Origin: Ferroacidibacillus organovorans
GTDB taxonomy: Bacteria > Bacillota > Bacilli > Alicyclobacillales > SLC66
Direction: 5' to 3'
Assembly (NCBI RefSeq): GCF_001642725.1
Contig: NZ_LSUQ01000018.1
Coordinates: 1-49,097 of the forward strand
Length of the DNA: 49,097 bases
In this document: positions 1 to 49,097 of the stretch, piece after piece
Position numbering within the stretch: position 1 is the first letter of the stretch
Layout: each line of letters starts with the position of its first letter
Notes under the pieces: generated by a model
Seen by the model: the letters and a program-made list of their open reading frames with translations, nothing else
Database searches by the model: none
What the model was told of the DNA's origin: nothing
Translations under genes and position numbers: made by a program

Positions 1-1218
1 AACCAGATCCGCGTAGCCGCGGTCGAGGTGCTCTAAGCCAGACACTTCCGTCTCGCCTTCTGCCGCGAGACCCGCCAAGACGAGCGCCGCCGCCGCGCGC
101 AGATCGGTCGCCTTCACCGTTGCGCCAGTCATCGGCTGCCCACCGTCGATCACCGCCGTGCGTCCCTCAATCCGCACCTCGACACCCATGCGACGAAACT
201 CAGGGACGTGCAGGAAGCGATTCTCAAAGACGGTCTCCGTCGCCAGGCTGGTTCCTGGCAGCGTGGATAGAAACGCCATCATCTGCGCCTGCAGGTCTGT
301 CGGAAAACCGGGATGCGGAAGCGTCTTTACATCGACCGCGCGAAGCGGCTCTGTCGCCACCACGCGAATGCCGTGAATATCGTCTTCCACCGTGACGCCC
401 GCCTCGCGCAGTTTCGCGCAGAGCGAACTCAAGTGATTGTAAATGGCGCCTTCGACAAACACGTCGCCGCGCGTGACCGCTGCCGCGATCATGTACGTGC
501 CCGCCTCAATCCGATCGGGAATCACCGTATGGGTCGCCGCATGCATGGACGAAACGCCCTCGACGCGAATCACGTCTGTCCCTGCGCCGCGCACCTTTGC
601 GCCCATTGCGTTCAAATAATTCGCGACATCCACCACTTCCGGCTCTTTCGCCGCGTTCTCAATGAGCGTTTGCCCCTCTGCGAGCGTCGCCGCCATCATC
701 GTGTTAATCGTCGCGCCTACACTGATCAAATCAAGATATACACGCGCACCTCGCAGTTTGCCGTGCACGTGACCTTCCACATATCCGTGTTCAATGGTAA
801 CGGTCGCACCTAACGCTTCAAATCCCTTTATATGTTGATCCACCGGCCGCTCGCCAATGTTACATCCGCCGGGAAGTGGAATGCGAAAATGGCCCATTCG
901 CGCGAGCAGCGGTCCCGCCACCCAAAACGACGCGCGCATTTTTCGGACTAACTCTTCAGGCGCTGTCGTCGTCTGCAGATTTTCTGCACTGAGACGAAGT
1001 AGCGCGTGCTGTGAAACATACTCCGCTTTGCCGCCGAGGCTGCGCGTAACCTCCGCGAGGTTGTGAATATCTGTGAGAGAAGGAACACCTTCGATGATTG
1101 ATTCTCCCTGGCTTGCGAGCAGTGACGCCGCAAGGATCGGCAACACGGCGTTTTTTGCACCGTCAACCTGGACGACACCGGTCAAACGTTGCCCGCCTCG
1201 AACTCGAATCGTTGCCAA
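1..1218 (-). CDS. murA: UDP-N-acetylglucosamine 1-carboxyvinyltransferase MurA (3' end cut by window edge)
   Basis: Transfers enolpyruvate from PEP to UDP-GlcNAc, the first committed step of peptidoglycan synthesis in the cytoplasm. I translated the minus strand: the protein opens [14 protein letters not shown], has the family [12 protein letters not shown] block with Lys22, and carries [10 protein letters not shown] with the PEP-reactive Cys near residue 119, so it should be of the fosfomycin-sensitive type. 406 codons are present; MurA is usually 415-430 residues, so only a short C-terminal tail lies outside. The start is TTG at 1218 because GGAGGT sits 6 nt upstream; an in-frame ATG at 1239 has no ribosome site. 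It follows ywzB and ywmB as murAA does in B. subtilis, where spoIID comes next. Confidence 0.95.
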
Positions 1219-1273
1219 CCCGACACCTCCGTTTCCCATTGTGCAATAGACGGGTTCGTCTGTGCACGTTCGC

Positions 1274-2083
1274 TTAGTATTCTACCGTGATCATTGGGGA
1301 ACCCACAAGTATTTCCGTGCGATGTGTGAATGAATTTGCGTGCGCTGCCATCTGAACGTTCTGCATTCCTTTTCCAACGGCGAGATTCGGCAATCCGAGT
1401 GAACTTTCCCCGGACATCACAGACGTGTATGTATACGATGTCACGTGCGGTCGGTTCACGTACAAATGGTTCATCGCGGACGACAGGAGCATCATCCGAG
1501 TTGTCGCTGTAAGCTCGCGCGATACACTGCCGATCAGCGTCGCATTCACCTCTGGATGCGCCGTCACCTCACGCGCGACCTGCGCGACCCGCTGATACGA
1601 TGTGAGAAAGTTTGTCTGCTTTTCATACGGCGAAGTGATGCGAATGACTGCGACCGTTTGCACAGGCGCATTTGGATACGTGAGCGTTGCGCATAACACC
1701 GACGCGACACTGCCAGGCATGCCGGGGAGTGTTCCCGTCACCGCGACGACATCCATGTTTGGCTGTTGACGCGCGTGGACGCTCTCCTTTATGGATGACG
1801 CGTTTGTGCGTGCGCCTGGTGTATCTTGCAAGAAGTTCTTTGCAATGCTCAGCGCCTCTTGGCGAAGCGAACCCTGCGTTGCGTCGACTTGCTTTAGTGT
1901 GAGCCAGGCGTGCACCTCGAAACGATTCGGCGACGCTTTCGCATTCGCCAACGCCGCAAGGAGTGCCTCAGGCACCAGCGTGCTCGACTGCACATTCACA
2001 CGCGCTGCAATTGCCTGTCCCGCCTGATAGGTGAGCCCGCCGCTGAGTAAGAGTAAAATCGCCACTGATGCCAGTTTTCGCAT
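1274..2083 (-). CDS. ywmB: YwmB-like secreted protein (DUF1779 family)
   Basis: About 269 residues with an N-terminal signal sequence ([19 protein letters not shown], then [10 protein letters not shown]), so probably exported or membrane-tethered. The mature part has no catalytic motif I can name. Identification rests on the position between ywzB and murA, exactly where B. subtilis has ywmB, and on the size and signal peptide. YwmB is a DUF1779 protein of uncertain function found in spore-formers. Start: an upstream in-frame ATG at 2092 touches its GGGAG, leaving no spacing, whereas the ATG at 2083 has GGGAG 9 nt away, so I prefer 2083. It is probably cotranscribed with ywzB and murA. Confidence 0.75.
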
Positions 2084-2193
2084 GTTCCTCATCTCCCATA
2101 CACGAATCGTTACGATTCAGTATGGACGGGGGAACCATGGAATATACGAATCTCTCATTCAACTTCTACATTTTCAAAGACCAAGGACGGGCT

Positions 2194-2427
2194 TCATCCG
2201 CGCAGTGCGTTTGTTGCACTGATGTACTGTGCGACAAAACCGGAAAGCGCCGATCCGAGAATCATTGCAAGGACAATGCGCAGCATCCGCGCCGAGCGCG
2301 CGCCCCGATCCTTTACGAAGATCTCCCAGCGCAATGCGCCGAGCGCCCCCCACGCAATAAGCGTACCCATGAGGAGCATAAAGAGGGTCAGTGCGCCTTG
2401 TAGTACATGGGAAGACGTTCCTACCAT
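2194..2427 (-). CDS. ywzB: YwzB-like small membrane protein (DUF1146 family)
   Basis: A 77-residue protein with two predicted membrane helices (about residues 7-30 and 47-68) and a short basic loop, KDRGARSARM, between them. Length, topology and position next to ywmB-murA match B. subtilis YwzB, a DUF1146 integral membrane protein without assigned function. GAGGGTGAG lies about 8 nt before the ATG at 2427. In B. subtilis ywzB follows atpC directly. Here the whole nuo operon and a flavoprotein gene have been placed between atpC and ywzB. Confidence 0.8.
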   Translation of the reverse strand: MVGTSSHVLQGALTLFMLLMGTLIAWGALGALRWEIFVKDRGARSARMLRIVLAMILGSALSGFVAQYISATNALRG

Positions 2428-2497
2428 TCCACACTCACCCTCATCGCGTTCTTAAACAGGATACGGAGATTACCATGTTTTTCTGTCCGTTTGCCCA

Positions 2498-3664
2498 TCA
2501 GGGATGTTCCAGCGCAATCCCCGCCAGCATGGACAGTGTCGAGTCATCCATTGGCGGGTTGTGAAGTCCCGCTCGCACATCGCGGTAATAGCGCTCAAGC
2601 GGCGTGCTGTGAAGGATGCTGTTGCCGCCAACGATCCGCATGGAGAGATCCACCATGCGGATCGCCGCGTGCGTCGCGACATACTTCGCCGCGCCTAAAT
2701 CACCACGCATGGAGAGCCGCGCCGCGGGTTCGGCCTGATCGTAACGCTCTGCCACCTGATACAAAAACGTTCGCGCGCTCATTCGCGCAATCTCGATCTG
2801 ACCGAGTTTCTCGCGAACATGCGGCAATTGACCGATCGGATGGGACAAGCTGTTCGGCTGATACGTGCGCGCAAACTCAAGCGCGTAGGCGCGCGCCGCG
2901 TTGCCGACACCGAGGTACGTCGCCGGAATGTGCAGCAGCCAGCCGCTGCCGTCTGCGCTGCGTCTCATCTTTTTGCCCGGCTCCGCCTCGTCCGTCAGGT
3001 CCTCATCTGCCACAAACACGTCCGTCAAGCGCAGCGTGTGACTGCCCGTCCCCGCCATGCTCATGCTGTCCCACGTCTCTTCGATCGCGAGTCCTGGGCT
3101 GCCCTTGCGCACCAAAAACTCCCCGACGCGCGCGCGGTCTGGCATATACGCACTCACAAGGATGTGCGTGAGAACGGGACTGCCTGTCGCCCACGTCTTT
3201 CTCCCAGTGATTTTATAGCCGCCGGACACTTTGACAGCGGTCGTCGTCGGTCGTCCCCCGCGACTCGGGCTGCCCGTCTCCGGCTCCGTGCCACAGGCGT
3301 TAATCATCGCGCGCGCGTGGATCGCATCCTCCGCAAACTGGGCATAGCGCAGAGGCGCCCACGCGTTTGCCAGGCGCAAGCCAAGCGCAATTCCGACGTG
3401 CCAACCCATGACGAGCGCGGCTGACGCGTGCGCCTCTGCGAGCCGCTCCTGACACAGCAGCATCTGATATAGATTTGCACCGCGCCCGCCGAGCTCCTTT
3501 GGGATCGTCAGCAGGTTGTACGATGCGTCAAGCAGGAGTCCGACGGCCTCTGCCGCAAAGTGGTGTTCATCCGCCTCGTCACACGCGCGAATCTTTGCCG
3601 CGAGCCCTTCTGCATAGGAGACGAAAGAGTCGTCCTCTTGGTTTCTTATCATCGGATCACGCAC
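2498..3664 (-). CDS. acyl-CoA dehydrogenase-fold flavoprotein (YdbM-like)
   Basis: 388 residues with the acyl-CoA dehydrogenase layout: N-terminal helical domain, a middle beta domain (ACGTEPETGSPSRGG near residues 122-137, GRKTWATGS near 154-162, and SMSMAGTGSHTLRL) and a C-terminal helical domain. The C-terminal part reads LERYYRDVRAGLHNPPMDD rather than the YEGT-type motif holding the usual catalytic glutamate. It may therefore be a DszC/SfnC-like flavin-dependent oxygenase or an atypical dehydrogenase such as B. subtilis YdbM; the substrate is not evident. The start is GTG at 3664 with GGGAGGGG 5 nt upstream. It begins 33 nt after nuoN, so it may be read as the last gene of the nuo transcript. 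Confidence 0.8.
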   Translation of the reverse strand: MRDPMIRNQEDDSFVSYAEGLAAKIRACDEADEHHFAAEAVGLLLDASYNLLTIPKELGGRGANLYQMLLCQERLAEAHASAALVMGWHVGIALGLRLANAWAPLRYAQFAEDAIHARAMINACGTEPETGSPSRGGRPTTTAVKVSGGYKITGRKTWATGSPVLTHILVSAYMPDRARVGEFLVRKGSPGLAIEETWDSMSMAGTGSHTLRLTDVFVADEDLTDEAEPGKKMRRSADGSGWLLHIPATYLGVGNAARAYALEFARTYQPNSLSHPIGQLPHVREKLGQIEIARMSARTFLYQVAERYDQAEPAARLSMRGDLGAAKYVATHAAIRMVDLSMRIVGGNSILHSTPLERYYRDVRAGLHNPPMDDSTLSMLAGIALEHP

Positions 3665-3697
3665 TGCGACCCCTCCCTTCTCGTGAGTGTGAGCGAC

Positions 3698-5164
3698 TCA
3701 GCCGAACCAGTGCAAATTCGAGAGCAAGTCCGTGACAGGCCCTGGGAAGATTCCGAGCCAAAGCGTCCCGATGGCGCAGAGCGCGACGACGACGTGTTGC
3801 ATCGGCGAACTGCGCACAGGGGGCGTGTCACCCTCCTGAGTGCGCCCGTACATCGCGCGGATGATGCCAAAATAGTAGTAGAACGCGATCGCGCTTGTCG
3901 CAAACAACACGACGCCAAGCCAGATCTGCCCCGCGCCGAGCGCCCCGAGGAAGATGGAAAACTTCCCGAAGAATCCAGCCGTCAACGGCAGTCCTGAGAG
4001 CGAGAGCAAAAACAGGGTCATCATCCCCGCGAGCCACGGCGAGCGCTTTGACAGTCCCGTAAACGCGTGGACGTCTTCTGAGCCACTCGCGTCGGCGACA
4101 ACGCTGAACACGGCGAATGCGCCGATCGTCATGAAAGAGTACGCGAACAGGTAGAAGACGGTGCTCGAAAGATTCTGCCACATCACAGATGCGAGCGTCG
4201 AGGAACTAAGCGATGAGAACGGAATGAGCAGGTAGCCCGCCTGTCCGATGCTCGAATAGGCCAGCAAACGCTTGATGTTTCGCTGAGAGAGCGCGCCGAG
4301 GTTGCCGATGACCATTGTGATGATGGCGATCCAGCCGACGAGACCGAACCACTCGCCAAGTTTTGCGCCAAAGAGCCAGACGATCACGCGGAACAAGAAG
4401 CCGAGCACCGCGCCTTTTGAGACGACGGCGAGATAGGCGGTGATCGGCGTTGGCGCGCCCTCGTAGACGTCCGCCGTCCAGAGGTGAAACGGCGCGGCCG
4501 AAATTTTGACGAAGATGCCGACGAGAATCAGCGCGATGGACAGATACACGAGACCCGGTTCGCTGCCGTACCCACCCTGCAGCGCCGTCGCGATCCGACT
4601 GAGCCCGGTCGAACCCGCGACTCCGTAGAGAAATGAGAGCCCGTAGAGAATGATCGCCGAGGCGATCGAGCCGATGATCAAATATTTGAGACCGGCCTCC
4701 GAGGATTTCACGTTCTTGCGGTGCAGCGCGACAAGCACGTAGGTTGTGATGGAGAGCAACTCGAGTCCTACGTAGAGTGTGACAAGATCAAGCGCGCTGC
4801 AGATGACCATTGCGCCGACCGTCGCAAAAAGCACGAGGTACGCGTACTCAAACGCGAGTTTCAGGCGCGCTTGGGAGGCGATGGCAAAGAGCAGGACGAG
4901 CAGCACCGAGACGAGGATGAAGAGCGAAAAGATGGTGCCAAAATCGTCGACGGCGATGACGGCGATCGAGTAGGTCGCAAGCGGTGCGTGCAGTTTGCTC
5001 CAGGCGAGCGGGATCGCTGTGAGCACGGAGAGCACAGCAATCCACGGCGTCGCCTGTTTTGCTCTCCCTGTCACCATAAACTCATAGACCATGGCGACAA
5101 AGCCGCCGATGGCGAGCACGATTTCTGGACCCAATGCATTCCAAACTTGAGTAAAGGTTAGCAT
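3698..5164 (-). CDS. nuoN: NADH-quinone oxidoreductase subunit N
   Basis: Antiporter-like proton-pumping subunit of the complex I membrane arm, about 488 residues and highly hydrophobic with roughly 14 helices. It contains the antiporter-family core (YLIIGSIASAIILYG, an essential-type lysine in FVKISAAPFHLWTADVYEG, and KRLLAYSSIGQAGYLL). A longer open frame extends to 5260, but its first 32 residues are hydrophilic and overlap the end of nuoM. The ATG at 5164 begins MLTFTQVWNALGPEI and has GGAGGT about 9 nt upstream, just after the nuoM stop, so I take it as the start. It is the last nuo gene. Confidence 0.96.
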   Translation of the reverse strand: MLTFTQVWNALGPEIVLAIGGFVAMVYEFMVTGRAKQATPWIAVLSVLTAIPLAWSKLHAPLATYSIAVIAVDDFGTIFSLFILVSVLLVLLFAIASQARLKLAFEYAYLVLFATVGAMVICSALDLVTLYVGLELLSITTYVLVALHRKNVKSSEAGLKYLIIGSIASAIILYGLSFLYGVAGSTGLSRIATALQGGYGSEPGLVYLSIALILVGIFVKISAAPFHLWTADVYEGAPTPITAYLAVVSKGAVLGFLFRVIVWLFGAKLGEWFGLVGWIAIITMVIGNLGALSQRNIKRLLAYSSIGQAGYLLIPFSSLSSSTLASVMWQNLSSTVFYLFAYSFMTIGAFAVFSVVADASGSEDVHAFTGLSKRSPWLAGMMTLFLLSLSGLPLTAGFFGKFSIFLGALGAGQIWLGVVLFATSAIAFYYYFGIIRAMYGRTQEGDTPPVRSSPMQHVVVALCAIGTLWLGIFPGPVTDLLSNLHWFG

Positions 5165-5171
5165 CCCTGAT

Positions 5172-6731
5172 TCAACCTCCGATCCTTCCCGCGAGCGCCT
5201 GCACGGTCGGGTGCACGACGACGCCGAGGATGTTTGGAAAGACCCCGATTGCGATGACAAACGCCACGAGGACGAGCAGGGGTATCGCTTCTGTCACGCT
5301 CGCATCGCGAGCGATGCCTTGCCCTTCTTGCGCTGCTCCTTGCGCAGGGCCAAAGGTGGTTCGCTGCATCGCAAAGAGCAGATAGAGCGCCGCGAGAATC
5401 ATGCCGAGTGTCCCAAGGGTTGAAACCACGGGAAATCTCTCGAAGCTGCTGATAAACAGCGTGATCTCGCTGATGAACCCGGAGAGTCCGGGAAGGCCAA
5501 CGGTGCCAAGCGCCGCGACGAGCAGGACGCCCGAGAGAACGGGCAGGGACTTTGAGAGCCCGCCCAGTTTGCCAATCTCATAGGTTCCGGTGCGCTCCGC
5601 CTGTGCGCCAACGGTGTAAAAGAGCAGCGCCGTGAGGAGGCCGGAGGAGACGAGCATGAAGACGGCGCCCTGCAGTCCTAGCGCGTGCATGGAGCCGATC
5701 GCAAGGAGCACCAACCCCATGTGGCTGATCCCGGAGAAGGCGATCAGACGACGCCAGTCGCGCGCGGCGATCGCTGCAAATGCGCCGTACAGGATGCTGA
5801 TGACGCCAAGAATGGCGAGCCACTCGCTGTACGCTGCGAGCGCCAACGGAAGTATCGACACGACAAAGCGCAGCATGATGTAGAGTCCCACCTTCATCAG
5901 CACGCCGCCAATCAGCATGTTGGTGCTCGTATCGCTCTGTTCATGCGTGTCGATGAGCCAGGTGTGAAAGGGCACGAACGCTTCTTCGATCAGGACAGCA
6001 AACAAGAAGACAAAAAACAGCCATGTCTGCGCTCCGAGCGCGAGCGGCGCTTTGACGGACTCGTCGAGCAGTTGAAGAAGATTGAGCGACATGAAATTCG
6101 GCCCGTACGCCATGTATTGCGACGCGCTGACGGTGGTCGCCGAGTTGGCGAGCGCGTACGCGAGTCCCACGAATCCGAGCAGCAAGAAAACGCTCGCGAT
6201 GCCGCGATAGATCAGAAACTTAAAGGCGGCGTACTCGCGACGCTCTTGTCCAAAGATCAAGATCAAGAAGAAGGACGCGACGAGCGTCACTTCAAGGAAG
6301 AAGAAAAACGTAAAGAGGTCGGCGGCGGCAAACACGCCGTAGAGTCCACTGACAAGCAGCATCTGCCACACGTAGTGCGCCTTGACGCGCTCTGTGACGC
6401 GAAAGCTGCGCAGCGCCGCCATAACGCTCACGATTCCGGTCAACATGACGAGCGGAAGTGAGATGCCGTCGACGGCGAAGGCAAACGTGATGGTGAGCGG
6501 TGTCCCCGCAAACGCGTTGTTGATCGTGGCCCACGGGACGGACAGCACAAACTGATAGGCGGCGTCACTCCGCTGAAACGCGATGTACGCGGCGAGTGCG
6601 AACAGGGCTGAGAGAAGCGACCCAAGCATTCCGATGCTGCGGGTGATGGCGTGCGCGCGCGCCTTGAGTGGAAGGATGAGAAGCGCCGCAATGACGGGAA
6701 TGAGCACGATCATCAAGAGTACGTTTTGCAT
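5172..6731 (-). CDS. nuoM: NADH-quinone oxidoreductase subunit M
   Basis: Antiporter-like subunit of the complex I membrane domain, 519 residues, about 14 transmembrane helices. Diagnostic stretches include LVASFFLILIFGQERREYAAFKF (middle helices), an acidic EEAFVPFHTWLIDTHEQSDT segment corresponding to the conserved loop after the key lysine/glutamate region, and WRRLIAFSGISHMGLVLLAIG. The ATG shares one base with the nuoL stop (TGATG arrangement), showing translational coupling. Length is normal for the family. Confidence 0.97.
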   Translation of the reverse strand: MQNVLLMIVLIPVIAALLILPLKARAHAITRSIGMLGSLLSALFALAAYIAFQRSDAAYQFVLSVPWATINNAFAGTPLTITFAFAVDGISLPLVMLTGIVSVMAALRSFRVTERVKAHYVWQMLLVSGLYGVFAAADLFTFFFFLEVTLVASFFLILIFGQERREYAAFKFLIYRGIASVFLLLGFVGLAYALANSATTVSASQYMAYGPNFMSLNLLQLLDESVKAPLALGAQTWLFFVFLFAVLIEEAFVPFHTWLIDTHEQSDTSTNMLIGGVLMKVGLYIMLRFVVSILPLALAAYSEWLAILGVISILYGAFAAIAARDWRRLIAFSGISHMGLVLLAIGSMHALGLQGAVFMLVSSGLLTALLFYTVGAQAERTGTYEIGKLGGLSKSLPVLSGVLLVAALGTVGLPGLSGFISEITLFISSFERFPVVSTLGTLGMILAALYLLFAMQRTTFGPAQGAAQEGQGIARDASVTEAIPLLVLVAFVIAIGVFPNILGVVVHPTVQALAGRIGG

Positions 6732-8644
6732 CAGAGAACACCCCCAATCCCGAGCGCGATGGCGACCAGCGCGACGAGCCCGAACAAGGTCAGGACGCCG
6801 TAGGTCTGGACTTGACCGGTGTTCGCGTACTTGAGGGTAACGCCTCCGGTGTATCCAAGCTCTCCGAGCATGCGCACGATCCCGTCGATGATGAAACGGT
6901 CGATGAAGGCGATCGCTCGCGCGATGGTAAAGATCGGCGTGACGATCAGGTAGTGATAGATCTCATCGATGTAGAATTTGTTGTAGCTCAAGGTGTAAAG
7001 GACACCCATGCGCTTCGCGAGCTCCGCTCCCCGATTGGCGCGCCCGTACACGCTGTACGCGAGCCAGATGCCGAGCAGCGCGATGATGACTGAAACGAGG
7101 ATGAGCGGAAGGCTTGCTGGCGGATCGATACCGATGCCTAAAGGGTGTCCGTACGTAAGAAAGCGGGTGACGAACGGGTCAAACGGTGTATTCAGGAAAC
7201 CGCTGAGCGTTGCGAGCGCGCCGAGCACGAGCAGTGGGATCACCATCGCGCTGCCACCTTCGTGCGCGTGTTTTTCTCCCTTGGCTTCCCCCCAGAAGAC
7301 GAGGAAGTATACGCGAAAGATGTAGAACGCGGTAAAGAATGCGGCGAGCAGTCCCATCGCGTACAGCACATAGTGTCCCGACTGAAACGCGGCGGAGAGG
7401 ATCTCATCCTTTGACCAGAATCCGGCAAACGGTGGAACGCCTGCCAGCGCCAACGCGCCTGCCAGGAAGGCGATGTGCGTGATCGGCATTTTTTTGCGCA
7501 ACCCGCCCATGGAAAACAGATCCTGCGTGTCGAGCGCGTGGATCACGCTGCCTGCGGTGAGAAAGAGGAGCGCTTTGAAGAAGGCGTGCGTCATTAAATG
7601 AAAGATTCCGGCGGTGTACGCACCAACGCCGAGCGCCATCATCATGTACCCGAGTTGCGAAACGGTTGAATAGGCGATCACGCGCTTGATGTCGCGCTGG
7701 GTGAGTCCGATCGATGCGGCGAGCAGCGCGGTGATGCCACCGATCACAGCGACCGTCTCGCTGGCGACCGGGGACGCGGCGAAAAGCGGCTGCATCCGGG
7801 CGACCAGGTAGACGCCAGCCGCCACCATGGTCGCGGCGTGAATGAGCGCGGAGACAGGTGTCGGGCCTTCCATGGCGTCAGGTAGCCAGACGTGCAGCGG
7901 AAATTGCGCGGACTTGCCGACGGCGCCGATAAACACGAGCAGCGCGGTGAGTGTGATGAATCCACTGCTGCTCATGCCAAACGGCACAGATGCGCCGTGA
8001 TAGGCGAGCGTTGCGACTTGCGAGAACGCAGCGCCGCCCGCAGTATAAAGGCCGTTAAAGTCGAAGGTGCCTGTCGCGATGTACAGCAGGATGATCCCGA
8101 TAAAGAGCCCGACATCGCCGATGCGCGTCACGATAAACGCTTTTTTGGCAGCGGCGGCCGCTTCCGGTTTGTAGTACCAAAACCCTACCAGCAGATAGGA
8201 ACAGACGCCAACCAGCTCCCAAAAGATATAGAACTGAAGCAGGTTCGGCGAGATGACGAGTCCGAGCATGGAGAAGACGAACAAGTTCAGGTATTGATAG
8301 AATCTGGAGAATCGCTCGTCGCCCTTCATGTAACTGCGGGAGAAGAGGAGGACGAGCGCGCTGACCAGTGTGACGACGACGAGCATCAATGCGTTAAGCA
8401 TCGTCACTTCGTAGCCGACGGTGAGGCTATGCGCCCCAAAGTCGAGCCAGGCGTACGTCGTGGGCGCCGTCGGCCCATTCACTGCCACGTCCGCAAGCAC
8501 GGCGATTGCCAAGAGAAACGCGAGAAGAACGGCGGACACGGAGATGCCCGCAACCACAGGTTCAGAGATGCGCCGTCCCGCGACGAGAAGAATCACGTAG
8601 ACGAGCAGCGGTATGGCTGGGATCAGCCAAGCTTCATTTGCCAT
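6731..8644 (-). CDS. nuoL: NADH-quinone oxidoreductase subunit L
   Basis: Distal antiporter-like subunit of complex I, 637 residues. It has the NuoL hallmarks: FWELVGVCSYLLVGFWY, KSAQFPLHVWLPDAMEGPT with the conserved lysine, VSALIHAATMVAAGVYL, KRVIAYSTVSQLGYMM, and FWSKDEIL. The C-terminal extension, which in known structures forms the long lateral helix, is present (YNKFYIDEIYHYLIVTPIF onward). AAGGTGA precedes the ATG at 8644. It sits between nuoK and nuoM in canonical order. Confidence 0.97.
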   Translation of the reverse strand: MANEAWLIPAIPLLVYVILLVAGRRISEPVVAGISVSAVLLAFLLAIAVLADVAVNGPTAPTTYAWLDFGAHSLTVGYEVTMLNALMLVVVTLVSALVLLFSRSYMKGDERFSRFYQYLNLFVFSMLGLVISPNLLQFYIFWELVGVCSYLLVGFWYYKPEAAAAAKKAFIVTRIGDVGLFIGIILLYIATGTFDFNGLYTAGGAAFSQVATLAYHGASVPFGMSSSGFITLTALLVFIGAVGKSAQFPLHVWLPDAMEGPTPVSALIHAATMVAAGVYLVARMQPLFAASPVASETVAVIGGITALLAASIGLTQRDIKRVIAYSTVSQLGYMMMALGVGAYTAGIFHLMTHAFFKALLFLTAGSVIHALDTQDLFSMGGLRKKMPITHIAFLAGALALAGVPPFAGFWSKDEILSAAFQSGHYVLYAMGLLAAFFTAFYIFRVYFLVFWGEAKGEKHAHEGGSAMVIPLLVLGALATLSGFLNTPFDPFVTRFLTYGHPLGIGIDPPASLPLILVSVIIALLGIWLAYSVYGRANRGAELAKRMGVLYTLSYNKFYIDEIYHYLIVTPIFTIARAIAFIDRFIIDGIVRMLGELGYTGGVTLKYANTGQVQTYGVLTLFGLVALVAIALGIGGVL

Positions 8645-8683
8645 CGAATCACCTTCTGTCTAGGCTATTTCCACACGGTTCGA

Positions 8684-8989
8684 CTACCACTTCATGGTGT
8701 TGACGTCGCGCACGTCTGCACTGTTTCGCAAGCGGAAAAACGCGAGCAAAATGGCGAGTCCGACGGCAACTTCTGCCGCTGCAATCGCGATATTGAAAAG
8801 GGCGAACACTTGCCCATTGGCATTTGGCGTCACGGCAAAGTGGGAAAACGCGATCAGGTTGATGTTCGAAGCGTTCAGCATCATCTCGATCGAGATCAGC
8901 ACGATGATCAGGTTGCGCTTGGTCAGCGCGCCGTAGAGACCAATGCCAAAGAGGATCACGCCGAGCGCCAAAAAGGGTTGCAATGCCAC
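8684..8989 (-). CDS. nuoK: NADH-quinone oxidoreductase subunit K
   Basis: 101 residues, three transmembrane helices, the normal size for NuoK. The conserved glutamates of the proton path are visible ([19 protein letters not shown] and [15 protein letters not shown]). The start is GTG at 8989 with GGAGG 8 nt upstream, lying inside the last codons and stop of nuoJ. There is a 39-nt gap to nuoL. Confidence 0.96.
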
Positions 8990-8992
8990 GAT

Positions 8993-9514
8993 CTATTCCT
9001 CCTTCCGCGCGATGACCACAGCGCCGACGAGCGCGGCGGTGAGGATCAAGGTCACCAGTTCAAAGGGAACGGTGTAGGTGTGAAAGAGCGACTGGGCGAT
9101 CATGACAATCGAAGGCTGTGGAAATGGATCAACCTTCGTTGTGGCGACAGGCCATGACGTTCCCCTAATCACAAAGAGCAAGAGCGCGCAGAACGCGGCT
9201 ACGCCGAGCAGCGTGAAGAAGCTGCGTTTGCCAGGCCCCGGATAGCCGGTGTCGTCCCCTTTTTGCGTGAGCATCAGCGCAAACACCATGAGAATCGTGA
9301 TGGCCCCAGCGTAGATGAGAATCTGCACGACGCCGACGAAGTCGGCGCCAAGCAGGATGAAGATCCCTGCGACGCCAAGGAATACCCCGCCGAGCGCGAG
9401 CGCAGTGTGCATCACTTTTGTCAGGGACATAACCATGACACCGGACGAAATGATCAAGAGGGAGAGCAGAAAGAAGGCGACCGTCTCACCCGTGATCGGG
9501 ATGCCGAGGATCAT
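8993..9514 (-). CDS. nuoJ: NADH-quinone oxidoreductase subunit J
   Basis: 173-residue membrane subunit with five predicted helices. The conserved third-helix segment DFVGVVQILIYAGAITILMVFALML contains the flexible pi-bulge region of NuoJ. The ATG overlaps the nuoI stop by four bases (ATGA), so translation is coupled. Size and neighbours are typical. Confidence 0.96.
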   Translation of the reverse strand: MILGIPITGETVAFFLLSLLIISSGVMVMSLTKVMHTALALGGVFLGVAGIFILLGADFVGVVQILIYAGAITILMVFALMLTQKGDDTGYPGPGKRSFFTLLGVAAFCALLLFVIRGTSWPVATTKVDPFPQPSIVMIAQSLFHTYTVPFELVTLILTAALVGAVVIARKEE

Positions 9515-10089
9515 TCAGGTTGTCCCCCTTTACCTGAAGACGACACAGTTTCATCGGCTGGCATACGCGCCGCGTTCGCCTCTTCTGGTGACGCTTTCTG
9601 CCCTGCACCACTCGCCGCCTCTGCGTTGGCGGCTTGCGCCTCGCGTGCCGCGTTTGCCTCTTCTTCTGTCTTGGCAGCTTGGAGCGCCTGATAGCTGCCG
9701 TGCTCAATATGGTTTTGATAAAGCCACTTCATGTCCTTATAAAGAGAATCGCGTGTATACGATGCCAACTCAAACTGGTCTGTCATGCGGATCGACTCGG
9801 TCGGGCACACCTCTGTGCAGAGATCGCACAGAATGCAGATCTCAAAATTGATATCATACGTATCGATTCGCAGTTTCTTATTCTCATCACGCGTCCCAGA
9901 CAGCGAGATGCAGTCGGTGGGACAGATGCGGGCACATTGGTTGCACACGATGCACAGTTCGGGAATGAATTCGTGGATCCCGCGATACCGTTCGGGCCAA
10001 ACCGGTTTTACCTCAGGGTACATGAGTGTGACTTTTTTCTTTGGCAATTGTCGGATCGTGACGCCGAGCCCTTTGAATACACCGAACAT
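9511..10089 (-). CDS. nuoI: NADH-quinone oxidoreductase subunit I (two 4Fe-4S clusters)
   Basis: 192-residue ferredoxin-like subunit linking the peripheral electron wire to NuoB. Two classic cluster motifs are visible: CIVCNQCARICP near residues 46-57 and CILCDLCTEVCP near 85-96. The core ends around residue 138. It is followed by an unusual tail of about 50 residues rich in Ala, Glu and Ser (for example AKTEEEANAAREAQAANAE), probably a disordered extension. The start is the ATG at 10089, 41 nt after nuoH. Confidence 0.96.
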   Translation of the reverse strand: MFGVFKGLGVTIRQLPKKKVTLMYPEVKPVWPERYRGIHEFIPELCIVCNQCARICPTDCISLSGTRDENKKLRIDTYDINFEICILCDLCTEVCPTESIRMTDQFELASYTRDSLYKDMKWLYQNHIEHGSYQALQAAKTEEEANAAREAQAANAEAASGAGQKASPEEANAARMPADETVSSSGKGGQPE

Positions 10090-10130
10090 GATTCCACCTC
10101 CAGTTGCCTTGATTCATGATTTACCGCGCA

Positions 10131-11114
10131 CTACAGCAGAGCAACGCCGGCGGTCACGATCAGGTTCGCGAGCGCGACTGGGATCAATACTTTCCACGCG
10201 AAGCCCATCAACTGGTCACCGCGAATACGTGGCATGGTGGCGCGCACCCAGAATATGAAGAAGATGCAGGCGCTCGTTTTGATCGCAAACCAGATCCAGG
10301 ACGGTAGAAACGGTCCGCTCCACCCGCCGAGAAAAAGGGTCGTGGCGAGCGCACAGAGCGCAAAAACGTAAACGTACTCGGTGAGCATGAAGAAGGCGAA
10401 GCGAAACCCTGAGTACTCTGTGAAGTAACCAGCAACCAGTTCGGATTCAGCTTCTGGGAGGTCAAACGGCGTCCGATTGAGCTCAGCGAGTCCCGCGATC
10501 ATGAAGATGATGAACCCGACAATCTGTGGGATGATATACCAGATGTGCCGCGATTGGGCGACGACGATCGTGTTTAAATTGAGCGAACCCGTCAGCAGGA
10601 CGACGCCGATGACCGACATGCCAAGCGGAATCTCATAGCTGACCATTTGGGCGGCGGAGCGCATTCCCCCGAGTAGGGAGTATTTGTTGTTTGACGCCCA
10701 CCCTCCGAGCACGATGCCGAGGATCGTAATGGAAGAGAGTGCGAGATAAAGCAGAAGCCCTACTTGTGTGTTTGATGTAAACACGTGGGTCGCGGTGAAC
10801 GGAATGAGTGCAAGCACCATAAAAGATGGCACAAAGGCGATGATCGGCGCCAGCAAAAAGAGTGAGCGATCTGCGTTTTCTGGGACGATATCCTCTTTGA
10901 TCAGCAGTTTGAGCACGTCTGCAATCGACTGCATGAGACCGAACGGCCCTACGCGATTCGGCCCGATCCGCAGTTGCATCCAACCGATGATCTTGCGTTC
11001 AAAATAGATCAGGTACGTGACGATGCCAAGGATGAGTCCGAGTATGAGAACACCGCCGATGACCATGCCGAGAAACCCTATGCCAGTAAGCGGGGAGGAT
11101 TGCCAATTCAGCAT
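10131..11114 (-). CDS. nuoH: NADH-quinone oxidoreductase subunit H
   Basis: 327-residue quinone-site membrane subunit with about eight helices. Conserved signatures include YLIYFERKIIGWMQLRIGPN near the N-terminus and the acidic loop ELNRTPFDLPEAESELVAGY facing the quinone chamber. The ATG shares a base with the nuoD stop (TAATG). Length is typical. Confidence 0.97.
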   Translation of the reverse strand: MLNWQSSPLTGIGFLGMVIGGVLILGLILGIVTYLIYFERKIIGWMQLRIGPNRVGPFGLMQSIADVLKLLIKEDIVPENADRSLFLLAPIIAFVPSFMVLALIPFTATHVFTSNTQVGLLLYLALSSITILGIVLGGWASNNKYSLLGGMRSAAQMVSYEIPLGMSVIGVVLLTGSLNLNTIVVAQSRHIWYIIPQIVGFIIFMIAGLAELNRTPFDLPEAESELVAGYFTEYSGFRFAFFMLTEYVYVFALCALATTLFLGGWSGPFLPSWIWFAIKTSACIFFIFWVRATMPRIRGDQLMGFAWKVLIPVALANLIVTAGVALL

Positions 11115-12217
11115 TACCCGTCCACCTCCCCAAGCACAATATCCACAGCGCCTAAAATGGCAATCAGGTTCGACATGCTCTGTCCGATCAGCAATTTGCG
11201 GAGAATCTGCAGATTGACAAAAGATGGTCGGCGCAGTTTGAGGCGATACGGCTTATCCTTGCCGTCTGACACGATATAGACGCCGAGTTCGCCGCGCGCA
11301 CCTTCGATTCCAGCGTAATACTCGCCCGCCGGAACGCGAATGAGCTTTGGCACCTTCCCGAGGATCAGGCCGTCTCCAATCGCTTCCACCGCCTGTTCGA
11401 CGATGCGCAGCGACTGTTCCATCTCCAACATGTGCAGCCAATAGCGATCGAAACAATCGCCCTTTTGCCCGAGCACGACGTCAAAGTCGAACCGATCGTA
11501 GATTCCGTAGGGTTGATTTTTGCGCAAATCCCAGTTGAATCCGGTGGAGCGTAGATTGATCCCTGACAAGCTGTGATTGATCGCTTCTTCCTGCGTGAAG
11601 ACGCCTGTACCTTTCACGCGATTGAGAAAAATCTCGTTGCCTGAAATCAGGTCGTCGTACATGCGAATCTTTTCGCGCATAAAAGGGATGAACTCGCGCA
11701 CCTTTTGCAGCCATCCGGGAGGCGCGTCCCATTTCACACCGCCGATGCGCATGTAGTTGTATGTGAGACGGGCGCCGCAGATTTCGGTGAACAGTTGCAC
11801 GATGCGCTCGCGCTCTTGAAACACGTACAAAAATGGGCTCATCGCGCCAAGATCAAGCAGATACGCGCCGACAAACAGGAGGTGCGAGGCGATGCGATTG
11901 AGTTCCATCACGATGATCCGCAAGTGCTCTGCGCGCTCCGGAATCTCCAGATCGAGCGCATACTCGACGGCGTGCACGAGCGCGTAGTTGTTGATCATCG
12001 AGGCGAGGTAGTCCAGACGATCGGTATACGGTATGATCTGCGTGTACTGTAAATTTTCGGCAAGCTTCTCTGTTCCCCTGTGAAGGTATCCCACCACAGG
12101 GTCGGCGTCGACAATCTCTTCACCGTCAATGGTGACCACCAGGCGGAACACGCCGTGCGTGCTCGGATGCTGTGGGCCGACGTTTAGAATCATTTCTTCC
12201 GATCGTAGTGTACTCAT
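11114..12217 (-). CDS. nuoD: NADH-quinone oxidoreductase subunit D (49-kDa type)
   Basis: 367-residue quinone-binding subunit related to the large subunit of NiFe hydrogenases. NVGPQHPSTHGVFRLVV at the N-terminus holds the His-containing quinone-pocket loop, and GVKWDAPPGWL and the C-terminal GAVDIVLGEVDG are family marks. The hydrogenase metal-site cysteines are absent, as expected for NuoD. The ATG overlaps the nuoC stop (ATGA). Confidence 0.97.
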   Translation of the reverse strand: MSTLRSEEMILNVGPQHPSTHGVFRLVVTIDGEEIVDADPVVGYLHRGTEKLAENLQYTQIIPYTDRLDYLASMINNYALVHAVEYALDLEIPERAEHLRIIVMELNRIASHLLFVGAYLLDLGAMSPFLYVFQERERIVQLFTEICGARLTYNYMRIGGVKWDAPPGWLQKVREFIPFMREKIRMYDDLISGNEIFLNRVKGTGVFTQEEAINHSLSGINLRSTGFNWDLRKNQPYGIYDRFDFDVVLGQKGDCFDRYWLHMLEMEQSLRIVEQAVEAIGDGLILGKVPKLIRVPAGEYYAGIEGARGELGVYIVSDGKDKPYRLKLRRPSFVNLQILRKLLIGQSMSNLIAILGAVDIVLGEVDG

Positions 12218-12858
12218 TCGCGGGTTTCACCTCCGATGTGCGGAGCGTTTTCAAACTCCGAAAAGTCTTTGCGGAGCGGATAACCGTTCCACTCTTCCCA
12301 CATCATGATGCGCCGCAAGTCGGGGTGTCCCGTGAATTGAATTCCGAGTAAGTCATACACCTCGCGCTCTTCCCAGTTGAGTCCCGCAAAAAGTGGGGTG
12401 AGCGACGCCAACTCTGCCGGGTCGCGCGGTGTGCGCGTTTTCAAGCGAATTCTGCGTCCGCGTGTAAACGAGTGGACTTCGAAAATCACTTCGATGTAAT
12501 CCTTGTAGTCGGTACCCGCAAAGACCTGAATGTAGACAAACTGTTGTTCAGGATCTTCTTTGAGATATTTCACGACAGGATACCAGGCGGCCTGTTCGAT
12601 GCGCAAAACAGGGAGTGACTTTGTCGCCGAAATCTCCGCGACGACACCTGCACCGCACGCTTTCTCGACCTCATCTTTTAACGACTCCGCGTACGCAGTC
12701 GCCTCAAGCACTCGCGGATCGGGCGGCGGCGGCGCTTTGGCGGGTCGGGCGGGTGGGTCTTTTTTGACGGTTCCTTCTGTGGCTGCGACCGTTTTTTCTG
12801 GTGTTGCAGCCTTTTCTTGTTCTCCTGCTTGTTCTACTGAGGGGTTCTCGTCGGTCAA
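12214..12858 (-). CDS. nuoC: NADH-quinone oxidoreductase subunit C with low-complexity N-terminus
   Basis: 30-kDa subunit of the peripheral arm, 214 residues. The C-terminal two thirds carry the family signature ([20 protein letters not shown] and [18 protein letters not shown]). The first 50 residues are a Glu/Ala/Lys/Pro-rich, probably disordered extension including [17 protein letters not shown], longer than in enteric NuoC. The start is TTG at 12858, overlapping the nuoB stop (TTGA) with GAGGG about 7 nt upstream. Confidence 0.95.
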
Positions 12859-13406
12859 CTCGACACCCTCTTCCCTGCGGCTTCCGTGCGGATCTTCTCC
12901 TGGAGCTTGTTAAGTCCATAGATGAGCGCAGGAGGCGACGGCGGACAACCTGGAATGTACACGTCGACGGGCACGATCTGGTCGACCCCTTTAACAACCG
13001 AATAGGAGCGCACATACGGACCACCCGCCGTCGCGCACGAACCCATCGCGATCACCCATTTCGGGTCAGGCATTTGATCATACAGTCGACGTAGCAGCGG
13101 CGCCATTTTTTTTGTCACCGTTCCCGCAACGATCATCACGTCTGACTGTCGCGGTGACGCGCGAAAGATGATCCCGAACCGATCCAGGTCGTAGTGTGAC
13201 GCGCCTGCGCCCATCATCTCAATGGCACAGCAGGCGAGCCCAAAGGTCATCGGCCACAAACTGTTGCTGCGCGCCCACCCTTTGATCTGTTCAAGCGTAC
13301 TGACCACCACGCCTGCCCGGCGCAACTCTTGTGACTCTTCTTCGGTAAAGCCTTCATAGTGAATGACAGGAAGTGACGCGCCATGCGAAGAACCGCCTAC
13401 ATCCAT
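12855..13406 (-). CDS. nuoB: NADH-quinone oxidoreductase subunit B (cluster N2)
   Basis: 183 residues; binds cluster N2, the last iron-sulfur centre before quinone. Ligands are visible as [14 protein letters not shown] and PGCPPSP. The open frame extends upstream to 13517, but the extra 37 residues are the out-of-frame nuoA 3' end. The ATG at 13406 begins [14 protein letters not shown] and has AAGGTG 5 nt upstream, overlapping the last codons of nuoA, so I choose it. Confidence 0.96.
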
Positions 13407-13819
13407 TCCAGCACCTTCTTCCTCCAGGCATACATCAGGCCGATCAAAAGGAGAACGACAAAGATCATCATCTCGACGTAGCCAAACACACCCAAGGTGT
13501 GATATGAAACAGCCCACGGATACAAGAAGATGATCTCCACATCAAAAATGACAAACATCAGTGCAAATAAATAATATCGCACATTGTAGCGCGAACGCGC
13601 GTCACCGATCGGCTCAAGGCCGCTCTCATACGTTGCGTTCTTTGCTTTAGACGGTTTGCTAGGGCGCAGCAACGGCCCCAACACTGCGAGTGCACCGATT
13701 GGGAGCGCAATGGCGAGCACGAGAAAAACCAATAAAAAAATAAATGCGTTTGCGTACAGACGGATCCCCCCGTATCTACACGTATCAAGAAATCGAGCAA
13801 GGTATGACTCCTCCGCCAT
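13397..13819 (-). CDS. nuoA: NADH-quinone oxidoreductase subunit A (start uncertain)
   Basis: Three-helix membrane subunit of complex [44 protein letters not shown] is unmistakable NuoA, with the conserved Glu/Asp residues, here described as positions about 60-105. The coordinates use the only in-frame ATG. That ATG has no ribosome site and is embedded in a TATAAT promoter box, so it is probably not translated. The first 20 residues are hydrophilic and unlike NuoA. A CTG at 13759 (giving [11 protein letters not shown]) preceded by a G-run is the best in-frame alternative. A strong GGAGGAG site instead serves a TTG at 13800 in another frame. Confidence 0.85.
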
Positions 13820-13847
13820 TATAACAGAGTGTAGAAATTTATAACAA
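13818..13847 (-). promoter_or_regulatory. sigma-A promoter of the nuo operon
   Basis: TTGTTA (13842-13847) and a perfect TATAAT (13818-13823) are separated by 18 nt on the minus strand. The site lies between the atpC terminator and nuoA. The -10 box overlaps the first ATG of nuoA, so the message should begin near 13811, just ahead of GGAGGAG. Confidence 0.75.
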
Positions 13848-13869
13848 CAGATTATGGGAATATAAGGAA

Positions 13870-13906
13870 AGCCCGTCGCGCTGATTTAAAATCAGTGCGA
13901 CGGGCT
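13870..13906 (-). terminator. hairpin terminator after atpC
   Basis: Arms 13870-13885 and 13891-13906 form a 16-bp stem with one G-U pair and a 5-nt loop, immediately after the atpC stop. The run after the stem is only partly U-rich, so termination may be partial. It separates the atp and nuo transcripts. Confidence 0.75.
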
Positions 13907-13914
13907 CCAGAGGA

Positions 13915-14337
13915 TCAGCGTTGCATGGCGTTCTTAGGAGAAAGTTCAGACGCGCGCAGGCGATTGAGCGATCGTTCAAGCGCGAGCTCAGCGCGCATGA
14001 CATCAACGTCATCTCCGCGCAGCGACAGCCGTTCTTCTGCGCGTTCTTTCGCGCGCATTGCGCGTTCCACGTCGACTGCAGATCCAATCTCCGCGGCATT
14101 GACGAGGAGTGACACCTGATCAGGAAGAACGTGTAAAAACCCATCAGTAGTCGCCACATAATCTTCGCCACGTTCTGTGCGAATCTTCACGATACCCGGT
14201 TTCACCGTCGTCGCGAGCGGCGCGTGACGCGGAAGTACTCCGATTTCGCCAGCGCCTGTCCGAACCGTGAGAAACTCGACCTGTTCCGAAAACACGACGC
14301 GATCTGGTGTCACGATCTCGAATGGAATCGTACTCAT
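13915..14337 (-). CDS. atpC: F1 ATP synthase epsilon subunit
   Basis: 140-residue central-stalk subunit: an N-terminal beta-sandwich (PFEIVTPDRVVF, GEIGVLPRHAPLATTVKPG) and a C-terminal helical hairpin rich in Arg/Glu/Leu (about residues 90-133) that in relatives inhibits ATP hydrolysis. GGAGGTGAC lies upstream of the ATG at 14337. It is the last gene of the atp operon and is followed by a hairpin terminator. Confidence 0.97.
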   Translation of the reverse strand: MSTIPFEIVTPDRVVFSEQVEFLTVRTGAGEIGVLPRHAPLATTVKPGIVKIRTERGEDYVATTDGFLHVLPDQVSLLVNAAEIGSAVDVERAMRAKERAEERLSLRGDDVDVMRAELALERSLNRLRASELSPKNAMQR

Positions 14338-14355
14338 GCGGTCACCTCCTCGGAG

Positions 14356-16642
<2,287 letters not shown>

Positions 16643-16695
16643 TGCTTCACCACCCTTGCCTCTCGGCCGTATTCATCAAAAGCGGATCGATCAGA

Positions 16696-18216
<1,521 letters not shown>

Positions 18217-18765
18217 TCACACAATCCGTTTCTCTGCAAGCGCGACACTCAGTTGGCGAAGCGCATTTTTAACTGTCGAATCGATCACGCGATTGCCGAG
18301 TTGAATTTTATAACCGGCAATCAGTTCCGGATCGATGTCGATCACCGCTTCAATCTCTTTTGAGAGCGCTGCTTTCAAGCTCTGTGTCACACTCTCGCGC
18401 TGCTCTTCCGTCAACGGTTTCGCCGACGTGATGCGCACATCCACGCGTCCGTAGTAGTCATTCGCATGCGCATGGAAAACGCTCGCGATGGCTGACACGT
18501 ATTCCGCGCGTTTACGCTTGAAGAGAACCGCCAGAAATGTGAGCAAAACATCTGGCACACGTCCGGATAGCACCTTATGCAACACGCCCTGTTTCTGGTC
18601 AAACGACACCAGTGGGCTTTCAAAAAAGCGTCGAAACGACTCGGTTTGTGCAAGTGCTGCGGCGAGCGCTTGAAGGCTCTCATCGACATTCGACACTTGC
18701 CCCGCATCCACCGCCGCAAGAAACAACCCTTGCGTATAGCGGTGTGTTACAGCGCCGTTTAGCAT
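18217..18765 (-). CDS. atpH: F1 ATP synthase delta subunit
   Basis: 182-residue peripheral-stalk subunit joining the F1 head to subunit b. The N-terminal helical bundle (RYTQGLFLAAVDAGQVSNVDESLQAL, FFESPLVS, FLAVLFKRKRAEYV) and the C-terminal motif (GYKIQLGNRVIDSTVKNALRQL) are characteristic. Its start overlaps the end of atpF by 7 nt. Confidence 0.96.
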   Translation of the reverse strand: MLNGAVTHRYTQGLFLAAVDAGQVSNVDESLQALAAALAQTESFRRFFESPLVSFDQKQGVLHKVLSGRVPDVLLTFLAVLFKRKRAEYVSAIASVFHAHANDYYGRVDVRITSAKPLTEEQRESVTQSLKAALSKEIEAVIDIDPELIAGYKIQLGNRVIDSTVKNALRQLSVALAEKRIV

Positions 18766-19244
18766 ACCAGTTCACCCAGGCGCTGCTGTGCTTCGTCCAT
18801 CATCGACTGGTGTTCGGTCTCCGTCACATGATGGCGAAGCAACCCTTCACTAAGCTGCACGGTGAGTGACGCGACCGACGCGAGAACGGCATTCATCGCT
18901 TCGGCGCGCTCCCGTTCGATCAATTGGCGACTCGACTCAAGCAGTCGCTGCGCTTCTTCCTGCGCTTGCAAAAGAATCTCACGCGCCTGATCGTCTGCGC
19001 GCACGCGCGCTGTATCGAGCATCTCTTTCACTTGGCGCTTTGCATCTTCAAGGATCGCTTTTTGCTCATTTAATTGCGACTCGCTCATCTTACGAGCGCG
19101 CTCCGCTTCTGACAGCTCATTCATCACATACTGACGTCGCTTTTCAAGCATGTTGTTAAGCGGTTCGAACCCAACTTTTCGGATGATCAAAAACAGAATC
19201 AAGAACGTGACGATCGAGACGACAAACGTACCTAATTCGAACAA
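18759..19244 (-). CDS. atpF: Fo ATP synthase subunit b
   Basis: 161-residue peripheral stalk: one N-terminal membrane helix (about residues 5-23) followed by a long charged coiled coil rich in Ala, Gln, Glu and Arg. This is the standard b-subunit plan with normal length. The start is TTG at 19244 with GGGGAG about 10 nt upstream. An 82-nt spacer with inverted repeats separates it from atpE. Confidence 0.95.
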   Translation of the reverse strand: MFELGTFVVSIVTFLILFLIIRKVGFEPLNNMLEKRRQYVMNELSEAERARKMSESQLNEQKAILEDAKRQVKEMLDTARVRADDQAREILLQAQEEAQRLLESSRQLIERERAEAMNAVLASVASLTVQLSEGLLRHHVTETEHQSMMDEAQQRLGELVC

Positions 19245-19274
19245 GGTCGTATTTCTCCCCTTTCTTTCTTACGT

Positions 19275-19321
19275 CATGCGCGGCTGTTCCTGTATTTACA
19301 CAGGCTACCCGCCATGCGCGG
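19275..19321 (-). other. intercistronic hairpin and 9-bp direct repeats between atpE and atpF
   Basis: The spacer holds a hairpin with inner arms 19289-19293 and 19300-19304 and outer GC arms (19280-19283 with 19309-19312). It is flanked by two copies of CATGCGCGG (19275-19283 and 19313-19321). Such a structure can stabilise or be cleaved behind the highly expressed atpE message; no function is proven. Confidence 0.45.
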
Positions 19322-19326
19322 GCGAC

Positions 19327-19590
<264 letters not shown>

Positions 19591-19636
19591 TTATAGTGTG
19601 TTGCGTGGGGTGTGCCAATGACAAACTGGCTTCCCC

Positions 19637-20395
19637 TTAATGATCGGTTTGTTCGCCGTACGATTTATGGCCAATGTACAGTGTCATCAAGATCGTAAAG
19701 ACGTAAGCTTGGATGCTGCTCACGAACGCGCTGTAAAAAAGCCAGACCAAGAGAAGCGGCAAGCCGATCGGGATCACGTGGTAAAGGATCGGAATGCTTA
19801 AAATGACGCCGATCAATGCTTCACCCGCAAAAATATTCCCGTAGAGACGCATCCCGTGCGTGAGCGGGTTGGTGATCTCCTCAATGATAAACATTGGGTT
19901 TTTATAGTGACGCAACCACTTGCGAGGCGTTTTAAGTCCTTGAAAATGGCTGATCACCCACACCATAAACGCCATCCCAAGCGTCATGCTCATGTTTGCC
20001 GTAGGCGAATCATAAAGCGGAACCTCACCGTGCGCCTGCGCGAGTTTTTGCGCAGTGATTCCAAGCCACGGGATCGGATGATTTGTGTTGATGCTGACCG
20101 TAGCAATCACGCCGAGCCAGTTTGACACAAACAAAAACAGAAGCATCGTAAACGCGAGCGGAAGAACCCACTGCACCAGGCGCTGTGAAGGCATCGTATC
20201 TTTGGCCATATTCGCCGTAAACTCGATGATCCACTCCACGAGGTTTTGCATTTTTCCAGGTTCACGCACGCTGAGACGACTTGCGGCGACGCGCAAAAAA
20301 ATAATCACAACCAAACCTGCCAAGATCATCATGGCGATCGTCGTCAAGTTGATTGGAAAGGCACTGTTTGGAAACAGCATTGGAAATGCGGACAT
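19637..20395 (-). CDS. atpB: Fo ATP synthase subunit a
   Basis: 252-residue membrane subunit forming the proton half-channels. The essential arginine is in NPLTHGMRLYGNIFAGEALI (about Arg183), and the C-terminal helix ends QAYVFTILMTLYIGHK. Five or six helices are predicted. AGGTGA lies just before the ATG at 20395. Confidence 0.97.
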   Translation of the reverse strand: MSAFPMLFPNSAFPINLTTIAMMILAGLVVIIFLRVAASRLSVREPGKMQNLVEWIIEFTANMAKDTMPSQRLVQWVLPLAFTMLLFLFVSNWLGVIATVSINTNHPIPWLGITAQKLAQAHGEVPLYDSPTANMSMTLGMAFMVWVISHFQGLKTPRKWLRHYKNPMFIIEEITNPLTHGMRLYGNIFAGEALIGVILSIPILYHVIPIGLPLLLVWLFYSAFVSSIQAYVFTILMTLYIGHKSYGEQTDH

Positions 20396-20403
20396 TCATT
20401 CAC

Positions 20404-20802
20404 CTACTTTCCCCCGGGAAATCGACGGCTGTTTTGGGCCATCCCCCACATGCCAATCACGATGAGCACGAGCCCTATTAGATAGCCGACAAGGGCAGCG
20501 TAGGGGTTGAGTCCTGACTTGATCGCGACGATCAAAACCGTCACCAAAACGACCAAGCGCGTAACCATCCCCATCATGCCTGAGGCGAACAGCGCACGTC
20601 CCTCCATACCATCTTTTACATGGCCTTGGCGAATCATGCTATAAATTACGTAAATCCCACCCAATTCTCCCAACAAAAGTCCTTTTAGGATCGCGCCGGC
20701 ATGCGGAAAAACGAACAATGCGATTAGCGACAGGGCAAGCACAAGCAAGCCCATGCGCCAGACCATGCGCACACGCCGATTCAATTCTTGCAGATCGTTC
20801 AT
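20404..20802 (-). CDS. atpI: ATP synthase assembly protein AtpI
   Basis: 132 residues with four membrane helices at about 15-32, 36-55, 75-92 and 97-116. Hydropathy, size and position at the head of the atp operon before atpB identify AtpI, which helps assemble the c-ring in related bacteria. The ATG overlaps the atpZ stop (ATGA). Confidence 0.85.
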   Translation of the reverse strand: MNDLQELNRRVRMVWRMGLLVLALSLIALFVFPHAGAILKGLLLGELGGIYVIYSMIRQGHVKDGMEGRALFASGMMGMVTRLVVLVTVLIVAIKSGLNPYAALVGYLIGLVLIVIGMWGMAQNSRRFPGGK

Positions 20803-21047
20803 GGCTTCTCTCCCAAAAAGCGTTTAATCAGGAACGACAAGCCGTAAACCCCTGCGAGCAATCCGAACAGCACACCGACGAGCGTCGGCCATGCAACGTT
20901 CCATCGTTGGGAAAGGGCATGACCCAAAAATCCAAAAACAATCATGGAGACCAACAATTGAAGGGAAGCGCCAGAAAATACTGCAAACGCTTTCCACTCT
21001 TCATTTTTCTGGCCCGACCCTCGATCATCTTTGATCTTGGACACCAC
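20799..21047 (-). CDS. atpZ: AtpZ/AtpI-family small membrane protein
   Basis: 82 residues: a basic N-terminus and two helices (about 20-41 and 50-72) with GFLGHALSQRWNVAWPTLVGVLFGLLAGVYG, the pattern of AtpZ proteins, which accompany AtpI and have been linked to ion transport or Fo assembly. Two adjacent GTG codons (21047 and 21044) are the possible starts, and neither has a strong ribosome site, unlike the downstream atp genes. First gene of the atp operon. Confidence 0.8.
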   Translation of the reverse strand: MVSKIKDDRGSGQKNEEWKAFAVFSGASLQLLVSMIVFGFLGHALSQRWNVAWPTLVGVLFGLLAGVYGLSFLIKRFLGEKP

Positions 21048-21205
21048 CCAAACATGTCAGTGGGAGGATTACGCAGTTGCGGTCAACCTCTGTCGGTTCC
21101 AAACCGGCTAGCGACCCAATTGTAGCTGGGGATAAATGGAGCGGGAATCCTGACAGACTACCCAGTAATATCATAACACCATAAGGCCTGCCTAACCGGG
21201 ACCCG
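21048..21205 (-). promoter_or_regulatory. atp operon 5' leader with hairpin
   Basis: About 155 nt separate the predicted transcription start from atpZ. They contain a hairpin (arms 21094-21098 and 21102-21106, with GGTC/GACC closing bases at 21081-21084 and 21113-21116) and a possible 49-codon upstream frame starting at 21174 that runs past the atpZ start. The structure is visible; a regulatory role is inference. Confidence 0.4.
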
Positions 21206-21211
21206 CTATAG

Positions 21212-21241
21212 ATACTACACTAGTACGAAAAACATTGTCAA
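21212..21241 (-). promoter_or_regulatory. sigma-A promoter of the atp operon
   Basis: Perfect TTGACA (21236-21241) and TAGTAT (21212-21217) with an 18-nt spacer on the minus strand, located between the zinc-ribbon gene and atpZ. It is the best match to the housekeeping consensus in the window, fitting a highly expressed operon. Confidence 0.8.
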
Positions 21242-21305
21242 TGAAACCTAAACGCGAACACGCCGCGAAACATGACGATTTTCTGAATCCGTATGAATAG
21301 ACGTC

Positions 21306-21479
21306 TTATTGCTCATCTGTGACTTCTTCATGTTCGACAACGACATGCGTATACTCATAGCCGTGCGTGCAATGCTCACAGTGTACGCGCACGACGCGCT
21401 CCCCGACAGGGATGCGCAGACGGTTGTGTTTTCCGCACTGCGGGCACTCTGAGTCGATCTCCCAATGCGTATGCTTCAC
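21306..21479 (-). CDS. small zinc-ribbon protein of unknown function
   Basis: 57 residues with two cysteine pairs, ECPQCGKHN and HCEHCTHG, spaced 17 residues apart, plus several histidines: a probable zinc ribbon in a small soluble acidic-tailed protein. The open frame begins at a GTG at 21509, but AAGGGGGTGA lies about 5 nt before the GTG at 21479, giving MKHTHWEIDSECPQC; I use that start. It follows mnaA by 32 nt and precedes the atp promoter. I do not recognise a named family member. Confidence 0.7.
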   Translation of the reverse strand: MKHTHWEIDSECPQCGKHNRLRIPVGERVVRVHCEHCTHGYEYTHVVVEHEEVTDEQ

Positions 21480-21511
21480 TTCACTCACCCCCTTACCAGC
21501 GTATGCCACAT

Positions 21512-22672
21512 TTAACGATTTTCGTCTTTTGATTTTGGGACAAACGCGGCCGGACGAGCGCCCTGATAAAAATAGTGTTTCAGCGCCTCTACAATCCGTT
21601 CTGACGCAAAGCCGTCGCCATACGGACTCGCGGCGATCGCCATCTCGCGATGCGCGTTCTCATCCGTCAACAGTTCGAGCGCTTGAGTATAAACCTGCTC
21701 ATATTCCGTCCCGACGAGACGAAGCGTTCCCGCCTCAATTCCTTCTGGCCGCTCCGTGGTATCCCTCAATACGAGACAGGGCACCCCGAGGTAGGGCGCT
21801 TCTTCCTGCATCCCGCCTGAGTCCGTGAGAATGAGGTGCGCCCGCGCCATAAAATTGTGCGCATCCATCACATCGAGCGGGTCAATCAGCGAAATCCGCG
21901 GATGTTCTCCAAGAATTCTCGCCGCAGGCTCACGCACGGCAGGGTTAAGGTGAACTGGGTACACGACATGCACATCCTCGACGCGATCAACCAGATCCCG
22001 TACAGCGCGAAAGATCTGCTCAAACTTGTCGCCCAGATTCTCGCGGCGATGCGCCGTCATGAAAACCAAGCGCTGCCCTTCTTTCACCGCATCTAGAACT
22101 GGGTGGCGATAGTCCTTTTTCACGGTCGTTTTCATCGCATCAATTGCCGTATTCCCGGTGATAAAGATCGCGTCTTCCGGTTTGTTCTCGGCAAGCAGAT
22201 TGCGCGCCGCCATCGCCGTCGGCGCAAAGTGAAGATCCGCCATCACGCCGGTCAGCTGACGATTCATCTCTTCCGGAAACGGGGAATACTTGTTCCACGT
22301 GCGCAGCCCAGCCTCCACATGGCCGATCGCAATCTGCTGATAATACGCGGCGAGACCCGCTGCAAACGTCGTCGTCGTATCGCCGTGCACCAACACGATA
22401 TCTGGTTTTTCTTCAGCCAAAACATCCTCCAGCAGACGAAGCACCTTCACAGAAATGCGCGTGAGCGTCTGCCGCGCCTCCATGATGTCCAAGTCATGAT
22501 CTGGAACAATGTCAAACGTCTGCAGCACCTGATCGAGTTGTTCGCGATGTTGCGCAGTGACACATACAATCGTTTCAAACGCCTCAGCGCGCCGAAGCGC
22601 CTGTACGAGCGGAGCCATCTTTACTGCTTCAGGACGCGTCCCAAAGATTGTCATCACACGTTTACGTGACAT
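21512..22672 (-). CDS. mnaA: UDP-N-acetylglucosamine 2-epimerase (non-hydrolysing)
   Basis: 386 residues; interconverts UDP-GlcNAc and UDP-ManNAc for teichoic acid linkage units or other wall polymers. Family motifs are present: FGTRPEAVKMAPL at the N-terminus, GHVEAGLRTW (about 119-128), and DSGGMQEEAPYLGVPCLVLRDTTERPEGIEAGT in the C-terminal nucleotide-binding domain. GGAGGG precedes the ATG. It is immediately downstream of upp, as in B. subtilis. Confidence 0.95.
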   Translation of the reverse strand: MSRKRVMTIFGTRPEAVKMAPLVQALRRAEAFETIVCVTAQHREQLDQVLQTFDIVPDHDLDIMEARQTLTRISVKVLRLLEDVLAEEKPDIVLVHGDTTTTFAAGLAAYYQQIAIGHVEAGLRTWNKYSPFPEEMNRQLTGVMADLHFAPTAMAARNLLAENKPEDAIFITGNTAIDAMKTTVKKDYRHPVLDAVKEGQRLVFMTAHRRENLGDKFEQIFRAVRDLVDRVEDVHVVYPVHLNPAVREPAARILGEHPRISLIDPLDVMDAHNFMARAHLILTDSGGMQEEAPYLGVPCLVLRDTTERPEGIEAGTLRLVGTEYEQVYTQALELLTDENAHREMAIAASPYGDGFASERIVEALKHYFYQGARPAAFVPKSKDENR

Positions 22673-22694
22673 GCATTACCCTCCGCGCCGACTG

Positions 22695-23321
22695 TCAAAG
22701 TGTGCCAAACATGCGGTCTCCCGCGTCCCCGAGTCCAGGAACAATATACCCGCGCTCATTCAGTTTTTGATCGATTGAGATCGTGACGACCTGAACATCC
22801 GGGTGATCACGTTCCAAGCGCTCAATCCCTTCAGGCGCCGCGATAATCGAAGCAAGCAGCAAACGCTTTGCCCCGCGTTCTTTCAAGCGGGTAAGCGCGG
22901 CGCTGGCAGAGCCGCCCGTCGCGAGCATCGGATCGAGCACGATCACCATGCGCTCTTCGAGGTTCCCCGGCGTGTTTGCATAATACTCAATCGGTTGCAG
23001 TGTCTCGTGATCCCGATACAATCCCAAATGTCCAACCGTGGCACGCGTCAAAATTGTCAACATGCCCTCGACCATTCCGAGGCCTGCGCGTAAAATAGGA
23101 ACGAGAACAATCTCTTCCGCTGCGACACTCATCTCAGCTTTCGTGACGGGCGTCTCAATCTCGACCGTCTGCATGCGCAATTCTTCTGTGCTTGTGATGG
23201 CGAGATAGATCGCCAGTTGCGAAATCAACGCGCGAAACTGTGGCACGTCTGTCTCGCGATTACGAAGTCTTGCCAATGCATCCTGCGCGAGCGGATGCTT
23301 CACGAGTTTAACAGCGGTCAC
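22695..23321 (-). CDS. upp: uracil phosphoribosyltransferase
   Basis: 208 residues; salvages uracil with PRPP to UMP. The PRPP loop VLDPMLATGGSASAAL is at about 127-142, and the C-terminal PGLGDAGDRMFGT is the uracil-binding signature. The start is GTG at 23321 behind an AAGGGTGA-type site. It is divergent from the glycosyltransferase cassette. Confidence 0.97.
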   Translation of the reverse strand: MTAVKLVKHPLAQDALARLRNRETDVPQFRALISQLAIYLAITSTEELRMQTVEIETPVTKAEMSVAAEEIVLVPILRAGLGMVEGMLTILTRATVGHLGLYRDHETLQPIEYYANTPGNLEERMVIVLDPMLATGGSASAALTRLKERGAKRLLLASIIAAPEGIERLERDHPDVQVVTISIDQKLNERGYIVPGLGDAGDRMFGTL

Positions 23322-23357
23322 CTTGTTTCACCCTTATCCATTGTACAAGTTTTGCTC

Positions 23358-23363
23358 ATTATA
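23358..23363 (-). promoter_or_regulatory. possible -10 box for upp
   Basis: A perfect TATAAT on the minus strand lies 37 nt before the upp start in the divergent intergenic region. No good -35 is seen at 16-18 nt, so this is tentative. Confidence 0.4.
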
Positions 23364-23530
23364 CCTGAGCTTACCCTTTCGACGCGAATCTTCCTCAATC
23401 CTGCACAAAGAAGCTTTCGTCTTCGCAAAAAGGATTGACACATTTTAGCGTCGAGGATGAGGTTTACATGAACCTCTTCATGGTAAGATTGGTTAGTTAC
23501 GAGCACTCATTACGCAATTATTCTTTAAGC

Positions 23531-23539
23531 TGTTACAAT
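23531..23539 (+). promoter_or_regulatory. extended -10 promoter for the glycosyltransferase cassette
   Basis: TGTTACAAT on the plus strand (TG, one base, TACAAT) sits 48 nt before the ribosome site of the glycosyltransferase gene. The -35 region is poor, which extended -10 promoters tolerate. Confidence 0.45.
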
Positions 23540-23587
23540 GACGAATGGGATGTCCTGATTTGTAGAAGTTCGCTAGGAGGTTCCACC

Positions 23588-24772
23588 ATGTCGGGTTTAA
23601 CGCGCGTGCTGATTCTCTCGGCCACCTACGGCGAAGGTCATCAGCGTGCGTCTCTCGCCGTTCGCGATGCACTGCTTGCTAACAATCCAGCGATGGACGT
23701 TCAGATCGTCGATTACATTCAGATGGTTCACCCCATGCTGAACTCATTTGCGCGTTATTTCTACCTGAAAAGCGTCCGTTTTGTACCTGCTCTCTATGGC
23801 CTTTTCTACAAAGGGACTAGTAAAATCGCGCCTTCTTCACTGATTCAGAGAAGGCTCAATCGGCTCGGATACGAGGAGTTGGAAGCATTTCTACACGCTT
23901 TCCGTCCGGACCTCGTCCTTTCGACCTTCCCAACGCCGGCGGGCGTCATGTCGCTGCTGCGCGAGCGCGGGCTGACTGCGATCCCAACGGCCACCGTCAT
24001 TACTGATCACGCGGTTCACAGCCAGTGGATTCACCGCTACACGGATCACTATTTCGTAGGGTCAGAGCACGTAAAACGCGGACTGATGCTGCGCGGCGTA
24101 CCCGCAACGCGCGTGACCGTGTCTGGAATACCGATCGGCAACGCATTTTTACAGCCTGTCGACCGCCCCGCTGTCCTTAAACGATTGGGAATGCGCGAAG
24201 GCATGCCGACATTGCTCGTCATGGGCGGCGCATACGGCGTTCTTGGGGATATCGTACAGATCTGTGACGAATTGTTTCAAAGTGAGTTTGATATGCAGGT
24301 GATTGTCGTTTGCGGCCGAAACGACAAGCTCCGCCAGAGCGTTGAAGCGCTGCGCCCAGCCGCCAAACACCCTGTGTGGGTCTTTGGTTTTACGCGAGAG
24401 GTTCATGAACTGATGGCCGTATCCGACCTGATTTTGACGAAAGCAGGCGGCTTGACCGTGAGTGAAGCGCTCGCTATGGAAGTACCGATGCTACTCTATC
24501 GCCCCATCCCAGGTCAGGAGACACAGAATGCCGCATTTCTCGTCCGTTCGCGCGTCGCAGTCCTCGCAAAGACGCGTAAACAGGTGTTTGCCCACGTCGA
24601 GCGCCTACTTGGCGGCAGTCCTGCGCGCCTTTCTCGAATGAAGGAAAACACCCGATTGATCCGCCGCGCGACAGCCGCGCAGTCGATTGCAGACGAGCTG
24701 CCAAAGATCAACAAAGCGTTGCCACCGCACGAAATGATGATTGATGAACGCTATTATGCGCAACAATCATGA
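23588..24772 (+). CDS. MGDG synthase/UgtP-like glycosyltransferase
   Basis: 394 residues with the two halves of the family: an N-terminal MGDG-synthase-type domain (LSATYGEGHQRASLAVRDAL and a membrane-facing segment NSFARYFYLKSVRFVPALYGLFYKG) and a C-terminal GT28 domain (LVMGGAYGVLG, VCGRND, LTKAGGLTVSEALAMEVPM, PGQETQNAAFL). It probably glycosylates a lipid such as diacylglycerol at the inner membrane face. The start is ATG 23588 behind AGGAGG; the frame is open upstream to 23435 but that part is not protein-like. First gene of a plus-strand cassette; its stop overlaps the MFS start. Confidence 0.88.
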   Translation: MSGLTRVLILSATYGEGHQRASLAVRDALLANNPAMDVQIVDYIQMVHPMLNSFARYFYLKSVRFVPALYGLFYKGTSKIAPSSLIQRRLNRLGYEELEAFLHAFRPDLVLSTFPTPAGVMSLLRERGLTAIPTATVITDHAVHSQWIHRYTDHYFVGSEHVKRGLMLRGVPATRVTVSGIPIGNAFLQPVDRPAVLKRLGMREGMPTLLVMGGAYGVLGDIVQICDELFQSEFDMQVIVVCGRNDKLRQSVEALRPAAKHPVWVFGFTREVHELMAVSDLILTKAGGLTVSEALAMEVPMLLYRPIPGQETQNAAFLVRSRVAVLAKTRKQVFAHVERLLGGSPARLSRMKENTRLIRRATAAQSIADELPKINKALPPHEMMIDERYYAQQS

Positions 24773-25983
24773 AAAAATTTGCGATTGCCATGCCCATTCC
24801 GCGCCTGGGGATCCTCACTGGGCTCGCGCTCATTGAGTTTGTCCGAAACGCGCTGATGTTGACCATCCTGCCAAACTCTGCGCTTGAGGCCGTCGCGTTG
24901 GGACCTGCAGGCGTCGGTCTGGCGATCAGCGCGCACTATTTGTTCGATAATCTTTTGCGCACGCCGTCTGGCCTCTTGATCGATCATTTTGGCGCGCCTA
25001 AAACCCTGACCATCGGACTGCTTGTCGCTTCGCTTGGCATTCTGCTCATCGCTACCGCACAAACAGCTCCACTCTTTGTCGCAGGAGCCGCTTTATTTGG
25101 TGCTGGCGCCGCCCCCCTCTGGCCATCTGTCGTCGGGGCAGTGACCGCGAACGCCGTTCCAAACGGAAAGGCGGTGGCCATGGGCAAAATTTATATCGCT
25201 TGGTTGATCGGCGGTGGCGCGGGTCCTGTCGTGGTCAATTTACTCTATGCGACGTCTTACCCCATCATCTTTACCCTGCTTGAGTCACTCGTTTTGATTG
25301 CCGGTTTTTTTATGCTTTTATTTCACCAGCAGTTTCCAAAACCGCACACAACAAACGAAGCATCATTTGTGAGTGCGCGTAGATATTTTGGCGAGATCAT
25401 CGTACACTTAAAGGACATACGCGCGTTGTTTCCCATCATGTTTATGCAGACCTTTGCCATGGGGTTGCTCATCCCCGTGCTTTCCCCCTATTTGCGCACC
25501 GTTCTTCAGATCGGACCGCAACTCCAGAGCGTGGGAATTATCATCGTGGGCGGTGTTACGGCAGCTTCACTGCCGATGGCAGGACACCTGATCGACCGCC
25601 TTGGATTTCGCCCGTTTTTATCGGGGGGGTTTCTTTTTACAGCGCTCATGTTGGCCCTGTTTCTCATTCAACGCGAATTTCTTCCGGCGCTGCTTTGCAT
25701 GGCTTTTGTCGGGGTGTCTTATGCGGCGATTCTCCCCGCATGGAACACCATCCTTGATCGAGCCGTCGATGAGCGAAAACGCGGTGTCATGTGGGGGCTT
25801 TTCATGACGGTGGAGGGACTGGGAACGGCGAGCGGACCACTGGTCAGCGGGCAGCTTTGGAGTCAGAGCGGGATTCAGGCACCTTTTATCCTCAGTGTGT
25901 TTGTCGTCGGCCTTATGGGGGTACTCTATCTCTTTCTGCGCGTACCCGCACTTGCAGAGCGCAAGATCTCTCCGAAAACCTGA
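24769..25983 (+). CDS. MFS transporter
   Basis: 404 residues, about 12 membrane helices, with the major-facilitator loop 2-3 signature in the form LLIDHFGAPKTLTIG and a second half repeating it as GHLIDRLGFRPFLSGG. The start overlaps the glycosyltransferase stop by four bases (ATGA), showing coupling. The substrate is unknown. Being sandwiched between a lipid glycosyltransferase and a polysaccharide deacetylase, it may export or flip an envelope component (inference). Confidence 0.88.
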   Translation: MKKFAIAMPIPRLGILTGLALIEFVRNALMLTILPNSALEAVALGPAGVGLAISAHYLFDNLLRTPSGLLIDHFGAPKTLTIGLLVASLGILLIATAQTAPLFVAGAALFGAGAAPLWPSVVGAVTANAVPNGKAVAMGKIYIAWLIGGGAGPVVVNLLYATSYPIIFTLLESLVLIAGFFMLLFHQQFPKPHTTNEASFVSARRYFGEIIVHLKDIRALFPIMFMQTFAMGLLIPVLSPYLRTVLQIGPQLQSVGIIIVGGVTAASLPMAGHLIDRLGFRPFLSGGFLFTALMLALFLIQREFLPALLCMAFVGVSYAAILPAWNTILDRAVDERKRGVMWGLFMTVEGLGTASGPLVSGQLWSQSGIQAPFILSVFVVGLMGVLYLFLRVPALAERKISPKT

Positions 25984-26039
25984 GCAACGCTTCGCAACAC
26001 AATAGATGTCATTGGTTTTTTGGAATGAGGTGTACTTTT

Positions 26040-27395
26040 TTGCACGACGTTTATCTTGCCATCGCAATTTTTCTGGCACTTTGGGTACTCTATGCCCCTT
26101 TGGCAGAACTGCTCTTTCACGTTTTACATATCACGTCCATCCATCGCGGCGATGAATTAAAGCGTGACGTGACGCTCACGTTTGACGATGGACCCGATCC
26201 CGAATACACGCCGCAGATGCTCGATCTACTCGACGCGCACCGCGTGCGAGCCGTGTTTTTTCTAATCGGGGAAAAGGCGACGCGCTATCCAGAATTGGTG
26301 AGAGAAATTCTGAGGCGCGGCCATCTTGTCGGGAGTCACACCGCCCATCACCGAAATGCTTGGTTTCTTACCCCGTGGCAAACATTTCGCGAGGTTCGCA
26401 TGGCGGCGGCCATGATTGAACGCGTTACCCATGAGCCTGTCGTGTGGTTTCGACCCCCGTGGGGAAGGTTCAATCTATTCCTTCCGCTCGCCCTGCGCTC
26501 TTCGGGTCAGACTCCCGTGCTGTGGTCGATCGCTGGGCGCGACTGGCTCAAAGGATTGCAAATTTCCGCCATTGCGGAGCGCATTGCCAAGCGATTTCAC
26601 AACGGCGCCGTCATTTTGCTACACGATAGCGGAGGCGCCCCTGGCGCGCCCGCGAATACCCTGCGCGCCTTAGAACAGATTCTCCCTGTCTACCGGGAGA
26701 TGGGTTTTCAATTTACAGCTGACCCTGTCTTGTACGCGATGAAAGCAAAGGCAAAGAGGAATGGATCCTTTCCGCGCGTCTCACAACGTCTCATCCATCC
26801 TCTCTGGAGAGTCTGGGAAAAGCTTTTTGACCGCCTATACAGCGTATATCCAATGTCCCGCATGTTTCGCCTGAGCCTGGTTTCATGGCGGTTGGGACCG
26901 CGGCCAGAAGCCGGCTTGATCGATGGTGTCAAGGTTGTTGAAATTCATCTGCAGAATTTAGCCGTCCAAGAACTACAACGCGTAAAGCCCGTCGAGCGCA
27001 TGGCGATACGCGGCCTGCGTGAGGTGCGCGATAGCTTGCATGATGTTGCGCTCGCCCTGCTTTACGATAAACGATTCCAGGAGGGCCAGGCCATTTTCGG
27101 CATGACGATGATTCATCGCGGAATGGAGAATTTAGGCTTTCATGTGGAGGACATTCCAGATACGTTGCTCAACCGCTGGATTAAATTTTTGCTCTCACTC
27201 ATCATGTCGCTCTATCATCCAGAAGGACGCAAGCGGTTCACACACGGCCTTGAAGCGATGCACCCGCGCCTTATGTGGATGTCACGTGAAGAATTGATCA
27301 CGCGCTATGGCCCAGGCGCTGCCAAATCACTTCGCGCCACGCAGCAGGCGATGGCTGAAGTCGCCACCTCGCAACCGCCCGACATGGAACCGTAG
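26040..27395 (+). CDS. membrane-anchored polysaccharide deacetylase with C-terminal YkoP-like extension
   Basis: About 451 residues. One N-terminal membrane helix (residues 5-25) is followed by a NodB domain with all three metal or catalytic motifs: TFDDGPDP (47-54), GSHTAHH, and FRPPWG, then LLHDSGG. So it is a probably active carbohydrate esterase on the outer face. Residues from about 240 to the end form a second, non-NodB region that may correspond to the YkoP-type domain, but I am not sure. I choose TTG 26040 because GAGGTG lies 7 nt upstream; ATG 26025 has only GGA. Third gene of the cassette. Confidence 0.85.
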   Translation: MHDVYLAIAIFLALWVLYAPLAELLFHVLHITSIHRGDELKRDVTLTFDDGPDPEYTPQMLDLLDAHRVRAVFFLIGEKATRYPELVREILRRGHLVGSHTAHHRNAWFLTPWQTFREVRMAAAMIERVTHEPVVWFRPPWGRFNLFLPLALRSSGQTPVLWSIAGRDWLKGLQISAIAERIAKRFHNGAVILLHDSGGAPGAPANTLRALEQILPVYREMGFQFTADPVLYAMKAKAKRNGSFPRVSQRLIHPLWRVWEKLFDRLYSVYPMSRMFRLSLVSWRLGPRPEAGLIDGVKVVEIHLQNLAVQELQRVKPVERMAIRGLREVRDSLHDVALALLYDKRFQEGQAIFGMTMIHRGMENLGFHVEDIPDTLLNRWIKFLLSLIMSLYHPEGRKRFTHGLEAMHPRLMWMSREELITRYGPGAAKSLRATQQAMAEVATSQPPDMEP

Positions 27396-27432
27396 AATGA
27401 ATGTCTGACATATCCTCCACACGATGTACAGC

Positions 27433-27478
27433 AGATAAAGGGGCAGCCTCCATATTTATAGAGACTGCCCCTTTATCT
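27433..27478. terminator. bidirectional terminator between deacetylase and glyA
   Basis: Perfect 14-bp arms, AGATAAAGGGGCAG (27433-27446) and its complement (27465-27478), with an 18-nt loop, in the convergent gap. It can serve the plus-strand cassette and glyA on the minus strand. Confidence 0.85.
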
Positions 27479-27496
27479 AGTTCATTTGCTTATCAA

Positions 27497-28747
27497 TCAC
27501 ACTAAGTACGTAAATGTATCGTACAGTGGAAAGCGCTTTGTGAGTTCGCGAACCTTCTGCATCGCTTGATTTCGCGCCGTCTGATCATCCTGTTGAAGCG
27601 TGAGCGAGAAGATCTCTGCGATCTCTTCCATCGCCTTCTCATCCATCCCCCGTGTCGTCACGGCCGGCGTACCGATACGCACACCACTCGTGATTCCGGG
27701 TTTTTGCGGATCAAACGGAATCGCGTTCTTATTCGTCGTCACGCCAATCTCGTCGAGGCGATGCTCCGCCTCTTTTCCCGTCAAGTTTACAGAGCGCACA
27801 TCGATCAATAAGAGGTGATTGTCCGTTCCTCCTGAGACGAGGTTGAATCCGCGTGTCGTGAGTGCTTGCGCAAGCGCCGTCGCGTTTTTCACGATCTGCT
27901 TAGAATACGCATGGAACTCAGGGCGTAGCGCCTCGCCAAACGCGACCGCTTTTGCCCCGATGATATGCATGAGTGGACCACCCTGAATTCCGGGGAAAAG
28001 TGCCTTGTCGAGCGCTTTAGCGTACGCCTCGCGCGCAAGAATCAGACCACCGCGCGGTCCGCGCAGCGTCTTATGCGTCGTGGTTGTCACGACATCCGCG
28101 TAGGGCACCGGGCTTGGATGCACGCCACTGGCAACCAGTCCTGCAATATGCGCCATATCCACCATCAGCAGAGCGCCCACGCTGTCGGCGATTTCGCGCA
28201 AACGCGGGAAATCAATCACGCGCGGATACGCGCTCGCTCCCGCCACGATCATCTTTGGACGATGCTCTTCCGCCAACGCCGCAATCTCGTCATACTTGAT
28301 CCGATGCGTCACTTCATCCACACCGTACGGAATAAAGTGATAGAGTTGCCCAGAGAAATTCACCGGGCTGCCATGCGTGAGGTGGCCGCCATGTGCGAGG
28401 TTCATGCCGATGACTTTGTCACCCGGTTTTAAAAGCGCCTGATAAACCGCCATGTTCGCCTGTGCCCCGGAGTGCGGCTGAACGTTGACATACTCAGCGC
28501 CAAACAGTTGTTTTGCGCGCTCGATCGCGATCAACTCGACCGTGTCAACATGCTCACATCCACCATAATAGCGTCGGCCAGGATAGCCTTCTGCATATTT
28601 GTTGGTAAGGACAGAGCCCGCCGCGTCCATGACTGCCTTACTCACAAAATTTTCCGATGCGATCAATTCAATTTTAGAATTTTGGCGAATTCGCTCTGCC
28701 TCATACGCTTTTGCTATTTCAGGATCCATCACATAAAGGTGTGTCAA
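27497..28747 (-). CDS. glyA: serine hydroxymethyltransferase
   Basis: 416 residues; PLP enzyme converting serine and tetrahydrofolate to glycine and methylene-THF. The cofactor lysine is Lys226 in [14 protein letters not shown], with [11 protein letters not shown] at the N-terminus and [12 protein letters not shown]. The start is TTG at 28747 with GGAGGG upstream. It lies 14 nt after ywlG and is the last gene of the minus-strand block before the terminator. Confidence 0.98.
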
Positions 28748-28761
28748 TAAAAACCCTCCGT

Positions 28762-29307
28762 TTAAAGTCGAGTATACATCGCACGCGCGCCACCGATCAG
28801 TCGTGGACGTGTACGCGCTGCCGTAACATGCGCATATCCAATCTCTTTCAGTGAAAGGCGTATGGGGACGGCAACCGGACGCAGATGCATGCCGATCAGC
28901 GTGTCGCCGATGTCGATCCCCGCGTGCGCGCGCACCGCTTCGACCAGCACACTGTCTGGCAAACGACGATACATTTCTGCGGCGACTGCACCACCTGCGT
29001 GGCGTACAGGGACGGCGCTTACTTCTTCCAAACGTTCAATTTCAAGCGTTTTTCGCGTCACGACAAGCGCGCGATTGAGATGTTCACAGCACTGCACCGC
29101 GAGTTCGAAGCCAAACTCGGACTGCACCTCGAAAAATGCATCCACGAGTTGCGCCGCAATTTCATCAGAACCAGCCGTGCCGATGGTATGCCCGCCGACT
29201 TCGCTGCTGCTAGCGCCGATCACCAAAAGCTTACCTGACGTGAGGTCGGCGTGCTCTGCCAATTCTTTAAGCGCGCGACAGGTGGCCTCATAGAACGTAT
29301 CGCTCAT
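28762..29307 (-). CDS. ywlG: YwlG-like UPF0340/TIGR01440 family protein
   Basis: 181 residues, with [17 protein letters not shown] near 31-47 and [11 protein letters not shown] near 93-103, typical of the conserved TIGR01440 family that sits between rpiB and glyA in Firmicutes. It is cytoplasmic; its biochemical role is not established. The ATG overlaps the rpiB stop (ATGA). Confidence 0.9.
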
Positions 29308-29765
29308 GCCTGATGCGTCCCGGCAGCGTACGTTTCTTCAAGGTCGTGAATCTTCTCCAGTCGCCGCGCGTGACGTCCGCCTTCATACGGTGTCAAAAGC
29401 CAAACCTTTGCAATCTCGATCGCCTGTTGTTCCGAGATGACTCGTCCCCCCATCGTCAAGATGTTGCTGTCATTGTGCGCGCGCGTCGCTTCCGCTGAGA
29501 AGAGATCGTGCACCGTGGCCGCGCGAATGCCCGGTACCTTATTCGCCGCAATACACATGCCAATGCCTGTACCGCAAAGCAGAATGCCGCGCTCAAACTC
29601 ACCCGCCGCGACCCGCTCTGCCACCGACTTGGCATAATCTGGATAATCGACGGACGCTTCTGAATCGCACCCAAAATCCGTGATGGAAACGCGCTCAGAA
29701 AGCGCCTCTTTGAGCGCTTCTTTAAGCGCGAAGCCGCCGTGATCCGACGCAATCGCAACGTTCAT
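29304..29765 (-). CDS. rpiB: ribose-5-phosphate isomerase B
   Basis: 153 residues; interconverts ribose-5-P and ribulose-5-P (or a related sugar phosphate). The family signatures are MNVAIASDHGGFALK, the phosphate-binding LLCGTGIGMCIAANK (about 62-76) and HDLFSAEATRAHNDSNILTMGGRVI. Start and length are standard. It is cotranscribed with ywlE upstream and ywlG downstream. Confidence 0.96.
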   Translation of the reverse strand: MNVAIASDHGGFALKEALKEALSERVSITDFGCDSEASVDYPDYAKSVAERVAAGEFERGILLCGTGIGMCIAANKVPGIRAATVHDLFSAEATRAHNDSNILTMGGRVISEQQAIEIAKVWLLTPYEGGRHARRLEKIHDLEETYAAGTHQA

Positions 29766-29804
29766 GGAAACCCCTCTTTCACTATTTATATTGTAGATGA
29801 CCTG

Positions 29805-30302
29805 TCACTCCTTGCCAAGCTGACGCGCGATGCGCTCTGCGATCTCTTCACAAAGCGTCTCCAGTTCCGCCGCTACCTTTTCGTAGGCAGCCGAGGATGT
29901 GCCAAATGGATCTGCGATATCAAGCGCTTCTTCTTCATCAACCGGACGATCAAGCATCACGTACTCCCGCAGGGTGTACACCTTGTCAAGCGTCTCTGGC
30001 GCATCCGCAAGGAGTGCCAGCTTATGCTGCCTCGTCATCACAAGAATCAAGTCAACGAGCGATAAATCTCGGTGTTCTACCGGCTTTGAGCGATGGCGCT
30101 TCGCCGCCGCTTCCAATCCGCGTTTATCGAGTGATTGCTTTGCGCCATCTGAGATGGGCTGGCCACGCGCGGCAGAGATGCCAGCTGAATCGACGACCAC
30201 TTGCTCTGCCAAACCTTTGCGGCGAAACGCCTCTTCAAGAAGAATCGATGCCAAAGGTGAGCGACACGTGTTCCCTGTGCAAACGACCAAGATGCGATAC
30301 AT
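29805..30302 (-). CDS. ywlE: low-molecular-weight protein arginine phosphatase YwlE
   Basis: 165 residues. The P-loop reads CTGNTCRSP: the Thr after the second Gly-Asn is the residue that favours phosphoarginine over phosphotyrosine in characterised YwlE, and the catalytic Asp is in DIADPFGTS near the C-terminus. In B. subtilis YwlE counteracts the McsB arginine kinase that marks proteins for ClpCP. The open frame starts at GTG 30308, but AGGAGA is 7 nt before the ATG at 30302, so I use the ATG. Confidence 0.92.
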   Translation of the reverse strand: MYRILVVCTGNTCRSPLASILLEEAFRRKGLAEQVVVDSAGISAARGQPISDGAKQSLDKRGLEAAAKRHRSKPVEHRDLSLVDLILVMTRQHKLALLADAPETLDKVYTLREYVMLDRPVDEEEALDIADPFGTSSAAYEKVAAELETLCEEIAERIARQLGKE

Positions 30303-30336
30303 CCGCACATCTCCTATCCCTATTCTCTATCTATTT

Positions 30337-30897
30337 TTAGAAGAATATTTTTAGGCCGAGCGCCACAAGCACGGCTCCACCCGCCAATTGACCATATTCT
30401 CCAAGCGCCTGATTCACCTTGCGCCCGATATAGATTCCAGCGAGTGAGAGCGTCCCGCTGAGCAGCCCGAACGCGAGGGACGACAAGAGTGGACTTACTC
30501 CTAGTGTACCCAAGGAGAACCCGACAGACAATGCATCCATGCTCACGCCCAATGCAAAAAGAGACAATTGGAAAAGATTTGCCTGCAACGGTGGAAACTC
30601 ATCGTCTGCTTTTCGCCGGAGCGACTCTAGCGCCATCTTTGATCCGAGCAGCATCAAGATCAGTGCGGCGATACGCTGGAAGAGCGCGCCAAAGATACCG
30701 TGTAGCATCTTGCCAATCCAGATGCCTGTGAGTGGGAGTATGACATGCAGCATGCTGATCACCAGAGCGAGTCGCACGACATCGCGCCAGCGCATCCCTT
30801 GTGCACCGAGTCCGACGCCGAGTGAGAATGCGTCCATGCTGAGCGCGATGCCGATAATGATGACCGTAAGAAAGCCAGCTGGTTGAATGCCAATCAC
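30337..30897 (-). CDS. mntP: manganese efflux pump MntP
   Basis: 186 residues, six helices in two repeats. Each repeat carries the conserved acidic motif (ALSMDAFSLGVGLG near 18-31; GVSMDALSVGFSLG in the second half) that binds the metal. It exports Mn2+. The start is GTG at 30897. I see no room for, and no sign of, a yybP-ykoY riboswitch in the 86 nt before it. Position matches B. subtilis ywlD. Confidence 0.93.
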   Translation of the reverse strand: MIGIQPAGFLTVIIIGIALSMDAFSLGVGLGAQGMRWRDVVRLALVISMLHVILPLTGIWIGKMLHGIFGALFQRIAALILMLLGSKMALESLRRKADDEFPPLQANLFQLSLFALGVSMDALSVGFSLGTLGVSPLLSSLAFGLLSGTLSLAGIYIGRKVNQALGEYGQLAGGAVLVALGLKIFF

Positions 30898-30983
30898 GCG
30901 ATGTCCACCCTTCGCACACGACTCGCCACGTTACTTTGCACGTGAAAGTATATGCGACGGGACGTGCAATCATGAGACAAGCG

Positions 30984-32087
30984 TCAACCGGGTACGTCCA
31001 GTTCCTCGACATGTCCGCCTGCCGCTTTGATCAACCGATTCATGATACCGGATGATTTGTCACTCAGCTTCACGCCTTGGGCATAAATGCGGTCAATCGA
31101 CAGGCGATCGCACGCGCGCAGCGCATCGTAGAGATGAAACGCATACGTCTCCAGATGATCGGGGGAACCAAGCTCAACGCGATAGGTCGCGTTCGCCGCG
31201 CCTGCAGTCAGCATAAGCGCAGCAGTCCGCATCCCATGTGCTCGATCTTCCTCAATCGCATGTTCAATGCGCGCTCGCGAGGTCGCAAGGTCACTCGCAA
31301 TGAATACCTGCAATACGCCTTGCGGTGCGTAGTGACGATACTTCTGCCCAGGCGAGCGGGGCGCGGCGGGGAACTGCTCTGCGTGCGCCATCTCATCGAC
31401 GATCGTCACATCGGCAGGGAGCACGCGCGCCATTTGTCCGGCACTGATCATGCCTGGTCGCAGAATGTGAATGGTGTGATCAAGCACGCGCACAACGGTT
31501 GACTCAATCCCAATCGCGCAAGGGCCCCCGTCGAGGATTCCTGCAATCTTTCCGTCAAGATCTTCTGCAACGTGGGGCGCCCGGGTCGGACTCGGCTTCC
31601 CGCTGCGATTGGCGGAAGGCGCGGCGAGTGGTAGGTTTGCCGCACGGATTAGCGCGCGTGCCACCGCGTGGTCTGGCATGCGAACCGCAACCGTATCGAG
31701 CCCTGCGGTGACAACCGATGGAATCGCGGCGCGGGCAGGCAACACAAGCGTGAGGGGACCCGGCCAAAAGTGATCGATCAGCGTCTGCGCGAGCGCAGAC
31801 GGCGGCGGTGTTAATGTGACGAGCATCTCGTAATCTGCGATGTGAACGATTAGCGGATTGTCAGAGGGGCGACCTTTCGCCCCGAAGATTGCAGCAACCG
31901 CGTCTGAATCAAACGCATTGGCGCCAAGTCCGTACACGGTTTCTGTCGGAAAGGCGACCAGGTGTCCCGCTTTGAGCAAAGCGCCCGCGGCGCGGATCAT
32001 CTGATCGTTCTTTGCAGCGATCTCTGCGCGTTGTTGCTCTGACCCATCGGCGGTCACATACTCAAGTTTCCAATAGATCGTTTCCAC
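30984..32087 (-). CDS. ywlC: L-threonylcarbamoyladenylate synthase (Sua5/YwlC)
   Basis: 367 residues; makes threonylcarbamoyl-AMP for the t6A37 tRNA modification. The N-terminal YrdC domain has AFPTETVYGLGANAF, KGRPSDNPLIVHI, FWPGPLTLVL, VAVRMPDH and PLAAPSANRSG; a linker (PRSPGQKYRHYAPQ) leads to the C-terminal Sua5 domain. The two-domain length is normal for Sua5-type enzymes. The start is GTG at 32087 with AGGGTGA upstream. It lies between spoIIR and mntP. Confidence 0.96.
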   Translation of the reverse strand: METIYWKLEYVTADGSEQQRAEIAAKNDQMIRAAGALLKAGHLVAFPTETVYGLGANAFDSDAVAAIFGAKGRPSDNPLIVHIADYEMLVTLTPPPSALAQTLIDHFWPGPLTLVLPARAAIPSVVTAGLDTVAVRMPDHAVARALIRAANLPLAAPSANRSGKPSPTRAPHVAEDLDGKIAGILDGGPCAIGIESTVVRVLDHTIHILRPGMISAGQMARVLPADVTIVDEMAHAEQFPAAPRSPGQKYRHYAPQGVLQVFIASDLATSRARIEHAIEEDRAHGMRTAALMLTAGAANATYRVELGSPDHLETYAFHLYDALRACDRLSIDRIYAQGVKLSDKSSGIMNRLIKAAGGHVEELDVPG

Positions 32088-32188
32088 ACCGAATCACCCT
32101 GACTTCATGCCGTATTCACGTCGTGTTTGTGACGAATCATCCTTTACCGCATGACACGCGACACGGACTTCTCGCAGTTTCCGCTCGT

Positions 32189-32890
32189 TTATAGTCCTCG
32201 CGCGTTTGCCGAGAAAAGCCTTTGTACCGTCGCGATTCCTTCTTTCAGCCACAACTCCCCATAATCGACGACAGCCAGACGCAATGCGACCGTTGCCGTT
32301 TTTCCGTTCGGCTGAAGAATGTGCGTCACCGCAAGCGGTGGATAATCCGGGAAACTCTGCGTGGCGGCGACGGCGTCCCCATCCGCCAACGCGACAAAAC
32401 ACAGTGGGGGAAACAGTACACACCACCAGTTCTGCCCGGCGCCGCGTCCAAGGATGACGCGCAGCGCCATGTATGTACCTGCCGGGTAGACGCGATTCCC
32501 GTAAAGCTTTGCCGGAAAAGCAGTCGGCGTTACCGCCGTTTGCGCCGTGTACGGAAACCCTTCGCTGCGAAGTTTGGCCGTCGCAAGCGCTTCAACGGTT
32601 GGCACAGCCTGCTCAAGAACCTGCTTTGCCTCCGCGCGTGACGTCACGTGCGCCATGCGTGCACCGATCAGGTTGATGACCTCATCGCGGATTTGTTGTT
32701 TGACATTCTGATCCGCCGGGCTGTTGCTGTTTGCAATGATGCGCAAGCGCAGCGCATCACTCGGAATCACCGCTGCGTTTGGACCGACGAACGCATCCAC
32801 CGTGTTCATCGGCGCATTCTGACTCTTTGCCTGACTCATATATCCGAACGATCCCATCGCGATCAACATGAGCACAACGATCCATCTCAT
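32189..32890 (-). CDS. spoIIR: stage II sporulation protein R
   Basis: 233 residues with an N-terminal signal sequence (about residues 1-22). In the forespore it is secreted to trigger SpoIIGA cleavage of pro-sigma-E in the mother cell. The core has IPSDALRLRIIANSNSPADQ, VKQQIRDEVINLI, and GAGQNWWCVLFPPLCFV, diagnostic of SpoIIR. GGGGG lies 8 nt before the ATG, and a sigma-F promoter lies just upstream. This gene shows the organism is a spore-former. Confidence 0.95.
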   Translation of the reverse strand: MRWIVVLMLIAMGSFGYMSQAKSQNAPMNTVDAFVGPNAAVIPSDALRLRIIANSNSPADQNVKQQIRDEVINLIGARMAHVTSRAEAKQVLEQAVPTVEALATAKLRSEGFPYTAQTAVTPTAFPAKLYGNRVYPAGTYMALRVILGRGAGQNWWCVLFPPLCFVALADGDAVAATQSFPDYPPLAVTHILQPNGKTATVALRLAVVDYGELWLKEGIATVQRLFSANARGL

Positions 32891-32927
32891 CTGTCATACC
32901 CCCGCCATCTGTCCTCTGATGGTAAGC

Positions 32928-32956
32928 AGTATGACCATTCTATGAGACTTCTAAAC
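32928..32956 (-). promoter_or_regulatory. sigma-F promoter of spoIIR
   Basis: GTTTA (32952-32956), a 15-nt spacer, then GGTCATACT (32928-32936), matching the sigma-F -10 pattern GGnnAnAnT at every fixed base. It lies 38 nt before the spoIIR start; B. subtilis spoIIR is sigma-F dependent. Confidence 0.8.
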
Positions 32957-33014
32957 GCGCGCTAGAAGATTTGCCCGGGCCTCTTAAAAGCGATCACTAC
33001 CGCACCCCGTTGCC

Positions 33015-33926
33015 TCACCTGCGCGCTTCACTCGCGCGAAATGCGACGACGCGCTCAATGCCTTGCTCGTCGCGAAGCACCTCGACATCCGCGCGCGCAA
33101 ACACACTGCCGCCAAGCTTAGTCACTGCGTCTGCCTGACCAATGCCAACTTCAAATGCGACAAGATAGGCTGCGCTTAAAAGGTCTGCACACCCACCCAC
33201 AATGGCGCGGTACGCATCGAGTCCGTCTGCGCCGCCAAACAGCGCAAGATGCGGCTCAAAATGCGCAACTTCCGGTTGCAAGTCTGCGGCGTTCACCTGT
33301 GGAATGTAAGGAGGGTTAGAGAGAATGAGAGCAAACGGCGCGAGCGCGCGAAGTAACTCACCGTCCGCGTACGATGCCTGCACAAACGTGATCATGGATG
33401 CCACTCCGAGCCGCTCTGCATTGACACGCGCCACATCAAGCGCAGATTGCGAAAGATCAGACGCCACGATGCGCACATCACACGCACAGTGCAATTGCAG
33501 TTCACGCGCGGCGCGCGCGAGGCTGACGGCAATCGCGCCGGAACCTGTGCCAATGTCGAGCACCGCAATCGATTTTTCACTCGTCATGCGCTCGGCCAAG
33601 TAGGCGCGTCCGCGTTCGACGAGCAACTCCGTTTCCGGGCGCGGAATCAGCACGCGCCCATCGACCCGAAAAATGGCCCCACAAAACTCCGCCTCATTCA
33701 ACACATACTGAAGCGGCTCCCTCTTAGCGCGCCGCGCAATCAACGCCAAAAACGCATCAGTGTGCACATCCGCGACAGGTTCATCCGGGCGCAAGAGAAC
33801 TTCAGCGGTGCTGAATCCCGTGACGTGTTGAAAGATCCACTGCGCCGTGCGCTCAGGAATCTCCACCCCGGCCGCGCGCAGCTCATCCGCGGCACGCGCA
33901 AGCATTTCTTTTCTCGTTACGCTCAT
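33015..33926 (-). CDS. prmC: peptide chain release factor N5-glutamine methyltransferase
   Basis: 303 residues; methylates the GGQ glutamine of RF1/RF2 with SAM. The SAM-binding [16 protein letters not shown] and the catalytic SNPPYIP are present, as is the N-terminal helical domain that grips the release factor. The ATG overlaps the prfA stop (ATGA), so enzyme and substrate are cotranslated. Confidence 0.96.
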
Positions 33927-34999
33927 GCGCCGAAGTTTGCCTGCTCCAGTTTCTCTGCCTGTTCTTTCGTGACCAGCGAGTGAATTATTTCATCCAGATC
34001 GCCTCCAAGCACAGAGTCGAGTCGATGCAAGGTCAAATTGATTCGATGATCCGTGACGCGACTCTGGGGAAAATTATAGGTGCGAATCCGTTCACTGCGA
34101 TCGCCCGTCCCCACCGCAGACTTGCGCTGTTCCGCGTACTCCTGCTGCTGTTCTTGCTGATATTTCTCATAGAGACGAGCGCGCAGCACGCGCATCGCTT
34201 TGTCGCGATTTTTCAACTGCGACTTTTCATCCTGACACGACACTACGAGGTTTGTCGGTATGTGAGTGATGCGCACCGCAGACTGGGTTGTGTTCACACT
34301 TTGACCGCCCGGCCCCGTTGAACAAAAGGTATCGATGCGCAAATCTTTTTCATGGATCTCCACTTCGACCTCCTCCACTTCAGGAAGTACAGCAACCGTC
34401 GCCGTCGACGTGTGAATGCGTCCACCCGACTCGGTGGCGGGTACGCGTTGCACACGGTGTGCTCCACTCTCGAATTTCAACAGGCGATACGCGCCCGCCC
34501 CTTGTACGCTGAAAACCGCTTCTTTAATGCCGCCAATGTCATTCTGGCTCACGTCAATCACCTCGACGCGCCAACCTTTGCGATCCGCAAAACGTCCGTA
34601 CATCCGAAAAAGATCATTCGCAAACAGTGCCGCCTCGTCTCCACCCGCTGCCCCCCGGATTTCAACAATGACATTTTTGTCATCATTCTTATCTTTCGGG
34701 AGCAAAAGCATCATCAGTTCTTTCTCCAACTCTTCTTCCTGGTTCGACAGTTCCGCAATCTCCGCTTTCACCATGTCGCGCATCTCATCATCAAGCTTTT
34801 CAGTAAGCATTTCTTTGGCGGCTTTTCGCTCCTCCACGACACGCTTATACGATCGATACGCGTGCACGGTGTCAGATAAATCTGCCTGTTCTTTTGCATA
34901 CTGGCGCAGCTTTCCCATATCCGATATCACTTCCGGATCGGAGAGAAGCTGTTCCAAGTCTACGTAGCGACGCTCAACGGCCTCTAGACGATGAAACAT
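33923..34999 (-). CDS. prfA: peptide chain release factor 1
   Basis: 358 residues; recognises UAA/UAG. The catalytic [18 protein letters not shown] and the domain 2 codon-reading region around [14 protein letters not shown] are visible, the latter starting with the PxT anticodon-like motif in the form PAT. The frame is open to an ATG at 35008, but GGGGGT abuts it; the ATG at 34999 has that site 9 nt away and gives MFHRLEAVE, like B. subtilis RF1. No tdk gene intervenes between rpmE and prfA. Confidence 0.97.
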
Positions 35000-35064
35000 T
35001 CTTTGCATACCCCCAGAAATCCGTATTTTCGCAGTTCCTCAATTCTCCTCAATCATGTCAAATA

Positions 35065-35087
35065 GCACCGCGCAGCTCACGCGGTGC
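35065..35087 (-). terminator. hairpin after rpmE
   Basis: GCACCGCG and its complement (35065-35072 and 35080-35087) form an 8-bp GC-rich stem with a 7-nt loop just after the rpmE stop. The run behind it (TATTTG) is only moderately U-rich, so it may be an attenuating terminator before prfA. Confidence 0.6.
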
Positions 35088-35109
35088 CTTTGAAAAACCA
35101 ATTCGGTCT

Positions 35110-35307
35110 CTACATTCCGTATTTTTTGCGGAACTTGTCGACGCGGCCACCTGCGTCAATGAACTTTTGCTTACCCGTGAAAAAGGGATGGCATTTTGAG
35201 CAGACCTCTACGCGAAGATTTCCTTTTACGGAACCTGTCTCAAATTGTTCGCCGCACGCACATGTCACTGTCGCTTTTTGATATTCCGGATGAATCGCTG
35301 TTTTCAT
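35110..35307 (-). CDS. rpmE: 50S ribosomal protein L31 (zinc-binding type)
   Basis: 65 residues. The zinc-ligand cysteines are retained (TCACGEQF and EVCSKCHPF), so this is the C+ form that stores zinc rather than the zinc-free YtiA type. The last part, [25 protein letters not shown], is the family signature. The frame opens at 35322, but the ATG at 35307 has GGAGGT 7 nt upstream and gives MKTAIHPEY. Confidence 0.97.
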
Positions 35308-35346
35308 TACGTACACCTCCAAATAAACCTTAATTCCATAACGAAT

Positions 35347-35375
35347 ATATTAACACGCGAAACACAAACAAACAA
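35347..35375 (-). promoter_or_regulatory. promoter of rpmE
   Basis: TTGTTT (35370-35375), a 17-nt spacer and TAATAT (35347-35352) preceded by TGT, so it also reads as an extended -10. It lies 40 nt before the rpmE start. Confidence 0.65.
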
Positions 35376-35446
35376 GCCCCGAACAACCCAATCCATCGAC
35401 TCAAACAGAGAACGAATTCTCCAATTGCTTCTTTACAAAATGTGCA

Positions 35447-35475
35447 TTTACTTAAAACAAATTACAGGTTAGGAT
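35447..35475 (+). promoter_or_regulatory. possible promoter of the small membrane peptide gene
   Basis: TTTACT (35447-35452), 17-nt spacer, TAGGAT (35470-35475) on the plus strand, 33 nt before the peptide ATG. A moderate match in an AT-rich stretch. Confidence 0.4.
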
Positions 35476-35507
35476 CAAACTGTAATCAAACGAAAGGGTG
35501 TGGACGA

Positions 35508-35645
35508 ATGAAAAAGAAAAAACAAAGCCGAAAACTCTCAGCCTTGCTTATTGCAGGCGTACTGGCTGGGGTGCTTGGTATCGCAATCGCACCTAACTTC
35601 ATGACCCTGCCGCCAACCTCTTCCCCGCCGCCAGTACTAAACTAA
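35508..35645 (+). CDS. 45-residue lysine-led membrane or secreted peptide, unknown
   Basis: The peptide has a strongly basic start (MKKKKQSRKL), a single hydrophobic segment (about residues 10-28, SALLIAGVLAGVLGIAIA) and a short proline/serine tail (TLPPTSSPPPVLN). AAAGGGTGTGG lies upstream of the ATG. A longer in-frame start at 35442 lacks a ribosome site. The gene is on the opposite strand to both neighbours and has its own promoter-like and terminator-like sequences, which supports it being real. I recognise no family. It could be a small membrane protein or a cleaved signal-peptide product. Confidence 0.6.
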   Translation: MKKKKQSRKLSALLIAGVLAGVLGIAIAPNFMTLPPTSSPPPVLN

Positions 35646-35662
35646 CCCGCACTTGCCACGAT

Positions 35663-35714
35663 CTCTCGCGCAAAACCGTTCACAAATGTCCATTCGGCTG
35701 CGCGAGAGGTTTTT
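35663..35714 (+). terminator. intrinsic terminator of the small peptide gene
   Basis: CTCTCGCGCA (35663-35672) pairs perfectly with 35699-35708 and is followed by G and five Ts on the plus strand. The distal arm lies inside the last codons of the convergent radical SAM gene. The 26-nt loop is long. Confidence 0.65.
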
Positions 35715-36963
35715 CAAACCACCCCGGTTCGTGAGTATAGCTCCCCACCCGCAAACCGGGGCACTCTTCGATGAGCGTCTCCATCATCGCGAGAATGCCA
35801 ATCGGTTCTTCCTTTCGCTGTGGTACGCGTTGCAGATAATAGTCGGGATCAATGTTTAAGTTGCGCATTTGAACGAGGCGAACACCCGTGGAGCGAATGA
35901 ACTCAATCATCGCGTCAAGTTCAGTCGGTGTGTCCGACACGCCAGGAAAGATGAGGTAGTTGAGCGAAACGAGAACACCGTGTTCCGCCGCATAGCGCGT
36001 AGACTCCGCCACATGATCGAGCGTATAGCCGCGCGGTTGATAATACGCGTCATAGTGATCAGCGCATGCACTGATCGTTGAGACGCGCATCAGGTCAAGG
36101 CCCGAATCGACGATACGCTTGATTTGATGCGTGAGTCCAGCATTCGTGTTGATGTTGATATAACCCGTTGAAACTTGTCGCCTCACGCGAACAATCGACT
36201 CAGCAATCTCCCGCCCGCGCGTTGCGGGTTCACCCTCGCATCCTTGTCCAAACGAGATGATGCCAGAAGGGCCACTACGTACCAGGTGCTGAACCATGAC
36301 CTCAACCATTTCGTCAACCGACGGACGAAACGACATGCGAATCTGCGGCGAGGGAAACCCCGCCTCATCAGGTTGATCACTGATACAGCCCACACATCCC
36401 GCATTGCAAGAAGACGAGACAGGCAGTCCACCTTCATTTTTTCCGACAAATGTGTTACGCGATGTTACACATTCGTAGGTGAGCGCACACGTTGATAATT
36501 GTTCGTATACGCGATTGGCTGGATGCGCTGAGCGTGTCGCATTCACTGCCGTTTGGATCTGCACGTCCGTATACTGCGTCGGATCCCACAGCGCTGGTCG
36601 ATCCGTTTCGTGGGCCGCAACATAAAACACGCCATCGCGAAACCCTACAGCCGTATACCCAAAAAGCGGGAATGGTTTGGTATCCTGCGCCTTGTGATAG
36701 GCAGGAACATAGAGGCGAGTGTAGCCTTGAGGCAACAGTGCGCCAACCGCGCGGAAGGTGGGTGGGAGCGCCTTGAGTTTGGATTGCTCTGGGTCATAGC
36801 CGAGCGCCTTTGTGTCTGGCATACCTGCCAGTACGGCGCCGCTCGGAAGGGGAATCCACTCTTCCTCTGTTAATTCTGTCACCGCTGTACCGGTGCGACC
36901 CACCGCGAGCAACGTCTCCGAATCAAACACGCGCCCGCGCACATCCGCGTATACCAGTTTCAT
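35680..36963 (-). CDS. radical SAM protein of unknown function
   Basis: 427 residues. The radical SAM cluster motif is CNAGCVGC (Cys186, Cys190, Cys193), followed by a TIM-barrel-like half with ISFGQGCEGEPATRG, NINTNAGLT and VSLNYLIFPGVSDTP. About 180 residues precede the cluster motif, including an unusual N-terminal beta-rich part (YADVRGRVFDSETLLAVGRTG) that I do not recognise. It starts 13 nt after rho with AAGGTGAG upstream, so it is cotranscribed with rho. The substrate is unknown. Confidence 0.85.
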   Translation of the reverse strand: MKLVYADVRGRVFDSETLLAVGRTGTAVTELTEEEWIPLPSGAVLAGMPDTKALGYDPEQSKLKALPPTFRAVGALLPQGYTRLYVPAYHKAQDTKPFPLFGYTAVGFRDGVFYVAAHETDRPALWDPTQYTDVQIQTAVNATRSAHPANRVYEQLSTCALTYECVTSRNTFVGKNEGGLPVSSSCNAGCVGCISDQPDEAGFPSPQIRMSFRPSVDEMVEVMVQHLVRSGPSGIISFGQGCEGEPATRGREIAESIVRVRRQVSTGYININTNAGLTHQIKRIVDSGLDLMRVSTISACADHYDAYYQPRGYTLDHVAESTRYAAEHGVLVSLNYLIFPGVSDTPTELDAMIEFIRSTGVRLVQMRNLNIDPDYYLQRVPQRKEEPIGILAMMETLIEECPGLRVGSYTHEPGWFEKPLAQPNGHL

Positions 36964-36975
36964 CCTTGCTCACCT

Positions 36976-38313
36976 TCATTTCGAATGGACAGTACTCGAC
37001 GATGGGCGATGTGATTTCTCGCGATCCTCACGCGGCACGCGCTCTGCGCGATGACTCGGACGCTCTCTGGTTTCCGTAGTCGTCTCAAGCGTCGCGAGAA
37101 ATTCCGCATTCGTTTTCGTGTGTGTAAATCGACGTAAAAAGAGTTCCGTAAAGTCGTTGTTCTCGCTCATCGATCTGCGCAGTGCCCATATTTTTTCAAG
37201 TTCCTCTGACGTAAGCAATTGCTCTTCACGACGCGTACCCGAGCGCCGAATGTCGAATGCCGGGAAAATCCGTTTCTCTGCGAGTCGTCGATCTAAATGG
37301 AGTTCAAGGTTGCCAGTCCCTTTAAACTCTTCGTAAATGACATCGTCCATGCGCGATCCGGTATCGACAAGCGTTGTCGCGATAATCGTCAAACTACCGC
37401 CTTCTTCAATGTTTCGCGCCGCACCGAAAAAGCGTTTTGGTCGATGAAACGCTGCCGGATCAATACCTCCAGACAATGTGCGTCCACTCGGCGGTATCAC
37501 TAAATTATAGGCTCGCGTAAGTCTCGTCAGGCTATCCATCAAAATAACAACGTCGCGTTTGTGTTCGACAAGACGCATGGCGCGTTCGAGTACAAGCTCG
37601 GCCACTTTGATGTGGTTTTCGGGAACTTCGTCAAAGGTGGACGCGATCACTTCGCCGTTTACTGACCGCTGCATATCCGTCACTTCTTCAGGACGCTCAT
37701 CGATCAACAAAACAAACAAATCAACACCCGGATAGTTTTGTGACACGCTGTTCGCAATCTCTTTGAGAAGAAGCGTTTTCCCGGCTTTCGGCGGAGCGAC
37801 AATCAAGCCGCGTTGTCCAAGCCCAACGGGCGCCAATAAATCCATGAGACGCGTCGCATACTTATTAGGGGCTGTTTCGAGAACCATCTTTTTTTGAGGA
37901 AAGAGTGGTGTGAGTGCGGGGAAGTGAGGTCGTTCCGCTGCTGCGTCAGGACTCGTGCCGTTTACCGCTTCAACTTGAAGAAGTCCAAAATAGCGCTCAT
38001 TGTCTTTCGGTGGTCGCACTTTACCAGAAACGAGATCGCCGGCTCTCAAATCAAATCGGCGAATCTGCGATGTCGCTACGTAAATGTCTTCGAGACTCGG
38101 CAAGTATCCGATCGGTCTTAGAAACCCATACCCTTCAGACATGATATCAAGAACGCCTTCTGCAAAAATAAGTCCGTCCTTCTCTGCCTGAGCTCGCAGT
38201 ACTGCAAAAATCAGCTCTTTTTTCTTCATTCCGGCATAGTGCGCAATCTGGAATTCCTTCGCCAGTTTGTAGAGATCCGCGAGCTTTTTTGACTCCAGCT
38301 CTTCAATTTTCAA
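36976..38313 (-). CDS. rho: transcription termination factor Rho
   Basis: 445 residues; hexameric RNA-dependent ATPase. The N-terminal helical part ([19 protein letters not shown]) precedes the RNA-binding cold-shock domain ([40 protein letters not shown]) and the ATPase domain with Walker [17 protein letters not shown] and the Q/R-loop region. The tail is Arg/Glu/Ser-rich. The start is TTG at 38313 with GGGTAGG upstream. Order glpX-rho-rpmE is as in B. subtilis apart from the radical SAM insertion. Confidence 0.97.
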
Positions 38314-38350
38314 GTGTACCTACCCTCACACGATCAGAATATCAAAACCT

Positions 38351-38359
38351 AGTATATCA
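38351..38359 (-). promoter_or_regulatory. extended -10 promoter for rho
   Basis: TGATATACT on the minus strand (TG, one base, TATACT) in the 96-nt gap between glpX and rho. The -35 is weak. It suggests rho can be transcribed separately from glpX. Confidence 0.5.
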
Positions 38360-38409
38360 TGTTTACCCGGGAGAAAACATTTTATGCAGATTCGAAAGTC
38401 CTCACCTCG

Positions 38410-39378
38410 TTATACAAACACAAGGTTTGGCTTCTTCGACAAGTCGTGACGCGTTTCAATAAAGCGCACGGTCCCACTACTCGCTCTCATCACCAGGGAG
38501 TGCGTAGTCGCAATGGAACCGCCAAGAAAACGCACACCGCGCAATAGTTCGCCTTCCGTGACACCAGTGGCTGCGAAGATCGCGTCATCCCCGCGGATGA
38601 GATCCTCCATCCTAAGAACTTGTGCAGGATCAGAAATGCCCATGCGAATGCAGCGTTCGCGTTCCGTATCATCCGCCGGAAGCAATCGCCCCTGCAACTC
38701 ACCGCCAAGACACTTGAGCGCGGCTGCAGCCAAAACGCCTTCTGGCGCGCCGCCTGATCCGAACATGATGTCCACGCCCGTCTCTGCAAACGCGGTATTG
38801 AGCGCCGCCGCGACATCGCCATCCGTGATGAGCTTGATGCGCGCACCCGTTTTTCGGATGCGATCGATGAGGGTTTGATGACGCGGGCGATCAAGCAAAA
38901 TCGCTACGACATCCTCAATCGCCTTTCCTTTCGCACGCGCCACCGCGTGTAAATTGTCTTCGACTTCTGCCTCCAAAGCGACCAGTCCGCGCGCCTCTGG
39001 ACCGACCGCCAACTTTTCCATGTACATGTCAGGCGCGTGCAGCAGCGTACCTGCCGGAGCCACGGCGATCACGGCCATGGCATTCCACAGACCCTTCGCA
39101 ACGATATTCGTACCTTCGAGCGGGTCAACCGCCACGTCAACCTGATCCTTTCCGCGTCCCAAGCGTTCCCCGATGTAGAGCATGGGCGCCTCGTCCATCT
39201 CCCCTTCGCCGATCACGACTGTACCCTCGATATCAATCGTGTCAAAAACAGCCCGCATCGCAGTTGTGGCCGCCTGATCAGCCTCATTCTTCTTACCTGT
39301 TCCCATCCAACGGGCGGCAGCAAGGGCTGCCGCTTCCGTGACGCGCGCAAATTCAATGGCGAGTTCGCGATCCATCAA
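38410..39378 (-). CDS. glpX: fructose-1,6-bisphosphatase class II
   Basis: 322 residues; gluconeogenic removal of the C1 phosphate. Signatures: [50 protein letters not shown] (metal site) and [22 protein letters not shown]. The start is ATG 39375 or the TTG immediately before it. Lies between dapL and rho. Confidence 0.96.
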
Positions 39379-39413
39379 GCGTTGGCCCCTTTCCCATCAA
39401 GTGTGACTCCAAA

Positions 39414-40649
39414 TTAAAATTCAAACGATACGTCCGAGAGTCTGCGCTTGATTTCCGCGATGACCTCACGCTCAGCCACTTGGTCATCGGCTTCAAACGT
39501 CACACTGAATCGCACAAACGCACCTGCGTCGTCCCACGGCACCGTTGAGATCTGTTTTTCCGTAATCAGCCATTCGGAAAACGCCTCCGCCGAGTCAAAA
39601 CGTACACCTCCGCGAATCCCGCGCGGCGCCGCCGCATAGAGAAAGAAAGATCCTTTCGGTTTTTCCACGCGAAACCCGACTGAGCGCAACGCGTCGACGA
39701 GCATGCTGTGGCGGCGGGAGTATTTCTCCGCGATGTCAGTCGTGATCGACGGATTTTCAAGGCCGACCATCGCCGCTTTTTGTATGGCGATAAACTGCCC
39801 GGAGTCGTAATTGTCCTTCACGGTCGCGAGCCCTTTGACCGCCAATTCCTGTCCCGCCACAAACGCGATGCGCCAGCCTGTCATGTTGAACGCTTTCGAG
39901 AGCGAGAACAGCTCGATCCCGACGTCTTTTGCTCCGGGAATCGAGAGAAATGAGAGCGGTTTTACACCGTCAAACGTGAGGCTTGCATAGGCCGCATCGT
40001 GCACAATCAGGATTTCGTGACGTTTGGCGAACGCGACCGCTTTTTCGAAAAATTCAGGTGTCGCTGAAGCGCCCGTTGGGTTGTTAGGATAGTTCAAATA
40101 GAGCAGTTTCGCTTTTTTGCATACCTCTTCCGGAATGGAGTCAAGGTCCGGGAGAAAATGATTTTCCTCGTGAATCGGCAGCGTGTACACTTCACCGCCG
40201 AGAAAACGCGTATGCGTTCCTAAGACCGGGTAATTCGGGATGGGCATCAGCGCGATGTCACCTGGATTAATGAATGCGAGCGGGATCATGGCGAGTGCCG
40301 GCTTCGATCCAATCGTGTGATTGATCTCCCGCTCCGGATCAACTTCAACCCCATAAACCTGCTGCAAATAGCGCGCCGCTGCCACCTTAAACTCAGGAAT
40401 ACCGTTATCCGCATAAAAACGATTTTCCTTTTTTCTCGCCTCGACAGCGAGTCGGTCGACAATCCAGTCATGCGCCCGCTCATCCGGTTCACCAACGCCC
40501 ATATCAATCATCGGCACATCTGGATGCGCCTTTTTCGCAGCCGCTTTCGCGCGTTTGATTTTCTCGAATTTATAAATCACTGTGTCTTTGCCAAAGTTTG
40601 CACCACCAATGCGGTCAGCAAACATTTTCTGAATAAAACTCTCTGACAA
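39414..40649 (-). CDS. dapL: LL-diaminopimelate aminotransferase-like PLP enzyme
   Basis: 411 residues, fold-type I aminotransferase. The PLP lysine is Lys252 in SLSKAFNMTGWR, with LYLNYPNNPTGA (about 183-194), IDMGVGEPDE and the C-terminal Arg in VRFSVTFE. The N-terminal FADRIGGANFGKDTVIYKFEKIKRA resembles DapL, which makes LL-DAP directly from tetrahydrodipicolinate for lysine and peptidoglycan. The exact substrate cannot be proven from sequence alone. The start is TTG at 40649 with AGGGGTGAG upstream. It occupies the slot of B. subtilis murAB. Confidence 0.82.
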   Translation of the reverse strand: MSESFIQKMFADRIGGANFGKDTVIYKFEKIKRAKAAAKKAHPDVPMIDMGVGEPDERAHDWIVDRLAVEARKKENRFYADNGIPEFKVAAARYLQQVYGVEVDPEREINHTIGSKPALAMIPLAFINPGDIALMPIPNYPVLGTHTRFLGGEVYTLPIHEENHFLPDLDSIPEEVCKKAKLLYLNYPNNPTGASATPEFFEKAVAFAKRHEILIVHDAAYASLTFDGVKPLSFLSIPGAKDVGIELFSLSKAFNMTGWRIAFVAGQELAVKGLATVKDNYDSGQFIAIQKAAMVGLENPSITTDIAEKYSRRHSMLVDALRSVGFRVEKPKGSFFLYAAAPRGIRGGVRFDSAEAFSEWLITEKQISTVPWDDAGAFVRFSVTFEADDQVAEREVIAEIKRRLSDVSFEF

Positions 40650-40697
40650 ATTCTCTCACCCCTTGTGCGTCTTTCGTCAAACGCTGTTTTCATTTTA

Positions 40698-41345
40698 TCA
40701 GTCACTTTTCCAGTGCGTCAGAATGCGCCGCATCCCCGCTTCCGTCACGGGGTGATCCATACTATGCAAAAGCGGTAGAAATGGGAGGATCAAACCGTCT
40801 GCCCCTGCTTCGCTGGCTTGAAGCGTCGACATGGAATCGTGCATTCCTTCGAGGTAAATGCGGGGAAAACCTTCTCGTTGAACGGAGCGCAACGCGCGAA
40901 GAAAGCGAAATGGATCCATGCCTACGTCCGCAAACCTTGCGCCATCGACACAGAGTGCGCTGCACCCCGCGCGCGCTGCGGCGATTCCTTGCGCAACATT
41001 GGCGATGTGCAGCGCAGCTACACCACAGTTGAGCACCCCGTCCAGACTCTGCATGTGGCGCGCAGCGCGGCATAGCTCGATGGTGAACGACCCCGCGCCG
41101 ATCATTTTTGCATCCGTATCGACGACGTGCAGTTCTAATTCCTTGATCATCCCATCTACGTCAAGCGCATCCAGTTCGATCATGATGCGCGAGAATCCAA
41201 GCGCAGCGACTGCGCGCACCCGTTCCTGATACGCACGCGCAGCCATCTCCTTGCGCGGAACCCAAACGGAATCGATAAATCCAAACGCAGCGGCACAGCG
41301 CAATTCTTCGAGATCCGCTGACTGAAGAATAAGTTGCACAGTCAC
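40698..41345 (-). CDS. degenerate transaldolase-family protein
   Basis: 215 residues, the size of the short Tal/Fsa-type transaldolase, at the exact tal position (between fbaA and glpX). By alignment from memory with B. subtilis Tal, the fold residues agree (AARAG, the tail HPVTEAGMRRILTHWKSD) but several active-site residues are replaced: the N-terminal Asp is Gln8, the TTNPS loop is WVPRK (near 28-32), and AAS is LEG. A lysine (Lys80) is near the Schiff-base position. It may be catalytically dead, or have a new ligand. The start is GTG at 41345. Confidence 0.7.
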   Translation of the reverse strand: MTVQLILQSADLEELRCAAAFGFIDSVWVPRKEMAARAYQERVRAVAALGFSRIMIELDALDVDGMIKELELHVVDTDAKMIGAGSFTIELCRAARHMQSLDGVLNCGVAALHIANVAQGIAAARAGCSALCVDGARFADVGMDPFRFLRALRSVQREGFPRIYLEGMHDSMSTLQASEAGADGLILPFLPLLHSMDHPVTEAGMRRILTHWKSD

Positions 41346-41396
41346 ATCATCCCTGGTAAAAACGTGAGCATATCTTCGTTACTTTCTTCACAGCCG

Positions 41397-42251
41397 TTAC
41401 GCGCGGTTTGCACTACCAAACAGACGAATTTTGGTCCGCACGGCGTCTTTAATCGCTTCGCGCGCAGGTCCGAGGTATTTCCGAGGATCGTACACATTTT
41501 TATCCTTCTCAAAAATCGCGCGGATCGCATCTGTAAACGCCGACTGATTCTCTGTGTTTACATTAATTTTGCTGACGCCAAGACCGATCGCGCGAAGAAT
41601 GTCTTCATCCGGAATGCCCGTGCCCCCGTGTAACACAAGCGGAACGCCCGTCACATCGCGAACATCCTTCAGCCGATCAAACGCCAACTCCGGCTTCCCC
41701 TTATAATGCCCATGTGCTGAACCAATCGCTGGGGCAAACGCGTCAACGCCCGTCTTTTTTACGAACTCTTCCGCTTCATCCACACGCACCAGCGCCGCTT
41801 CGCGCGCGTCCACCGTAAGGTCATCTTCGACGCCGCCGATGCGCCCGAGTTCCGCCTCAACGTGAACTCCTACCGCGTGACTTGCCTCGACCACCTTTTG
41901 CGTCAATGCAAGATTCTCTTCAAATGGATGGTGTGAACCATCAATCATCACAGATGTGAATCCATTTCGTATGCATTTCATCACCATATCAAAACTGCTG
42001 CCGTGATCGAGGTGGAGGATAACCGGAACCTTCGATTTCTCGGCAGCAGTTCGAACGATAGCAACCATATAGTCAAGACCCATATATTTAATCGCGCCCT
42101 CTGACGCGCCAAGAATCACCGGAGCACCTTCTTCATTGGCCACCTCAATGATCGCCTGCGTAAACTCCAGATTGTTGATATTAAACTGCCCTACGGCATA
42201 TCCGTTTTTCAGGCCGTCATTCAGCACCTGTTTAAATGAACCAAATGGCAT
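41397..42251 (-). CDS. fbaA: class II fructose-bisphosphate aldolase
   Basis: 284 residues; zinc enzyme of glycolysis and gluconeogenesis. HLDHGSSFDMVMKCIRNGFTSVMIDGSHHPFEEN carries the zinc histidines and catalytic Asp, with GSAHGHYKGKPEL, LVLHGGTGIPDEDI and KINVNTENQ following. Complete, typical length. It is 51 nt upstream of the transaldolase-like gene. Confidence 0.96.
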   Translation of the reverse strand: MPFGSFKQVLNDGLKNGYAVGQFNINNLEFTQAIIEVANEEGAPVILGASEGAIKYMGLDYMVAIVRTAAEKSKVPVILHLDHGSSFDMVMKCIRNGFTSVMIDGSHHPFEENLALTQKVVEASHAVGVHVEAELGRIGGVEDDLTVDAREAALVRVDEAEEFVKKTGVDAFAPAIGSAHGHYKGKPELAFDRLKDVRDVTGVPLVLHGGTGIPDEDILRAIGLGVSKINVNTENQSAFTDAIRAIFEKDKNVYDPRKYLGPAREAIKDAVRTKIRLFGSANRA

Positions 42252-42292
42252 GTGGATCTCTCCTTTTCTCCTCTTCGTTCACGGACAATATA

Positions 42293-43114
42293 TCACGAAA
42301 GTCGCGCGATCCCAAGAATCGAGCGCGCTTCATCGGCTGATGCAACCGCTCGTCCCATCTCTTCGGCCATTCTCTTCACGCGTGCGACCAGTTCTGCATT
42401 GCCTGTCGCCAAACGCCCCTTGCTGTAGTAAATGTTGTCTTCAAGCCCCACGCGAACGTGGCCGCCCATCGCAAGGCCGATCATCGCCATGGGGAGTTGT
42501 GCGCGCCCGATGCCCGCCACAGACCACGAGCAACCCTGCGGAAGCGCGTCGACCAAGAAGGTGAGATTTCTCGCTGTCGCGGAAAGTGCGCCAGGCACAC
42601 CGAGCACAAAATCAAAGTGTAGCGGCAGTGAAAAGACACCCTGCCGCACCAGATACATCGCATTCTCGATCATGGCGACATCGAACACTTCAATTTCAGG
42701 CGTGATGTGGTGCGCGGCCATTCGCTTGGCAAACGAGAGGATGTCCCCCATACGATTGACAAAGACATCGTCGCCAAAATTAACCGTCCCCGTCGTTAGT
42801 GTGGCCATTTCCGGACGAAGCGCCAATACGGCGGAGCGCGATTCCGCCGTCATGCCAACTGCGCCACCTGTCGATACCTGAACGATGACATCCGTACGCT
42901 CCCGAATCTCCCTGATGATCTCGCGGTACACGTCAGGGTCCTGCGTGGCCGTGCCGCGCGCGTCCCTCGCATGGATGTGAACCAACGCCGCGCCCGCAGC
43001 GCGCGCGCGCGCCGCTTCCTCTGCGATCTCAACGGGTGTAAGCGGAAGCGCTGGCGTTTGTTCACGCGTGACTTCTGCGCCATTGAGGGCTGAAGTGATG
43101 ATCAACGGCTCCAT
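42293..43114 (-). CDS. kce: 3-keto-5-aminohexanoate cleavage enzyme (BKACE family)
   Basis: 273 residues, DUF849/BKACE family. In the lysine fermentation pathway it splits 3-keto-5-aminohexanoate with acetyl-CoA into acetoacetate and 3-aminobutyryl-CoA. The zinc and catalytic residues match the characterised enzyme: His46 and His48 in VHIHARD, STGG at 81-84, and Arg221, Glu225 and Asp226 in VRVGLEDN. BKACE relatives use many beta-keto acids, so the substrate is inferred from the adjacent ammonia-lyase. Located between that gene and fbaA. Confidence 0.87.
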   Translation of the reverse strand: MEPLIITSALNGAEVTREQTPALPLTPVEIAEEAARARAAGAALVHIHARDARGTATQDPDVYREIIREIRERTDVIVQVSTGGAVGMTAESRSAVLALRPEMATLTTGTVNFGDDVFVNRMGDILSFAKRMAAHHITPEIEVFDVAMIENAMYLVRQGVFSLPLHFDFVLGVPGALSATARNLTFLVDALPQGCSWSVAGIGRAQLPMAMIGLAMGGHVRVGLEDNIYYSKGRLATGNAELVARVKRMAEEMGRAVASADEARSILGIARLS

Positions 43115-43138
43115 GTCACACTCCCTTTCTGAAATTGC

Positions 43139-43531
43139 TCAACCGTCCTCACGCTTGTTCAGGCGTTGTTTTTCAAGCGGAACCACACATGTACCGCTCG
43201 CCTCCGCCACAAGCTGAGGCGGCGCCACAACACACGCCGCAGACGGTTGGGCTGGATCGCCTAGCGAAGTGACCACCTTATGAACTTGAAACTCCATGCG
43301 CCGCGAAGTGCGCCCACTATGTACAATTCGACCTGTCGCCTCCACGTAATCCCCTCCGTAAACAGGCGCCAGAAACGTCACGCGATCATAAGCGCAAAAT
43401 AGCCCCTCATCCCCATCGTGGCGGATCAAGAGCTCTGTGGCGACATCCCCAAACAGTTGCATCATGCGCGCGCCATCGACGAGATTGCCCGCGTAATGCG
43501 CATCTGCAGAAGACAGCCGCACGCGCAACAT
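43139..43531 (-). CDS. kal: 3-aminobutyryl-CoA ammonia-lyase (hotdog fold)
   Basis: 130 residues with the hotdog-fold signature of Kal: [54 protein letters not shown]. In lysine fermentation it converts 3-aminobutyryl-CoA to crotonyl-CoA and ammonia, the step right after Kce. The frame is open to 43603, but the first 24 residues overlap spo0F and are not family-like; I choose ATG 43531 (GTG 43534 is also possible). It starts 7 nt after the spo0F stop, within reach of terminating ribosomes. Confidence 0.83.
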
Positions 43532-43538
43532 CACAGTT

Positions 43539-43916
43539 TCATCCAACACGCGGCACAACCCCCACCTGCGACGCGATAAAGCGGCGCAATTCATCAATGT
43601 CAAACGGCTTTGTAAAATGACCTACTGCACCGTGTGCGATCGCTTCTTTGACAAACCCCAACTCACCGTACGCTGTCATCATCGCGACCTTCACGTGGGG
43701 CTGCACTTGGCGCAACCCCTTTAAGATTTCAAGACCATCCATCCCCGGAATTTTCATATCAAGAAGAACAAAATCAAATGATTTCTTTTGAAGCTGATCC
43801 AATGCTTCTTTGCCGTTTGCGGCAAGTTCCACATGATATCCTTCACGCTCTAAAACCTCTTGCAAAAGAATACGAATGCCAAACTGGTCATCTACGACAA
43901 GAACACGACGTGCCAA
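43539..43916 (-). CDS. spo0F: sporulation phosphorelay response regulator Spo0F
   Basis: 125-residue stand-alone receiver with no output domain. Acidic pocket Asp9/Asp10 (VVDDQFG), phosphoacceptor Asp53 ([11 protein letters not shown]), Thr81 (MMTAYG) and Lys103 (FTKPFD) are all present. It passes phosphate from Kin kinases to Spo0B. Length and context (fbaA side and pyrG side) support Spo0F. The start is TTG at 43916 with GGGAGGG 8 nt upstream. Confidence 0.94.
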
Positions 43917-43988
43917 GACCGTTTCCCTCCCTTCGCAAAGGTTGAATCCAGACCTGTCACCTACAATTGTAAATGTTCACATTTAATT

Positions 43989-45758
<1,770 letters not shown>

Positions 45759-46283
45759 TTAAAATACATCTTCGTCCTCTGCGTCATCTTCCACGTCAAC
45801 TTCTTCTTCAACTTCCGGTCCCTCTTCGATAAAGTCGGCTTCCGCGTCAATTTCATCTTCTTCATCCGCGAAAGGCGCATCATCGTCACCAAATGTATAG
45901 GGTGGTTCTTCATCCAACAATTCTTCATCAATCTCGACGATTTCTTCATCATCTTCATCATCGAAACCGAGTACTTCTTTGCGAACAAACCGTTTTCCTG
46001 CGCCACGTTCCGCCGCTTTATCAAGCGGATACCAACTGCGCAATCCCCAGACATTGTCGCCAATGCAAACAAATCGCACATCAATGTTGATATCGGTATA
46101 CAGGCGGGCAATGACCATGTTGATCTCTTCTTGCGTCAAGCCTCTCAGTTCTGCCACTTTTGCCATCAAATCACGATAATAGTAAGGTTCTTTCCCTTGC
46201 AAAAGAATTTGATACGCAATATCCACCAACGGAATCTCAAGCAACGCTTCACGATCACGATCAACGCGCAATGATTCTGCCAT
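45759..46283 (-). CDS. rpoE: RNA polymerase delta subunit
   Basis: 174 residues: an N-terminal winged-helix HARE domain (about 12-95: LVDIAYQILLQGKEPYYYRDLMAKV, WGLRSWYP) and a long Asp/Glu-rich disordered tail, the hallmark of delta, which speeds polymerase recycling. The frame opens at 46307 but the ATG at 46283 has GGAGGT 5 nt upstream. Order rpoE-pyrG is conserved in Bacilli. Confidence 0.95.
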   Translation of the reverse strand: MAESLRVDRDREALLEIPLVDIAYQILLQGKEPYYYRDLMAKVAELRGLTQEEINMVIARLYTDINIDVRFVCIGDNVWGLRSWYPLDKAAERGAGKRFVRKEVLGFDDEDDEEIVEIDEELLDEEPPYTFGDDDAPFADEEDEIDAEADFIEEGPEVEEEVDVEDDAEDEDVF

Positions 46284-46318
46284 CGTGCACCTCCATGACT
46301 GCCTCACTTCATCCCAAT

Positions 46319-46347
46319 ATTAAAGCATATCGAATGCGCAAACTCAA
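46319..46347 (-). promoter_or_regulatory. promoter of rpoE
   Basis: TTGAGT (46342-46347), 17-nt spacer, TTTAAT (46319-46324) preceded by TGC, an extended -10 form, 36 nt before the rpoE start on the minus strand. The rest of the 274-nt gap (46284-46557) is AT-rich and holds only an inverted repeat near 46500. Confidence 0.65.
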
Positions 46348-46486
46348 TCCCACTCTGATAAGATTTTTATGTACATGACCCATAATCTGTTTTATTTTTA
46401 GAAATCACAAATCGATTGCACATATTCTATTTAAATTCGAACCGCAATCCCTGCGTAACCATTGTATTGTGTGTAAAAGTGCATAG

Positions 46487-46512
46487 GCTCGAGTCTACAT
46501 TCAGACTCGAGC
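46487..46512. repeat. perfect 10-bp inverted repeat beside an A-run
   Basis: GCTCGAGTCT (46487-46496) and its complement (46503-46512) flank a 6-nt loop. An A-run follows on the plus strand, which means the T-run precedes the stem on the minus strand, so it is not a canonical terminator for the upstream enzyme gene. It may be a weak terminator, a processing signal or an operator. Confidence 0.6.
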
Positions 46513-46557
46513 AAGAAAAAAAATGAGTATCCAAAGGAAGTTCCACTTAAATCTACA

Positions 46558-47658
46558 TTACAGTGCTTGAAATCTTTTTAACATTTTTCGATCTAGTTCC
46601 ACTCCCCATCCGGGTTTCTCTGATAGATTCTGATAACCTCCACAAATGTTTAACCCCTCCACAAGTAAATTCGATCGAAACGGGTTATCGTTCATATCCA
46701 CTTCAAGCCAAGGGGACTGCGTTATGGCATTAAAGTGACTGGACGCCACAATCGATAAAGCGGTACCAAAAACATGTGGTACCACTGTGATACCCTGATC
46801 TGCACACCATTTCACAACTTCTAGGGCAGAAGATAGACCGCCCATTTTAGTAAGATCTGGCTGGATATAATGAGCTGAACCTGCGTCCACTATTTGGTGA
46901 AATTCATTCCCATAGAGATTTTCCCCTACAGCAATGGGAAGAGATGACTGTGCTGACAAACGTACCAAGCCATCTTTATCATCTGCGGCCAACGGCTCTT
47001 CAATCCAGCAAGGGTGATATGAAGCCAAATCCAAGAAAATTTTTAGCGCTTCGTCTAGCGTCCATCCTTGGTTCGCATCCAGCATGAGATGTCGGTCTCC
47101 CCAAATATCCCGCGCATGTTTGACTGCACGAATGTCCGATTCGTAGTCAAACCCAATTTTCACCTTGACCGCCTGATATCCTAGTTCAATTGCCTCGTTC
47201 AGGCGTTTTTCAATGTCATCGGGGGCAATGCCACTACCATATACTCTAACTTGCTTGTGAGTACCACCGAGTAATTTGTATACAGGAACGTGTTTCGATT
47301 TTGCGACAACATCCCAAATAGCAAGGTCTACTGCACTAATTGCCTGTAATATTGGCCCGACAGCTCCCCATTGGCGGGCTATTACGCTGAACAGCGACTT
47401 CAACCATGTGTTGAATGCCTTCGGATCACTTACATCGGACCCAATAATTCGTTCACAAATAGCGTTTAGCGTTGCCGTACGCTCCTGAAGTCCCCACTGG
47501 GGGTAATTTATCCAAGACTCTCCCCAACCAGATATTCCGTCGTCTGTGCTCAGTTCAAGTATACAAGCCTGCCTACTTTTCATCACTCCGAAGGAAGTTA
47601 CAATAGGTTTCTCTAAGGGAACACTAAGTGGATAGACCTTAAATCCCGTGATCTTCAA
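46558..47658 (-). CDS. mandelate racemase/muconate lactonizing enzyme family protein
   Basis: 366 residues, enolase superfamily. Residues fit the mandelate racemase subgroup: KVK motif (Lys165, Lys167), metal ligands Asp194, Glu220 or 221 and Glu246, and the Asp268/His295 base pair (PDLTKMGG and VPHVFG). It is probably a sugar-acid dehydratase or racemase; the substrate is unknown. The start is TTG at 47658 with GGAG 8 nt upstream, overlapping the end of the transporter gene by 20 nt, which points to joint expression. Base composition is more AT-rich than in the core genes. Confidence 0.88.
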   Translation of the reverse strand: MKITGFKVYPLSVPLEKPIVTSFGVMKSRQACILELSTDDGISGWGESWINYPQWGLQERTATLNAICERIIGSDVSDPKAFNTWLKSLFSVIARQWGAVGPILQAISAVDLAIWDVVAKSKHVPVYKLLGGTHKQVRVYGSGIAPDDIEKRLNEAIELGYQAVKVKIGFDYESDIRAVKHARDIWGDRHLMLDANQGWTLDEALKIFLDLASYHPCWIEEPLAADDKDGLVRLSAQSSLPIAVGENLYGNEFHQIVDAGSAHYIQPDLTKMGGLSSALEVVKWCADQGITVVPHVFGTALSIVASSHFNAITQSPWLEVDMNDNPFRSNLLVEGLNICGGYQNLSEKPGWGVELDRKMLKRFQAL

Positions 47659-48919
47659 ACGTAGAAACTCCTTTTCTCGAAAACATCACAAGAGTAGCCA
47701 TCAGGATGGCCGCCAAAATCATGCACACAGAAAGAACCAAGTAACCTCGAACAAAGTTATGTGTTGCACCCAAAAAAGCTCCGAACAACGTTGGTCCAAT
47801 GAAACCGCCGAGGTTCCCAAATGCATTAATAAAACCCATGGCGGGTCCTGCCAATTCCTTCGGCAACATGGTGGAAGGGATTGCCCACAACGGGCCTTGC
47901 CTTCCAAAGAATCCCGCCACAGAAATCGATAGCAAAATAATCGTGATAAACCAAGCGTGGGTACCTGTAAAAGAAGTAAGGAACATACTTACTGCCGCCA
48001 AGACCAGGCTCAACACAACAAACCGTATATGTTTTTGCGTCTTGTCTGCCAGATAGCCAAACAAAACCATTGCAATCATAGCCACGACATACGGAATGGC
48101 ACTGATGAAGCCAACCCACTGAATACCTTTTCCACTAAGTTGCCCCATAATCGTGGGAAGCCATAGCAGTACCCCGTATCCACCAATGATAGAAAGAATG
48201 TAGACGAGTGAAAGCATGATGACGGTTGGATGAAATGCCCAAGTACGCCAACCTAGATTTGATACACGTTGACGACGAGCTTCTTCTTCTAAATGCAATC
48301 TAGACACCAAGTACTTTTTGGCATCAATCGACAACCATGACACCTTTTCCGGACTGTCCTCAATTAAAAACCACCATGGGATGACCCATACAAGCGCCGG
48401 AATGCCCTCCAGAATAAACATCCATCTCCAGTCAAGATGCGAAATTAAAACGCCGGACAACGGACCTGAAATTGCCCCTCCGAGCGGCAGACAAAGCATC
48501 CAAATTGCGCTGGCCCTTGCGCGTTCCTCTGCAAGAAACCAGTTGCTTAACAAGACTAACGTTGCCGGCCAGATTCCACCTTCGGCAAGGCCGAGCAATA
48601 ATCGGGTGATGTATAATTGCGTCGCGTTTTGAGAAAAACCAGAAAGCATCGCAAAAATTCCCCACAAGACCAGCAATACGGAAATAAAGCGCTTACTTCC
48701 AAAACGAACTGCCCATTTACCCGCAGGAACTTGGAACAAAAAGTAACCTATAAAAAAAATTCCGGCCGTTATCCCAGCAGCCGTAGCGCTAAGATGAAGA
48801 TCCTTTCTCATATGTGGTAGGGCGACGGCAACATTCATCCTGTCTATGAATGAAATCGTATACATGATTACCGCTACAAAAACGACTTGAGTCCATCTAC
48901 GTCTAAGCGTCTTATCCAT
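47639..48919 (-). CDS. MFS transporter, sugar-acid/anion-cation symporter type
   Basis: About 426 residues, 12 helices. SFIDRMNVAVALPHMRKDL at the N-terminus and GLAEGGIWPATLVLLSNWF, GLLISHLDWRWMFILEG-like text (here GVLISHLDWRWMFILEG) are typical of the ACS family that imports galactonate, glucarate, tartrate and similar acids. It likely supplies the adjacent enolase-superfamily enzyme. The ATG at 48940 has no ribosome site; the ATG at 48919 has AAGGG 6 nt upstream, so I choose it. Confidence 0.88.
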   Translation of the reverse strand: MDKTLRRRWTQVVFVAVIMYTISFIDRMNVAVALPHMRKDLHLSATAAGITAGIFFIGYFLFQVPAGKWAVRFGSKRFISVLLVLWGIFAMLSGFSQNATQLYITRLLLGLAEGGIWPATLVLLSNWFLAEERARASAIWMLCLPLGGAISGPLSGVLISHLDWRWMFILEGIPALVWVIPWWFLIEDSPEKVSWLSIDAKKYLVSRLHLEEEARRQRVSNLGWRTWAFHPTVIMLSLVYILSIIGGYGVLLWLPTIMGQLSGKGIQWVGFISAIPYVVAMIAMVLFGYLADKTQKHIRFVVLSLVLAAVSMFLTSFTGTHAWFITIILLSISVAGFFGRQGPLWAIPSTMLPKELAGPAMGFINAFGNLGGFIGPTLFGAFLGATHNFVRGYLVLSVCMILAAILMATLVMFSRKGVSTFEDHGI

Positions 48920-48966
48920 CCTTTTCCCTTCTTCCCCCATTCAATAATTATCTTAATGTTCCGCTT

Positions 48967-48995
48967 GATATATGATATATCATTTTTTGGTTAAA
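48967..48995 (-). promoter_or_regulatory. palindromic operator overlapping the transporter promoter
   Basis: GTTAAA/TTTAAC (48990-48995) and TATATC (48967-48972) with a 17-nt spacer on the minus strand can act as a promoter. The perfect 12-bp palindrome ATGATATATCAT (48972-48983) overlaps it, as expected for a GntR- or similar regulator-binding site. The regulator itself is not in the window. Confidence 0.45.
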
Positions 48996-49097
48996 TACTA
49001 CCCCTAGGCTATCCATTTAACACAATCGATCAAGTCCGAGATGTGGTGTAAATTCGCCCCTCGGTAGAGATTGAGTTATGTCAACTTATCTTGGTGA

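Follow-up and report, generated by a model that had tools for sequence, protein, structure and literature searches.

The closest described relatives of the protein considered here are the short transaldolases of the Bacillota (3r8r; TIGR00875/TalC group), which resemble it in length, in the TIM barrel and in the C-terminal HPxTD motif. The protein, here called pTal, is a degenerate short-type transaldolase homologue encoded in the window (the whole stretch of 49,097 nucleotides that was analysed). In G060, a genome from outside the order, a canonical short-transaldolase gene occupies the same locus, with spo0F and fba before it and glpX after it. Unlike the Bacillota short transaldolases, pTal has the columns of the Schiff-base lysine, Asp, Asn and Thr replaced, and it scores 31.6 bits against a family cut-off of 245.95. 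Its fold is shared with E. coli fructose-6-phosphate aldolase as well (1l6w and mutants; Z 22.9 for 1l6w), from which it differs in lacking the Schiff-base lysine and Asp columns and to which it is 15% identical.

Defective transaldolases and retained inactive enzymes have been described elsewhere. The chromosomal transaldolase of Bacillus methanolicus MGA3 is reported to be defective, being N-terminally truncated with loss of the catalytic Asp, while that of strain PB1 is intact (PMC7092467). A chromosomal transaldolase gene without the catalytic Asp is thus common to both cases, but the MGA3 truncation concerns one strain, whereas pTal is full-length and its site is lost in every carrier of the family. 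In the Dis3/RNase II family, pseudonucleases are described as having evolved repeatedly and as having an RNA-binding function (PMC8097288). They resemble pTal in that inactive relatives of an enzyme have been retained, but fold and organisms differ and the RNA-binding function is not matched here. In the titles and abstract openings of the open-access literature, no report of a transaldolase pseudoenzyme of this kind was found, and those dealing with transaldolase in Alicyclobacillus held nothing on a degenerate form.

The pTal gene, its neighbours and its predicted fold

The gene lies on the reverse strand at 40698..41345 and encodes 215 aa when read from the GTG at 41345. The true start is more likely the second GTG, at 41339 (213 aa), because relatives align from there and the upstream sequence also favours it. 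Residue numbers are counted from the first GTG (numbering in the structural model is lower by 2), and names such as Lys86 and Asp6 refer to canonical columns of the short transaldolase alignment.

The original prediction had placed the gene between fbaA and glpX. The upstream part of this description stands, with fba (class II fructose-bisphosphate aldolase) at 41397..42251 on the reverse strand, but on its downstream side the gene adjoins one for an LL-diaminopimelate aminotransferase (39414..40649, reverse strand; NF004937, above cut-off), and glpX (class II fructose-bisphosphatase; 38410..39378, reverse strand) follows beyond it. Between spo0F and fba, the region 42293-43603 holds a gene for a 3-keto-5-aminohexanoate cleavage enzyme (NF052387, above cut-off) and a hotdog-like ORF labelled by eye. 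The cleavage enzyme is an unexpected guest within this central-carbon cluster, and a counterpart was seen at 13/17 family loci and at 5/16 of the others examined. As listed, the hotdog-like ORF (43139-43603) and the spo0F-like ORF (43539-43916) overlap by 65 bases, their start codons being unsure.

The proposed short-transaldolase length and fold were confirmed, the fold in a predicted model. TIGR00875 (NCBIfam) aligns with nearly the full length of the window protein at 1e-7, below its cut-off as given above, and no match to PF00923 or any other Pfam family appeared at E up to 1. Among four other clade members scanned, two reached 22.1 and 19.5 of 27 bits and two had no match. A phmmer search against the PDB found the T. 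maritima transaldolase 1vpx (E 1e-12). The AlphaFold2 model, a predicted single chain computed from an alignment of 37 locus proteins with canonical relatives included, has a pLDDT of 92.4 and a pTM of 0.86. The 50 Foldseek matches listed for it consist of transaldolases, fructose-6-phosphate aldolases and one entry, 9v4b, whose title carries no molecule name. By VIA-align the model superposes on the B. subtilis transaldolase 3r8r with Z 25.9 and rmsd 1.8 over 200 residues, tied with the T. maritima and T. acidophilum transaldolases (Z 25.1). The window protein is accordingly modelled as a full-length TIM barrel of the short transaldolase family.

Loss of the catalytic columns and descent at the locus

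Active-site columns were compared in an alignment of 64 rows, made up of the locus proteins of 16 genomes of the window's family (f1, 18 genomes), of 40 genomes of the sister family (f2, 41 genomes; G030 absent) and of two genomes outside the order, together with five second copies and one fragment; the order comprises 59 genomes in total. In the window protein, alignment places Gln8 (codon 41322..41324) at the column of the catalytic Asp6 on strand 1 of the barrel, WVPRK (28-32; 41250..41264) at that of TTNPS, with the TNP of strand 2, Ala84 (codon 41094..41096) at that of the Schiff-base lysine on strand 4 and LEG (165-167; 40845..40853) at that of AAS, which in active relatives belongs to the phosphate site; all four are encoded on the reverse strand. 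The three substitutions first noticed by hand (Gln8, WVPRK and LEG) therefore sit at the expected columns. HPVTE (198-202; 40740..40754, reverse strand) corresponds to the HPxTD motif with which the C-terminal helix begins, and its His and Pro are invariant in 16/16 family sequences.

The same substitutions had been suggested as something to look for in relatives, and the survey shows that loss of the catalytic columns, by varying substitutions, is general to the family. The columns of Asp6, Thr26, Asn28, Lys86, Asn108 and Thr110 are each kept in 0/16 f1 rows. The other 48 rows keep Asp6 in 48/48, Asn28 in 48/48 and Lys86 in 45/48; G031 is counted with Asp6 after reading from its proper start, the alignment table showing a gap there, and the three rows without the lysine are G031, G034 and G042. 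Loss of the catalytic columns in the window's family is beyond chance. At the Schiff-base column the 16 f1 rows carry A, A, L, F, F, V, L, L, L, F, F, V, L, L, F and L. The lysine that had been thought to remain near the Schiff-base position is Lys80, which lies four residues upstream of the column and is replaced by Glu in the only further genome of the genus; an active enzyme using it as Schiff base was rejected on these grounds.

The gene is present in 16 of the 18 f1 genomes, and open and degenerate in all 16. In one of the remaining two, G008, it has been cleanly deleted, with fba ending at 805 and the aminotransferase beginning at 832 of L122, so the gene is dispensable there (one of 17 family genomes with a readable locus). 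In the other, G017, neither fba nor glpX was seen, so the locus is probably missing from this assembly, which is 60% complete. When 17 f1 loci and 16 others were compared by tblastn, spo0F was found upstream in 15/17 f1 loci (the two misses being stretches that end too early) and in 15/16 others, and the window has it too. Of the 17 f1 loci 14 have fba upstream; none of the 16 others does, apart from those of the two genomes outside the order. The aminotransferase follows the gene in 15/16 f1 carriers, the exception (G016) being at a contig end. In genus g2 all three genomes that carry the gene (G002, G010 and G014) have no adjoining fba. The sole fba-like gene of G002 lies on another contig in two pieces (47 and 35% identity), and fba was not found in G010 or G014, both incomplete assemblies. 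A strict partnership with the neighbouring fba is weakened by this genus.

The 16 f1 sequences form one clade with support 100/100, set off by a stem some 2.5 changes per column long, in a tree that carries long-branch warnings. Shared neighbours and a shared locus point to a native short transaldolase changed in place, and pTal would then be the in-place descendant of the order's own enzyme. A profile of the 16 clade members matched 322 of 398 genomes of the class; eight family members scored at least 237.5 bits and the other 314 matching genomes at most 152.2 bits, with no match in G008. In this 398-genome class sample, no further carrier of the fully degenerate form was found outside the family. 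Nine loci from named relatives all have TNP and the K-x-P-x-T lysine, and seven pattern matches on viral contigs included no relative of pTal.

Next to the dead transaldolase, several genomes also have a hydrophobic protein with the look of a multi-span membrane protein, about 203-242 aa long and unmatched in Pfam and NCBIfam in the two members scanned (L036 5012-5623, L032 3728-4366 and L039 5566-6294 on the reverse strand; L033 4680-5330 and L045 1961-2602 on the forward strand). It lies directly 3' of the transaldolase in eight of nine strongly matching family genomes; in the ninth (G016) it is on another contig, the transaldolase being at a contig end. In the window's genome it has no match. 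This protein is a candidate partner or membrane tether of pTal.

The long transaldolase and the sister family

A canonical transaldolase elsewhere in the genome, the existence of which had been raised in the original prediction, is present beside transketolase. It is a 363-aa protein, the sole PF00923 match of the window's genome, with intact active-site columns and 308.9 bits to TIGR00876, above the cut-off of 233.75. In this assembly, which is 96.8% complete, only pTal and this one long transaldolase were found and no canonical short one. For this reason a role for pTal as regulatory subunit of a canonical short transaldolase in the same cell was rejected for this genome. Long transaldolases occur in 15/18 f1 and 9/41 f2 genomes. 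In all 24 the inspected Lys, two Asn and Thr/Ser/Arg columns are intact; the Asp is seen in 23, the remaining sequence breaking off where its contig ends, and the Glu in 23, G034 having Gly. Loss of catalysis in pTal would be tolerated because a separate canonical enzyme is encoded in the same genome.

The sister family shows less extensive changes at the same locus. Altered locus transaldolases occur there only alongside a long transaldolase, in 5/9 genomes with one versus 0/30 without (Fisher p 2e-4, kinship not controlled). This count covers 39 of the 41 genomes, leaving out G030 and G036 (in which the gene is in two partial, chimeric-looking frames), and the label 'altered' was defined after the table had been seen. 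The five altered proteins comprise K to Q in G034 and G042, K to N and other changes in G031, several altered columns with Asp, Asn and Lys kept in G026, and P to H, S to R and N to A in G047. G027, G040, G044 and G057 have a long transaldolase together with a canonical locus protein. When kinship is taken into account, the link rests on three well-supported independent pairs on the tree, too few for significance; G006, G014 and G016 of the window's family (81, 65 and 91% complete), in which no long transaldolase was detected, were left out of this pair test. The altered label in f2 needs as few as two changes on the tree, and more origins are unsupported.

Short transaldolases that are near-canonical except for Gln in place of the Schiff-base Lys were recorded in the sister family at L101 3067-3711 and L102 2823-3473, both on the forward strand; both genomes also have a second short transaldolase (L108, L112) and a long one. 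In G036 (L098, L099) the short transaldolase is represented by two incomplete copies, and each of them runs in frame into unrelated sequence, which may be an assembly chimera.

Constraint and the proposed role of the retained protein

The view of this gene as a degenerate transaldolase with an open frame at this place is borne out by the alignment and the AlphaFold2 model, and dN/dS adds purifying selection. In four close, unsaturated pairs the dN/dS of pTal is 0.20, 0.18, 0.185 and 0.18, the synonymous and non-synonymous differences being distinct at p 2e-5 or less in each (approximate site counts). Four more distant f1 pairs gave 0.15-0.29 with dS near-saturated. In the same close pairs the neighbouring genes range from 0.00 to 0.10 ('hotdog' values of two G007 pairs were excluded as a frame artefact), two canonical short-transaldolase pairs have 0.012 and 0.007, and a K-to-Q pair has 0.10. 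The excess of pTal is about 1.8-fold to tenfold over its neighbours and 15- to 30-fold over the two canonical pairs, which indicates that selection on it is weak. The domain is uninterrupted by stops in all 16 f1 frames, with identity to the window protein down to 22%; a TGA reported for G009 and G016 is the ORF's own stop at the match end. As an enzyme homologue that lacks catalytic residues while its frame is intact and under purifying selection, pTal fits the description of a pseudoenzyme, and it is very probably dead as a transaldolase, judging from its residues.

What remains conserved gives some indication of why the gene is kept. In canonical sequences conservation is higher on the catalytic face than elsewhere in the protein (p 5e-5); in the f1 clade it is not (p 0.22), but high overall variability may blunt the difference between face and remainder there. 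Two stretches are still conserved in the clade, namely segment 195-207 (p 0.007) and helix 113-126 (p 0.003), and both are conserved in canonical sequences too (p 0.04 and 0.02). These tests used 14 of the 16 f1 sequences (two near-copies dropped), were one-sided and uncorrected, and concerned segments picked after inspection. Intact retention at the old place in most of the family, despite loss of nearly all key residues, suggests a non-catalytic job, and selection on the folded body probably keeps pTal. A new role, as originally proposed, is likely on this sequence evidence.

The explanation that we prefer, and to which we give about even weight, is a transaldolase pseudoenzyme that is specific to this lineage and retained for a non-catalytic role, probably one based on assembly. 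In this explanation, the separate long, mycobacterial-type transaldolase would have taken over the reaction before or during the loss in pTal, which would then have shed most of its catalytic and phosphate-binding residues. It would have persisted in the window's family as an intact TIM barrel, fast-evolving yet under purifying selection, acting through its folded and probably oligomeric body, for example as a scaffold or regulatory binding partner, and not by catalysis. An oligomeric body is proposed because conservation persists in helix 5 and in the C-terminal helix. The title of Thorell et al. 2002 ties inter-subunit helix swapping to assembly in the transaldolase family, and from this link we infer that an assembly-based role is favoured.

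The main rival, which we consider unlikely though not by a wide distance, is a slowly decaying remnant, relaxed once the long transaldolase had arrived and held by weak or residual selection (on folding, spacing or translational coupling in the operon) with no function of its own. The long branches, the raised dN/dS, the clean deletion in G008 and the altered columns in the five sister-family genomes with a long transaldolase would all be expected of such a remnant. However, pure decay should leave frameshifts, and the stop-free domains at such low identity, together with dN/dS near 0.2 between close pairs, argue against it.

New chemistry on the old barrel is a further and more doubtful explanation. 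Several residues that could do the work have become common in f1: Arg31, which replaces the TNP proline (15/16), Tyr39 (15/16), Asp183 (15/16), Tyr197 (14/16) and Trp189 (13/16). The Glu60 column is kept in 12/16, including Glu57 of the window protein, and Glu occupies the Asp6 column in 4/16, so that some pocket acids remain. Asp is also found at the Phe132 column in 10/16 rows and at the Ser167 column in 8/16. A new enzyme working with Arg31, Glu57, Asp183, Trp189 and this acidic pocket is at odds with a catalytic face that is on average no more conserved than the remaining protein, with the absence of Trp189 and Tyr197 from both genomes of the window's genus, and with pocket residues that vary from genus to genus. 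The different aldolase of the original prediction, if of the Schiff-base kind, is disfavoured because no lysine column exceeds 8/16, and the best one (model position 151) is in a helix outside the barrel strands.

The regulatory sugar-phosphate sensor of the same prediction, or a regulatory subunit, fares worse and is very improbable. The fold is that of sugar-phosphate enzymes and the gene is located near fba and glpX, but genus g2 keeps it without adjoining fba, and the window's genome offers no canonical short transaldolase that was found for regulation by mixed assembly. Moreover, the columns which we take to be the phosphate side of short transaldolases are mostly lost (R135 kept in 4/16, S167 in 2/16 and R169 in 7/16), and the mean net charge over 14 active-site columns is -1.7 in the 16 f1 sequences versus +1.0 in 15 canonical ones. 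A still active transaldolase with relocated catalytic residues is hardly conceivable, since the Glu60 and Asp6-column acids just described are set against fully replaced TNP, Lys and Asn/Thr columns and against barrel strands in none of which the clade conserves a lysine.

Returning to the preferred pseudoenzyme explanation, its widest form is tentative, and we regard it as possible rather than probable: once a second transaldolase had taken over the reaction, a whole family may have converted its native one to an oligomer without catalysis that serves central carbon metabolism as scaffold or regulator, with the sister family showing earlier stages. Pseudoenzymes have mostly been studied in eukaryotic signalling, and here a core enzyme of the pentose-phosphate pathway seems to have turned pseudoenzyme across a bacterial family. 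Caution is advised against annotating the degenerate f1 genes as tal. At the same locus the sister family has canonical forms, forms that have lost the lysine (K to Q) and forms that are partly eroded, a series in which it can be tested how an enzyme is released by redundancy and why its inactive copy is retained.
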